A stretch of DNA of 64,000 nucleotides from Atriophallophorus winterbourni (taxonomy: Eukaryota; Platyhelminthes; Trematoda; Plagiorchiida; Microphallidae), in the NCBI GenBank assembly GCA_013407085.1, contig JACCGJ010001390.1, positions 62,001 through 126,000 of the forward strand, given 5' to 3'. A program made the translations under genes and the position numbers. Below are positions 1 through 64,000 of the stretch, piece by piece (position 1 is the first letter of the stretch; each line of letters opens with the position of its first letter). The notes under the pieces were generated by a model. That model had not been told where the DNA came from. It saw nothing but the letters and a program-made list of their open reading frames with translations, and ran no database searches.

Positions 1-659
1 GCGCGCTTTGATAAGTTTAGTATCGTTGTACCATGTCTTAATTTCGTAAAAATGTGTTTTCTCATCATCGGAAGTATTAAACGAATTCATGAGTATGCTG
101 ATCTGTCCAAGGTTTTCTTCGACATAACGTTCCTATTCTACTCGAGCAGTGGTAAAGGTTGTTTCGAGACTTCTATTCCTTAATTAATAGTCATTGCAAA
201 CAATCTAGCAGTTATAATCTAACTTCATTGTTTCCACAGTAGGCTTTCCCACCCAATGGTGCCATCTCAATGTCCATGGTGAGACTGATGTGTCCGCTAA
301 ATGCGTTGGAAAATTCCACGATGAATTATCTGGGTTTTTTTTACCGAACCTCGAGAGTTGGTTTACTCGCCTTATACATTCGACAGACGAATTACTGATT
401 TCCTCTTAACTCTCTTGCATGCTCAATTCAGCTGACTAAACTTACTACGAAGGTTTATTCCAATATTGACTGTGATTTCCCTTGACCACTCATTGAATGT
501 GGTGTTAACCATGCTCACATTTTGTCAATCCAAAACGTCAAATGCGGCAAATCGCTTGATATGAGCCTTACACATTCCGCACCAGGATCTACGCACTGTC
601 CTACAACTTATAATACTTTGTACCCAGATTCGATAAAGCGGTCACCTTTGTGATGTGTA
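1..659. other. Non-coding stretch left of the gap
   Basis: No open frame, repeat or RNA gene is recognisable here. It lies upstream of the p38 exon on the other side of the assembly gap, so it may be intron of that gene, but nothing in the sequence proves this. Confidence 0.4.
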
Positions 660-1659
660 NNNNNNNNNNNNNNNNNNNNNNNNNNNNNNNNNNNNNNNNN
701 NNNNNNNNNNNNNNNNNNNNNNNNNNNNNNNNNNNNNNNNNNNNNNNNNNNNNNNNNNNNNNNNNNNNNNNNNNNNNNNNNNNNNNNNNNNNNNNNNNNN
801 NNNNNNNNNNNNNNNNNNNNNNNNNNNNNNNNNNNNNNNNNNNNNNNNNNNNNNNNNNNNNNNNNNNNNNNNNNNNNNNNNNNNNNNNNNNNNNNNNNNN
901 NNNNNNNNNNNNNNNNNNNNNNNNNNNNNNNNNNNNNNNNNNNNNNNNNNNNNNNNNNNNNNNNNNNNNNNNNNNNNNNNNNNNNNNNNNNNNNNNNNNN
1001 NNNNNNNNNNNNNNNNNNNNNNNNNNNNNNNNNNNNNNNNNNNNNNNNNNNNNNNNNNNNNNNNNNNNNNNNNNNNNNNNNNNNNNNNNNNNNNNNNNNN
1101 NNNNNNNNNNNNNNNNNNNNNNNNNNNNNNNNNNNNNNNNNNNNNNNNNNNNNNNNNNNNNNNNNNNNNNNNNNNNNNNNNNNNNNNNNNNNNNNNNNNN
1201 NNNNNNNNNNNNNNNNNNNNNNNNNNNNNNNNNNNNNNNNNNNNNNNNNNNNNNNNNNNNNNNNNNNNNNNNNNNNNNNNNNNNNNNNNNNNNNNNNNNN
1301 NNNNNNNNNNNNNNNNNNNNNNNNNNNNNNNNNNNNNNNNNNNNNNNNNNNNNNNNNNNNNNNNNNNNNNNNNNNNNNNNNNNNNNNNNNNNNNNNNNNN
1401 NNNNNNNNNNNNNNNNNNNNNNNNNNNNNNNNNNNNNNNNNNNNNNNNNNNNNNNNNNNNNNNNNNNNNNNNNNNNNNNNNNNNNNNNNNNNNNNNNNNN
1501 NNNNNNNNNNNNNNNNNNNNNNNNNNNNNNNNNNNNNNNNNNNNNNNNNNNNNNNNNNNNNNNNNNNNNNNNNNNNNNNNNNNNNNNNNNNNNNNNNNNN
1601 NNNNNNNNNNNNNNNNNNNNNNNNNNNNNNNNNNNNNNNNNNNNNNNNNNNNNNNNNNN
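660..1659. other. Assembly gap of 1000 N
   Basis: Exactly 1000 N bases. A round number usually denotes a placeholder gap of unknown true size. Any upstream p38 exon close to the terminal one would be hidden here, and the two long open frames that seem to cross it are artefacts of the N run. Confidence 0.98.
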
Positions 1660-1780
1660 AGTCTCGCCTATACTATATGGTAGAAACCCTGTATTTTTTA
1701 TCTACAGCGTAATTAGAAAAGTCTTCTTGACTGCGATTTGTGCTCATATAAATGTTACATTTGTTTATTGCTATTTTCAG

Positions 1781-2038
1781 TATTTATTCTCGAATCTCCA
1801 CATGTATCGCTTGTCTCACCCAGGTATCGATCTTCTGCATTCGCTTCTTCAATTGAACCCTGACCGTCGACTGACAGCTGCTCAAGCACTTGCTCATCCT
1901 TATTTTCAAAGTTATCATGACGAACAAGATGAACCGGTTGGGCAGCCCTTCTTAGATCCATTGGAAGAGAGGACTGACCTCACTGTAGGTGAATGGAAAA
2001 GTACGTTTCGGAAGTTCGTGCGGTACACTTCTCAATAA
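1781..2038 (+). CDS. p38-type MAP kinase, C-terminal exon (partial gene)
   Basis: This is the last coding exon of a p38-family (MAPK11/14-like) stress-activated Ser/Thr kinase, a cytosolic and nuclear enzyme activated by MKK3/6-type kinases. The sequence shows the end of the kinase C-lobe: GIDLLHSLLQLNPDRR, then ALAHPYFQSYHDEQDEP, then an acidic stretch and EWKSTF. This order is the p38 C-terminal signature (AVDLLEKML.LD.DKR, QALAHAYFAQYHDPDDEP, DEWKS in vertebrates). A good acceptor (pyrimidine tract ending ctattttcag at 1780) places the exon start at 1781 in phase 0. Its first residues FSNL fit the p38 FANV position. A second acceptor (ctcacccag, 1823) is possible. The stop is at 2036-2038. 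The ATP site, TGY loop and catalytic residues are not in the window. The p38 family assignment is firm; the paralogue is not. Confidence 0.85.
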   Translation, partial: YLFSNLHMYRLSHPGIDLLHSLLQLNPDRRLTAAQALAHPYFQSYHDEQDEPVGQPFLDPLEERTDLTVGEWKSTFRKFVRYTSQ

Positions 2039-2385
2039 TTTACTCATTTAAACGTCGATTGAATATCGTTTATAGTGCGGTAGTAATTATTGGGGGTATG
2101 AAGTGCCGGTAAAATCTCGGTTCGCATTTAGTTTCTGTTCATCATTTTTTCATTCTTCATTGTTAGTAAAGCGCGTGCAATTTGTCGATTTTGTATTCAT
2201 TCGTTTGAAGCTACGGTACTTTTCCTTGCTACGTTATCACTGTGTTCAATGTATAGCCATCGATGATAAGTCATTACCAATTATGCGGTGCAATGTCAAT
2301 CCTCTTTTATGTAATGACTTAGATGCAATTTCTCAAACTAAAACATTTTGGTCGAACCCGGGATTGTATTTAGACTTTCGCCCTT
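2039..2385 (+). other. 3' flank of p38 exon, probable 3' UTR
   Basis: No credible coding frame. It directly follows the p38 stop codon and runs into the TACA microsatellite, so it is probably transcribed 3' UTR. No convincing polyadenylation signal was picked out before the repeat. Confidence 0.4.
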
Positions 2386-2582
2386 ACATACGTGGACACA
2401 CACATATACATACATGCATACATACATACATACATACATACATACATACATACATACATACATACATACATACATACATACATACATACATACATACATA
2501 CATACATACATACATACATACATACATACATACATACATACATACATACATACATAAATACATACATACATACATACATACA

Positions 2583-2616
<34 letters not shown>

Positions 2617-2638
2617 CATAAGTACATACATACATACA

Positions 2639-2672
<34 letters not shown>

Positions 2673-3010
2673 CATACGTACATACACACATATATACATA
2701 CCTACATACATACATACATACATACATACATACATACATACATACATACATACATACATACATACATACATGCATACATACATACATACATACATACATA
2801 CACACACATGTATACATACCAGCATACATACATACATACCAGCATACATACATACATGCATACTTACATACATACATACCAGCATACATACCTCCATACG
2901 TACATGCATACATACATACATGCATACATACATACATACATACATACCAGCATACGCACATACATGCATACATACATACATACTTACACGGATGCTTACA
3001 TACGTTGCTA
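2386..3010. repeat. (TACA)n / (TGTA)n microsatellite, about 600 bp
   Basis: A nearly uninterrupted tetranucleotide array from about 2408 to 2805. It then becomes an interrupted section in which CATACATAC blocks are punctuated by CCAG and TGCA variants up to about 3000. Because 4-nt repeats read in all frames without stops, it produces long spurious open frames on both strands (IHTY and MYVC repeats). These are not genes. Confidence 0.98.
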
Positions 3011-4554
3011 CGTACCTATGCACATACGCGCACTTGAATTGAAATGAAGACGTATGCATACCGATCATTTTACGACAACTGGAGTCAACTCTAATCGCTA
3101 GCCTGTATCAATAATTCGTAAACACAAAACTTCCTGGTTGTATTGCCTTTTATTAATTGGGTTTTTCAATGCTAATTGTTTTAATCTCGCTTGTAACCGG
3201 GCCTTGTTCTTCTTCTTCTCCTTCTTCAGGCCAGGTGTGGTCTATCCTTGAAAATTTTACTCCACCCCAGAACAATCAGAGTTTCACTAACGCATCGTAG
3301 CATTCATCTGTCGATTGCTTCGGTTTCTGTGTTCTCTTGGAAATTCCGATGACAAAGTGAACAATGGTTACCTTATTTTTGATTCACTTCACCCATTTTA
3401 GATACATGAACCATCGAATTTACGACTCCCTCAGTTCTTTGTTTTCTTTTTATTCCTCATTGTACTTTTCACATTAGGATACATCATTTTAAAGGTGAAT
3501 TGTGAATATAATTGATTATTTGATCAACTGACAATCTTTGTGTTTAATATAATGTTCATTTTCATCATCTTCTCACATTTTTTCATCGGCGAGCATCGAG
3601 CCACTAATTTTGTCGAGTGAAGGAGCCCAATGTTTCGATCGAATAGTAGATTAAAAATTGAGATTTGGCTAGTCCGTTGTGAGGTGGGTAGGGATTGCCG
3701 TTGAGAATCTTATTAATAAGTTGATCACAGGAAGAAGCGTTATGCTTCATTCTAATTTGCAACATGATTTCGAAGGAGATTGAATTTGCACACAAATAAT
3801 TTTGATGCAACGATTTATTAGCACAACATATTTCGGCATGAGTGCGAGAGAACAGTAGAAAATGTGATGTGAGATACAGGAGAGGGTGAAGCAAGAAGTG
3901 CCTAACGCCAAGCGATATGAAGGAACGCGTGTAAAGAATGCCTATGCACTTTCGTGAACATGCAAATAAGATGACAAGTTATCGGAAATGGTCACTACTA
4001 AATAACTGACTTTTTCCTAAGCTATGTACATTTGATTAATTTGCGTCATAGCTGTGTTTCGAACTATCAGCAATCGTGCGATTCTCGACAAATCGAGGTT
4101 ATCGGTTTGGCAATCCATAGCGCGCAGACGTTTATTCGCATTGAATTGACACTATAAAGACTGATGCTTTGCTTTACTTTTGATTTGGTGACTTATTTTT
4201 AGTTATACTGAATAATTTATTGTCAACTTGTAAGCAGAGATGGCTAGACTGTTACGTGTAATTAATGCTTGCACTCCCAAACTCTAGACAGTTGGTCAAG
4301 TGAATAGTTTAGTAATTTGCGCACACTATCTTGTTCACAACGTTTTACTAGCAAGTTATTTGATCCATTTTATTTCGGACTTGATATCTGCAGTTAATGC
4401 TCTGTTTCCACTGTGCTAAGCCCCTGTGCAACCTGCTCTTTCAATACGTGTGCAACGCCAGTAGAATGTTAAAGCAAACAAAACGAAATCGAAAAGTGGA
4501 TTACATTGGTTTGATGGAAACAATGGCGATTTCGATTAACATAATATACATTTC
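3011..4554. other. Non-coding stretch
   Basis: AT-rich sequence with short pyrimidine-rich runs (cttcttcttcttctcc near 3209). Open frames are short and unlike known proteins. Nothing assignable was seen. Confidence 0.4.
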
Positions 4555-5252
4555 AGTGATCCGGACTCGCATCGCACAACCCTGACAGATTACATCATCA
4601 GCATTATACATTTCAATTCTAAATATGTCCCGAAACATAATAGCAAAGTAACTCACTTCAGAATTCGCAGTCGCACTAGAAAATGGTTGACAAAGCGAAA
4701 TTTAGCATGGGCTATTCGCAGGGTCACCAGAACAGAATCGACCTGGGCAAACTTTCGCGAATTGCTGAATCAAGTCAGAAATCTCATCCGGGAGGATAAA
4801 CACTATCACCATCTTCAGGGGGCAGTGAGAATGCAGCGAAATCCCAAACTGATTTATCAAACCGTTAACAACACTACGAAGCTGAAATCCGATGTTTTTC
4901 CGATCATGACAGGTAACGGACTAACTGATTCTGGGCTGGAAACCGCTAACGCTCTCGTCACTCCGAAGGATATATTAAATCCATCGGAATTGTCAGCATC
5001 AATTGTGCCGGAGACTTTATGTGATATATGCATCAATTCTGAAATAGTGCAACACCACCTACGCAGGTTGAATATCAGCAAGTCCTCGAGAGCTGACGGA
5101 ATAAGACCTGCGATCCTAAAGTTATGCGGCATTAAATTATGCGAACCACTTTGTGATTTATTTAATCACTGTTTGAGGAGGGGTGTTGTACCGACTGACT
5201 GGAAGAGAGGAATGATATGACATTCAACATACGGAAAAGTAAGATGCTTTAC
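4555..5252 (+). pseudogene. LINE (family 1) EN-RT linker and N-terminal RT, left half of a split copy
   Basis: An open frame from about 4555 to 5220 encodes the linker between endonuclease and reverse transcriptase of a CR1/Jockey-type non-LTR retrotransposon, then the start of the RT. Visible are the linker block NPKLIYQTVNNTTKLKSDVF, the LRRLNISKSSRADGIRPAILK block (RT motif 1 region, usually K.PGPDGI.P..LK) and LFNHCLRRGVVPTDWKRG. After a stop the reading jumps to NIRKSKM, a block that in related copies lies about 200 residues further on. So the palm core with its catalytic aspartates was deleted. The frame is then cut by a PLE at 5253. Inactive. Confidence 0.85.
5240..5252. repeat. Target-site duplication, left copy (13 bp)
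   Basis: taagatgctttac occurs here and again at 6253-6265, exactly flanking the Penelope-like insertion. Removing one copy and the insert rejoins the LINE reading frame (KSKM block into the YLLKNFPW block). Confidence 0.85.
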
Positions 5253-5292
5253 TAATGCAAAGGAATTTGTGTGCAATCGGTTAGAGTAGTTT

Positions 5293-5337
5293 TTGGGTAA
5301 CGTTTCACTTCTAACACAGAAGCTTCGTCAGACCAAG
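5293..5337 (-). ncRNA. Hammerhead ribozyme motif in left PLE arm
   Basis: Read on the minus strand: box CTGACGA (5331-5325), a helix II of CTTCTG/TAGAAG (one G-U pair), then GAAAC (5306-5302) followed by GTT. All conserved hammerhead core bases (CUGANGA, GAA, A15.1, U16.1, H17) are present. Helix III is reduced to the palindrome ACGT, as in the minimal type I hammerheads known from PLEs, which are thought to act as dimers. Helix I can pair TTGGT with ACCCAA. Confidence 0.7.
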
Positions 5338-5338
5338 G

Positions 5339-5755
5339 GTGATAGTCAGGACAGGGAACATGATTAGAATCTTGAACCAGGCGGCCATACGCGTAACTTA
5401 TAAGAAATGGAAAACTATCCATTCGGTTCTGATGCACCTCAAGGATAAGACGCCTTTATCTAGCGTTATGAACAGCATCTACAGAATCAACTGTAAGGAC
5501 TGTTCGAGTGTTTACATAGGGCAGACTTCCAGGGAAATTCACACTAGAATCGGAGAACAACGAAAGCGTGTCCGGAGAAAGACCCGGGATGCGAGGGAAT
5601 ATCAATCCCTTATTCGTGATTCCGCCTTGGCGGAGCACGTTTTAGATAAGAGCCACAGCGTCGATTTAGACAATGTGGCAATATTGAGACGCGGTATTAA
5701 ACCGTATAGCGAACGCCTACATACGGAGGCGGTCGAAATTGCCAAGGCAGGCTGA
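5339..5755 (+). CDS. PLE GIY-YIG endonuclease domain (partial ORF)
   Basis: This is the C-terminal nuclease module of a Penelope-like retrotransposon, which nicks target DNA so that the element's RT can prime. The sequence shows the GIY-YIG equivalent: a YRINCKDCSSVYIGQTSR block (about residues 48-65, C.DC knuckle followed by YIGQT), then R and IGEQRKRVRR, and a downstream SALAEHVLDKSHSVD block (usually S..A.H....H.(I/F)(D/N)), ending in ERLHTEAVEIAKAG. The upstream RT is missing, and the first 25 or so residues run through the inverted terminal arm, so the apparent start is not a natural one. A stop follows the last block; in family relatives the frame continues with LEVNK. The nuclease core looks uninterrupted, but the element as a whole is defective. 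Confidence 0.85.
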   Translation: MIVRTGNMIRILNQAAIRVTYKKWKTIHSVLMHLKDKTPLSSVMNSIYRINCKDCSSVYIGQTSREIHTRIGEQRKRVRRKTRDAREYQSLIRDSALAEHVLDKSHSVDLDNVAILRRGIKPYSERLHTEAVEIAKAG

Positions 5756-6128
5756 CTGGAGGTCAATAAGGTGGATGGGGCAGAAATCTCCACAATCTGG
5801 CGCTCGGCACTGATGCGAAAGTAAAGAGTTTTTAGTCACCTTATACCTACTAGTTAATTAAATTTTTGTTTTTCTTCAAAAATAGCCTTAGCCCCGTTAG
5901 TTATGTACTTATACGTATGTGGGCAGCTGTGTCAACTGACCTTGACCGTGTTCACTTGTATCAGATTGTTTTGGATAAACACTGTGAGAAAAATGGACCA
6001 CTGATCCTCGTAATTCCCACGAGACCTGACACACTGTAGACGTACTATAGGCTGTTTAGTGGTAAGGTCAAATAAGTAGTGGTGGGTTGACTCCTACTTA
6101 ATCATGTTCCCTGTCCTGACTATCACCC

Positions 6129-6175
6129 TTGGTCTGACGAAGCTTCTGTGTCAGAAGTGAAACGTTACCCAAAAA
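6129..6175 (+). ncRNA. Hammerhead ribozyme motif in right PLE arm
   Basis: Plus strand: CTGACGA at 6134-6140, helix II CTTCTG/CAGAAG with loop TGT, GAAAC at 6159-6163, then GTTACCC. Core bases are all intact. Helix III is the minimal self-complementary ACGT, the cleavage triplet would be GTT, and ACCCAA can pair with TTGGT to form helix I. It is the mirror image of the motif in the left arm. Confidence 0.72.
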
Positions 6176-6252
6176 CTACTCTAACCGATTGCACACAAAT
6201 TCCTTTGCATTCTGAATACACGATCGGTCCCAAACATATTCAAATCGATTGC

Positions 6253-7010
6253 TAAGATGCTTTACCTTCTCAAGAATTTTCCTTGGACATATCGATTGGG
6301 AACTGAAAACTTGGCATGGAGCTATTTGGAAAAAGATCTTGGATTATGGATTAGTGGAAACCTAAAGAGCACGGTGCACTACCAGAATATATATCGACAG
6401 GCCAAAAGATTGTTAGGTATCTTTCGAAGAATATTTAGAAGATTGTCGCTGGTAACCTTACCAATCATAATCAACGTCTACATTCGCCCTACGATGGAGT
6501 ATGCGGTAGAGGTTTGGTCTCCTTGGCTGCGAAAATATATTGCTCTCTTTGATAAAATCTATCACAAAGCAACAAATTTAGTGATGGGTCTTCGCAATGT
6601 TCCGTACACCGAAAGATTGTGACATCCGGGTCCATGTGACTTTACGCAAAGGAGGTAACGGCGCAATATTATTCTGGCCTATAGAATCTTCCATCCACTT
6701 AAACACTGGCTTGATGTGTGTGATGAAAAATGACACGCGGACATACCTTATCAATTTACGTCCCAAGTTCCCGTATTGATTATTTATCGGCGCCATTTTT
6801 CGCCGTACGTGCTATATTTCTTTGCAATTCCCTACCCCAACATTTGGTGAACTCTACTTGCCTGGCGGTGTTTAAAGCGAAATCGGAATTGTACATGCAA
6901 ATGAACATCATTCATGAGCCTTGCGTTTAATATTCTCTATTCCTTTTATACTATTACATTTTTTCACATTTTCGTTCATATCCTATTCCTGTGGTGTTGT
7001 AAAGTATTAA
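6253..7010 (+). pseudogene. LINE (family 1) RT thumb and C-terminus, right half of split copy
   Basis: This continues the LINE interrupted by the PLE. The first frame (6257-6622) has the blocks LEKDLGLWISGNLK, RRIFRRLSLVTLP, YIRPTMEYAVEVWSPWLRKYI and NVPYTERL, the typical post-palm thumb of CR1/Jockey-type RTs. Frameshifts then split the rest (about 6730-6930), which ends in CNSLPQHLVNSTCLAVFKAK, the C-terminal WNSLP...FK.KL block of this family. A short AT-rich 3' UTR follows. It starts with the right copy of the target duplication (6253-6265). Confidence 0.85.
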
Positions 7011-7454
7011 CTCTATTATCAAAAATCCTATAATCCTTAAAATCCTTTGTTCGAACGAAGCATCAAAAGTGATAATTCTCCCACGAGACAGAATACTAGT
7101 CTCTCGCAATTAATTGGTGCGGCATATTTTACCCGTGAATTCGGTGGAGAATTAGTGATAGGTACAATTTTAAAGGCTAGTAACTGCTTTGAAATTCTAA
7201 ATTGAAGCCTCAAAATGTGAGTTACGAATTTCAGGGTGATCCAACATTGTGATTTTTTGAACCACTTCAAATAAGCTCAATAATACAGGATAAGATTACT
7301 TATGAGTAGTGTTTATTCGAACGAAATAGTATCACAGCTTCAATAAACCCTGTAAAAGAAATGAGAATCTCCTCGTATAACGTAAATAATAATGGATTGC
7401 AGATAGGAAACGGGTATCCTTAAGGATACAATATAAAAATATCGTTAATTCTGG
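7011..7454. other. Non-coding stretch
   Basis: No recognisable gene or repeat; short random frames only. Confidence 0.4.
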
Positions 7455-7685
7455 TGTGCTTATAACCTAACATCGTGCTAAATTGATTGGCGACCGGTAG
7501 TGAGATGCATGCCAAAACACGCAGCAGTCTCACTACCATTTCTATTTCCTTTCTATTTATTTTTTCATATATGCCTAGGCATGGGCAACCTGACAGTATC
7601 TCAGACCACGTGCAGTCTCTGACTGTGCGGCAATTTGCCTGGATCAGGCTTGTGTTTTCATACATCATACATAACCTAATGGAAT
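7455..7685 (+). repeat. Short interspersed repeat, family S (copy 1)
   Basis: Shares a chain of blocks with copies at 50495, 52545, 53290 and 54775: gctaaattgattggc, ggtagtgag, tctcactaccatttctattt, gggcaacctgacagtatct, cacgtgcagtctctgactgt and gcctggatcaggcttgtg. About 230 bp, non-coding, probably a SINE. No clear tRNA A/B box pair was established, so the class is open. Confidence 0.7.
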
Positions 7686-8299
7686 TGTCGAAAACAGTAA
7701 AGAATGGAGAATCAGATTGATTAACTACGTTATTGGACGCAAGCGAAGCTCGATAGACTTTATAAAAGCTCGGAGTTATAAAATTTCGTATTATATTTTT
7801 ATATTACATGACAATAAATAATCTTTTTGAGACGGAAAGGACACGGTCTACCGCATTCGTACTTCTAGATTACATGGAAAATAGGCAATATATTGAACGA
7901 ATATTCGGGTTTTATAATTCAATACGTGACAAAAATTAGTCAAACGCTATGATTTCGTACCAGAAAATTATACCTGTTTAATACTAACATGTGCAAATCA
8001 AAATTGCTCATAGTTTTCTGCCCATGCTGAATTTAACAGCGATATATAACTGTATTTTTATAAAACTATGATAACTGCAAAAGCACAATAATTAAAAACT
8101 TTTCCATAGGTGCATAATAGCCGCTTTCGAAAATATTAGCAAAAATTACTGGAATTTTTCGGTTACAAGAATTCAAAGATTCGTGAATAAAAATGAACGT
8201 TTTTCAACACATGATTACTCTATAATGAATGTGAAAAATATTAGTATATATCTAGTTTTGTATATAAAATGTTACCGGAACTTTTTGTCTTGGTGCAAC
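7686..8299. other. Non-coding AT-rich stretch
   Basis: No recognisable gene. An open frame near 8183-8383 lacks any protein-like signature. Confidence 0.4.
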
Positions 8300-8800
8300 A
8301 CCTTGCTTTTCCATGTGTCAAATCGCATATCATTCACTGCCGCCCAAGCTGACATGTTATCCAAATTCCTTTACAGCTTCTAACCATCTGCAGCAAAACT
8401 GATTTGCGTCCAAATGTTCATGGTATTAGTAAAGATATCCACCATTCCTCCTCTTGTTCTTTGCGAATCGTTTATTTTTATGGAAAAAAACCGAACTAGC
8501 ACAGATCCTTGTGGGATTCCGCTCGTGCTTTCAAGCTAATTTCCTAACGCTTCATTTACTCTAACTCTTTCATGACGATCTGACAAGTAGTGGCATAACC
8601 ACTAATAGAGAGAACACAGATTTTCAAATGCAGCATTTTTGTGGAAGCATATCAAACACGTTCATTCTTTCGTCTAGCCCTGTGAGAAGATTCGCTCGAC
8701 GGCATTGATGCGATGGCGAAAATACATTACCCGCTTCAAAGTTTGAGATCATTATTTCTGAGACGCTACGCTCCACGAACTTGCCAATAACGGGCAAACG
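8300..8800 (-). pseudogene. LINE (family 3) RT fragment
   Basis: Reading the minus strand gives YLSDRHERVRVNEALGN, then a stop, then TSGIPQGSVL, i.e. RT motif B of a non-LTR retrotransposon with the usual upstream W..YL..R...V.V block. Flanking frames are shredded. The block order resembles the plus-strand copy at 48840-50410. Neither the catalytic FADD box nor a 3' end is recognisable. Confidence 0.65.
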
Positions 8801-8841
8801 TTAAATGGGACGATAATTTCAAGCATCAGATCCACAACCAT

Positions 8842-8960
8842 TCAAGATTCAATATTCAATATTCAAGAATTTGTAGTTTAACAAAGCCCATTGCTGTACA
8901 ACACAGGATATTCGTATAAGGAAAAAATATATATATACACAAAATAAATTGAGTCACTTG
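8842..8960 (-). repeat. LINE (family 1) 3' tail stub
   Basis: Tandem attcaa units followed by sequence resembling the family 1 3' ends at 10718 and 19971 (attcaagatttatggttgaa). Only about 100 bp are kept. Confidence 0.5.
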
Positions 8961-10179
8961 TAAGATAGGTGTAATTACGCCGGACTTCCAACATTTCGCT
9001 TCCACTCCCTGCAAAAATGAATGTTTAAAATAGGTGGGAATATTGTTCACAATGCTAAAAATGCCTCAACCTGATGTGTTATGCTATCCGCAATGTACAT
9101 TTAGTTTGACCAATTGACGTGCGACAAGCTCTGGATTCATCAATTATTCCCACAATTTTTTATCCCTGAATTGCCTGATTGAACACAGCATGCACTGAAA
9201 GTTTTAGAACGAGAATTTAGGTTAATTACTCACGAGAGTGTTTTTGTTTTCCAACGCAGTATCAGTGGGTCTTTCACCAGTATGGACGGCAAAATTACTT
9301 GGTTCGACTTTTGTTCCGCGTTCAGGATTTTTGTCGTAACTTAGGATTGCGTTTCTTTTTTAAAGCTTCCTCATTCTCTCGTATATGTAAAGACTCTTTG
9401 TTTCGTACCATACCAAAATGTTGCTAGCTTTAGACATCATCCACGCTGGTCGCTTTTACGCTAACCACTTTCATGATTTGTTGCGAACAACCAAACGAAG
9501 TTCTGATCTTTTACTATCGATATGCGAGTTCTCGTAAGTCGCTAGTTTTAGAATGCTACAAGTTCGTTCCATTGTGAGGTAAGGCTAATGCAATCAATCT
9601 GCGGATGCTGAATCAGCATGAGTGTTTCACGCAGTTTCAATTTATCTAACCGGTGAACCACATAAACTAACGATTGCTTAGTACTGAATACATGGTCGGA
9701 CATAATTACTAAACGGTCACCCAGACGAGATTCGATAAATACGGGATGTGGGAATGGGTATTTTATTGAATATGTATCAAGCAAGCTCAACTTTCCATTT
9801 AAATTGATAAAACAATCCTAAATAATATTAGCTGATTGACGGTCGTTATTTGCACAGTTTCCCGTTACATTAATCCACCAACGACAGTTGGAAACAACAC
9901 ATCTTCTTTCGTCATATGTGGGACGAAAAAGCATGCGAATACAATTAAGTTGTTCAAACTTATAAGTTCACCGCATTCGACTGTGCATCGTGTGATACTG
10001 TGATAGAACTGTGCTGATCTTACCAATTTTATCCAATACTTCCTCCGAAGTTTAATGTTGATTGGCTGAATTTCCACCAAGTTCATTGGACTATTAATCA
10101 GTGTTCAAATGCGACAGCTGTCGGATTGTATTTTCGCTAAAAGAATAAGGTACAACCATGGAACGGTACGTCTTTTAAT
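8961..10179. other. Unassigned stretch with two minus-strand open frames
   Basis: Minus-strand frames at 9548-9790 (80 residues) and 9865-10086 (73 residues) are open but match no family I recognise and have no shared splice context that I can defend. The remainder is non-coding. Confidence 0.3.
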
Positions 10180-10410
10180 AAAGATTTTTAGCAGTGTTTG
10201 ATTGGAAATGTTTCTTACCGATCGTGTATTCATGCTGAAAATAAATTTGTGTGCAATCGGTTAGAGCAGTTTTTCGGCAACGTTTACAAGCTGTCACAGG
10301 AGATTCGTTGGACCAAGAGTGATAGTCATGATCCCTGTCCTGACCATCACCCTTAGTCCGACGAAGCTTATGTTTCAGAAATGAACCGTTAACCAAAACT
10401 CATTTAGTAG
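10180..10410. mobile_element. Fold-back miniature of the Penelope-like element
   Basis: The left part (to about 10330) matches the left arm of the PLE at 5253, including gtgcaatcggttagag and accaagagtgatagtca. The right part (from about 10331) matches the right arm (ccctgtcctgaccatcaccctt, ccgacgaagctt). Between the arms there is almost nothing, so the whole piece folds into one imperfect hairpin. Both arms retain decayed hammerhead boxes: CCAACGA on the minus strand and CCGACGA on the plus strand. It could be an internally deleted PLE or an abortive template-switch product. Confidence 0.75.
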
Positions 10411-10424
10411 TATACAAAGTTTTA

Positions 10425-10525
10425 CTTGCCTGCCACTGTTTTATTGAGTTCTTACAAAGAACCACTGTGCTCAAATACAGAATAGCAAAGTGATTCCTGA
10501 CCAAGCGGTCAAGGCTCTTATAAAC
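10425..10525 (-). repeat. Retrozyme-like repeat, 5' part of a unit
   Basis: The reverse complement contains gaatcactttgctattctgtatttgagca, close to the unit start seen at 48320 (cactatgtgattccgtgtttgaacatcg) and 63110-63235, then acagtggca. The hammerhead part is missing. It lies directly beside the PLE fold-back. Confidence 0.6.
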
Positions 10526-10717
10526 GACCAATACAATGTGGCGTGTAAGTGAAGGTGATGTGAGCGCTACATTATATTGATTCAGTCGAAACTTTATAAA
10601 GAGTCAAATGTATGTGCATTATCAAGGCGTGATCATTTCGACAAATATCTTCTGTTTGTCATTAAGCTTCCTTGGTGAAAGCATTGCTCTTACTAAGCGG
10701 AAAATATAAAAATATAT
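10526..10717. other. Short non-coding spacer
   Basis: Nothing recognised between the retrozyme fragment and the LINE tail. Confidence 0.4.
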
Positions 10718-10847
10718 CAAGATTCAAGATTCAAGATTTATGGTTGAAAAAGCAATTAACTTTACAAAAACGATAGAGTGGAACTATAGGTACAAATGTA
10801 TATATATGTATAAATAAAGTCGAAATCAATGGGAAGATTATAGTTTA

Positions 10848-11732
10848 TTAATCGTTTGGGGCAACATTCGGATTAGCACTCATATAATCGTCAAGTTTTG
10901 ATTTTAATATAGATAAACTGTTTGAGCTTACCAAGTCAGCAGGTAGGGAATTACAAACAAAGCACACACGTACTGAATAAAAAGACCTGCGGCAGTTCCG
11001 TTTGGAATATGGTATTTCCAACTTGCAACCATGACCACGGATGTTGCTGGAAGTTCGTAGGTGGAATAATATGTCCAGGCGGTGGGAAACAGTATTAAGT
11101 ATTTTGTATGCGAGGATGAGATCACATCGCATTCTTCTTTGTGTAAGTGTCCTCAGCTCCAGTCGTCTGAGTCGCCAGGCGAAGGGCGTATTTTCGAGCC
11201 CAATGACCAGCTTAGAAGCTCTCTGGTCTATGCGATCCAGAAGTAAGATGTCTTTTTGGAGCCATGGTGTCCAGGCTTGTGCGGCATAGTCTAGAACCGG
11301 GTGTATATATGTATTCATCATGAGTGGAAAACACTCCGGGGAAAAACTTTCAAATATCCGCCGTAACATGTCAAGCAGCCGAGACGCGCTTTTCTTCTTC
11401 GGCGTACTCCAGGTTTGTATCGCTGAGCTTGTATTGATAGAAAGGCCAGGGTTACGTCCGATCTGAATCATCTTCGACTTTTGCATATTCAATGACAGTT
11501 TATTTTGGGATGACCAATGGTACAAAGCATTCAAATCATTTTGCTGCAAAATACAATCGTCAGCATTTCTGATTCGCCTCCATACTTTTATATAGACAGC
11601 AAACAAAACCATCTTACTATCATTTGGTATTGGTATATCGTTCATATAGCCTAGAAACAGTATTGGTCCAAGCACTGCGCCTTGTGGAACACCGCTAGTG
11701 ACATCGATGTTCTTCGATAATGGGCCGTCCAC
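10848..11732 (-). pseudogene. LINE family 1 reverse transcriptase, motif B to C-terminus
   Basis: 294-residue open frame, the longest retroelement frame in the window. Order: motif B (TSGVPQGAVLGPILF), the mutated catalytic box (MVLFAVYIKVWR where relatives have MFADDIKIWKR), the NKLSLNMQKSKM block, the thumb block (YIHPVLDYAAQAWTPWLQKDI), LENTPFAWRLRRLELRTLTQRRMRCDLILAYKIL, and the C-terminal block with YSVRVCFVCNSLPADL. It cannot be an active polymerase because the two metal-binding aspartates are replaced by V and Y. Confidence 0.88.
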
Positions 11733-11738
11733 ACGAAC

Positions 11739-11942
11739 TCAGATGTGTCTGTTGCTGAGATAATCTCCGATCAATTCGTATAGTCTTCCAACAATATCGT
11801 GTTTCTTTAGCTTGTTGAAGAGTAAATTATGATCAACTCTGTCGAACGCTTTAGAAATGTCCAGGTAGCACACATGAATAAAGCCCCCGCATCTACAATC
11901 CTCGTCTAATCGTCTAAGCTTGTCAGCAAATTTGTTAGACAA
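11739..11942 (-). pseudogene. LINE family 1 RT motif A segment
   Basis: 68-residue frame with CYLDISKAFDRVDHNLLFNKL, the motif A catalytic D with the FD.V.H continuation, and IGDYLSNRH before motif B. It is separated from the downstream frame by a stop between 11739 and 11732. Confidence 0.85.
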
Positions 11943-12010
11943 GAGCGATTCCTGCGAAATCCATGTTGGGCAACTGCCAAAAGTTGGTTCGTTTCCAGAT
12001 GTCGCACGAT

Positions 12011-12316
12011 TTATGCGGTTATTATTCGCTCAAAAACGTTTGATACCGAAGACAGCAATTTCACCGGCCTGTAATTTTTAACTTCAGAACGGCAACCATT
12101 TTTGTAAATGGGTATTATTTGTCCCATTTTCCAGTCTTTTAGCTCTACGTCAGCTTGGAGCAAATTATTAAACATGCAAGATAGAGGTTCAGATTGCTGC
12201 GCATGACAGGTTTTGAGCAGCTTTGGTATTATCTCATCTGGTCCTGGAGATTTCTTTACGTTTAATTTTCGTAAGTGCTTCGCTACCACCATCGAATTAA
12301 TCAATACTTTGCTCAA
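12011..12316 (-). pseudogene. LINE family 1 RT N-terminal segment
   Basis: 101-residue frame containing the KKSPGPDEIIPKLLK and DWKMGQIIPIYKNG blocks and NYRPVKLLSSVSNVFERII, all RT motifs upstream of motif A. Its 5' end at about 12330 is where the element is truncated. Confidence 0.85.
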
Positions 12317-12330
12317 GGTCGAAGAAGAAT

Positions 12331-13644
12331 ATAACTATTACCGGTTGGAATAAACGAGAATTCATCTAGATTTGTCAAGATTATTCATACCTTTCGAAAC
12401 AGCGATTGCCACAATTTAAAAACCACAACTATTTCAATTGTGTCTTTATTCTGTTGGACATTTTAATGTCTTTAAATGACTTTATATGTACATATGATTA
12501 GTTCGTAAAAATAACTTGCAGGGTGTTTACGAATTTCTAATAATTCTACTTTGTGTGATTTACGTGAGAAATCAATTTTTTCTGAAGGACCTCACTGGTA
12601 TTTGACGTACGACAGTATAATTAATTGAACTATTTCCGTTTTCAACATTCACCTAAATTTTTTTTCGCCTGTTTAAGATAGTTTCGGTGTGTAAACTAAG
12701 TTCGACAGCGTTAAGTGCGCTAGTGACTAGAAACAATCGAAAGCCCTCGGGTGGCTAGTACATTACTACCCTTCCACACAATGCCTTGACAGGTAGCGTT
12801 AAAATATAAATAACTGCAAACACAATCAAATTTTTATTACGAAAAATTGCAAGTGGAGGGTTGACTACTAACCTGTAACATTATAGAAGGAAAAAATCCA
12901 AAAGTGATTGGTAATTGGTAACGGGTTTCAGGTTGAAGTAGGTTAATTTGGTGATTACGCAGGCCTCAGGGTGTGAATCGGTAGCGTAATATACGTACGA
13001 ACTAGAAACGTGTGATGACCTTGATTCAATTGACAACATTGATGCCAGGAATAGGCTGTCACGTCTCGTCCGTGCCAATTGTCAGCACTATCTGTTTTCT
13101 TGGGAGAAATTTCCTACCAACCGGTTGTATTCGAGTCTGTTGCACCGAACTGGTCAAGCTGTAAATCCATCAAACATTTTGATATCCTACATTTATTATT
13201 TTTTCAGAAAGGTTGACATTTGAATGCTTCTCTGCAACTTCTTTCCTAAACCAATTTCTCATGGCTTTTCGATGTCTTTTTCAAGTATTTCGACGCTTTC
13301 TTTTCTGCACGACATCCGAGTGCTCCTGGTAGTCGTAATCTTCACTAGCGCTCTTCACTTCACTTCATGTGTTCATTTTTCATCAATTCTGTTACTCTAT
13401 TTAACTACAAAAGTTTTCGAGCCCATGTGTTGTACAAAGATTCCTGGTTACCATCTCTTGTTATTCTACGTTCGAACGTTACATTTATTTGTGAAGACTT
13501 CGTTAAAAGGATGCATCGAACAAATGCCTTGTCTCATTAAAATCAAACAGCTGTTTTGTTCGTGGGAAGTTTTAATCTTCAATCCTGTTTAAACATTCGG
13601 TCGACCTTTGATTGATTATGACAATGAAGGGATGTGATCTTGTT
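12331..13644. other. Non-coding stretch
   Basis: Open frames at 12881-13078 (minus) and 13224-13592 (plus) show no protein-like pattern that I recognise. Nothing assignable. Confidence 0.4.
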
Positions 13645-13915
13645 GAATTGAAATTGAATGATACAAGGATTTACGGTTATAAAAGCGAACACTGTGGAAC
13701 ACCAGAAGAACAAGGGTATAAATGCAAAAATGTGAAAAGTGATAGTATATAACAAGCAGTGTCATTCAAATGATGTGCTTTCGCATTTGTACATTCAATT
13801 TTGCTATAAATATCACTCTTCAATGTGATTCTACCAAATGTGCAGATATAGAATTCCAGAAAAATGTAACTGGAGTTTTTGGTCAACCTTTCCGAATCAA
13901 TAAGCGCATGTTATT
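13645..13915 (-). repeat. Dispersed repeat, copy 1 of a pair
   Basis: Shares gtgaaaa.t.atagtatata and several flanking blocks (aacaccagaagaa, cctttccgaat) in the same order with 22985-23265. The low-coordinate side (gaattgaaattgaatgatacaagg) resembles a LINE 3' tail on the minus strand, so both are probably old LINE 3' UTR remnants. Confidence 0.5.
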
Positions 13916-15019
13916 TTAAATTGAATTATCATCTTTAAAAATCCGGTAAGAAATATGCTGGAAATAAAAAAACAGCGTCGCTTAGTCTGATTTAAAATTA
14001 TTCTGTGACATGTTGTAGAAAACGCATTCTTATACCCTACCATGTAAAGCCATTTCCATTTACGCTACGTAATTAACGCTTTTATGAAAAAATTATTTAA
14101 TTGTGTTTCATTACAACAGTTTCATGATTGAGCTTCCAAACATTATTTCACCAAACATATAGAGAGGGAATATTAAGGTATTTCGTTGAGTAAGAAACTT
14201 TCTTGCATGGGTTTTACTGCATATTGCAGTACTACTTACAATAGGGTCCACAATTTCAAATTTTCATTAACCTATAATAGTGGTAGAAAGATGCTCAATA
14301 TGTTCCGAGTGTCTAATTAGTTTTTAGCTTTTCAATGAAAAGCCTTTGTATCAGCAATGGTATGTTTTAAATATTCTCACATAAAAAGGTGGTCGGGGGA
14401 AAGTGAAAACATATAATGAACTAAACACATAATCAATGTATAATCTGAGCAACGCCATTGGGACATCATTTCCTTATAAACCAATGAAAACATTTCTAAA
14501 ATGATTGGATGATTTCCATCAAAATTGTCGGACGAATACGAGCGATATTTATTTCTTTATGTAATGCGCTTGAGGGCAAAATGTTTTTCGACCAAGTGAA
14601 CGTAATTGTACATGATAACTATTAACGAAATGGAGAAGTATGTCGTTTATTCACATTTTTCAGTAATATTAATTTATCAGTTTGGATCTAGTTTATTTTT
14701 AGATTTAATTATTGATTGATTATTAACAAATTTTGTTGCCATGTAAAATATCTAAAGCTTGAATGCTCAGAATATTCATCTAACTAGCTAGGCCTGGATA
14801 ACTTGGGCTATCTTATCGGAAATCAATTTGGTCAGACTTAGAAACATTATTACTTCACTTCGAAATACAATGTGGAAGACAATAACTTAGAATGAATTTT
14901 ATATAATTCATAGAACGGAGATCGTTTCAAACTACTGGAGTCGTCACAAGACCCGAAAGCTTCTCGGTTTGGGAGAAAGTGCGGTAAACAAAGTAAGTTT
15001 AAAATCAATTTTTTATTTG
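13916..15019. other. Non-coding AT-rich stretch
   Basis: No recognised gene or repeat. Confidence 0.4.
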
Positions 15020-15130
15020 TTTCAAGACATGTGGATCCTAATCGTACAATCCTTGTCTGATGAGTACGAACAGCAAGAAAACGGTTGTGGGGTGTGCGTG
15101 ATTGAAATGCATGCAAAAATAAAATTTTCA
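15020..15130 (+). repeat. Retrozyme-like repeat with decayed hammerhead
   Basis: Starts near ttcaagacatgtggatccta. The hammerhead box CTGATGAG is at 15057-15064, helix II is weakened (GTAC with GCAA), GAAAA is at 15077-15081, and the unit ends with gaaatgcatgcaaa. Homologous to the dimer at 16808. Confidence 0.7.
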
Positions 15131-15749
15131 TTATTTTCCAATTTAAAATCTAAAATTTTATTACATTTTCAAATTATAATCTCGAATATTATAAAGAGTA
15201 TAGAGGAATTTCATATTCAGATATTCACAAATTGCTTCAAGTAATTTTGTGGTTGATTTAAATATAATTAATTGAATTTTTCCGGGTTGTTTTATAATGA
15301 TTTCTAATAAAATGATACCCTATTATTTTTTGTCAGAAATTCAAATACATATTGTATTAAAATCGAAGTTTATTCGATAATTTTACCCAGGAAAATCTCA
15401 CAAGCGAACGTTTTATTTCTTTTGCTGAAAATCTCAAAAGGTTTACTAGTCCTTAGAGAAAATTTCCTTGTGTACGTTTCTTATTCAATCACAGTTAAGC
15501 ATTCAGGGACGCAATAAATAAGCATATTTCAGGCAGTTTAATACTTTGCGGTTTTCTAGCATTTTGCCCGTTGTGTTCATTACTGACATGCGGAATTCTC
15601 GTAATTTTTCCCAACCATGTATAATGTTGACAACTCGATATGAACAAATGTCGAATTTGACTGTTAAGTCATTTAGGGTTCGATGGATGAATTGTTCACT
15701 GTTGCATTACAACAAAATTAATAATTAATACAACTCTGCATAACATTCT

Positions 15750-15850
15750 GTATTCAAGCGCATGCGGATCCTGATCATACTGTTCCTACGTGATGAGTGC
15801 AAACAGCAGGAAACCGGTCGTGTGTGTGATGGAAATGCATACGAATGAGT
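15750..15850 (+). repeat. Retrozyme-like repeat with near-intact hammerhead
   Basis: Unit 3' half: caagcgcatgcggatcctga, then GTGATGA (15790-15796; core C3 changed to G), helix II GTGC/GCAG with loop AAACA, GAAAC (15810-15814), two loop bases CG, then the cleavage triplet GTC (15817-15819). Only the first core base and the helix II closing pair deviate from a canonical hammerhead. Confidence 0.75.
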
Positions 15851-16807
15851 TTTTGTTCTGTGTTATTATTTTAAATAACGATAATTGATACAAAATACAA
15901 ATTCGACTGTAGTTGAAAACGACAGATAAATTACGTCCTCAAGTACGTAGGGTCAATATTATCCTTGCTAACAGATGACAGTTGGCAAGGTAAAATGACC
16001 TCCTTATAATGCCTCCGATACTTTGTCCTACACTGCGTTGTTCTCAAATTTACGGATGTACTGCAACTAGACAACATTTTGCTTTTGATCGTGTCTTGCT
16101 TGGCTGAGACAATTTCGAAAGACAAGTAGTATTGCTTTTATTACGCACGTGCTGTATACAGCAAATTACATCTTTATAGTCACCCGTGGTTGCAGTAGAC
16201 GCTGAATACAAAATACTTGTCAGATGCTATGATAATCCATTTCAATAGTTTGACTTTCCTGTCAAAATAGGTTCTTTTAATTAGGATTGCGAAGTTTGTT
16301 CGTGGATATATTCAAGCAGTATGCATTTCTGTTGTCTGATTTAAATATGCCAATGTGAATACCATCAACTGCGTAATAGCTCGTGGTACATTTTATTTTT
16401 ATCAATTTACGAATTCTATCCTATGAATTATAGGATGTGAATGACAAAGGTGGTCAAATTTTCATTAGAAAAATTACTCTACATCGCCAGACTCTTAAGG
16501 CGAAAACTAGATTGTTAATCAAACCGAATAGGTCTTTTGATTTTGACATTTTTTCTAACTATCACAAAGATTTGTGGGATAAAATGGTTGTGCAATAAAA
16601 GTTCTCACAGTTTCAGTTGCAAGAATATTTTGTGAGTCAGATTTATTATGGTCGGGCGACAAGCTCTCCCTCAATCTCACCTTGAACATGAAACCATGAA
16701 TCGATGGTGTTGTTGTAAGTATTCATTCACACGATTCACTGAAAACCTCCAACAAACGAAGGAGAAAAACGAATTTCGCATTCGGGCAAATAAACGAATA
16801 CCTAAAC
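15851..16807. other. Non-coding stretch
   Basis: A minus-strand frame at 15931-16125 is open but unrecognised. No repeat seen. Confidence 0.4.
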
Positions 16808-16888
16808 TACACTCAAGGGAGCATACAAGCGCTACTTGTTTACCATTTCTCCACGGTTTCAAGCGCATGCGGATCCTGATATTACTCT

Positions 16889-16930
16889 CCCTACCTGATG
16901 TGTGCAAACAGCACGAAACCGATCGTGGGG
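16889..16930 (+). ncRNA. Hammerhead ribozyme motif, unit 1 of dimer
   Basis: CTGATGT (16895-16901; core A9 changed to T), perfect helix II GTGC/GCAC with loop AAACA, GAAAC (16915-16919), loop CG, triplet ATC, then GTGG, which can pair with the preceding CTAC for helix I. The A9 change probably impairs cleavage. Confidence 0.75.
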
Positions 16931-17120
16931 TGTGTGATGGAAACGCATGCAAATGAGTATTTGAGTTGATGGTTATGGGTTTAACCCCATTAAACATGTG
17001 TTTGGACACATGTGATTGAACAGGTCGGTCGTACGAGCCTTATCCAACAGTGGTATACAAGCGCTACTTGTTTACCATTTCTCAACTGTTTTAAGCGCAT
17101 GCGCATCCCTCTCTTACTGT

Positions 17121-17166
17121 CTCTACCTGATGACTGCAAACAGCACGAAACCGATCGTGGTGTGTA
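17121..17166 (+). ncRNA. Hammerhead ribozyme motif, unit 2 of dimer
   Basis: CTGATGA (17127-17133), helix II TGC/GCA closed by a C-C mismatch, loop AAACA, GAAAC (17147-17151), loop CG and triplet ATC followed by GTGG. All conserved core bases are present; helix III is minimal (A-U plus a C-A mismatch). It is the retrozyme hammerhead in this window with the best preserved core. Confidence 0.78.
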
Positions 17167-17210
17167 TGTGATGGAAATGCATGCAAATGAGTATTTGGGT
17201 ACACTCAAGG

Positions 17211-17454
17211 TAATTCATCATCAACTATATGATGGTGAAAATCAAAATTTGAGTAAAGTGAAAACATCAACTGAATAATCAGAATACAAAGTGTATAATG
17301 AAGTACAATATCAGCATTAGCTAAAAATCGTTAAATGTAGCTTCAAATTAATGTTAGTTAGTTGAATAAATGATACTAAAAGTTGAACTGTAAAACGAAT
17401 ACAGAAATAATAAAATCACATTCTATAGTTAAGATGGGAATGGGGCATCACTAG
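17211..17454. other. Non-coding spacer
   Basis: Nothing recognised. Confidence 0.35.
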
Positions 17455-17545
17455 CGTATTATCATTAGGCCGTTCGTTTAGCGTGTCCCCTCACGTGGAA
17501 ATTCGTTGTAAGGGATGGTTTGGCGCTCGAATAAATGTTTGGTGA
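17455..17545 (-). repeat. LINE fragment (family 1-like)
   Basis: The block cgtgtcccctcacgtg...tgtaagggatggttt matches the family 1 sequence near 60755-60800 (tcgtatcccttcgcgtg...tgtaagggatggttc). Only about 90 bp are comparable. Confidence 0.45.
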
Positions 17546-19010
17546 GATATCATTACTTCATAAAGCTTGTTTTGCGTACGAAGAACTAGTTCCGATGAAC
17601 GATGAAAAAGTCACTGCATAAATTTTGTATCCTCGGTATCCAAGGCCTCCGGAACTGCACAATATATTACATGACCGGCCTCAGGTATGTATTGCAGATC
17701 TGTAAGTATATTTGTATCGAAATTTCCTAAATACACTTTTGAATAGGTTAACGGCACCTGATGTTTTTGTTAAGAAATTTCCGATTGAGTGCCTGATATC
17801 GACAATAAAACTCACAACGACTGGACTGTTTAAATCGGCAACGTTCTAATTGTGAGGTTTCCTATTTGGTTTTTAATTTCATCGATGGACTGGTGATTGT
17901 GCCCATATTTAAGTAATTGTTGCAAGCTCGAAAGTCGTTCGTAGGTCTTACAAGTATGTGGAACCGAAATAGTGTATGGCTAGCCTTTGCAATAGCCTAT
18001 ATCCCGCATTGGCAATATACAACTAGATTCTGACTCCACTTTATTTCTTTTAACTAATGGTTTGGTAAGCCTCAATAAATAATCTAAGTTTTACGCTAGA
18101 TTTAAGAGCATTCCTTGTTACGATAAAAGAATTATGTGTGTACAAACATAATCACAGTGTATTTCTTTCGCAACCTTTTAAACGCTTAACAAACCATTGA
18201 CTATTTCTAATGTGGACCCATTCATCGCATTTTTGCTCAAGTTTCATGAGAGAGAGAAAGTGTAAGATTGTAAATACAAAATGAAATTTATGAATATAAA
18301 CGATAAAAGCACAGAATACTGTTCGGTTTTCTATATTTCTGTCAAGGTAGTTACATAGGCCCAAAATTATTATATAAATATTATTATAAAAACGAATAGC
18401 TTCAAAGCTTCGTATTTTGTTTTCCTTTCCGAACCCGATTATTCTTACAGATATTTTAGTCACTGTGGGGAACGATAAACTTATTCCCGTTCTATTATAT
18501 GGAGTTCCCTTGATTACAAAATTTAATTGTATTTTTTAATTTGCATTATCAGCTAAAGCAACAGGAACGCCCAAACACAGGGCTTAGGTTGAATGAGTGT
18601 TTGCTCTTAATGAATTCTGTCACGATTGCGTGAAACACCTTATGAAACGATGAAAATTTATGCGGTAGCAAATATCCGGATATATGCAGTTTAATCCATA
18701 TAGAAGTTTGCTAACGTTTATTCGGATTTATTGTGTTGTTTTGTCAATTGAAAAGGATTTTGAACGGTTTGTTTTACCAATGAATGCTTTGTCAATAAAT
18801 GTCATTCTGATTCTAACAGTTCAGCTCAAAATCATTACTCTTACCAACAGTTAGCTCAGTTAGATTTAGAAATTATCAACCATATTTGTTTTTGTTGCGT
18901 GTAAAATTGGTGATATTTTAAGCTGAAATTGGAAATTTGAAAGACGCATTTTGTCAGACTTCCGTTTTTTGTTTCTTCAATGTTGTCCCGTTTTTCGCCC
19001 AAACCTGCAG
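17546..19010. other. Non-coding stretch, possible intron
   Basis: No gene recognised. It lies immediately upstream of a well-formed splice acceptor at 19010, so at least its right part is probably intronic. Confidence 0.4.
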
Positions 19011-19121
19011 ATTGCACAGAAGTTGGGATTAGCTGAAGATCAAACACCGTTGCCGCTGTTCAATCATATCGTCTGCTGGATTCATGCCAACATCGTATTT
19101 CTCGTCACAATTGGTGTTCTG
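19011..19121 (+). CDS. Internal exon of a membrane protein (unidentified)
   Basis: A strong acceptor (pyrimidine-rich tract ending aaacctgcag at 19010) opens a phase-0 exon of 37 codons that ends at a plausible donor (CTG|gttagc). The peptide begins IAQKLGLAEDQTPLPLFNH and continues into a hydrophobic segment, HANIVFLVTIGVL, that could span the membrane. I do not recognise the family. The terminal exon at 29279 is on the same strand and also encodes a membrane segment, but its phase does not join directly to this donor. So another exon lies between them or they are separate genes. Surrounding DNA is LINE debris, as expected for a large intron. Confidence 0.5.
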
Positions 19122-19339
19122 GTTAGCAATTTATTTTTATATCAAATTTGATCATTTAAATTCGACGCGGAGAAAATGAATTTAAATGTTTTCATTAAAC
19201 AAAAATAGTCTAATGTGTCGCGTACATGGCGCTTGATGTTTTGTTATAACTCAAATAACCTGCCCACTTTACACCCAGTGGTGTAGGATTATTTATCCTC
19301 ATCAGTTCGAGACATACATTCATAGATTTATTCATGGTT

Positions 19340-19625
19340 GATATGCAGATCAAAAAGATGGGCTTCTCCACGCCCAAAAATGTACATAGAGTCGGATGGT
19401 ATGAAAGATTTCATCAAATATTTTGAAAGATTATTATCAGAGGTAAAAACTTACATGTCCACACGGACATCAAGTGATTTTTTAAGAAGTCAATGGTTTC
19501 GGATTTTACGACGGGAGTGGGTAAGTTGTTCCACGCTTGCATAGTACGGACAGAACATTCATATTCGCGGCAGTTCAAACTGTTACGCTGTTGGTATTGT
19601 TTAGACGGGTTACCAGGCTAGTATA
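19340..19625 (-). pseudogene. LINE 3' end fragment
   Basis: The minus strand reads NSLNCREYECSVRTMQAWNNL, then PTPVVKSETIDFLKNHLMS, the C-terminal block shared by non-LTR RTs (S.R...WN.LP..VV.S.S...FK..L). About 190 bp of coding end plus a short 3' flank; the rest of the element is missing. Confidence 0.75.
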
Positions 19626-19970
19626 TTGTATTCGATATGATGACATTAATGCTATTTTGAATAATCCTTGCAATGTTTTATATTATTTTTTCGTACATGA
19701 TGTTAATAAACAATAGTTACAGGGTTGTTTGGGTTCAACTGGAGAAACCCGGATAAATAATCAATGGTTTTGGTTGACTGGCTGATTAGTGCTAGTTTTT
19801 TCAAGTTACATCATTGATATTTGAAGAGATGAATTTTCGTGTTTATACTCATAACGCTTGTAAAACCCGATGAATAATATAATGTTAATTCGCTATTGTT
19901 TAGCTGGGTCTGGTTTAGCTTATTATGATTAAGCTAGCGATGACAAAATGTTCAGTCAAATATTGTGTAT
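19626..19970. other. Non-coding spacer
   Basis: Nothing recognised. Confidence 0.35.
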
Positions 19971-20275
19971 CCAAGATTCATGATTTATGGTTGAAAAATC
20001 AATTAACATTACAATAACCGCAGAGTTGAAGCATAGGTACAAATGTAAATATATGTATAAATAAAATCATTAGGACCATAATGGGGGATAAATTTAAGAT
20101 TAGCTTTCATGTAATCGTTAAGTTTCGATTTGAATATAGCTAAACTGTTTGAGTTTACCAAATCGGCAGGTAAGGAATTCCAAACAAAACACACACTCGC
20201 TGAATAAAAATACCTGCGGCAGTTCCGTTTGCAGTGTGGTATTTTCAACTTCTGTATATGTGTATAACTCATAGC
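19971..20275 (-). pseudogene. LINE family 1, 3' end fragment
   Basis: Tail ccaagattcatgatttatgg, then a minus-strand frame with RNCRRYFYSASVCFVWNSLP and ADLVNSNSLAIFKSKLNDYM, nearly the same as the C-terminus of the copy at 10848-11732. A 5'-truncated insertion of about 300 bp. Confidence 0.85.
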
Positions 20276-20324
20276 GATTTTAATATTGAATGAAAGATTG
20301 TTTTGTTTGTAAGCGCCTACAGCA

Positions 20325-20405
20325 CTCCGCCTGGAATGAATATGTGATTATGTATTTTGTGATTCTGTATTTTAACATCATGGTTCTTTGTAAATATTAT
20401 ATTTA
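20325..20405 (+). repeat. Retrozyme-like repeat, 5' part of a unit
   Basis: ttttgtgattctgtattttaacatcatggttctttg matches the unit start seen at 48320 and 63110-63235 at most positions (shown here only as an alignment region, 20353-20388). It has no hammerhead half. Confidence 0.5.
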
Positions 20406-21004
20406 TTTTAGCTAAACATCTGTAACGATTATTTAACCTCATACATATAAATATTAAAAATATTTCTCGGTTCGATGCATTCGTGTTTATTCATGGGCGT
20501 AACTTAATTACAATCACTGCCCAAACATACAGCGTTCAAAAAGAAGAAGACACGTGCATTGCTGCATTTATTATTTGAACAATGTATTATTATAATGTTA
20601 CGGCAAAATAATTTTGTTTCGTCGAAACGCTCATTTGACTAATTCGGGATGAATTAGGGTCATATTGTGATCCAATTACGCTTAGTTAACTCCAACATCA
20701 ATGTTACGGTAGAGCAAAAAGGCTAAATTTTCTCGGTTGCAATCAACAAACAAACACACCTCTTTCACGCCGCTGATACCTTACCGTGACCTAAATTCTT
20801 CCAAATTAAATTACACGTTACCTGAATCGAGTTGACAAAATGTACTTTAAACGAAAAAGCTGGGTGTGAAAATGTTGATTAAAATGATCGAATGATCTCA
20901 TAAGATTACAAAAGTTCGAAAACGTGAAAAAACGAAATTTTCGGGATTAAAGTTACGGAATTAGAGAATCTATTACTCAAAAACAAACAACGAGCCTAAT
21001 AAAA

Positions 21005-21050
21005 GTACTCATTTGCATGCATCTACATCACACGCATATCTCGCTAATGA
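21005..21050 (-). repeat. Retrozyme-like repeat, 3' end of a unit
   Basis: The reverse complement ends in gatgcatgcaaatgagtact, like the unit 3' ends at 15850 and 17190. The hammerhead itself is lost or unrecognisable. Confidence 0.5.
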
Positions 21051-22984
21051 GACTAAATATCTCAATTTAAATGTGCGTCACATCTCGGTAGTGAGAAAAT
21101 ATTAAGCATGTTGAATTGGAACTAATAGTTTTTCATCCAGTTGGATAAATATTTCGTTTTGTTGAAAACAATGAAGAAATCAGTCCTTGAAGAGCGCAAA
21201 CTTCAATTTAACTACTGAATCGGGATTCACGAACATATGGGAATAAATAAGAAAACATAATGCGCATTATGCTAATTCCGATGAATTTCCAGCTCATAAT
21301 TTTGCAGTATTTGTTTACGGACTTGCTGTTGTACCCTCGACGTACTTTTTCGATGGAATTACATGAATTGTAAAACCAGCAGTTGCACAACGATACGTGA
21401 AGCACATTTACCTAGGAAATTTCAATTCTTAGCACTCTACTTCAACGATAAGACTAAGAAAACAATATATGTGTAGCTCGTTCTTTATTGATGGTTATTG
21501 ATGTTTGATTCTGAGTATACCTTGCTTCGATCATTCAATGTTGAGATGAAATATATTCAGTTTATTTGGTTCAGATATTCATGTTAGTTATCTTTTAAAA
21601 CCTTGTCATTCGCATTAAGCCGATCCTTACCGACAACATAAAATTGCTGAATATATACTTCAGTAAATATGAACACTCCACAAACTGGCCGGTTAATAAA
21701 ATTTGATTGGTGTTTTGTGTGTTAATATTCATCCAAATTTTGGCTATACAATTCTAATACGCCAAGTGATCTAGGTTATATCTTTTCTTACCACTTACCA
21801 CCGTGTCAAAATTCAACGATATTTCTCCACAGAATTTAAATGATGCTTGTTAATAGAACAGAACAGTAGTGAAGCCTTTAAGTAAAATTTATGAAACTTT
21901 AAAATCTTAAAAAAGACGACATTATGAACATGGTACATGCTGTGTTCTTTGAACTCTGACGGAATGGTATGCACAGCCTGAACTTTTTCGACATTGATTA
22001 TTAAGTGGATTACTAACTACCTATTCAATCACACAAACAGTCCATGCGTTTATCATCTCATTCTCTGTCAGCACTATGCATGAAAGAAATTGGATTTAAT
22101 TTTCAATTGATATTTTTCGCGTAACGGTGCTTGACTTTAGGACAAATCAACCTGAAATATTTCATAACGCGGATGAAAAAGCAAATAATATGTTGCGAAA
22201 ATGATAATGGTTCTGCTTTTTCTTTACGAGAACATATCCTCCTTCCGAATGCACTAGAATAAAAGTGACTTGGAAATGTTTATCCTAAGGCCTAGTTTTT
22301 TTTAAAACAAAGAATCAAATGAGTAAGTGAAAGTGTTAAAGTTACTTACTGGACGGGTATGGCTGCTGATCGACGGTAAATGTAACGTTATACGACGATT
22401 ATCATTGGCAATCGTGTCGCTTTTCTCTACAAAACACTTATACGAGAAAAGTGTGAGCCATATTGAAGAGTTAAATTACAACAGAGCACATTATCAGTAT
22501 GACATATTACTCGTATGCACTTTCGAGAAAGGGATAGTACGAGTGAGTTTTGCTTGTCTTGAAAAACTCGAATATCTTAATTAATCAGTCACAAAAGTAA
22601 GCTTCCTGGACTAATCTCTAACAATAAAATTCATTGTGAATCGTTGGTGCTGATTTCAACATAACTCTCGACAATAGACATTTTGATCCAGAAATTATTT
22701 GAGGATAGGAAAATTATTGGTGAGAGTTGTACTTTCAAGGAAATTAACGTCCGAGACCATGGACCATAATCAGAGTTTCGGTGAACAGATGCTATTTTAA
22801 CGTTTTGAATTTACCGTCTGTTGCATGATACATCCCGATTTATTATATATTAATATTATTAATTTTTAACTGGTTCACTTTCCAAAACACATATTGTTGG
22901 ATGTTTGTTTTAATCTACATTTCAGTTAAATCAGATGATACACGTTTTCATTCACGTTTTGAGAACATTATTCATTTCTACAAT
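21051..22984. other. Unassigned stretch with one 85-residue frame
   Basis: A plus-strand frame at 22327-22584 begins MKVLKLLTGRVWLL. It shows no domain I recognise and no convincing splice or promoter context. The remainder is non-coding. Confidence 0.3.
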
Positions 22985-23265
22985 ATAAAGCAATGATTTA
23001 ATGATTTTTGGTTAAAATCTGCCGCTTCATAACACCAGAGGATTATGGTATGAATAAAAAATGTGAAAAATTATAGTATATACGGAGTAGGGTATATCAA
23101 ATATTTTGCTCACGTATGATGTTACTTTGCACGTATAAGCAACTATAAAACTAATTATTCACTGGTATTTTTACATCCATTTTGCATAATTCCTAACGCG
23201 AATGTTATTTTCACCGCATTTGGTACAAAATTAACATTTGACAAGATATTCACCTTTCCGAATAC
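22985..23265 (-). repeat. Dispersed repeat, copy 2 of a pair
   Basis: Collinear with 13645-13915 (aacaccagaggat, aaaatgtgaaaaattatagt, cacctttccgaata). Probably an old LINE 3' UTR remnant. Confidence 0.5.
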
Positions 23266-24013
23266 GTGTGGCCGACGTCTTATGGACTTACTGGTCCCTG
23301 AATCCACATTGGCGACGCAAAACACGCAGCTGAACGAAGAGAGGAGATATTTTTGTCGTTGCGTGTCAGCTTCATGTATCGGTGAGTCCTAGTGTGTCAC
23401 TAATGTTTGTCTACAAATAAGTAAGCGGCGTCAACGCTTAATATTTTCATTTTACGAAAATGTGTGCGTCTGTAATCAGGGGATGAGCATATTGAAACTG
23501 AAACTCATGCCTACGTTTTTCATTATTTATTCGCGTCATTTTGGATTGATTTGAGAATGAAAAGCTTAAAATATCGTGAGGCTTGAAAGCATTTGGAAAC
23601 GAGCAACATTAGCAATACACGGTAGTTGGTAAATCTAATGTTTTACCCTTAGTTAATCCGGTTTGGTCGAAATGGATTTCCATAAATACTATCGGGGAGT
23701 AATGACGTTTATTCCTTTTTAGATTTGGTCAATTGTTGTTCACTACGTTTGTTAACTAGACTAACAAATTACCGGAGCTATATAAAAATGATTATTTTTT
23801 CTACCAAAGTTATTCTGTGAATTTTATGTGTCACCTAAGATGCTTTTGCTTCATCTCGCTATTTTTGATCTACAAATAAACATCCTTTTCACTACTCACA
23901 ATTTTCCGATCAAGATAATAATAAAAAAATACACGGTGTTGTTTTCAAGTTTTTTTCAAGATTCTAAAATTATCGTATATTTCTTTGTTCACTCGGTGTA
24001 TGACTTCATGTAT
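23266..24013. other. Non-coding stretch
   Basis: A short plus-strand frame at 23828-24052 is hydrophobic only because of base composition. Nothing recognised. Confidence 0.4.
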
Positions 24014-24434
24014 CAGAACTCAGAACTCAAAAATCAGAAATTTTTATGGTAGAAAAAGCAGTAAGCTTAACAATAACAATACGATGACAGGTTTATTGAG
24101 TAAAATTATAAATCTCTAATAAAAAAATAGGGACAGTCACATACCGAATGGTTCGTCATATAATAATCAAGTTTAGAAGCAAAAACCGCAACAGATTCCG
24201 GACGTTTGATTTCTTCATGACAAAATGTTCCAAGTTATACAAATTCTTACAGAGAAAACATTTCTAATGCGAAATATTTGAATCCTTTGAATGTTTTCGT
24301 CTTCGATTAAGGCCATTAGGCTTTAGCAAGTGCTTAAGGGAATGGTTTTCAGTATACAAGATTTTGAATGCCAACCGGAGGTCACTCCGTATCCGTCGTT
24401 GGGTAAAATCGTGTAGATTTAGTTTTAACATTCG

Positions 24435-24668
24435 CTATTTGAAAGGTAAATTTATGTATCTGGAGATCAACTTTGTCACACGAGGATAAATTCTGTCAAG
24501 TAGTTCGATATTCTTCCTCAGCCATGGTGACCAGGCTTGGAAGGGATATTCCATAGCAGTTCGTACATACGTATTAATTAACCTGGGTGAGGTTTTGGGC
24601 TTGGAAATTCTGTATATTCTTTTAGAAGACTCAATATACGACAGGCCAAATTGTACACTGTCCAGCAA
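24435..24668 (-). pseudogene. LINE RT thumb segment
   Basis: Frame with RTAMEYPFQAWSPWLRKNIE and LLDRIYPRVTKLI, the block following the RT palm in this family. Frameshifted relative to the upstream palm frame. Confidence 0.8.
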
Positions 24669-24772
24669 TGATGTCCAGGTTTAAGGTTAAACGACACCCA
24701 GACACCGAGATGTTTTTTGGTGGAGGTCCAGACGAAACCTTGAGTGTCAAGGTGATAGGTGTGGCGCAGAGA

Positions 24773-24973
24773 TTATCCAAGCCGCAACATTTCATATTTC
24801 GCAGGGTTAATTGGTAACTCATTTAACTGGGACCAACGAAATAAGTTGCAGAAATCCCGTTGTAATGTCGTACAGTCATTAACAGACATGACACGTTTCC
24901 ATATTTTAATATCATCGGCAAACATTATCAAGTTACATCCAATATCCTCTACTATATCGTTCATGTACACCAA
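24773..24973 (-). pseudogene. LINE RT palm segment with intact FADD box
   Basis: VYMNDIVEDIGCNLIMFADD followed by IKIWKRV and NELPINPAKYEMLRLG: motif C and D of a non-LTR RT. The two catalytic aspartates are present here, unlike the copy at 10848-11732, which reads FAVY. Confidence 0.88.
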
Positions 24974-24985
24974 GAATAGAAGAGG

Positions 24986-25216
24986 TCAATGCACCGAACT
25001 TTGCGCAATTCCACTTGTGACGTCTATTCTTCTACAGTAGGTGCTCCAAACGCGAACTTGGACGTGTCTATTTGTTAGATAGTCACTTATCCAATTCAGC
25101 AACGTTCCCTTTATTCCATAAGCTTCGAGATTTTTTATTAAAATGTCATGGTTGACTGTATTAAAAGCTTTGGCAATATCGATGTAACAAGCATGTACAA
25201 CCTCACCTTCGTCCAA
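24986..25216 (-). pseudogene. LINE RT motif A to B segment
   Basis: CYIDIAKAFNTVNHDILIKNL carries the motif A aspartate, then WISDYLTNRHVQVRV and a decayed motif B (TSGIAQSSVH; usually SG(V/I)PQGSVL). A frameshift follows. Confidence 0.85.
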
Positions 25217-25308
25217 CGTCCAATCCTCTAACGTTGTAAGAAGGTTAGATAAACAGCAACGATTTTTTCAGAAAACATTGTAGTGCAGCAGTCTAAATAT
25301 TTTAGTTT

Positions 25309-25638
25309 TCAAAATGCAAAGTATAGCGATGAAATTTTGTCTGGACTAGAGTACTTCTTTTCGTTTATTTTAAAAAGTTCCCGCCCAATCATATATTGAT
25401 TGACAGTCATTTCACTTAATAATTCCAAACGAGACAAATTTGGTAAAACGTGGTATGAGATACGAAGCTTAGGATTAAAGACGAGTGAGTAAGACTTTGC
25501 TAAAGCATCGGTGGTATCTTGGGTAGAGTGAGTGAATCCATTATGGATTTGTACAGAGAATACGCCTGATTTGATTCTTGCTCGCTCCTTCACTATCTTG
25601 TAGAGAATCCTAGGATTCTTTTCCATTCTCTTAAGCAA
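25309..25638 (-). pseudogene. LINE linker and RT N-terminal segment
   Basis: MEKNPRILYKIVKERARIKS matches the linker block of the copy at 4687 (RNPKLIYQTVNNTTKLKS), followed by ALAKSYSLVFNPKL and FKINEKKYSSPDKISSLYF, the start of the RT. Confidence 0.8.
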
Positions 25639-25991
25639 GTTCCATTGGAATTGTATGTGATCTCCTCTTACATGAGTCGTGACGTCGTCCCGTATCTAAC
25701 AGAATCGCTTCCAAGTTGCTTCCGTACCAAAATTCGTATGAATTACCCAAGACTCTATCTTTATAGCTAATAATTTCTTAATTCTACTTCTGATAATAAA
25801 CGGTAATTGTGATTGCATTTGTGTGGTACACAAATCGAGTTTTCGTCAATCTTCGATTTCAAATAATATAGCAATGTATTGTAATATAAACCCGAATCCA
25901 TGAAATCAAACTCCTGAGTGTATGCATCCTGGAGACTGAATAAAATTGTATTTTCGTGAAGAAATTTGTCTGTTCGCTCAATCGTTCCGCA

Positions 25992-26547
25992 CTACACAAG
26001 CACCGCATGGTCACTCTTTCCCAGTGGCGCCAGGTATTTAATATCCTCTACCGCGGTGGCTTCATTCGTTAGGACAAGGTCAAGGGTTGAAGTTTGGTCA
26101 AGACCCCGCCTGCGAGTTGGCTGGTCAACGTGGTTGTGCAGTAAAGCAATTTCGATAATCTCTTTGAATTTATGTTCAAACAAATGCAGGAAGTGTTCAC
26201 TTCTTGAAAACAGATGCGGGAGTTTAAAATCACCTATGAACAGCAATATTGTAGTCTGTCAGCTTGTGATGTATTGCATTGAAGGAGCTTTCAAATGATG
26301 GCGAGCGGTAAATGATGCCGATCGTACATTTATTTCCATTCACTAGGTTCACTGAACAGCACATCTTATAAGGAAGTTTGGGGTCAGAGTGATAGAATAC
26401 GTGACACTGCGCCAATCGTTCATGAAAATAGACTACAACCCCACCACCGGATTTTAGGAGATCGCGACGGATTAGTGACATTTTAAAAATCGAGAGCTCA
26501 GCGTCAGTCATACAGGGCTGGAACCAAGTCTCTGTAACTGCAATCAA
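25992..26547 (-). pseudogene. LINE APE-type endonuclease, two frames
   Basis: The upstream frame (26547-26230) has AVTETWFQPCMTDAELSIF, then SGGGVVVYF, the ETW and GGGV.(V/I)Y blocks of apurinic-like LINE endonucleases. The downstream frame (26246-25992) has LFIGDFKLPHLF (usually GDFN.P), VDQPTRRRG, STLDLVLTN and PLGKSDHAVL, the last being the catalytic SDH motif. One frame break separates the halves and GDFN has become GDFK. The protein would nick chromosomal DNA for target-primed reverse transcription. Confidence 0.88.
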
Positions 26548-26645
26548 ATCGTGTGAAAGTCTGTCAATAAGCTCGCATAGTTCAGCTAATTTGATGGTTA
26601 AGCACTGAGCATTCGTATATATGCACTTGATCGTATTTATCTAAC

Positions 26646-28429
26646 ACAATGTAGGATCGTGTAATGTAGCAATCGGTCCGACTCGCGATGAGCAATCTCA
26701 CGGCAATTCAATGTAATTCTCGTGCCATTCTTGGAAGCACTAATAGAATTTAAGTGAAATTTAAGATTTTATCATCAAGCAGAAGATATTCATTGAAAGT
26801 TTAATAAATGAGGGTGTTTTGAGCATATTAAATCGGTCAAACTGATTGCGGAATTCCCTTGTATGCAACATATTATCTATTTTTCATCTGATAATGCGTT
26901 TGAATTCAGTTAAAGTGCACCAGTGTAATTAAATCGCTCGCAAACCGTGCTTGACGTACTGAGATATTTACATGTTTTCACGATTTAATCGCTTGTTCAA
27001 CCACTAAGTAAATGCGTGTGCAGAATCATTCAAGGTAAGCAGTACGCTCACCAAGCTCGGATGGAAATTTACAACCGTAATTTGTCGTTGAAACCAATTA
27101 TATTGGCATTGGATTATTCATACGACGTCAGAGGTACTCGTAATTTAGGCGCGGTTAATTTCATTAGTTCACGTGTTGGCAATATGAGTATTCGTTATTT
27201 ACCAGAAGTAACTATATATTTATCAGAAGTAACATTATTTTCCTTTCCTTATTCGATGCAGCACTTGCAACTATATTGTTCAATTGTTTAAAATCTGGCC
27301 GAAATAGTGGAATTGAAATCGCTCAGCGTAATCTGCTTACCGTTTATATCACCGCGAGTGCAAGTAAGCTAAACGTATCCACAAACTCAAAATATTGCAT
27401 TCTAAAGAGCAAATCGATTTTTATCATGATTAAACTTTCGTAACCCAGCTAGTATTTTGAACGCACGTGTGAGATTTTTTAATTCTGTTTGCATTTCCTG
27501 TGTGTTTTGATACTATTTTCATAATAAAACTGAAGCAAACTTATAAATCATTGATAGAATTTTGGTTGTCTCCATGAAAAATTGCCGATTACTCTTGAAT
27601 AATACATCACAAAATGAAGTTTACAAGTAGAGAACTTAAAAATATGGGCAAATAAAACCAAATCAATTTATCAATAAAGAATAATTCTTCATATATACAA
27701 ATGAATATTGGGTAAAAATATTGTAAACGAAAAACGCAGGTCTCAAAATCGCCTACTGAAGTAAAATTTTGGCGGCATAATTTAAAATATTGTGTCAAGG
27801 TGAATAACACCTGATCGAATGCACATGCATGCCGAACTCTCGGGGGAAAACGCAACCAAGAACAACATTTTACACGTAGAAAAACTCAAGGTTAATTGCA
27901 TTTAATATTCAATATACCCTCATGCCGTGGTGAACAATGTTGAATGAAACATTAATAACATTTGGGAAAACGATATTACATTTATTTCGGTACCATGGAT
28001 TATGTCTCGAAATACATAAAAATATATATATAATAAATTTATTATGCTTGATAATAACACTAAGATTCACCGAAATTATTAATTTTGAAGCAACCATATT
28101 CGGATTAGAAAACTATGGTTTTTATAAATATATCTAATACATTCCGCCAGCAAAGCATACGCCGTGTTGTTTTAATATCAAAACAATATTGCTATGAATG
28201 GCCAAGTGTTTAGATTTTTAATCTGTTCAGGTTAAAATCCGCTTTAGTATAAGGCTGGAACGAACGAACGAACATTTTAATCCCATGTACACATCATACA
28301 CGTTTGTGCATGCATGCGAATGTCGTTATTCTCTTAGACACATTAGTTTACTTCATATACATGTGCATGATGTATACAACAATGGATTGAATAGGATGGC
28401 CATTCCACCCTCGTCTAACGAAGTATACA
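26646..28429. other. Unassigned stretch
   Basis: A plus-strand frame at 27016-27291 (91 residues) is open but not recognised. The rest is AT-rich and non-coding. Confidence 0.35.
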
Positions 28430-28760
28430 AAGTTCACTATTTGTCAAACAATTATGTACGGTTTCAAGGCATAGTGATCCTGATCGCATTGTCCATACCT
28501 GGTGAATGGAAACGGTAGGTAACCGAACCAATTGTGTTATGAATTTACATGGAAATATTGACATTTTGTAAACGGATACTACAATGTAAAATAAGCTACA
28601 ATATTTGCGGATGTAATATTTTAACACACTTGGATTTTAACTGGTTGGAACATGGTTTGCAACTGAAATTTCAACCACTAAATGCAACTTTATCTCCGTC
28701 TGATGAGGTCATGCAGCCAGAAACCAGTTGTGGATTAGAGAGATTTATAGATTGCTCGAT
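28430..28760 (+). repeat. Two decayed retrozyme units in tandem
   Basis: The first unit reads ggtttcaaggcatagtgatcctga and a changed box CTGGTGA at 28499. The second has CTGATGA at 28700-28706, GAAAC near 28719 and the triplet GTT, followed by GTGG. Spacing is about 201 bp, consistent with a shrunken dimer of the element at 16808. Confidence 0.6.
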
Positions 28761-29278
28761 TAAATTAACTTAGAGAAACGGGTCTTCATATTCAGGTTTA
28801 TTCAGAGAAATTGGTTTGTGTGTGTGATATATTTTAACTCACTTAACTAAGTGCTAGTCCGTCGCAGGTATTTTCAGGACGATCATAGATAAGAGTTGGG
28901 TACGACTTTTCCAAATGGGTAACCACAACGTGGTTGGAACTATAAAATTCCCGTTTGAGACTCACCTAATCGCCATAACGTCGCAGTTCAAAATATATAA
29001 TTTAAACTTACAAACTAATTCTGTAGAAATTAATTGTAATTATTCTGTCCAGCAACCATAGCAATATCGCAAGGCAAATCCAATGTTTTAACATTTGATT
29101 TAAAAATGGTAAATTTTCTATTATATCCTCGAGAAAATATCCTCGATCATATTTTGAAGCATCTGTGTGTTTGAATTACATTATTATCCGAAGCCAGTAG
29201 TTAATTATTTTTCAAATACAAATCGAATTCTGAGATTACATTTGTACATGACCGAAAATTTCCTCCCGTTCCCTACAG

Positions 29279-29535
29279 TCTACTTTCTCAATCGGCACTA
29301 CAATGCGTTGGGGAGCACAGCCTATCTTATTTTAATTCTCTCAAACTCTCTTGTTTACGTATATTTGACTTATCCTCGTCTATTTATCTGGGGCAAGTTC
29401 AAGAAACGATATATGCAGGAGGCGTTCCAGAGGACTCAACTTAGCGGAGGATCGTTTGATTTGGATTTCAGACAACATTCTCCCGAGAGGCAAGCTCGTA
29501 AGAGCTCTTTTGACGATTCTTCTAAGGAGCAGTAA
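29279..29535 (+). CDS. Terminal exon of a multi-pass membrane protein (unidentified)
   Basis: An excellent acceptor (tcctcccgttccctacag, ending 29278) opens an 85-codon exon ending TAA at 29533-29535; an AATAAA signal follows at 29578-29583. The peptide has a hydrophobic helix (TAYLILILSNSLVYVYL), then a basic membrane-proximal tail (WGKFKKRYMQEAFQRTQ) and a Ser/charged C-terminus (FDLDFRQHSPERQARKSSF). The NSLVY within the helix followed by an amphipathic basic segment recalls the NPxxY and helix-8 arrangement of rhodopsin-like GPCRs, but the P is missing, so this is only a suggestion. The exon starts in phase 1. It could be the end of the gene containing the exon at 19011 if another exon intervenes. 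Confidence 0.6.
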
Positions 29536-29577
29536 CATTTTGCTGTTCATCAAATTTTGTAATGTAGACAAATCAAA

Positions 29578-29583
29578 AATAAA
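29578..29583 (+). terminator. Polyadenylation signal AATAAA
   Basis: AATAAA 43 bp after the stop of the terminal exon at 29279-29535, at the expected distance for a short 3' UTR. Confidence 0.55.
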
Positions 29584-29751
29584 ATGTACAACTCACCGAA
29601 TTCACTCGATAAATTTTTTACACAATATAAAATCTATCTTGTTATTTCTGAATTCATTGTTGAGTTTGCATTCTTGAGTTCTGCACACTAGATGAAGTTT
29701 AGTTTTAAAAATAAAATATTTGCTTCCTGAACGAAATGCTTGATTGCATGA

Positions 29752-29890
29752 ATTTCAATTAAACATACACACCTCACGACTGGGATCGTGCTGTTTGCAC
29801 TCATTAGGTTGTAACAGTAGGATCAGAATCTGTATGCGCTTGAATCAGTGGAAGAATGGAAAACAAGTCGCGCTTGTATGCCACTATTTC
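29752..29890 (-). repeat. Retrozyme-like repeat with near-intact hammerhead
   Basis: The minus strand runs from a tacaagcgcgacttgttttc block (29882-29863) through gattcaagcgcatacagatt, box CTAATGA (29807-29801; core G5 changed to A), perfect helix II GTGC/GCAC with loop AAACA, GATCC in place of GAAAC, and triplet GTC (29780-29778). It lies just downstream of the membrane-protein exon. Confidence 0.72.
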
Positions 29891-30939
29891 CTGTATAATA
29901 ATTTTATAATCAAGTGGACACCCCACATTTAGGTTCTATGGTATTTGAAACAAAGGTAAATTGTTAAGAAAGTTTCAAAATCAAACCTCATTTTCATACA
30001 CATTTGCATTCTTCCAAGAGCATACAAGCTGCGGTGGAACGAGCTAGATAATTTTACTGATTCTGAACGTGTAGACGTTTCAATTCGTGCAGTTTGTTTT
30101 ACCGAACATGCATCGAAACTGTGGTATGGTGAAAAAATGTTGTTATAATTTGAAACAACGTTGAACGTAACGTGATGTTCAAAAACCGAATTATGGTAAG
30201 CTTTCTTGTCGTGTGGTAAAAAATTAATGAATATGTGTGTAGTCGCATGGGATATAAAGAATAAAAACGGTCATATTGGGGAAGCTGGGAGCGCTAATCA
30301 CGAACATTTACATGATGCGCGATACACCAAATTCTGGTGCAACACAATAGCCGCAAGCGGATAACAATGGCAATCACAAACCATAATTCGGGTTTCGAAC
30401 GGGTTCGGATGAAAACATCCACAGGACAAGAGCAGATGGAAAACGTCAACCTCTATTGATCTATATGTAACTCGTCAAGGTCGCTCAAAGAAGCCTAATC
30501 GTTGTGATGGCTTGAATTGTACAGACATGTTCTGGGCAATGTTGTGGTAAGGTAAATTGTTTATATAAGACAATGTGTGATATTACGTTCGTCATATGCC
30601 TAATAAATTGACATTCTCTTGTGTTGCGGGATTCGTGGGTGACCATGAAGGAAAGTAGGAAAGATTGACCTCAGGTATGAAGTGGGACGAAATCGATAAG
30701 TATGTGTGAAACGTTGAGGTGAAGTGGTTAATGTTGGTTCGACTGTCCACGAAGCCTGTGCAAATAACGTAATAGACGTTAGGACAGGTTATGCGGTTTA
30801 CCATGACTGACACAATGTAATCCCTCCTAATGACTCCAATCCACCTATTTTTCCAGGTCTAGTTGAAAAGCATTTCCTGATGATCAAAAGAGACATTAAG
30901 GTTGTCGCACGACTGAGCTATGCCTCTACCGAGTTAATT
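29891..30939. other. Unassigned stretch
   Basis: A minus-strand frame at 30592-30813 is open without a recognisable domain. No other signal. Confidence 0.35.
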
Positions 30940-31290
30940 CGAGATATGGACGTCGAACGACAGATCCGTGAAATGTGACAGATTGCTTAGAGCCATATCT
31001 CTCGATAATCCACACCCATTGCATGAGGTCCTCGTGGGTTGCAAATCATTCTCATCTACGCGAATTCAATACCTCGTCCCTTATTTGAGAATTGCAAAAT
31101 TCATGAATTCTTTTGTCTCTTACATTGTCCGCTATTTGTATGATCAATTGAAAGATATTCTTGATCTTAGTAGACGACTTACGGTGTGAATAGGGACATT
31201 GAATCCTCACCCTCACATTTTTAAGTAATGTTTATGGAAATATATTTTGGGTGGTTGCTGGAAATTCGTGTACATGAATAAAGTTATTTT
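30940..31290 (+). pseudogene. Possible LINE C-terminal fragment
   Basis: Frame 30968-31189 has CDRLLRAISLDNPHPLHEVL and YLRIAKFMNSFVSYIVRYLYD. This resembles the common non-LTR ending in which HPL is followed by an R-T-x-R-F-x-N-S-F-V block, then a 3' UTR. A changed family not matched elsewhere in the window. Confidence 0.45.
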
Positions 31291-32796
31291 CTTCTTCTTA
31301 TTCTATGTAATTGAATCCTCGCTGGAACTTGAATAACCGGATTGATTTCTATATAATATGTAAAATAATATTGTGATCTTTTAAACTTTGCTATAGCAAT
31401 CAGACAGACAGTTTTTAAAACAAAATTCTTTCAAATGTTTTTCCGAAATTTATTTTACTAGATCTCATCGATTATTGTAACCTAGTATCTAAATATGTAT
31501 ACATTTTCGACTCTGGTGTTGATGATCCGAAGCGAATTTCAAATGAAATATTTACTTTCAGTTGTTGCGATAAACGAACTAACCTATATGTCCAGCTCAA
31601 TATGACTATTGCCTAATAATTCAACCGTTGTGCATTAAACTTCATTGACAACATTCTGGAAAATGCATTCGGCACGCCTTACTGACGTCGAATAAATGTT
31701 TTCAGAATGACTAAATTTGATAATGCGAGCGTCAAGTTCGGTCAAGTTAATTATCTTTGCTTTGAAAATCCGCTAGACTAGCAAACACTAATATCATGTA
31801 TCTATTCTATAATTACTCTGTACCTTCAACCTTCAATCCTACATCAATTTGGCGTCATGATAATTAGTGGATATGTCGATAATTAGGGCTTACATCGATA
31901 GAAAAATAAGTATTGTATACAGTCGAAATTGTATAGAATATTGCAGCGGAAACTATCTCAAAGATTCATGGCAATATCTTGAGTTGCTATGGCGAAACAG
32001 GTAGTTAAAAATATGCAGATAATGCCATTTCAAAACTATTACAAATGGTAATGCACCATTTACTTTTTTGATAACATGACTCGTCTAGCAGTTTTAAAAC
32101 GCACTTTATTTTTTAGACAAATTTTTAGTAAACTTTGAATAAAAATCAAATCAGAATATCTCATTCGAAGTTAGAAAATGAATTTGTTTATAATTTTTCA
32201 TAGTTACATTGAAAAAAGCTCAGCTTCGGTTGGAAATTTGAGTTTTGTTCCATCCAAGCTACTTGTGATTTTTCAACTGTTCGCAAACATTGAAATATTG
32301 TGCAAACTTATTTTGGTGACCTAATTTTGAGACAAGAATGCTAGCTGATAAATGGCAAATGTCGCAAGACCAATGATTCTAATCTTCATGTTGTTTGCTT
32401 GAATTATTAAACAGATTGCCATCGAAAGTAATTAAAAGTCACAAATGTATTTGAAATATTTGAAGAGTTGTCGGGATTAAGGATCTCGCTCATAATCTTT
32501 TTGATTTGAATACATTTAAATATATCTTGTGTAATATCTCCAGCAAACAATTTTTACTTGGTAGTTTAACACCTGAATCGTTGTGTGGCATATAGTGAGG
32601 TCAAAATTTACTTATTTTGATTATCTTTGAAAACAGCAAAATCATTAGCAGCGCTCTTTTCCACGGGTCTATGTCTAAAGCATACCCAACTTATGCGGAT
32701 TGAATAAACCATCTCAACCTGTGACATTCTTTAAGGTGATTCTAATGGTCTTCAATATTTGTATGAAGATCCCCGTTTTTCTTCCCTGTTTTTGCT
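31291..32796. other. Non-coding AT-rich stretch
   Basis: No recognised gene or repeat. Confidence 0.4.
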
Positions 32797-33115
32797 TCAA
32801 TTCAATTCAATTCAATTCAATGGTCTAAAAAGCACATAGCTTTACAAAAACCACAGAATAATATGCGAATTACAAATAACATAATAAGTAAAAACTGGAT
32901 TTGTTTGCCTACTGATCAGTTCAGGAATCACGTGAAAATACATAGGGCAGAAATTGTTTTCAACCGGTTGGATGGGGTAAATATGTATAGTTTACTTCGA
33001 TGCATAGGTTCAAATCTTTTATAATGCAGAATATATTGTTTCAATGTTTGGAGTGGTCGACATGAAGTTGTCCAACTTCGATTTGAATATATCCAAAACC
33101 AACTTCACATTTGAT
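32797..33115 (-). pseudogene. LINE 3' end fragment with (ttcaa)n tail
   Basis: Begins with five ttcaa units and tggtctaaaaagcacatagc (like the tail at 60443). The minus strand then reads LVLDIFKSKLDNFMS, the family 1 C-terminal FKSKL block. Extension further right (frame 33105-33416) is not clearly LINE. Confidence 0.7.
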
Positions 33116-35269
33116 TTCGGTTATTAAAACCTATCAATTCCACCATATATCTTATGCGCACCAAGGCCGAGATAAATGTTATACCCATTTTATACGTACC
33201 CGGTACTCGCAGCTCTTTTAAAGTTATACTTATCGCTTGTGATATCTCTTTGATAGAAAATGTACCATAACTAGCTACTAGTTCAGCTATAAATCTACCA
33301 TGCTTAGTGCATGGTGCGTGTGAATAAACGATGAACACACTTGAATCATAGATGCCACTAGTGTGGTAACGCAAAGTTCCGCGGATTAGCCAGGTGTTTG
33401 TTTGATTTACATCCATATCACAACAACGACCCTAAATGTTGTGTTTCCGATGGAGTTAGGTTTCAGGTGCATGTAGTTGTACATCGATCCATCAATGGTC
33501 GATAACATACGAAGTTACAAAGTGCGAGATTCATATATAAAAATATCCATCTGATCCGATGATATTCAACAGAACAACGCAGAAATAGTTATTCGGGGTT
33601 AGTGTATGTAAAGCTGGCAAATTTTCGGTTGTCAACATCCATGTTTTGGGGCAGATTTGTAGGCTGCAACAGAGTTTCGAAACATTATCTCTGCGAGCTT
33701 GTCAACCATGATCAAAACTAGTACGCTCCTGGCTATGGAATATACATTGCGGGGCAGATAGAATATACCATCGGGCTACCGAAGTCGACAGAGGTTGACT
33801 GAAATCAACATACAGAGATCGGTTGCAACGCTTGAGTCTCCCTTCTCCGTTACGTAAATATATTCGGACACTAACAAACAAAACATTACATATTCTAAAG
33901 AGTTGTTTAAACATTTGCGACTACTCATCCATGCCAAGCCCATCGAACTATTCACAAAGTTCATCACGACGGTCCATAATATCTATACATATATTAGATA
34001 TGGTGACTCTCGACGTTCATGTATTCCCAATTGTACATTAAAAATTCCCGTTTTACTGTCCATGATACTTTTAGTTTTTCTGTTTGTGCACCCCGATGCT
34101 TTTGTTACCGCTCCTGATGTCCTGATGACCTACTGTCCCAGGATTGCCACATTTTGGTACAAAACGAACTTGAGTGTAAAAAGTGCTGCATAGGCGAGTA
34201 CTCAGTCTGACTATACGTAACATTACATTGAAATGTTGACGATGTTTTACAACTATTTCTTCTACATGAAGGAATATTCAATATGCTATTTTATTTATAA
34301 TGTATTTTTGTTTAAAATTTTCTTTCAGTTTAGAACTGATCATGATCACTGATACACAGCATCAGCTGTTGTGTCAAAAGTACTTGATGTTGATACAGCC
34401 TGTGCTCGACAAATAAGTCAACTATAACTAGTGTTGCTTGCTCACCATCGTTTGTTTTTCAATAGCTCTTAATTTGTTAGGCCAAGTACGTGAAATTCCA
34501 TCTGTTTTCGCAAGAGGAAGCACGGAGCAAGGATATAAATAATAAGAGCAGTGATCATGATTACTCCATGTATTATAACCGGAGTATTCTTTAAAACCGA
34601 TCACGACCTAAAAACCATGGCAAATCAACATAGTAGTTTTAAATATTGAATCTTGGAACGATCTCCCTAAAATTCAAGCTTACATAAGACTTAATTAAAG
34701 TACAGTATATTACCTTCGGCACGTCTCCATATCGGAGGTTATTTATCCCATTGACATCAATATACCTTTGTCAAAAGCAACTGCTTATATAACAATTACG
34801 GTTTCTCTACAATTATGATTACTTTGATAATGTGTACATTTGTTTAACGAATCTGTACCTGTAATTTGTATAAATTCCATTGTGTTCATTTAACATTGTG
34901 TTTAAGATGGAATGTTCGAATAAAGCTTTGTCTTTCTCTTTCAACCACAACATTAATACGCAAAACTAAAAAGAGATTCCTCATAAAGCTACGTGACTTT
35001 TAATAATGACAGAAATATTCTTTTGATCACATTCAAACACGCTCCTTGTTTACAATTGCATAGATTTCGCCTTGAAACTGTTATTGGAAAGTCAGAAAGA
35101 TTATCTGCTGAACAGTATCTTTGGTTTCGTCAGAGATGCTTAAAACGGTCAATTTAACCCGTGATAAGCCTGCGTTACAGATTGAATGGCTGCAACAAGG
35201 GGTATTCTTGGTAACGATGCCTGAAAATTGTAAAGCAAACGCGATTCTTACCATAAGTGATTAAACGGA
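33116..35269. other. Unassigned stretch
   Basis: Open frames at 33105-33416 (minus), 33702-33967 (minus) and 33903-34193 (plus) overlap one another on opposite strands. I recognise none of them. An AATAAA occurs near 34918 without an associated gene. Confidence 0.35.
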
Positions 35270-36130
35270 TAATGTTGATTCGGACATTGTTGGGAGTCAG
35301 TATGAGGCTATTAGAAGCCGAATATTATGAATAACTCTGAGAGGGTTGTTTCGAGGTACCTTTGAGGGAGTAAGAATTAGCTTAGTCAAAGATTTTGGTT
35401 CACGCTTTACTCGAAATATGCTCAGACCTCTAGGATCTCACAACTTCCGAAGATATATCATGTGGGCGTTTCCAAGACAGACAACATAGATGATATCGTG
35501 TCTCAAACCAAAGAATTAGTCAAGAACATCACCCATTTGTTGAAACCGCAGGTAAGAAATCGAAAATGTTTCATTAAAATCTTTTTCAGGTCCACTCGCC
35601 TCTCGAGTTCCGATAAAATTTAGGTAGTTTTGACACACGTCCCTTGTTCACAAATGTTAACACTAAGTCACTTCACTCAGATACGACCGTGATAAATCGT
35701 ACAAACTCGTGTGTAGACCAAATCACTAACAGTGTATCAATTTGTTTGAATACGAAGCACTTATTCTTATTCAATGGCATCTATTCGAACAATGGTTTAG
35801 CGATTGGCTCAACACTTTTCAAAGTGATATCAAACTTGTACATCTGACATTTCAAAACGAAATCTGCGAAAATGAAGCCTCAGTACCAAAGATATTGCTG
35901 CACAATTTCCATGATGCATAAAAAGCATTTCACAGTTACCTCAAAAGCTTTGATACTAAAATCCAAGTTAAAACATAACTTGAGTCCACAGAAGAGACAC
36001 TTACGTTATCGGACCGTATTAGGCAAAAATATAACATCAAGATAAAAAAATACTGCCTATCGTATGTCAGCCGACATTAATTCGGTTTTAATGTACACCT
36101 CTTTGCGTCCTAAAAGGTATTTAAGTTAGT
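35270..36130 (+). pseudogene. Penelope-like reverse transcriptase, decayed
   Basis: Across several frames: SFDTRPLFTNV (PLE RT block, usually SFDV.SLFTNVP), then in frame 35644-35847 the chain ICLNTKHLFLFNGIYSNNGL and AIGSTLFKVISNLYI, matching the PLE motif FNG..Y.Q..G.AMG(S/A)PLSPV.ANLYM. Downstream NSVLMYTSLRPKRY resembles the YRKPT.T..YL..SS.HP block. The Q of Y.Q, the MG and other residues are lost and stops abound. The GIY-YIG end is not attached. This supplies the half that is absent from the copy at 5253. Confidence 0.7.
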
Positions 36131-37224
36131 AGCGAAGCAGCAAATATGCGAAGATGCTTCTGCCTCAAGTGGTCAGTGGTCGAGTTGCAGAATATTGTTA
36201 CACTAAGAGTTTACTTAAATTCAATTAAAGAGAGTAGAATAGACGTCAACGTTAACGAAAATGCTTGGTGAGCTGGGTTTCTAAACCGAGTCAGTGACGA
36301 CTCGAGAGGAATAAGTAGAATCCATATGAATGAGCAGAACGCTCTGCTTCATAATAATTCATCCGAATGATAACGCACCTCGATTTTGCGTGACGATTAT
36401 GTATACAAAATAAGTGCAAGTGTTTCCCAGGTGATTAAATTGGACAAATCCCTGAAGAACGATTTAATTGCATAAAAACACATAAAATAAATCGGAAAGC
36501 AACCCCTCGATGCAAGTGAAAATTGATCTCACATTTAGCATTCAACACCAGCTAAACAAATACTGGACATGGGTCACAACGTGGATCCTGATAACATGAA
36601 CATTGTGAAGCAAAGTGTAAAAAACGCATAATGAAACCACCAAAGTATATTGTTGCTCACATCACCTACACTTACATACCACAACTGGATTATGGTTATT
36701 TGCCATCTTTATGTGGTGACTTTAAGTTTAAGTTCTATAAGCCATTAAAACAACAGAAAATCGATGAACAAAGTTATCCTTTAATACCACCGTTAAAATG
36801 GCTCAAACAACGAAAACAGTGTACAAATACAGAGGCACAAATTGATTCTTGGTTAGAAATGATCCATTATGGTGCTCACCTTCCCCGCCTTAGAATTTGC
36901 CACTGAATGATGTTTGTTCGACATCATTAAGTGAAAACGGTGAAGATTAAGTTAAGTTGGTCTTGGAACAGCTGAGAACTAGGAGAAATTTCATACTTGT
37001 AAGCTACTGTTCAATAAGGTTTTACCACGAAGCACGACTTCTAATAATAAATGTATTCTCGGTCATGACTTCACGATGCTTGAAATGACAGACACATTTC
37101 GGTACTCTCATCCACAGCAATTATACAATTGCATCCAAGTATAATAATGGTTACTAATTTATCGTTTATGTAAGGCTCACAAAACCTGAAATTTAACATT
37201 TCGAGATGATGACGGCAAATAGCA
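36131..37224. other. Unassigned stretch with one 91-residue frame
   Basis: Plus-strand frame 36631-36906 (starting MKPPKYIVAHITYTYIPQLD) is open, not recognised, and may be PLE debris. Otherwise non-coding. Confidence 0.3.
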
Positions 37225-37400
37225 AGTAAAACAATATGAGATGTGAGTGTGATGGATATGTGAAGAACAGTGCATTGGTTATTTTCAGTGTTTTGAGCGC
37301 TTAAACGAGAATCCCACTGTCATTCTTTATTTGAACATCAAAGCTTGTTGTACGAACCTTATTGAACTGTGTCATCAAGTATAGCATTTTTTACTACGAA
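37225..37400 (+). repeat. Retrozyme-like repeat, head-to-tail junction piece
   Basis: Carries the 3' end of one unit (gtgtgatggatatgtga) followed by the start of the next (tttatttgaacatcaaagct, ttgtacgaaccttattgaac, agtatagc). The order matches the interior of the dimer at 16940-17060, so a multimer once inserted here. No hammerhead core remains. Confidence 0.55.
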
Positions 37401-39534
37401 AAATATTAATAAATACTAATAAATAATAAATAACAACAAAAATAAATACACCGTTTTAGCACAAATGGTTTCTTCTTGAGTATGCCACATCAGGATAAAA
37501 GTATACGTAAACAAATTGACAAATGAACCTGATCTACTTCAAACATTAAATAATTAATGTAACGTGCTACTGCTCAAACTAGTTTGATCGATATCAATGT
37601 TGCCCATAGTAATGCGAGATAATTAACTGAAGGTTTTGTACACATACATTCAGTGTACAAATTTTGATCGTTATCACCTCAGATTCCTCAAGTTGTTCTA
37701 ACCAATTCTTCATGATATGTTGTCAGAAACCGTGTAAATTAGACTCTGCGCATCGAAACTTCAAATTGGACAGACAGATGCAACAAAAATTCCAATAATA
37801 ACACCACCAAATCAATCATTAGTTGACGGATAAAAAATATGGCTTTGAGTGATGCACTTTTAAATACGATTAGCTGCCAACCGGAAACCAGCAACGTAAA
37901 TGAGTTGTGGGTATGGTATGTGATATAATCTCAAGAATTCAATCGAAGTGAGCTCCGAACTTATCCACAGGAACTCAATAAAAAACCTCAAATTTGAACT
38001 AAGAAGCCGAACTTGTAAGTGGTTAAAGGTACGAAACGTTGTAAAGCTATAAAGATTTTGATACCGTTGCCACGAGTGTTCTTTTTGTTATTGGACGCGT
38101 AATTTTTTCCATGAAGCACGATAAACAGCAGTTCTCGTTACGTGTTAGTGAACGTTCTTCGGTCAACATCTCCTCAAAGCAAATCCGAGTTGCTTACGAG
38201 AATAGGCTATGCCCAAGTTTCTGTCATGAAATTTGTTAATACTCACCCAATATTGTATTCCGGTAAACTTGTCAATTCAATGTTTTATCTCATCTACCTG
38301 TTAGTGAAATATCAACAAAACCTAAGTTTTAGTTGCTTTTCGACTTCTTAAGTATAAGAGGTGCTAGCAAGCATAATTGAAATCGGTGGGTAAGATTTCC
38401 CTATCCATTCATCGTCGTAGTTCAGCTTTGTGTCATCCGTGTATCGCAAGTACATATCCATTTGCTCAAAAACCGATTTCAGTCATTCTTGCTCTGCTTT
38501 GGGCCATACAATAGCCGTCAATAAATGTTCTAGAGGTTAACTCGATGCTCTTTTGCTGACCAATCTTGCCGTCGGATTGAAATTGTATACCCAGTGTACA
38601 TCATAGATGTAGCGCTTTAAACCAGCTGATTGGGATGGTGTGATAAACCGTTGATGAACAATGGTATCACAAAAGTTTCAACGGTTTTCCAGCAAAAATG
38701 AGTTGTTAAATAAAGGGGACGCAAGGATAAATAGTATTGTTCTTTGTCTCAAACATACAGCGAACGTGTAAGGATCCAAAATGCCGTATTAAATGAATGC
38801 TTTACAATTGAATTCAAACTTTCGAATAATCAATTAGACTTTATTTTAATATGAAGAGTTTACCACCAGGGGATCACTTTCATTGATGTGTTTCCTTGAC
38901 ATACTTTGTTAGGCTACAGATCCGTGGTTGTTTAGTGTCAACCCGATTCAAGTGCTAAAATGTTCGCCTTTAAATTTTTCCATCCACTTTTCAAAATCGA
39001 CCAATTGTAGTACACTTTTGTCGGTGTTGTATCAATCGTTGAACAATAAACGATTTTTTGTGTCTCACAATATATTTGACATTCTATTTTCATTTGACTT
39101 CGGATTTACCACAATTATCCACTCGCGATGATATAATTCCACGTAAACCGTCTTCATTTAAGATGCTGGAGAGGAAATACATCGCATTTATCATGTGTGT
39201 TATTAAAAAATATAAACATTTTGAGTGAAATATTAAAACGGTAAATCAACACCAGTAAAATTGGCACATGGTTTTATAAGCAAACTTACAAAGAAAAATG
39301 AGTAGAATATAAATGGTTGCCAGTTTCCAAAGCAGCTTCAATTAAAAGTATATGGAGACCGAATCAGACTGAATCGCACATATAAGAATGCGTAAATTTT
39401 TAGTTACGGCTGCTACAAATTAAATCAACTGCCAGATTGCGATATTAAACTCGGTGATAACTGGTTAAATGTTAAATGGTAAAATGTTTGTGACGGATCA
39501 TGTGGATATAATGGAAAATAAGTTAAATGCAAAA
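37401..39534. other. Unassigned stretch
   Basis: Several short open frames (38142-38351, 38928-39131, plus) without a recognised domain. No clear repeat. Confidence 0.35.
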
Positions 39535-39935
39535 ATTTAGAGCAGTTTTGGGTAGCGTTCCGTTTCTGATACAAAATTGTTATCAAACTTGGAGTTATAG
39601 TCAGGACAGGGACCATGCCGTAGTGGCGTTCCCTTAACCGCCTTGATTATTGCCTTACCGCAGAGCAGCCTATAGCATGTTTTTTTTCCAAGTAGCATCT
39701 TCCTGACCATGCTCAGTGGTCGATTTGCCTCATTTGATACAAGTAAGCACGGTCAATGTCGCTTGACACCGAGGCTCCCATATATATAAGTGCATAACTA
39801 ATGGCTTAGGCGATAAATAATTTAAAAAAATGAAATTATTGATTAAGTACGAAATAGATTTCAGCTTCTTACTTTTCAAACAGCGCTTGGCGTAAACCAA
39901 CCTTGTCTTTGTAATTTCCACAGCATCCATATATA
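39535..39935 (-). mobile_element. Penelope-like element fragment, minus orientation
   Basis: 39535-39625 matches the arm of the PLE at 5253 (tttagagcagttttgggtag, gttatagtcaggacagggac). The sequence then runs back through the 3' part of the element, and at 39930-39890 the minus strand reads MDAVEITKTR, the same end as TEAVEIAKAG of the GIY-YIG frame at 5755. The hammerhead in the arm is badly decayed. Confidence 0.7.
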
Positions 39936-39959
39936 TGCTTTCGCCCTAGGGTTTAATAA

Positions 39960-40145
39960 CACGTCATACCTCATCTACTTTGTCGAAATTACTAAGGCAT
40001 ATAAGTTTGTGGTCAATAAGGTGAATGGGACAGAGATATCTACAATGTGACGCTCGGCCCGAATAGAACTTAAATAGCCTATATATTTATGTAATAGGTA
40101 TTAATAATAAATTAACCGTATTAGTTATGAACTTTTTTACCAAGA
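39960..40145 (+). mobile_element. Penelope-like element fragment, plus orientation
   Basis: gtggtcaataaggtgaatgg, gacgctcggc and ttagttatgaactt correspond to 5757-5910 in the PLE at 5253, immediately downstream of the GIY-YIG stop. It faces the previous fragment head to head, with their GIY-YIG ends meeting near 39945. Confidence 0.65.
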
Positions 40146-40239
40146 GGGGACCACAAATGACAAACGGGGACCTTTGGCTTGTTCGGCTTGATCACTGCTT
40201 GATGTGAATACACGTTTAAGTCAAATCGACCCACGTGCT

Positions 40240-40390
40240 TGGTCATAAAGATATATATATAGATAGAATAATAAGTATATATTATATGATAGAAGTAAAT
40301 TATTAGATCTATTATAGAGATATATATATATATATAGTTAGTATATTATATTATATATAGATATTATATATATAGATAATATAATTTTTT
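40240..40390. repeat. TA-rich low-complexity tract
   Basis: About 150 bp of nearly pure A/T with TATATA and GATATA runs. No coding potential. Confidence 0.85.
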
Positions 40391-43059
40391 CTTGGTGAAC
40401 CAAAACATAAAATACATGATCGAGTTTTCAAAATATTTAAAACAAATTAATGAGATTAAATGAGTGGCGGAATGTTTAAATCCATAATTGTTTTCGTTCA
40501 AAATTGGAAACGGTACGCAACATTGATAGAAAAATATTCTATTTGTTAATCCATTATTCATTCTATTAATTAATAATGATACTTCATTCAGATGGAGTAT
40601 CCAAACGAAAGAATAAGAAGAGTGCATGATGAAGAGAAGAACAAATGTACGAAGAAAATAAAGCATAGGATTATATTGTTGTGCCGTAGAAAAATGAATA
40701 AATAGCATCATTATGAACATTAAAATTGTTTTAAACCAAACGGTGCGTATTGCGAAATAGGAACCTGAGGGAAAGTGCTAGAATTGGGTTAGGATAATTT
40801 GGAATCCGAGTAGAGGTAAAACACTCGGGTTAAAAAATAAACTTCCTCGATTTCATGGTCACTGGAGGCAAGATCAGCTCGCCGTTTGTATCGAATTCTT
40901 AACCTCAAGGGAGACGCTGACATAGGAAGTCACTGGTAAAATCCTAAATTATGTTAAACTGAAAGTTCTTATGTAGATTTACCGGAAAACAACGAAACAT
41001 TCTCTTCACCTGCAATTTTGGATGACATCAGGATAACATTTGCAAAAATACAGTGAAGCACAGTTATAAAAATATAATCAAGTTTTCTTTATGTCCAGGA
41101 ACATTAGGCAACCTGTCACTAATATATTGGGATAAATAGATAATGGTAAAATTAGTCTATGCTTATTAGAAATTATTATGGTTTATGTGTATACCACAGA
41201 CGTAGGAGTATGAAAATGAGGATATTTCTTCTTTGAAGTTGAAGGAAGGACAACAATATACTGAATGAGGTACAATAAGTGTAGGAAAACGTGATAGAAG
41301 TAACAGCTTTTAATGAGACATGACTAGACCCTAGTCAACTTGACACTTATGCAGAGTTATAAATAATCATAAAAAGTAATGTTTAGATACTTCGAAAACG
41401 TTTTCTTCAAATAAATTCGTTGACGATTGAAACCTGAATACAAAGGGGGCTGGAATATACCTAAAAAGGTACAATCAGTATAGGTAAATGCACTACAAGT
41501 CCCAGGGTTTGAAGAAACATGTCTTGAACCTAAATAATCGGTCACTAACGCACATTTTGCGAAAGATAATCATAAAACCTGGTTTTTCGTAATTCGAAAT
41601 ATGTTTCAAGCTAAGCACATGATCTTGCTTTGAAGTTTATAAAGTAAAGAAACCACAACTAATACGACCATCCATGCGCTCAACAATATTTGATCACTTG
41701 TAGAATGCTCGATACGATATTAAAACAAACACTAAAAATTTTCGAACAGTTTGTGGACATGGTATTACCTGGAATCACAAGAAACCCTTTACAACGGCAA
41801 TAAGGAATTTGAATGTGATGTTATTTGAGACTATATTGCTGTTGCTAAACAGATGCGGCCTAAACGATCTTGCGCGGTACGTTCCATTCGGTTGATAAAA
41901 TATTACGAATAGTTTGTTATCTGTGAAATTGCAATATATATTTAGTTCATAACTTAAATATAAATATTTGTATTCTATATAAATACATTACGGCTTATTT
42001 TACTTGCAAATGCCTGAATGCTGCCTGTGGTATAAATGTAGCCAAAAAATGCTTTACAGGCAGGCGTTGGGCACACCAAAAATGATCAGAAATATCAAAG
42101 GTTCATTATGCGGTCTATGAAGCGCATACATGGTCCGAATACGTCTGTATAGAATGCAGAGAATTTGCGAGGGAGGCTTATCGTAAGTAAGTTACCCAGT
42201 AACACGCGACACTACAGCAACTCACACAAAAATCGTATGAGCAAGTTGCGGCATCGCCCAAACTAATACTGCCTAAGCACGCAGTTGTACATAAAGCAGT
42301 AGAAATCTCTCCGGGAAAAACTAACAATATTCTTGTAAGCCAGCGTTGGAAAAAACGCTAGCGCGTCACCTAAGAGTATGAAAATCTAGCCGCGACTAAA
42401 TAATTTCACGACAATTGGGTCACAATTAGCTTCAAGACGCAGTGATCTGCGAGAGTTTCGAAAAGGCGGTTTTCCTGTGAAAACTCTTAAAAATAACACC
42501 AGAAATATTTTGATCATAAACAAACAAGCGCATATTACACTGGCTAAGACACGACGCAGCATATATGGACAATGTGTGCGGAAAATTTAGCAGGACAGTC
42601 GCCCCGCTTCGGCAAACGTTTTAGCGTTCCAGCTTTAGGATGAAACCGAGCAAAACCGGAGGAAAACGCCGAGACAGCGGATTTTTACATCAAGAATGCT
42701 CGAGTGATAGTAGAAAACATATGTGAGGAAACTTTTCTAACTGGTGATGCAGCAAACGAAAGCCATGATGCGTATGCGCTCAACGCCAGTACGTTGAGAA
42801 CATGTACGCCACATACAGCACTAATGTGGTAACACATTTGGACACACATACCTGGGGTGCTGCACCTGATTGTTCTCCAAAAATAAGCACGGTACATCGG
42901 AATGTTGTGAGCATACTATACACAAAAGCTAGCAGTGTGAGTAGTAAGTGGCTTGATTTAATGCAGAAAGCCATCAAAAGTAAATCTACAATCAATAGAT
43001 TTATCAGAGACAAATGTTATAACCGTTAATCTTTTTACGAAGTTTACATACCTTAGATA
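40391..43059. other. Mostly unassigned; right part may be LINE 5' region
   Basis: 40391-42000 shows nothing. In 42000-43030 there are Cys-rich and basic short frames directly upstream of a family 2 LINE endonuclease, which could be its decayed first ORF or 5' UTR. I cannot support this from motifs. Confidence 0.3.
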
Positions 43060-44054
43060 GGATAGAACAGACGGTAGATGCGGAAGAGGAACGCAAATGC
43101 TCCTAAAGCATGGTCGCGAATACCAAGTCTCTGGCATTAAAATGGACAAATTTGTCATCCAGCTGATCTCGACACACTTCAGGAACATAGGAATTTTCTT
43201 GTCAGGTTGTTCAGAACAGCACCACGATTTTATTTAATATGTGATTTTAACCTACCGGATGTTGACACGGACACTCAGACGACCTCAGATAGAATTTCCG
43301 AGGTATATCTAGATTTGCTGCACTCCAATGTGCTTTATTAGCACGTAAGTGAAATAACTAGGTACAAATATGGGCATACATCCTCTACACTGGACCTAGT
43401 TTTGTCTCAATGTCCAAAAGATGTCCAAAATCACTCTTACGACTCACCTTTGGGGAAACGTGGCCAAGTCACCATAATATTCTTGGCGATTCTCTGCTTC
43501 AATATGCGAGCAATCAAATACCGGCGTAACATCAATCGAGTTGACAGGAATATCTTACAGCTTTCCGCTTTACCGTGTGACTGGTTCTGTGAAAAATGGC
43601 GTCGAAAGTAAATGGTCGGTTATAAGGAGCAATGTCGTAAAAAATCAAGACATTTACTGTCCTTTTCGACCTGTACGGATAGAAAACCTACCACCTTGGT
43701 GGACACCTGCGATGCGACTAAATCTGGCCGGGATACACATCCATTCCGATCTATAGCAATTGGTTGTGCTATGAGGCCTCGATAAGCAACGCGAAGCAAA
43801 GATACGAAACTTACCTGGCGAACACTTTTGAAAGAGATCCCTAAGAAGTATTTTTAGTCATGTTCAGTCCAATGGCGCAAAAGTGAGTACATATCTAGCC
43901 TAATATTAGACAATGGCGAGAAAGAAAATTCTGACCCCGACGATGCAGCAGCTTTGCTAGATTATTTTCAATGTGTACATGGAATGGATACTGATGATGC
44001 GATTCACTCAGTCCCAACTCTTAGTACGGAAATAACTGGGCAGGTCCTGACGAC

Positions 44055-44336
44055 GTGCATCCGGAAATTGTAACGAAAATAGCTAAGTTACTAGCAGAGG
44101 CTCTCTGCACGTTATACAACGAATATCTCTGTAAGAGTATTCTACCAGATGACTGGAAGCAAACCATTGTCTTAAACATTCCAAAGGGAGGTTGCGCAAA
44201 CAGGCCTAGCTTGATCAGTATTTTATGTAAAGCCTTGGAGAGACTTATCAGGGATCGGTTGTTCAGCTACCTCATGCAAATTTCATCATTAAACACGGTT
44301 CAAAATAGCTCGTATTTTTTTATGCTTTGTAGATAG
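44055..44336 (+). pseudogene. LINE family 2 RT N-terminal segment
   Basis: Frame with LAEALCTLYNEYLCKSILPD, DWKQTIVLNIPKGG and LCKALERLIRDRLFSYLMQI, the RT blocks before motif A. It stops before HGF/S of the next block. Confidence 0.8.
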
Positions 44337-44512
44337 AGTTTCCAAGACACTGGATGAAGGTGACGGGTAGAGGTTTTTAACTTAGACTTTAGTAAGGCCT
44401 TTGACTCGATCAGTCACAGGTTCCTAGCGATGATGCACGCTGCCAAGTGAGTATCTGGTAAGCTTCACGAATTAATAACAGTTTTTCACGTAATAGATCC
44501 TTCCAGGTCCAT

Positions 44513-44704
44513 GTGCGCGATACTACCTCTGAATTCGCAAAAGCTACCACTGGGGTCCCAGATGGTTCAGTACTAGGCCCAATACTATTTCAGATCTTCA
44601 TCGATGATGTGGCATCGCAGTTGTCATGTCCCTGCCACATGTTTGCTGTTGATGTCAAATTCACCAGATCCAGTGATCACGGTGATTTGTTGAGAGCTAT
44701 TTGA
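44513..44704 (+). pseudogene. LINE family 2 RT motif B-C segment
   Basis: TGVPDGSVLGPILFQIFIDD then SCPCHMFAVDVKFTRSSD. Q of PQG is D and the first catalytic Asp of FADD is V, so polymerase activity is lost. Confidence 0.85.
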
Positions 44705-45229
44705 AAAGTTAATAAATGATCCCTACTAGGAGCTTCTAATTTCTCTATGTCTCTTCTGACTTCGGAGTCGGAGTGTATGGGGTGACCTAGTAAAAAGCTT
44801 CAAAACTCTAAAAGTCCTAGGCGACGAGGGTTGACAAAACCTGATCTGTCGAGCTACCAGCCTTTTAACTAGAAAACATACAATGACGTTCGCAAAAAAT
44901 CACAAACGTCTGAATCTTAGGAACCACTAATTCAGTGTAGTGTGGTAAGATTGTGGAATAAGCTGCATATCGCAGATTGGATATCGGTAGGTGCATTCAA
45001 TATGGATTTTGATGCCACCTGGCATGAGAATTAACCTGACTTCTCAGCATGAAAATGCAGGTGGACTGTCTATAGAATTAGCATGAAAGGTTTTTCATTT
45101 TACATTTATACGATTTTTACCACGATTTAAAAAATCATTAAAAACTGCACAAAAATCCAGTTTCATAATGTCCTGTTTGAAATGTCATGTTTCAAATGTA
45201 ATCACAAATTTTATTTAGCTAACTTCTCA

Positions 45230-45430
45230 TTTGTTTGGTGAAGAGAAACTCTTTCTGGTTTGCCCAGTCGCAGCTACAAATACTTGAGAACGAAGGACGG
45301 CCTTGAAAACACATGACGTATAATCGCATACAACGAGGATACCAATGAACAAAGGATTAAATTTTTCAGTGGTGGGCACTCCTTAGAAGCATCCAACTTA
45401 CATAAATTCTGTTCGATTGGTTCATCAGCT
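45230..45430 (+). repeat. LINE family 2, 3' end fragment
   Basis: cagtcgcagctacaaatact, gaaggacggccttgaaaaca and cagtggtgggcactcctta match 47100-47230 block for block, i.e. the end of the ORF and the 3' UTR of the neighbouring copy. Confidence 0.75.
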
Positions 45431-45614
45431 ATTTACAGTACTGTGCTAACTAGCAGAACCTGTGGGTCGTCTTTTTAACGCTTCCATGCAACATGTATAT
45501 ATTCGGAGTATTTTGAAGCTGGCTAATGTGATTGCGATACATGAAGGTGGCAGTCGATCCTCAGTTTGTATGTACAGACCTCTAAGTCTTACTAGCGTTT
45601 ATTTAAAACAATCA

Positions 45615-45950
45615 AAATGAAAAAGTTTGGAACATCAACAATAGAGTTTCTTCGCGAATCTTCGATGGACCTTATCCGTTGATCATCAGTGTTGCTGAAA
45701 ACATTCTAGACTTTACTCGCAATACCAGTGTTTCGTACTATATCATATGACGTACCGATTACCTGAAAACATGATTACCGTTACCTTTATATTTATTGAA
45801 CGTTAGATTCCGCTGAGACAAATGAGCTTGCACAAATTGTTTTTGCGAATGTACATACTATAATCTGATTGTACAAAGCTTTCGGAAATTATTGATCATG
45901 TTTAACAGGCATTGGATTTCCAAGAATAAAATCTATTTATTTATTTATTT
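45615..45950. mobile_element. Unidentified insertion in LINE RT
   Basis: Sequence between SLTS and KILEKLIRD of the LINE RT is non-homologous and ends in (ttta)n. Other LINE copies have these two blocks nearly adjacent, so this is an insertion of about 330 bp. No terminal motif identifies its class. Confidence 0.5.
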
Positions 45951-46016
45951 ATCTTATGTAAAATCCTAGAGAAACTTATAAGGGATAGGAACTGTCGCTA
46001 TATAGTTGATTACTCG

Positions 46017-46229
46017 TTGCTGAACTCTGCTCAGCACGGATTCCTTAAAAGAAATTCGTGCCTAACAAACCTCTTATGTTTCCTATATAAGTTTTCCATA
46101 AGGCTAGATCAAAGCCAACAAGTTGAAGTTTCTTACTTGGACTTTTGCAAGGCTTTTAATTCGGTAAAACACAGATTGCTTGCAACCAAACATGGTTATA
46201 TGGGTATCGATGGTCTTCTGAAGAAATAG
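46017..46229 (+). pseudogene. LINE family 2 RT motif A segment
   Basis: LNSAQHGFLKRNSCLTNLLC, then VSYLDFCKAFNSVKHRLL, the motif A region (D..KAF..V.H). Stop after the GLLKK block; the next frame carries motif B. Confidence 0.85.
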
Positions 46230-46277
46230 ATAATAGGGTTCTTAAGCAATAGATTCTTCGGTGTCAGGATAGGCAAT

Positions 46278-46544
46278 ATGTATTCGTCAAAAGTAAAAGT
46301 TGTTAGTGGAGTCCCACAGGGTTCTGTACTCGGACCGCTACTTTTCCTCATTTTCGTCGATGATTTGGCAGCGTCGCTTAGGTGTCCCTGCTATATTTTT
46401 GCAGATGATGTCAAGATTATCGGATCACTGGATGAGCCGGATCTTCTTGGAAATATAGAAACGTTCATCGAGTGGTCTGCTACACGGGATTTACCAGTTA
46501 ATTTCACTAAAAGCTATCTGTTTTCTAAGTCATTAAGAAGCTAG
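46278..46544 (+). pseudogene. LINE family 2 RT motif B-D, catalytic residues intact
   Basis: VSGVPQGSVLGPLLFLIFVD, then CYIFADDVKIIGSL: motif B and the FADD catalytic box are both intact, the best preserved palm in the window. Stop codons before and after still disable the element. Confidence 0.88.
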
Positions 46545-47189
46545 AGTTTGCTGGTCCAAATGGTATGCTTGAGATAAATGGAGTGCCGAAAGTTCGTGAC
46601 TAAGGTATAGAAGGAGAGAGCTTTCTTGCATTCGATCAGTTGTATCCTGCAGGTCCCCAGAGGTTTTCATACCATTATACAAAGCGGTCGTGAGACCACA
46701 TCTCGAGCATTGCGTTCAAGTATGGTCACCTTATTTGGAAAAAAGATATTCCTAAGCTGGAAGGTGTTCAACATTTAGTCACTCGTATGATTGTAGGGCA
46801 ATCGGGTAGGTCGTATGAGGAACGATTGCTGAGTCTAGATCTCTTCTCACTAAAATGGAGGAGGCTACGTGGAGACCTGATTGAAACCTTCAAAATCATA
46901 TGATGTTTCAGTACTATTCATTTTAGTGAATTATACGCTCTAGCGCTAAGTGTAGGTACTCGAGGCCACCCATTAAAACAGGCCAAGCGACATGTCAGGT
47001 ACAATGTTCGTAAGTTGTTCTTTAGTGAATGGGTTATAAATTACTGGAATCGATTTCCTAAAGAAGTTGTTTATTCTACTTTCTCGTTTGTTCGTTTTTC
47101 TCAGTCGCAGCTACAAATTCTGGGACCAAAGGACGGCTTGGAAAACATCGGACGTACCTTCGCATACGGCGATGATACCAGAGAAAAAT

Positions 47190-47910
47190 GAACCAACTTT
47201 GGCAGTGGTGGGCGCTCCTTTGAAGCTTTCCACAGACGGAAATTCTGGACGCTCGATTGGCTTATCCCTTGAGGATATCGAAATCACAATAAGAAGAAAC
47301 GCTTTATCAGTGGTGGTTGCTTGTTTGCAGCTTTCCACCGAAAGAAATTCTGGACGCTCGATCGGCTCGTTAGCCACATACTGTCCTGTGCAAACTGAAC
47401 TGAACTGAACTTCGGTAGGGGGTTTCAAGAATGGATGAACTCTGTATGGCCTTCATTATTTCCTGATTTTTTTCCGTGAGGGAATAGTTGGTATGATCCT
47501 CATGCTGTCTTTGAAACGCACTAATGTTTCTTCTCACCTATTGGTGAGGGGAGTTTTTCTGTTACAGATTACTCTCATACCAGAAGATATTTGTGAAGAT
47601 ATTGTTTGAAGTGGAGGACGCTCTTCTGTGTCATACCACCAAAAGAAATCTTAGCGCTCAATTGGCTTGTTAGCCACATACAGTCCTGTGCAAACTGAAT
47701 TGAACTGAACTGAATTATTGTTGAGGGGTGTTTTTCTGTTGCATTCCAGATTACTCTCATACCAGAAGATTTTTGTGAAGATATTGTTTGAAGTGGTGGA
47801 CGCTCTTCTGTGGCGTACCACAGAAAAAAATCTGGACGTCGATTTGCTCTTTGACCACATACTGTCCCGTGCAAACTAAACTGAACTGAACTGAACTGAA
47901 CTGTGCCCTC
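47190..47910 (+). repeat. Iterated LINE 3' tails (four modules)
   Basis: The 3' UTR module 'cagtggtgg..gctc....ctttccac...ggacgctcgat..gct' followed by cacatactgtcctgtgcaaa and (ctgaa)n recurs at about 47190-47270, 47310-47410, 47600-47712 and 47785-47905. The last two include a preceding 100-bp block (tactctcataccagaagat) and form a direct tandem with a period of about 177 bp. The minus-strand frames across it are spurious. Confidence 0.8.
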
Positions 47911-48299
47911 TGTTGTCTATTCAGAAAAAAGATCAACCGCGATTTCAAAATTGAAGGTTGCATGTTTTATTTCCGTTCTCTAACTAAATCCAATCTTGTA
48001 GAAATATTATTTTTAAATGAAATCTGGTCAGAGTCGTATAAAGATTTTGCGATTATATACGTGACCCAGTACTTTTCTTTTTTGAATAAGCTAGGTATTT
48101 ATACCTACGGCGAAGATATGCATTAATTCGCCTATTGCGAACGGGAAATCCAATTTGATTAAATTATTAACGTTTGATTTGATTGAGTACTCAGTTTGTA
48201 AATTAAATAATCGTGGTCATAATTTCATCTAGCTACGTGCGAAACAGAAGACATAAACCCCATTTGAGTACGCCTAATTAATGTGCGATGGGTGAACCC
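47911..48299. other. Non-coding spacer
   Basis: Nothing recognised. Confidence 0.4.
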
Positions 48300-48510
48300 T
48301 TTCAGCGAGTATTCCCAGAATTCCAACGAATCACTATGTGATTCCGTGTTTGAACATCGTAGTTCGTTGTACGAACCTCATGCAACAGTGGCATTCAAGT
48401 ATAACTTTTTTACCACTTATCCACTGTTTCAAGGCTCACTTAAGCTAATCTTACTGTCTCCACCTGATGACGGCAAACAGCCAGATACCGGTAGTGTGTA
48501 AGTGCGGGGA
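48300..48510 (+). repeat. Retrozyme-like repeat, nearly complete monomer
   Basis: Contains the full unit order: cactatgtgattccgtg, tttgaacatcgtagttcgtt, gtacgaacctcatgcaacag, tttttaccacttatccactg and the hammerhead: CTGATGA (48464-48470), helix II core, GATAC for GAAAC (48484-48488), loop CG, triplet GTA (48491-48493), GTG. One core base (A14 or A13) is changed. It helps define the unit as about 200-230 bp. Confidence 0.75.
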
Positions 48511-48839
48511 AAGTGAGCAACACATATCTTTAGACAGACATTTTTATTCATGTAGAAATAAGGTGAATCGAAGATTTACTAATATTTTGGGAAAAATCAG
48601 AGATTGAGTCCTTGAGCACCCAGTAATCAACATTTCTTCACCTTTTTTAATATTGCCACGTGTCAAATTATCATAAATTTTGCACGGGCGAAACTTTTTA
48701 TGAGAGAATTCCCTCTTAAAACTATGCAGCAGTGGATGACACGTTGTGCTGAACCACAACCAACCAGTTTATAGAAATAATGTTTGCTCACAAGTGATTT
48801 TGAAACCTAAAATTTTATCCGTATCCGAAAAGATGGAAA
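48511..48839. other. Non-coding spacer
   Basis: A minus-strand frame at 48544-48759 is not recognised. Confidence 0.35.
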
Positions 48840-50410
48840 ATGACCAAAATCGCTTGATAAATGCAGCCAAGTCAACGTCGAAAAGTTTGCTCGCATACAT
48901 CATGCGTACCCTGCTTAATAGCTATGGGAGACCCGATTAAAGATGAAGACGAACGTAAAGCTACTTCTCGCGCTAAGTACAGCTCCTTTACGCGGAATAG
49001 ACATTTTCCAGTGCATTATTTAACGACAGTATCACCGAAACGCCGGACATTCAGATCTTGCCAGAAATGGTACAATATTTATTTGAACGGCTTGATGTGA
49101 AATTAGCGCCTGGTTCTTATCAGACGCACATGACGCAATTGATGGCATTGACATGCATTATACACAAACCACTTGCTCTAACCTTTCGTTTATCCCTTAG
49201 GTGTGGTTAGTCACCACACGACTGGAAGTATGGCATTATCAAACCAATGTATAAGGCCGGTAATTCCAGTGACCCTGCTAATTACTGACTGCTTGTTGCG
49301 AAAAATCTGGAACGATTTATGAAAAATTAACTATTTTTTCTACAACTTGTCAGTTAACATCTGCCCAACATGGTTTTAACAATCCACGCTCATTCGCATC
49401 CTATATCATCACTGCTCGCGAGCAATGGTGTGCTGAACTTGGTCACTGTCTATTGATTTCAGTAAGAATTTTGATTGTGTTCATTTCAAACGTCTGCTAC
49501 TCAAGCTTCGTGCTCTTGATCTACGGAGACTAGCTCTAAATTCGATTGAAGATTTCCTTACTAAACGTTATACACAAGTCGAAGTTAACGGAGTTGAGTC
49601 ACCGCTTCTCCATGGATCAGCTCTTGGTCCGTTACTTTTCAAAGTTTATGTGAATGACCTCTAGACTCGTTAGCTTTGCGAATAAACTCAAAGCTTGCAC
49701 GATAAACTGGCAGCTTCTAGTCAACCGACAGAAATGAGGGGCTGTTCATTTGCAGCAAAGCACGCTTATAGGCAAGTAGTTCATCTGTAGTCATTAACTG
49801 AAATGGGTTTATATTGAACGTACCCTGAGTACAATTTTGACACGGTAGCTTAAATCCAAAAAGGATACAAACCGAAAATCTGTTACCGCGGACCACGCAT
49901 GGTGGGCAATTATTCGGTCTTTTTCTAATTACGCTCCGTGTTTCAGATCCTTGTTTTCACATGCGTGAGACCAATTTCGGGATATGACTTACGAGCAATC
50001 TTTTCACAAACTAAAAGAGAACGTGACAAGCCTGAAACGGTATGAGAGCGGCCGACTAAAAGCGTACAAGGATTGAAATACATTATTTATGCTGAGAAAT
50101 TTCAACGCTATAATCCGCTTAGTATTCAGAGTGTGCGCTGTGATTTGCTGCTAGCTTGTCGCATATTACTAGGAGCCCATGTCGACAAAATGCGCGAGTT
50201 TTTCACTCTTGTGAAAGGCCCAAGAACCCGTGAACTTGCTTTAAAGCTTCCAGAAAGCTTTACGCAGCCCCTGGGAAAAAGGATTAACACTCTTAACAGA
50301 AGTTGTTGACTTATGGAATGCGCTACATGATTATGGTGTTGCAGCAAAATCTGAAACCAGTTCAAGCAACGCGTGAATAATTTACTGTTAGAAATCACTG
50401 AAAAGATGTA
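48840..50410 (+). mobile_element. LINE family 3, decayed RT copy
   Basis: Linker block KSLLAYIMRTLLNSYGRP and DEDERKATSRAKYSSFTR (48860-49000), the RT pieces LTSAQHGFNNPRSFASYI, KNFDCVHFKRLLLKLRALDL, DFLTKRYTQVEVNGVES and SALGPLLFKVYVNDL (49345-49665), and the thumb VRCDLLLACRILLGAH with TRELALKLPE (50120-50250). The order is that of a CR1-type RT. Motif A D and the PQG of motif B are lost, and FADD is unrecognisable. Related to the minus-strand fragment at 8300. Confidence 0.8.
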
Positions 50411-50494
50411 TAACGCTTGTCAGGAATTCTACATCTGTTGTTTTCCTGGAATGCGTTGCTGATCCGTGAGAGATGTATATATGTATGTATGTAT

Positions 50495-50745
50495 GAAAGC
50501 ATTAGCCTGGTCCAGACAAAGGGCCACTCAGTCAGTGACTGCACGTGGGATAAGATACTGTCAGGTTGCCCAGGGTTAGACAGATATAAGAAAGAAAATA
50601 GAAACGTAGTGAGACTCTAGCGTCTTTTAGCATTCAGCTCACTACCAGTGGCCAATCAATTTAGCACTGTTAGCCGCGCAGCACATAAGCACTGCAGGGT
50701 CGCACATTCGTGCCACCGGGTGCTTGCAATGTTAACATAGATTTG
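50495..50745 (-). repeat. Short interspersed repeat, family S (copy 2)
   Basis: Reverse complement of the copy 1 chain: cctggtccagacaaagg, gtcagtgactgcacgtggg, actgtcaggttgcccagg and ccagtggccaatcaattta, extended at its far end by gttagccgcgcagcacataa and a GC-rich block ending ccaccgggtgc. Confidence 0.75.
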
Positions 50746-51744
50746 CAGAACACCCGATAGCATTGTATTGAGCAGGGCGTTTCAAGCTACTCGGTCATAT
50801 GCCTCTGTATTGGATAACGATGGCTATTGTGCACTTGCAATAAATATGGTTAAATTCTGAGATTTATTGATGGGTAAAATCTGACGGAGCCAGCTTGCTG
50901 TTTCTGGATCTGTGATTTCCTATGCGATATGTTAGCCGATTCTCCCCAAATCCGAGGAACAGCATCGTCATATTTAACGGTAGTCTAACTTCTTTTATTT
51001 TGGTACCGTCTACTAAACACTTTGGAAGAGTTCGTGTACATTGCCAGCATTATTTGCTATATCCATTTAGTCAACCTTATTTAGCTATTACCTTTCTCTA
51101 TCTAGCCACCAACTCTTCTCCATTACACGTCTACTCTATCTGTTGTGCTTAGGCCCAGTAGCTATTTGTCGCAGGTGGTTAAAGGTTTCGGTTTATCGTT
51201 GTGAAATCCTGTGGGACCTTGCAGCTGAATTTTGATCCCAGATGCTAATATTGCAGCCTCCCTCGCACAAAGCAAGCGGCAGTGAGTTACTCAACTTTGT
51301 CCTATAAGGTCATCGGATTACAGGCTCAGATTGGGTACTGGTGGAGGTATAAATAGCTACAATGCCCAAACATATCTTATTGTGAGATGTTAAGTCTCAT
51401 GTTCGTACCTAGTCTAACTATGCACATCCTACTGTTGAACTGGATCGAATTGTAACGTTCTATATACGATCCGGTTTGAGTTGTGAAAGAAGTCTTGTTT
51501 TATTGCAGTAATAAAAGCTTTACTGACAGAACTCACTGACCACCACCCGTTCAAAAGCAGTATAAGGTCGATCAAAACCCACGACAGAAATGGGCATACA
51601 TCCAAATAAGTTAACTAGTTCATGGTCTGACTGTAGTCGACGACCATGCGCCGTTTGGGATTAGAGTTCTTCGTAACGAGTACTTGAGCCTTTTATAGTG
51701 ATGTCGGATTCTCAATTATACTTTCTTATAATAAAACGTTCGAT
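50746..51744. other. Non-coding stretch
   Basis: Plus-strand frame 50922-51152 has no recognised domain. No repeat seen. Confidence 0.35.
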
Positions 51745-51812
51745 CTTCAAGCGCATGCGGATCCTGATCCTACTGTCCCTACCTGATGAGTGCAAACGGC
51801 AAGCAAACAGCG
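51745..51812 (+). repeat. Retrozyme-like repeat, truncated within the hammerhead
   Basis: cttcaagcgcatgcggatcc, then CTGATGA (51783-51789) with helix II GTGC/GCAA. Homology ends shortly after a C insertion breaks the GAAAC box, at about 51810. Confidence 0.7.
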
Positions 51813-52148
51813 ACGGGCAATACAGTATGTTGGCCTATAATTCTCAAAGTTTTAAAATTCTTTGCTCCGATGTGAGCAGAAGTTCACGCTTTCAAAAAGG
51901 GATCTCTGAGTTTGTGAATGGAGCATGGCTGAACACCTTTAACACGATTACTCCTGAGGCTCGGAATAAAAAAGAAAGAACTGTTAAGTATGGAGATTGA
52001 AGGGTCGGAAGCGATATTAATAATAGGGTCAACAGTGGATTGTTTTCGCTTACCTGCCCTGTTGTATGCAACAGGTAAGGCAACCCTGCTAATCGTACGA
52101 GACGGCAGTTGCACTGCTAATTTTGTCTTTTTTGTAGTTATAGTCACG
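51813..52148. other. Non-coding spacer
   Basis: Overlapping frames on both strands (51884-52192 minus, 51990-52265 plus). Neither is recognised. Confidence 0.35.
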
Positions 52149-52510
52149 TTGCAACTGCAGTGCTGCTGCAAAAATTGCTTTTCAATATACATAGTTGGTT
52201 ATTTCACTTATCCATTTACCTCAGTGGCGGTAATGTGGTTAATTTGTGCGTATCATAATTTCTGACTGGCTTGCCGAAATACCTCCACGTGGTGCCAGCT
52301 TGGTGGGCTCGGTTCTCCGAGCTCAGCGAAAGGTTCGGTGGTGGTGTCTGAGGGTGTGGTGGGTTTTCGCTTGGCAACGTTGCAACTGCTGACTGCTGCT
52401 GCAAAAATTGCTTTTCAATATTACGTATAGTTGGTTATCTTCACTTATCCTATTTACCTCACGTGGCGGATAATGTGGTTAATGTTGTATCTGCGTATCA
52501 TAATTTCTAC
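52149..52510. repeat. Local direct duplication with single-base insertions
   Basis: 52149-52263 and 52379-52510 are the same sequence (gctgctgcaaaaattgcttt, gtggttaat), but the second copy differs by extra single bases at more than ten places. A GC-rich 115-bp block lies between. The pattern of insertions only is more typical of an uncorrected sequencing/assembly duplicate than of old biological copies. Confidence 0.7.
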
Positions 52511-52544
52511 TTCTATGTCATGGTGCGTGCATGTGCAATCGTAT

Positions 52545-52765
52545 AGCGCTTTTGTGCTGCGCAGCTAACATCGCGTTAAATTAATTTGCCGTTGGTAGTG
52601 AGCTGCATCCGGAGACACACTGGGGTCTCACTGCCACTTCTATTTCTATTTTCTTTCTCATTTCTGTCTAGGCCTGGGCAACATAACAGTATCTTAGCCC
52701 ACGTTGAGCCTTGCTTTGCAGCACCTTTCCTGGATCAGGCTTGTGATTTCTTACATAGATATCAT
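52545..52765 (+). repeat. Short interspersed repeat, family S (copy 3)
   Basis: Collinear with copy 1: gttggtagtgagctgcatcc, ggtctcactgccacttctat, taggcctgggcaacataaca and ctggatcaggcttgtgattt. Confidence 0.75.
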
Positions 52766-53289
52766 CGTGTTATCTTTTTAAAAGCAAATGCAATTATTTC
52801 AAGCAGCGAAACTACAAATAGTTGTTTGTCATGCGCTTTTGCACAGTTAATATGCTTGCTTACTTCCTACAGTTTAGCCTTCCCTACTCCCAGTCGCTTG
52901 GCACTTTATCTTCATTTCAACGTGTGCCGAATAATGGAGATTATCATGTGGTTTCAAATCATATGTTTCTCATCCTTCCATAGTTTCCAATGCATGTAAT
53001 GGGCTCCGGATTTGTTGTGCACGTGATGGATGTTTATCGATCTATCCCTGTAATGACTATTTTTCAACTACTGCTTTTGAGCTGTTCGGTTATTAAAACG
53101 TGTATTAGTTGGGTAGAATTTCAGTTAGTTAGGCGAAATTTTGTGTTACTGCTGCCTTGGTTAATTTGAATTTATGTGTATTTTAACCGAGGTGTGATAG
53201 TAAAAATTATCTTCGAAGCTTTTATAGACACACAATTATGTTTGGGTTTGTTGTTTTTCGTAATCAGCTATGCATTCCGGTTATTATTA
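52766..53289. other. Non-coding spacer
   Basis: Nothing recognised. Confidence 0.4.
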
Positions 53290-53535
53290 TGGTATGGTAT
53301 GAAAGTACAATCCTGATCCATGCATAGTGCCGTACAGTCAGAGACTGCACGTGGGCTAAGATTCTGTCAGGTTGCCCAGGCCTAGACAGGTATGAGGGTC
53401 GGAATAGAAATGGTAGTGAGGCTTCAGCGTGTTTTAGCATGCAGCTCACCATCAGTGGCCAATCAATTTAGCACGGTGTTAGCCACACAGCCCAGAAATG
53501 CTGGACGATTGCACATCCGTGCTCCCGGGTAATAT
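53290..53535 (-). repeat. Short interspersed repeat, family S (copy 4)
   Basis: The fullest copy: cagagactgcacgtgggcta, gtcaggttgcccaggcctag, gtagtgaggcttcagcgtgt, ccatcagtggccaatcaatt, agcacggtgttagccacaca and a GC-rich end at tgctcccgggt. It defines the family length as about 240 bp. Confidence 0.78.
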
Positions 53536-53997
53536 TAGCTATGCTTCAGCATGGTCTTCTCGATGATGTCGTTTTAATGTGAAAACTGATGAGATCATAC
53601 ATCACAATCCATTCTTTAATCAACCCTCCCAATGTTAAACCGTCAAGCTTACACGATTAATTTTTTGTCTCTACACTAATGATTGCATTCCCAGTGTTCT
53701 ATATCTGGTCGAACCTTAAATATTCGAGTAATTCAAATTTGCAGAGATAAACCAACATGAGTTGCCCTGTAATACTTAAAGTTACAATAAATTGCATCGA
53801 ATCTTTGGTCGGTTTTGGTTCCATATAACTTGTATCCGTGGTGGTTATTAACTGATTTTCTGCTTTTCGGTTCAGTGTTTCTGTAATTTATCCATTCCTA
53901 ATTTGTTTCTCGATTATTTTTAGGTAACATTCACTCGCACGAATAAACATTTGGCTAATTTAACCCATTTGTGACATATATTTTACATGCTCTTTAG
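53536..53997. other. Non-coding stretch, probably intron or promoter
   Basis: Ends in a plausible acceptor (tttacatgctctttag, AG at about 53996-53997) directly before the CS-domain gene's exon. Confidence 0.4.
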
Positions 53998-54040
53998 GTT
54001 TTGAGGCGTGGCATCTCGGACAGTTGATTCGTTTTAAGTA

Positions 54041-54436
54041 ATGTGTTCATCTGGTGAAGGTGCCTCTATCCCGAATTACGGACTTGATGAATTGATAAAA
54101 GATCACCTTCGTATCGTCGTCTCTATTCCCGGAATTAAACCAATTCCTCACTCAGCTCTCCGGAAAATACTACACCCCAAGTCGCAGCCATCAGCGTCGA
54201 ATGGAAATATTACCTTTTCTGCATCAGACACTGGATTTCACTTTGAATTCGTCGGCACCAATGAGTTGTGCGGTCAGAATTATCGCATCAAGGTAGATAA
54301 GCTCCCGGGCCAATTAGTATCCTCTCAATGCCGATGTGAAGTCAAAGACGGTGCAATCGAAATATTATTGCGTAAACGTGATGGAAAGTGTGCCATGTTG
54401 GAACTACTTAATGGCGTTCTGCCAACTGTGGATTAA
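54041..54436 (+). CDS. CS-domain protein resembling CacyBP/SIP central domain
   Basis: 131-residue frame encoding a CS (p23-like beta-sandwich) domain. IPNYGLDELIKDHLRIVVSI aligns with the start of the calcyclin-binding protein/SIP CS domain (NYGWDQSDKFVKIYITLTG), and FHFEFVGTNELCGQNYRIKV and CEVKDGAIEILLRKR align with its remaining strands. CacyBP links Siah ubiquitin ligase and S100 proteins. Here the N-terminal Siah-binding part and the C-terminal SGS part are absent: an in-frame stop lies at 54035 and the frame ends at 54436. Splicing could supply them: a possible acceptor ends at 54038 (gattcgttttaag) and a possible donor GTAAAC begins at 54372. Alternatives are a compact CS protein or a retrocopy. 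An AATAAA is at 54537-54542. Confidence 0.65.
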   Translation: MCSSGEGASIPNYGLDELIKDHLRIVVSIPGIKPIPHSALRKILHPKSQPSASNGNITFSASDTGFHFEFVGTNELCGQNYRIKVDKLPGQLVSSQCRCEVKDGAIEILLRKRDGKCAMLELLNGVLPTVD

Positions 54437-54520
54437 ACCCAGAATCTACATATCACTTCTCTGTTTTATTTCTTTTGTTGTAGTATTTTATGAAATCTTT
54501 TTATCTTATTTCATTTGCTT

Positions 54521-54545
54521 TATATAACAAAGTAATAATAAAGAC
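54521..54545 (+). terminator. Polyadenylation signal region, duplicated at 55836-55860
   Basis: Contains AATAAA (54537-54542) about 100 bp after the CS-domain stop. The whole 25-bp string (tataacaaagtaataataaa and flanks) recurs at 55836-55860, where no matching gene is seen. Confidence 0.5.
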
Positions 54546-54774
54546 TTGCACAAGATTTGGCACCCGTTTCTATCACGGTGTAAGCAGTGCTTCCGATTTT
54601 GTATTTCACCATTTTCATGATGTTTACCAGTTGGCAATTCAATTCTTGCCAGGCGTTCTTTTTATTTTTATTCTATCCCAGGTTCAAGCAACATGATAAT
54701 GCGTTGCCAACTAAATAGGATCTGTGATTTAACTTGGTACGTATCATTAACGGCTTTGGAAATGCTAAATCACA
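54546..54774. other. Non-coding spacer
   Basis: Nothing recognised. Confidence 0.35.
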
Positions 54775-55010
54775 AAATATTATCAAGAGATTGACGTCTC
54801 TTTATGCTTCTTCGCACATATGAAATCACAAGCCTATGAGGCTAACCAGGCCTACATGGATATAATAAAAGAATAAATGACCGTGGGGCTAACGTGTTTC
54901 GGCATACGGCTCAGTAAACGTAGCAAATAATGTATAACGGTGTTAGCTCACAGTACAGAAGTATTGTGCAATTGCACATCCGTGCATTTTCAGTCCAATA
55001 TGTGGTGCAT
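54775..55010 (-). repeat. Short interspersed repeat, family S (copy 5, diverged)
   Basis: Keeps aacggtgttagctcacag, gcacatccgtgca, accaggcctac and the general order of copy 4, but the central region has diverged strongly. Confidence 0.55.
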
Positions 55011-55417
55011 AGCTAGTTCCGACTGTAGCGGGACTGGCTTTGAACAAGGATCTATTTTGCTTTAATGTTTGACGTTTCTTATGGGCGATACAAGTCGATG
55101 TGTGGTCGCAAAGTTCTGTCAATTTGTGAATATTGTGTTTGCTATTTGTATGACTACAAGTGTTTATTGTTTGGCTCCTTCAGTCGATGTACATCATAAG
55201 CACGCGAATGTATCTTCATTCACAGCTTTTAAAATGACTAAACACTTTTATTAGAAAGGAACAATTTCTCCCGCATCGCTTGCATCGATGGGCAGTAATC
55301 GTACAATAGCTGACAGTTGCACGCTGATGTCATGTTCTATGGTTAGCAGCCGAGAATTGTATTTGCCCTCCCCCAGCTTACAGACGTCTCTTTACACAAT
55401 GCCTCTAAAGTGAGCAG
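55011..55417. other. Non-coding spacer
   Basis: Plus-strand frame 55069-55254 (61 residues, hydrophobic middle) is not recognised. Confidence 0.35.
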
Positions 55418-55717
55418 TCAAGAGCAAGTTCGTCCCGAATCGTAGAGACAATGTTCATAGTCAAAATTCATATCTCTTTTGCAAACGTCTTTGTACCGCA
55501 AGTGTCGTTTGCTCAATGGTCGACTTTGACTCACCGTCGAATAGGCCTTTTTGAATGCGACCATTTCCCATTCTGCTCGCATGACCCAGTCAATGTAGGC
55601 GGGCGGTGTCATAGCTGCGTGAACACTTCCTGCAATTTCATCGAAGTACCCTTTATACGAACGTGTGTAAGCACCGTGTTCGGATTCTGCAAAATGCTGC
55701 GGAGTCTCTAAGTTCAT
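55418..55717 (-). CDS. Unidentified open frame, protein-like composition
   Basis: 99-residue minus-strand frame, balanced and charged composition (HFAESEHGAYTRSYKGYFDE, PPAYIDWVMRAEWEMVAFKK, LSKRHLRYKDVCKRDM) unlike the AT-driven noise elsewhere. The RYKDVCKRDM segment recalls the K(R/K)RYKD.LK.(D/S)L block after the RT in RTE-type LINEs, which would make it a retroelement tail, but the rest does not match what I know of that region. No splice signals or start context decide the ends. Confidence 0.35.
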   Translation of the reverse strand: MNLETPQHFAESEHGAYTRSYKGYFDEIAGSVHAAMTPPAYIDWVMRAEWEMVAFKKAYSTVSQSRPLSKRHLRYKDVCKRDMNFDYEHCLYDSGRTCS

Positions 55718-56153
55718 GCGTCAGCTGTGCTTCTTGCAGTCCGTAGTTCTAAACAGCCCAGCTAAAGGAATTTGTCAATAGTTTCTACCACGTAGTCATA
55801 GACTATACGTGTTTGCTTGGCTGCATCTGCCTATATATAACAAAGTAATAATAAAGACCACAGCATGATACTTCATGCAGCTGATTTCCGTTAACACTCC
55901 ATCTAGCATAGCTTTAATTTTGGGGAATATATTTATTGCACAATTGTGCATTCGTGTGGGCTATACAGTGCGGTGTTACCGTAGATCATTAATCACCGCT
56001 ACAAATTATATATAGAAAACGGAATAGATAGGCAGCTAGATAGATATGAAAACACATGTTAGGTAAAATGTCACTCGGGTGTCTTTTGGTTGTTTAATTC
56101 TGGAATAAAAAAACACGAAATATGAATGCTTAAAATTAGTAAGCGTATTACCA
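55718..56153. other. Non-coding spacer
   Basis: Holds the second copy of the 25-bp string (55836-55860) and a weak family S-like remnant (tgcacaattgtgcattcgtg near 55937). Otherwise nothing. Confidence 0.35.
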
Positions 56154-56270
56154 GCACCAATTAATTTATCATGGAGTAAGCGCTTCACATCCCTGTTTTT
56201 CGAACACGCAGACGAAGGACCCATGTGCTGTATGATGGTGTACTCTTGCTTGAAGTGACGTGGCTGTAAA
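56154..56270 (-). CDS. Possible internal exon, unidentified
   Basis: The minus strand has tagtttacag as a possible acceptor and GGTGCTG|gtaatac as a possible donor around a charged peptide PRHFKQEYTIIQHMGPSSAC and KNRDVKRLLHDKLIGA. It is on the same strand as the frame at 55418-55717 and could be upstream of it in one gene. No family recognised. Confidence 0.3.
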
Positions 56271-56959
56271 CTATGACGGGTCAAAATAGTGGATTACGAG
56301 CGTATTGGATGGGGACGTAGGGAAATGCTTGTGCATTTCCGTATTCAATGTTTAGGATAGGTTTTCATAATACCACAGCTTGGGATTCGCCAACCCGGAT
56401 CTTATTAAGTTATTATGATAGCGATAGGAAAAATAACTTAGTGCACTGGGAATAATTCCCTAGTCTTAACTCACAAATCTTTGTTTCCTGGTCAGGTTCC
56501 AAAGACCCCTAATCTAATTTGTGTTCATACCGTACACAATGGCATATAATTTTTTTCAAATCACAACAACAACAAAAGTGGCATGTAGAGAAACTGCAAA
56601 AATTATTCACTAAGCATATTCACTCTTTTTGCTTGCCCTCTACTTATACGGCTGCAAATTGATGACCACTAGTAATGAGCTACAACCAAGGACGATTTGT
56701 GGTTTCTTTGTAATTTTCTCCTACGTCTGTACAGACCTGAGTAAACTAACAGTATCTCGCTTCCTATTAGTTCCTTGAAGTAAGTGGCACAATTTGATTC
56801 CCTGTTTGTCGTTTCATTTTCTGATGACAGAAGAAGAAATGTTTTTTTCTTGGACACGAATTTTCAACGATCGAGCAATCAACCACATTTAATTTACAAA
56901 TGATATTGATGCGAATATAATTTAGGTGAAGACTTTATGGAAAGATTCGAATGGTCAGT
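56271..56959. other. Non-coding spacer
   Basis: A minus-strand frame at 56669-56857 is not recognised. Confidence 0.35.
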
Positions 56960-57560
56960 CGCTTTGTTAGATTGTGAGAAGTCTTGATTTTGTCAACCAA
57001 ATATCGAGCGAGGAAAAGGCCAAAAGAATTTTTGATATTTTTAACTTCTTAAAAGGAGACAAGATTTTTGTTTTTAGGATTTATAAAGATAGGATAGCTC
57101 ACCTAAATCTGCGTGACTTTCCCTTACGAAGAATCAGAGGAGAACTTATCCTACTTTGCAAAATATTCCATACCCCACCATTTCTTTCGGCCTATTTACG
57201 TGAACGGATACGCGGAATTATCGGGCCCATGATAGTACGTTGGTGGCACTCAATTTCCGCCTAAACTGTAGAAAGTATTTTTATTCTATTGCATTGTGGT
57301 GCTCATATCCCCATCCCTTACACACCACTGCCGGTTTCTGGCTGTTTGAGGTCATCAGTTGGAGACAGTAAGATCACTTTCAGTGAGCCTTTTAGTCTGT
57401 TCGTGTCTATTTTACTTGAAATAGTTTGCCTTCTACCGTACTCACTCCACCAGCTTGCATAAGTTTAAAACGAAATTAGAAGAGCTTTTATTGAATTCGT
57501 TTCCAGGCTACTTACATACTACTTAAACTAATTACTTAAATTTTATTTTTTACCACCCTA
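56960..57560 (+). pseudogene. LINE family 1 C-terminal fragment split by a retrozyme
   Basis: The 56974-57264 frame reads HLNLRDFPLRRIRGELILLC and KIFHTPPFLSAYLRERIRG, the post-thumb block. After the insert at 57288-57389 it resumes with SVRVYFT, a stop, and NSLPSTVLTPPACISL, equivalent to YSVRVCFTWNSLPSTV of the copy at 60549-60731. Confidence 0.8.
57288..57389 (-). mobile_element. Retrozyme-like insert inside a LINE
   Basis: Splits the LINE exactly between blocks contiguous in the copy at 60549-60731. Candidate 9-bp direct repeats flank it (ttttattct 57279-57287, ttttagtct 57390-57398; one mismatch). On the minus strand the hammerhead box CTGATGA is at 57358-57352 and GAAAC at 57338-57334, with loop CG; the cleavage triplet reads GCA, so it is probably inactive. 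Confidence 0.7.
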
Positions 57561-58439
57561 TGGTTATTGTCAAGCTTGATGCTTTTTAGACCATTAAACA
57601 CCTTGAATTGTGCGACAACCTTAATGCCAATCAGTTTTTCCCACGAAGACTAGTAAAAATTTTCGGGAATGCAGAGTAAAAGCGAGAAACAATTCAAAGC
57701 AGACAATAATGAATGTCACTTTTTTGGAGCGAAGCGAATTTTCGAAGTGCCATAACTGCCCTTCGCAATGGCGAATATTATCAAAGCGAATATTCGCTTC
57801 GCTTTAAATCCCAAAACGAAGTATTCGTTATTGTCTGATTCAAAGCACACAAGAAGTTTAATTATTTCAGGCCTAACGAAAGGCGAAGGAGATACAATGA
57901 AATTTGCTGAACTTGAAATAAAGGCATATTCTTCATTAAGCGAAAAAAGATGAATACTTTGAAGTAGAGTTTGACATTACTCGCCCATCAATTTGATAAA
58001 AATCGTCTCGTTGCATTTTGAGTATTTATAAAAATAGCGAATGACCACCGGTTATTACTTATGACTATCGATTCCAGTGATGGATGATCGAACGCAACTG
58101 CAACATCGTTGGCATATTCAGTAGTAAGAGCAGAATGAAAACAAGGTCAGAAATGTATAAAAATAAGGGAACAATGATTGCATCTAACAGGACAATACAA
58201 GGAATCGGGATAAAACCAGAATTATTGTTATTTGTGAAAGTATATTGACTAGGGCATTTGAATTTGGGGAAATTCAATGCAGTGGAACATTACAATCACA
58301 TAGTCGTTGGAGAACGGAAAACCTATCAAACATTTTGAAATCATTGTTGTAATCTGGGAAGCAAACTCGCACAGCCTTCGTTTTCTCATCTGGTACTCAC
58401 TATATATGATCTGTCAACATTGCAAGATCGTCGACCGTT
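57561..58439. other. Non-coding stretch
   Basis: Nothing recognised. A run of near-repeats of gcgaagcgaatattcg at 57725-57810 is local and short. Confidence 0.4.
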
Positions 58440-58966
58440 TAATGAGTTAGTAGGCAAATTGGCACGGCTTTTCCAACCGGCAACTTGGTACCGCGTGATG
58501 ACGCGCCATACGCTCAAGTAATTCGAGCAACTGCTGCGATCAGGCAGTGGAACGTTACTTTCCACCTGTTTGGTGCTCCAGACTTGTGTTTCTTGATAGT
58601 GATGACGATCATCCGGGCGAGGACCACATTGCCACCAGGCTCGAGTTCAACAAGTATATGTCAGCAGCTGGTGTTCGCGTATTTAGTATCATAGAATTTG
58701 GCAAGAAAATATGCGAACCAGCCGCTGTTTCTCTTCAACAACGATAATTCTCCAAATGTTTTCAAAGTAAAGATGTGCGTCGAAGGATATTAAGTCATAC
58801 GGATGTCAATCCAAACGTCATGTTTGCGTTGCGGTCTATTAACCATATTGTACGAACTTTGTCAATCAAATCTCCACACGATTACTTGATTGCTGAAACT
58901 TGGAAACAAGAATGTAATGACGGTTTCATGCGGTTGTTTTATCTCAGCGTGGGAATATTCGATTAA
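58440..58966 (+). pseudogene. Decayed coding sequence of unknown origin
   Basis: Consecutive frames give protein-like text interrupted by stops and shifts: LNELVGKLARLFQPATWYRV, then LVFLDSDDDHPGEDHIATRL and EFNKYMSAAGVRVFS, then after a stop in the same frame VRRRILSHTDVNPNVMFALR and SPHDYLIAETWKQECNDGF. Codon texture suggests a former gene or an uncharacterised transposon ORF. No family recognised. Confidence 0.4.
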
Positions 58967-60034
58967 CTCTGATATACTCGTATTTTAATTAGCCCTGTTT
59001 CCAGACCGCTTCCATGTGAAGTTATTTTTCCATTAGCTTAACGTCATCCAGCTTATTCCAACATTTTATTACATGGAAGGGGACTTACCATGTCCTTTTG
59101 TACGTAGTCAAAGTGACAAAAATGATTACAACCTGGTATTTAATATTTACCAACCTAGGTTAGAGACCTTCCATATTTTTTCTATTCAATTCTTCCAAAT
59201 CACACACTTACCTTAGCTGTCAGCTGTGTTGTTGTCTCAGTTTTAGAAATGTTCGATCACGTGCTTAGAATGTTTAACTCAGAAATAATTTTGAAAATCG
59301 ATGAAGCAAGCACTGTGGCATCTCGGTTGAAATGACATTAGTATTTCTTTCGATGAATACTCGCCTCATGCAAACCGAATCGTTAATCTTCCGGTTTTAA
59401 AAAAGGATTTGTTCGATTCTATGAACTTAGATGTTAAGATCGTTATGTGAGTGGTCTCTTGGAATTTATCGCCATTATTCTGTGAAACTCAAAAGGTTGA
59501 GTTTGTCTTCCACGCAGTGCTTTTCTTCCATCTGGTAAAGTCTTTTGAGAAACTTCATACATTATACTCAGTAAAGATATTCGCATCGGTATCAACTGAT
59601 CCCTCTATATTCGTTGAAACGAGTGCTTTGCTCATGTACTTCGCTGACAAACTATTGAAATGAGTTTTAAGATGTAGGGCGAATATTTTCGTAGATAACA
59701 GCGTCGAACAAGTAATGGCTAGCAATATGTGAAACTTTTAAGAATGGAAATCCTTAAACAACCACGGAACATCCATTTTTACGCAGGTGATCGCCATTAA
59801 CTAAGTGGCGTACATATAATGCATCGATTTTCCATTTCTGCATTCACGGAAGTTCAAACAGCTACTCTGTGCGTGTTATTACTTGATTTAGTGAAAAATA
59901 CATGCAAAGTGATAAGCGAAGTCACAAATTCAAGTTAATCTTGGATAACACTAGTAAAACCGAACTGTTCAATCACATGTACACGCACGTGCGGAAAGGG
60001 TTTGCCCATGGACATGAAAAATCCATATTTGCGT
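58967..60034. other. Unassigned stretch
   Basis: Plus-strand frame 59451-59663 (70 residues) is hydrophobic and unrecognised. No other signal. Confidence 0.35.
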
Positions 60035-60145
60035 GTATTACCTTCAAGCACGGTTACGTGCTGGTTACACTCGTCAGGTAGGGAGAGTACGATCAGGATC
60101 TACATGTTTGGAAACTACGTAGAAACGGTGAACAATGTTTTAACT
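60035..60145 (-). repeat. Retrozyme-like repeat with changed hammerhead
   Basis: The minus strand has agatcctgatcgtactctcc, box CTGACGA (60077-60071), helix II GTGT/GCAC, GTAAC in place of GAAAC and no acceptable cleavage triplet. Orientation is opposite to the dimer. Confidence 0.65.
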
Positions 60146-60442
60146 GTGATAAAAAAACCAGGGAATTATGAATTTTTGTTCATGCAATGTGTGTTTTGCG
60201 GTCAATAAACATAGTTTAGCAAAAAATCAGGTGTGCACCATATTTGTTACTTGCCGAAAACCCGTTGTTGTACGTTAAATCTGTCTTGCCGCATTCGCTG
60301 CTTAATAGCTCTCTTTCTCATCTTTCGATCGAAAAATTGCTTTTCGGAAACTACCATCTATATTGTACACGCATTTTCTGGGACGTAGATTTCATGAAAA
60401 TTCCATATTTGGTAGCCTAATATTTGTGGTAGACCACTTATT
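60146..60442. other. Non-coding spacer
   Basis: Nothing recognised. Confidence 0.4.
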
Positions 60443-60845
60443 CAAGGTAATTCAAGGTTTTTAATGGTCTAAAAAGCAACAAGCTTAACAACAACCATAG
60501 GATGGTAAAAATTGAAATTTAAGTGTATAAACAATATAAGAAAATAGATTAAACAGTATATAAGTGTTCTGGAAACGAATAATGCAATAAATATTCGTCT
60601 AATTTCGTTTTAAAGTCATGCAAGCTAGTGGCGTGAGCAACGGTTGAAGGCAAACTGTTCCAAGTAAAACAGACACGGACAGAGTAAAAATAAATTCTAC
60701 AGTTCAGGCGGGAATGGGGTACGACCAGCACATATTCATGGGTCCGATAATTCCTCGTATCCCTTCGCGTGAATAAATCCTGTAAGGGATGGTTCGTAGA
60801 TTGAAGTGGTACGCCGAGCGATTCAATTAACTCGACAATAGTTTA
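60443..60845 (-). pseudogene. LINE family 1 3' end fragment
   Basis: Tail with ttcaaggtttttaatggtct then frame 60731-60549: SRLNCRIYFYSVRVCFTWNS and LPSTVAHATSLHDFKTKLDE, a typical family 1 C-terminus with the WNSLP motif intact. The upstream part is cut at about 60845. Confidence 0.85.
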
Positions 60846-61709
60846 GGAACGCTTTCCTTCGCGAAACATTTCTTTTGTTTTGAAGTTTTCGATGTGATCG
60901 AACTTTTTATTTTTATATTCGAATTAGTTTAGATCTCCGACATTTCCATGTCGTCATCTTTGTCATGCTCAAGCGAGGTGGTTCGAAGAATTAACAGGTG
61001 TCCTGGGTGTTCGATCTGCGAGCGAAATAGCGAAAGTCTCAGTGAACTTTTGAGTCCCAGTGTAGACTGTCTGTGTTTTGTGTTTGTGCAATGTCTAGAA
61101 AATGATAATGTGAATATCAAGTGCATCACCGGATTTGGCTATTATGAATACTACGATCAGGTCGGCTGCTTAAATTATTTTTGTACTCCTATTGGAATTC
61201 CAGTAATGGCCGTTATTCTTTTCAGAATAATGACAAGAAAATTTCAGGTTTGCTGTTGTTTCAGTTATATTAATAAGATAGTATAATGCCAAACTGTAAT
61301 ATTTCATTGATGTGTGTAGTGCAGAATTGTGATATACAATCGGTACCCGTATACCCGGCAGAGCTGTTTGTCGACTTTAACTCTTTTTTACCGTTGTCAG
61401 TCAACATTTATCGTTCAAACACGTCAAATGAAATTTTGTCGACTAAATTAGACGATCTCATGGCTTTTGTTGGTGGGTTTGCTGAGTATAGCAATTTGTT
61501 AACTCCATTTTTAAATCTTTTCGCTCCGTTTGCTCTGATTCCAAATTTTCCATAATCACAGTCCATTTGGGCTCTATGAACGTTTGAACTCAGATCAGTT
61601 CTGCAGCAGATTACGAGGTTTTATGGGGATTTTTACACCGCGTCCGCTTGCATGGTTGCGAATTATATGGCATTTAACCCACGGGAAATCAAAATAGCCC
61701 ATATTGACA
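60846..61709 (+). other. Unassigned stretch with two adjoining plus frames
   Basis: Frames 60948-61286 (112 residues, Cys-rich: CPGCSICER, CLCFVFVQC) and 61286-61555 (89 residues, starts one base before the previous stop ends) adjoin. I recognise no domain. In a eukaryote this adjacency has no operon meaning and may be chance, though both are unusually long for this AT-rich DNA. Confidence 0.3.
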
Positions 61710-62165
61710 CGAATGCTTCTTGGACATATCGATTGGGAACTGGAGCTAAGTGGAAAAAGATATTGCATTTGTGGAAAGCTGTAAAGCACCGTTCGTTGCC
61801 GGAATGTTTAGAGATAAGCGAGCAGATTGTTAGGTATCGTTCGAAGAATGTTTAAAACATTCTTGCCCATAACGTTACTAAGAATAACGTATGTCTAAAT
61901 TCGTCCAAAGGTTAATTTCGCGGTAGGCTTCCAGGGAACGAAAACTGATTGCTCTCTTCGATAAAATTTATCCTAAGGGCGATAAATTTTGTGATGCATG
62001 AAATCACAAACCGGGTCCAGGCAAAGGGCTACACAATCATAGTGATGGATCATCGCAATGCTCTGTACAGCGAGAGATTACAACGCCTAATTTACTTTAC
62101 CCAGATGCGGATGCAACGCAATATTATTCTGACCTCAAGAATCAAGATTTTATGGTGAAAAATGT
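61710..62165 (+). pseudogene. LINE family 1 fragment (RT thumb)
   Basis: cttggacatatcgattggga is identical to the copy at 6285; the thumb then runs with shifts through the QADC-equivalent FDKIYPK region to ALYSERLQRLIYFTQMRMQR. It ends in atcaagattttatggtgaaa, the family 3' tail type. A short foreign piece sits at about 61996-62045. Confidence 0.78.
61996..62045 (-). repeat. Family S fragment inside the LINE
   Basis: gaaatcacaaaccgggtcca and ggcaaagggctacacaatca match the family S end at 50505-50535 (cctggtccagacaaagggccactcag, aligned region). It interrupts the LINE between LVM and DHRNALYSERL, which are contiguous at 6578-6620. Confidence 0.55.
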
Positions 62166-62524
62166 AATCGCTTTACATGTACCATTGGATGACAGCTATA
62201 AAAAAATACAGAAGGTGCAATCAAAATTGTGTGATAAGAGAGTAACCTAAAAACCCTATTCCTCTAGATCCCACGATCACGTATATATTCTAGTGGACTT
62301 GCCATGACCTTTAACGCGAAATTGGATATGCATACTAAGAAGAACATCGTTTGTGTGCCGTACATTTGATATACTCGTTATCTACCTTTTTCAATAATTC
62401 CGTAGACCAGCAGTGTTGTAATGCGTTCACTTTTTCAACGATGTATCCTTGGATTTATAAACTTTTAAACTAATAACGATAGCTGTAACGTACGTCGTAT
62501 GTTGCTTCATTTTTTAGAAAAAAA
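62166..62524. other. Non-coding spacer
   Basis: Nothing recognised. Confidence 0.4.
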
Positions 62525-62930
62525 ATTGATTGCAATCGGTTAGAGTATTTTTGGGTTAAATTTTCGCTTCTGATGTGAGCCACAATGTCGACCGACCTTG
62601 GCCGCGTTCAATTGAAACAGAGTGTTATGAAATTGGCAAATCGACCACTGATCTTAGTCATATCTACGAGACTTGGCACACACTGTAGGCTTACCATGGG
62701 CTGCTTAACTTTAAGGCCAAGCCAGGCGGTTTGTGGAATGCTACTTGTTTCCTGTTATGACTTTCACCCTTGGTCTGGCAAAGCTTCTGTATCTGAAGCA
62801 AGAAGTTACCCAAAAACTGTCCCAACCGATTTCACACAAATTTCTTTGCATTACGAATACGTGATGAGTCCCGGAAATATTAAAATTAGTTACCACTTAC
62901 ATCAGGTCAATCGAAATCGAACCGGATATC
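62525..62930 (+). mobile_element. Penelope-like element, short fold-back copy
   Basis: Left arm (62530-62600: gcaatcggttagagtatttt, gggttaa) is inverted relative to the right part (62745-62860: ttcacccttggtctgg, gttacccaaaaactgt, caaccgatttcacac). Between them is 3' sequence of the family (gaccactgatcttagtcata, cgagacttggcacacactgt), like 5998-6035 of the copy at 5253. The hammerhead box is changed to CTGGCAA. No GIY-YIG frame remains. Confidence 0.75.
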
Positions 62931-63104
62931 CTGTCGTAACGTCTATCACGTTGTTTGCAAGGTATCGATGGTACTCGAACGAGCATTAACCATGCCCCCC
63001 GCATTTCACACTAATTTGTCAAATGCTTCGGGGTTAGTTTCTGCGGTCAAACTTTGCAATCCTTTTACTCTCATGCACGAATCCCACAACACAAGAGAAT
63101 TCCA

Positions 63105-63235
63105 ACTGGTCAGAAGCGTTTATAATAAGGTGAAGTTCTACTTGAATGCCACTGTTAAATTGGTTTCATACAACGAACCACGATGTTCAAATACAGAATT
63201 ACAAAGTGATTCTTCGTCAAGCACTCATGACGTTT
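63105..63235 (-). repeat. Retrozyme-like repeat, 5' part of a unit
   Basis: The reverse complement reads gaatcactttgtaattctgt, atttgaacatcgtggttcgt, tgtatgaaacc, aacagtggcattcaagtag, collinear with the unit start at 48320-48400. The hammerhead part is not present. It lies about 180 bp beyond a PLE end, as at 10425. Confidence 0.6.
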
Positions 63236-63379
63236 AGAAAAGAACGAATTAAGTGCGGTGGTTGCGAGCAACAGTATAATTTGGTAATTAACGATACATC
63301 AAAATGCACACGACAACGAAAAAGAATATCCATTTTATGAAGGCAAATCACGTTAACACAACACATCGAAGGCATTGTC

Positions 63380-64000
63380 GGTGTCCCACAAGGTTCGGTA
63401 CTTGGTCCGGTTCTCGTTTTAGTCTACATCACCGACCTTACGAAACTTGTCACAGCCAAAATGGTTCTCTGCGGATGAACTTAAACGTTGGATGCGAATC
63501 ATGTCAAGCGTGGACGGTTTGTGCTTACAATGCGATGTGAACATATTGAACAGCCGGTCAGAGCGAAGCAAGCTTCCATTCAACTTCATAAAGTGCAAAA
63601 TGTTGCAAATAGGTACAGATTTCCCATTCTCATACAACCTTGGATCAGAACAACTGGAATGGACAACAAAAGAAAAGGACCTCGGTGTATGGATTAGTGG
63701 AAGTCTTAAGAATAGCATGCAATGCGAATCAGTGTACGACCGAGCTAGCCGCTTACTAAGTATGCTTCACCGTATTTTCGGCCCTTTTTCCCGTGAAACG
63801 TTCCCCATACTCATAAATACGTATATTAACCCAGTGATGGATTACTCAGGCAAGCTTGGGCACCATGGTTACCAAAGGACATCAAGCTGATCGAGTGGAT
63901 TTATCACAGAGCAACTAAACTGGTTGGCTGTCTCTGCAACCTACCATATGATAATTGACTCGTGCAACTAAATTTGGATACAATGCCTCACAGACTGGTT
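63380..64000 (+). mobile_element. LINE family 1, RT palm to thumb, running off the window
   Basis: GVPQGSVLGPVLVLVYITDL (motif B, 63385-63440), then a decayed catalytic box (FSADELKRWMRIMS where relatives have FADDIK.W), SKLPFNFIKCKMLQIG, KEKDLGVWISGSLKNSM, MLHRIFGPFSRETFPILINT, YINPVMDY and, after a frameshift near 63850, AWAPWLPKDIKLIEWIYHRA. The copy continues past 64000. The 63447-63890 frame (147 residues) is its longest intact stretch. Confidence 0.88.

Follow-up and report, generated by a model that had tools for sequence, protein, structure and literature searches.

An old, probably inactive animal-type retrozyme insertion and a proposed Penelope-type cycle for the copying of its family

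Results

The window element

The window analysed here is a 64-kb stretch of contig C1224 from a 537-Mb assembly; its features are on the forward strand unless stated otherwise. At positions 16819–17199 lies a 381-bp element bracketed by exact copies of the 11-bp sequence TACACTCAAGG (16808–16818 and 17200–17210). These are the only two copies in the window; shuffled sequences are expected to contain 0.05, and none of 100 shuffled windows had the sequence twice. The initial annotation, which had placed this target-site duplication at both ends of the element, was correct in this regard. It had also described two units about 232 bp apart, and such units are present: the first copy occupies 16819–17050 (232 bp) and is followed head to tail by a second at 17051–17199 (149 bp), as judged from the spacing and from the alignment of the two, in which copy 1 was taken as 16819–17049. 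The copies share a 114-nt block at a spacing of 232 (88% identity) and a 37-nt block at a spacing of 234 (92% identity). The term “dimer” holds for the head-to-tail arrangement but not for the length, as the second copy is incomplete and the element amounts to about 1.64 units. Its GC content is 45.4%. Eight open reading frames (ORFs) overlap it, each of only 25–110 amino acids; as had been proposed, the element encodes no evident protein.

Positions within the unit are given here as phases: phase 1 is the first nucleotide after the predicted cut (GTC), and the reference is a real 233-nt unit from locus L028. The window element starts at about phase 127–130, and its 3′ terminus (17185–17199) is at the site that we call A, the commonest 3′ end in the family.

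Both units contain a hammerhead core, as claimed, and the cores are of type I. Covariance-model scoring, which had been suggested as a check, detects the two with the Rfam model Hammerhead_1 at 16889–16930 (24.5 bits, E = 0.0014; predicted cut after 16924, between GATC and GTGG) and at 17121–17167 (14.5 bits, E = 2.8; predicted cut after 17156), but neither alone reaches the gathering score of 34. Both motifs are degenerate. Copy 1 has CTGATGT in place of CTGATGA; copy 2 lacks the first pair of helix II (ACTGC/GCAC) and has a mismatch in helix I; and both have CCGATC where CCGGTC is expected, which, read from the sequence, places a C–A mismatch in helix III and gives a cleavage triplet of ATC vs. 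GTC in the family. The altered positions (CTGATGA, the helix II pair, and CCGGTC) matter for cleavage.

How old is this insertion? Of 147 aligned sites, the units have the same base at 129 and differ at 18 (12.2%). Relative to a typical unit, copy 1 carries 15 derived changes and copy 2 carries 20, with eight common to both (hypergeometric P = 1e-4); because these eight are shared, the two units stem from one template that already had them. If the units started out identical, each would have changed by about 6% since insertion. The sole complete unit is 10.9% from the family majority, compared with a mean of 3.8% for 223 units. The insertion had been regarded as recent enough to have kept its target duplication; given the divergence between the units, the distance from the majority and the degeneracy of both hammerheads, we reject a recent insertion. 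By its sequence, the copy is old, partly decayed, and probably inactive.

Eight more pieces of the family, with identities of 75–96%, are found in the window, at 15018–15117, 15748–15857, 28458–28525, 29764–29888, 48366–48496, 51746–51801, 57320–57376 and 60051–60106. Five of the eight start at phase 162–175 and resemble short fragments around the hammerhead. The piece at 15748–15857 is a second, shorter member that runs from phase 163 to site A, with 86% identity to the reference unit and a weak flanking repeat of 6 bp (TTCTGT). Elsewhere, positions 660–1659 are 1,000 N, making ORFs that read through them meaningless, and 2103–3068 appears, by its ORF translations only, to be a simple repeat (ORFs of 172–232 amino acids on both strands). 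Four ORFs resemble retrotransposon relics (4687–5220, 6257–6622, 10848–11732 and 63447–63890). The Pfam family RVT_1 was matched by 10848–11732 (E = 3.1e-6) at 27.5 bits vs. a cut-off of 29.6; a Pfam search of the other three returned no match.

The family in the genome

An exact 25-nt core of the unit, CTGATGAGTGCAAACAGCACGAAAC, occurs 4,367 times in the genome (2,072 + 2,295), and its reversed control is absent. When 40 of 8,691 first-look candidates were scored in a similarity search with the unit, there were at least 134 matches, many of them in tandem at about 233 bp. Family members are dispersed and range from less than one 233-nt unit, as many are, to arrays of more than 16. From 38 of 39 loci we cut 223 complete units, with a mean GC content of 45.6%, in keeping with the value below 45–50% that characterizes animal non-LTR retrozymes; 136 of them contain the exact 30-nt core CTGATGAGTGCAAACAGCACGAAACCGGTC. 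With this core, helix III consists of an A–U and a C–G pair around a CG loop, within the palindrome ACCGGT. For axolotl retrozymes whose helix III is weak, cleavage is better in dimers, and by analogy the same may apply here. When one unit is folded as a circle, site A falls within a hairpin loop directly beyond the ribozyme stem and B, the second 3′ end described below, at the foot of another hairpin, both features being weak (z = −1.57); the fold z-scores were modest (−2.15 and −1.57).

In 20 of 40 loci of the family, Rfam gave 59 Hammerhead_1 matches at E ≤ 0.05; the commonest score was 32.9, and three exceeded the gathering score of 34. The family displays further hallmarks of animal non-LTR retrozymes: a type I hammerhead in each unit, a unit length (233 nt) within 150–450 bp with dimers to multimers, and target duplications longer than 4 bp. 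The initial annotation had viewed the element as one of a retrozyme family of this genome, and had held that a lack of other dimers and sub-threshold scores in every copy would speak against it. With thousands of copies, many further multimers and three units above the Rfam cut-off, the family assignment stands. Four pairs of contigs (L041/L052, L045/L046, L048/L049 and L050/L051) are 96–99% identical over nearly the whole stretch; both haplotypes may thus remain in the assembly, and the copy counts may be inflated.

Do the units of an array share a template? In multi-unit arrays (at least two units), 62 non-majority columns were shared by all units of their array, vs. a mean of 5.55 and a maximum of 17 when labels were shuffled. 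Five two-unit arrays contributed 43 of these variants and the ten units of L040 another 13; no fixed private variant was present in 17 of the 19 arrays of at least five units, the exceptions being L035 and L040. Identity within and between arrays (0.958 vs. 0.944) fails by itself to separate them, but the count of shared variants does so. The fixed variants fit repeated copying around one circle; a multimeric transcript, local duplication, or growth after insertion could also give such unity. The arrays L012 (10.2 units, cut by the contig end) and L033 (4.3 units) have a common 3′ flank, so a single insertion may be present in differing array lengths, on allelic or duplicated contigs.

Ends of the insertions

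In the 38 loci picked by similarity, we scored 40 3′ ends: 26 were at site A, 11 at site B, and three elsewhere (a relic of 72% identity, L036, and L040, which on inspection is at A). Site A (phase 34–50) terminates immediately after AATATTTTG, 42 nt past the predicted cut; site B (phase 136–157) terminates after CCTTG(TT), 147–149 nt past it. The 5′ ends of the same loci, by contrast, fell into these intervals no more often than expected (7 of 41 vs. 6.9). The intervals were defined post hoc, once the ends were known, and the binomial P (1e-25) is therefore indicative only. A further 26 loci, found via the A pattern, provided 39 ends, with 22 at A, seven at B, and ten elsewhere; seven of the ten belong to pieces of at most 81% identity, and the outlying ends of L064 (27), L068 (32) and L073 (54) are near A.

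The tetranucleotide TTGT occurs in the reference unit only at 40 and 145, which correspond to A and B. Across the genome, 861 terminal patterns of A and 188 of B are not followed by the unit’s next base, T; some of these are internal variants, and reversed controls gave none. All 30 loci fetched, of the 861, with the 3′-terminal 20-mer were retrozyme copies, and none was the end of a LINE. We considered priming at a 3′ end made by the hammerhead and rejected it, as the ends are 42 or 147–149 nt past the cut. Many copies begin at phase 155–171 or 129–132, on either side of the hairpin with site B, as if reverse transcription had stalled there.

Head-to-head composites

Some insertions have two arms in opposite orientation. 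We pooled 68 loci (38 found by similarity, 26 via the A pattern and four via the core) and scored 14 such composites. All 14 were head to head and paired an A end on one arm with a B end on the other, using windows of 25–55 for A and 135–158 for B; the loosest ends were those of L035 (136), L064 (27), L068 (32) and L032 (35). In L058, L062, L072 and L075 (the last via its twin, L076), the B end alone constitutes the test, because the A end was used in finding them. Another composite, L019, came to light only at a laxer cut-off: its inverted arm (939–969; 31 nt, 87% identity) ends at phase 123, at neither A nor B, and a flanking repeat was looked for at this locus and none was found. With L019 included, 15 of 15 composites are head to head and 14 of 15 are of the A/B type. 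A seed search for more short inverted arms on both sides of the elements at the 68 loci yielded only loci already counted. Among 100 core places listed of the 4,367, opposite neighbours within 1 kb were in the minus–plus (head-to-head) order six times and in the plus–minus order once.

Exact repeats of 9–15 bp bracket ten of the 14 composites. For simple elements (at least 85% identity, both ends scorable), 15 of 38 had a repeat, or 14 of 38 once L015, whose repeat is part of the unit itself, is set aside. In a control with the ends displaced by 300 nt, a repeat was seen once in 62.

The arms of the composites mostly join at differing phases, e.g., 65/41, 62/6 and 130/182, and most of the junctions are thus not simple foldbacks. 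Rfam reported microRNA families at L006 (1391–1466), L022 (1092–1219) and L035 (1471–1572), with up to 45.7 bits and below gathering. As they are placed on head-to-head junctions, we take these matches for foldback artefacts; junctions that mimic microRNA precursors in this way are a trap for annotation pipelines.

Penelope-like elements of the same genome

The window also contains a Penelope-like element (PLE) at 5253–6252, which appears to be placed between the ORFs at 4687–5220 and 6257–6622. It is flanked by a 13-bp target duplication, TAAGATGCTTTAC (5240–5252 and 6253–6265), and includes a relic of a GIY-YIG endonuclease at 5339–5755 (PF01541, E = 6.6e-4; 20.4 bits, below the cut-off of 22.6). 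Its inverted arm extends from 5253 to a site 1, which matches 6211, while its main arm ends at a site 2 (6252). A minimal hammerhead-like motif at 6134–6166, with a predicted cut after 6166, is unreported by Rfam at gathering; published work, including the available part of one report (PMC11167929), treats minimal motifs of this kind as hammerheads. Sites 1 and 2 are 45 and 86 nt downstream of the predicted cut.

Other copies have the same architecture. With 40 of 1,533 candidates scored in a genome search, at least 39 further main arms end at query 192–200 (window 6251–6259). A reading of the window PLE in which both arms end at 6211 was rejected, since these 39 copies extend to about 6252. 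Contigs C7782 and C10399 have inverted pieces ending at query 152 (6211), and C6729 has one ending at query 135. The C7782 and C10399 loci (L096 and L097) have one arm per site, with flanking repeats, identified by eye, of 12–15 and 9 bp. The two-site build is therefore present in all three PLE composites read.

A PF01541 search located 17 further PLE loci, five of which have hammerhead-like motifs in a loose motif scan. A second PLE family has its ends 43 nt past the motif in L047 and L050/L051; in L057 and L048/L049, the common sequence reaches to about +76. The arms of L042 end near these +43 and +76 points, with no direct repeat visible by eye; inverted arms are also present in L043 and L054–L056. 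Six PLE loci searched with Rfam at E up to 5 gave no hammerhead, which would not be surprising for minimal forms. No sequence similarity was detected between the retrozyme and the 17 PLE loci. The distance from the predicted cut to the end of the arm is 42 nt for retrozyme site A vs. 45 and 43 nt for site 1 of the PLEs, a comparison that covers two PLE families only and leaves B unmatched. The composites share a design of two arms set head to head, each with a fixed 3′ end of its own, inside one target duplication: 14 of 15 retrozyme composites (ten of the A/B type with flanking repeats, L019 being the exception) and three of three PLE composites are of this form.

Discussion

Non-LTR retrozymes of animals, their size, their multimers, and their long target duplications are already known. 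The present family resembles those that Cervera and de la Peña described in 2020 (PMC7229834), as far as the available part of that account goes, in having a type I hammerhead per unit, a unit length (233 nt) within the range of 170–400 nt (220–245 in coral, 233 in jellyfish), forms from dimers to large multimers, a GC content below 50%, no coding capacity and target duplications longer than 4 bp. It differs in its 2-bp helix III stem, derived from the palindrome ACCGGT. The same part of that account is without the fixed internal 3′ ends, the two start sites, and the A/B composites reported here. In the literature that we covered, which is partial, we found no published account of fixed start sites in animal retrozymes, or of a two-site head-to-head retrozyme insertion matched to the PLEs of its host. 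The LTR retrozymes of plants (PMC4918200) are likewise non-coding hammerhead dimers, but those in the portion of the report at hand have type III hammerheads and 4-bp duplications and are several hundred nucleotides longer; with its 9–15 bp duplications and type I ribozyme, the family is not of this plant type. The Sm-alpha and W36.2 repeats of schistosomes (PMC8490949) are also short, in some cases dispersed, and endowed with type I hammerheads; in the available part of that work they are 335 bp long and called SINE-like, and an analysis of fixed ends was not found there.

Which machinery copied the family? That copying proceeds by target-primed synthesis from fixed internal sites in the RNA, on both strands of the target, is well supported by the ends, the composites, and the flanking repeats. 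As for the enzyme, we lean towards one of PLE type. The retrozyme has only ORFs of 25–110 amino acids and lacks PLE similarity, whereas PLEs encode a reverse transcriptase and a GIY-YIG endonuclease; the two have no detectable sequence in common. Their scars are nonetheless alike. In the Poseidon-type PLE of Anolis (PAc; PMC11167929) and Penelope of the rotifer Adineta (PMC3846280), going by the parts of these reports available to us, a hammerhead is upstream of an internal reverse transcription start, there are two start sites, both strands are cut and extended, and head-to-head inverted arms with an optional tail on one arm are flanked by duplications of 9–10 bp. Purified PAc protein itself cleaves and extends the two target strands and begins its cDNA within the RNA, and the sequence separating the two start sites makes up the genomic tail of PLEs (PMC11167929, available part). 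The commonest PAc start is 111–118 nt into the ORF and the ribozyme cut is at +26 (same source); by subtraction, the start is 85–92 nt past the cut, close to site 2 of the window PLE at 86. In Adineta, inverted pseudo-LTRs (pLTRs) stand head to head with an optional tail on one and duplications of 9–10 bp, and the pLTRs suffice for the mobilization of a foreign gene in trans, according to the available text (PMC3846280). The 2020 description of animal retrozymes, in the part at hand, left the mobilizing enzyme and the form of the RNA open and named PLEs as a strong candidate (PMC7229834).

Several observations oppose this assignment. Besides the arm of L019 at phase 123, which runs against the A/B pairing, the distance between the first and second sites is 105 nt in the retrozyme and 41 nt in the PLE of the window. 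For PAc, according to the available part of the report, the start sites on the two strands were not seen to differ; moreover, hammerhead mutants insert normally there, and unprocessed RNA is held to be the main substrate (PMC11167929). No cross-mobilization was observed between the two PLE types of the rotifer, as far as the account at hand extends (Arkhipova 2013, PMC3846280).

The most serious competitor to a PLE-type enzyme, though an unlikely one, is the machinery of LINEs, in which target-primed reverse transcription combined with twin priming of the L1 kind would give 5′ inversions and duplications of 9–15 bp. LINEs likewise produce inversions and duplications, and in twin priming the inverted arm should begin at scattered internal points. 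Variable 5′ ends, fixed 3′ ends, 9–15 bp repeats and the reverse transcriptase relic in the window (RVT_1, E = 3.1e-6) all agree with such an origin, and Nematostella repeats with 15-bp duplications have been compared to LINE mobilization in the literature. However, one arm at each of two fixed sites is observed in 14 of 15 composites, the same build recurs in the three PLE composites read, and the terminal 20-mer led to retrozymes at 30 of 30 loci (of 861) and to no LINE end. Still less probable is that the composites arose from a single cDNA by self-priming or template jumping, as has been proposed for Penelope palindromes; the available text on Adineta Penelope does invoke self-priming on an antisense template (PMC3846280), but different fixed outer ends are not predicted by it, and the differing join positions argue against simple foldbacks. 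We find it very improbable that the family is pseudo-LTR debris of PLEs with no retrozyme of its own: the composite build is shared and the spacing from hammerhead to 3′ end is similar, but there is no similarity to the 17 PLE loci, and the units of multi-unit arrays abut directly, with no space for an ORF. Finally, a satellite DNA propagated through unequal exchange and carrying its hammerheads as passengers, which the long arrays of 233-bp units and the unequal arrays of L012 and L033 on one 3′ flank might recall, is scarcely credible and was rejected in view of dispersed copies often shorter than one unit, fixed 3′ ends, and flanking repeats around 14 of 38 simple and ten of 14 composite insertions; array growth after insertion may still occur.

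Returning to PLE-type copying, the following cycle can be proposed. Multimeric transcripts would cleave themselves at their hammerheads, and the monomers would be closed into circles; we propose that this cleavage precedes copying, and a circular RNA is the likely template. A Penelope-type enzyme would then cut the target with a stagger, consistent with the 9–15 bp repeats around many copies, and cDNA would begin inside the circle at either fixed UUGU site, as the 3′ ends at A and B suggest, rather than at the end made by the ribozyme. Several rounds of the circle could yield arrays of 1.6 to more than 16 units with scattered 5′ ends. Where priming took place on both strands of the break, with A used for one and B for the other, the cDNAs would join head to head, a course compatible with 14 of the 15 composites; for the window copy, site A alone would have been used. 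The window feature is likely to be an old copy, probably no longer active, of a non-LTR retrozyme of the animal type, inserted through the proposed Penelope-type cycle.

More tentatively, and as something we would not yet bet on, animal retrozymes could be satellites of PLEs. The hammerhead fold and the hairpin downstream of it would serve as a handle for a dimeric PLE reverse transcriptase-endonuclease, which would take up the circular RNA, start one cDNA from each of the two UUGU sites, one on either strand of a staggered break, and copy round and round. One can treat the insertion scars as traces of the reaction that tell where the cDNA began, which strands were used, and how the ends were joined. 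In this genome, the scars of the retrozyme resemble those of its own PLEs, and they offer a test for any genome that bears retrozymes.
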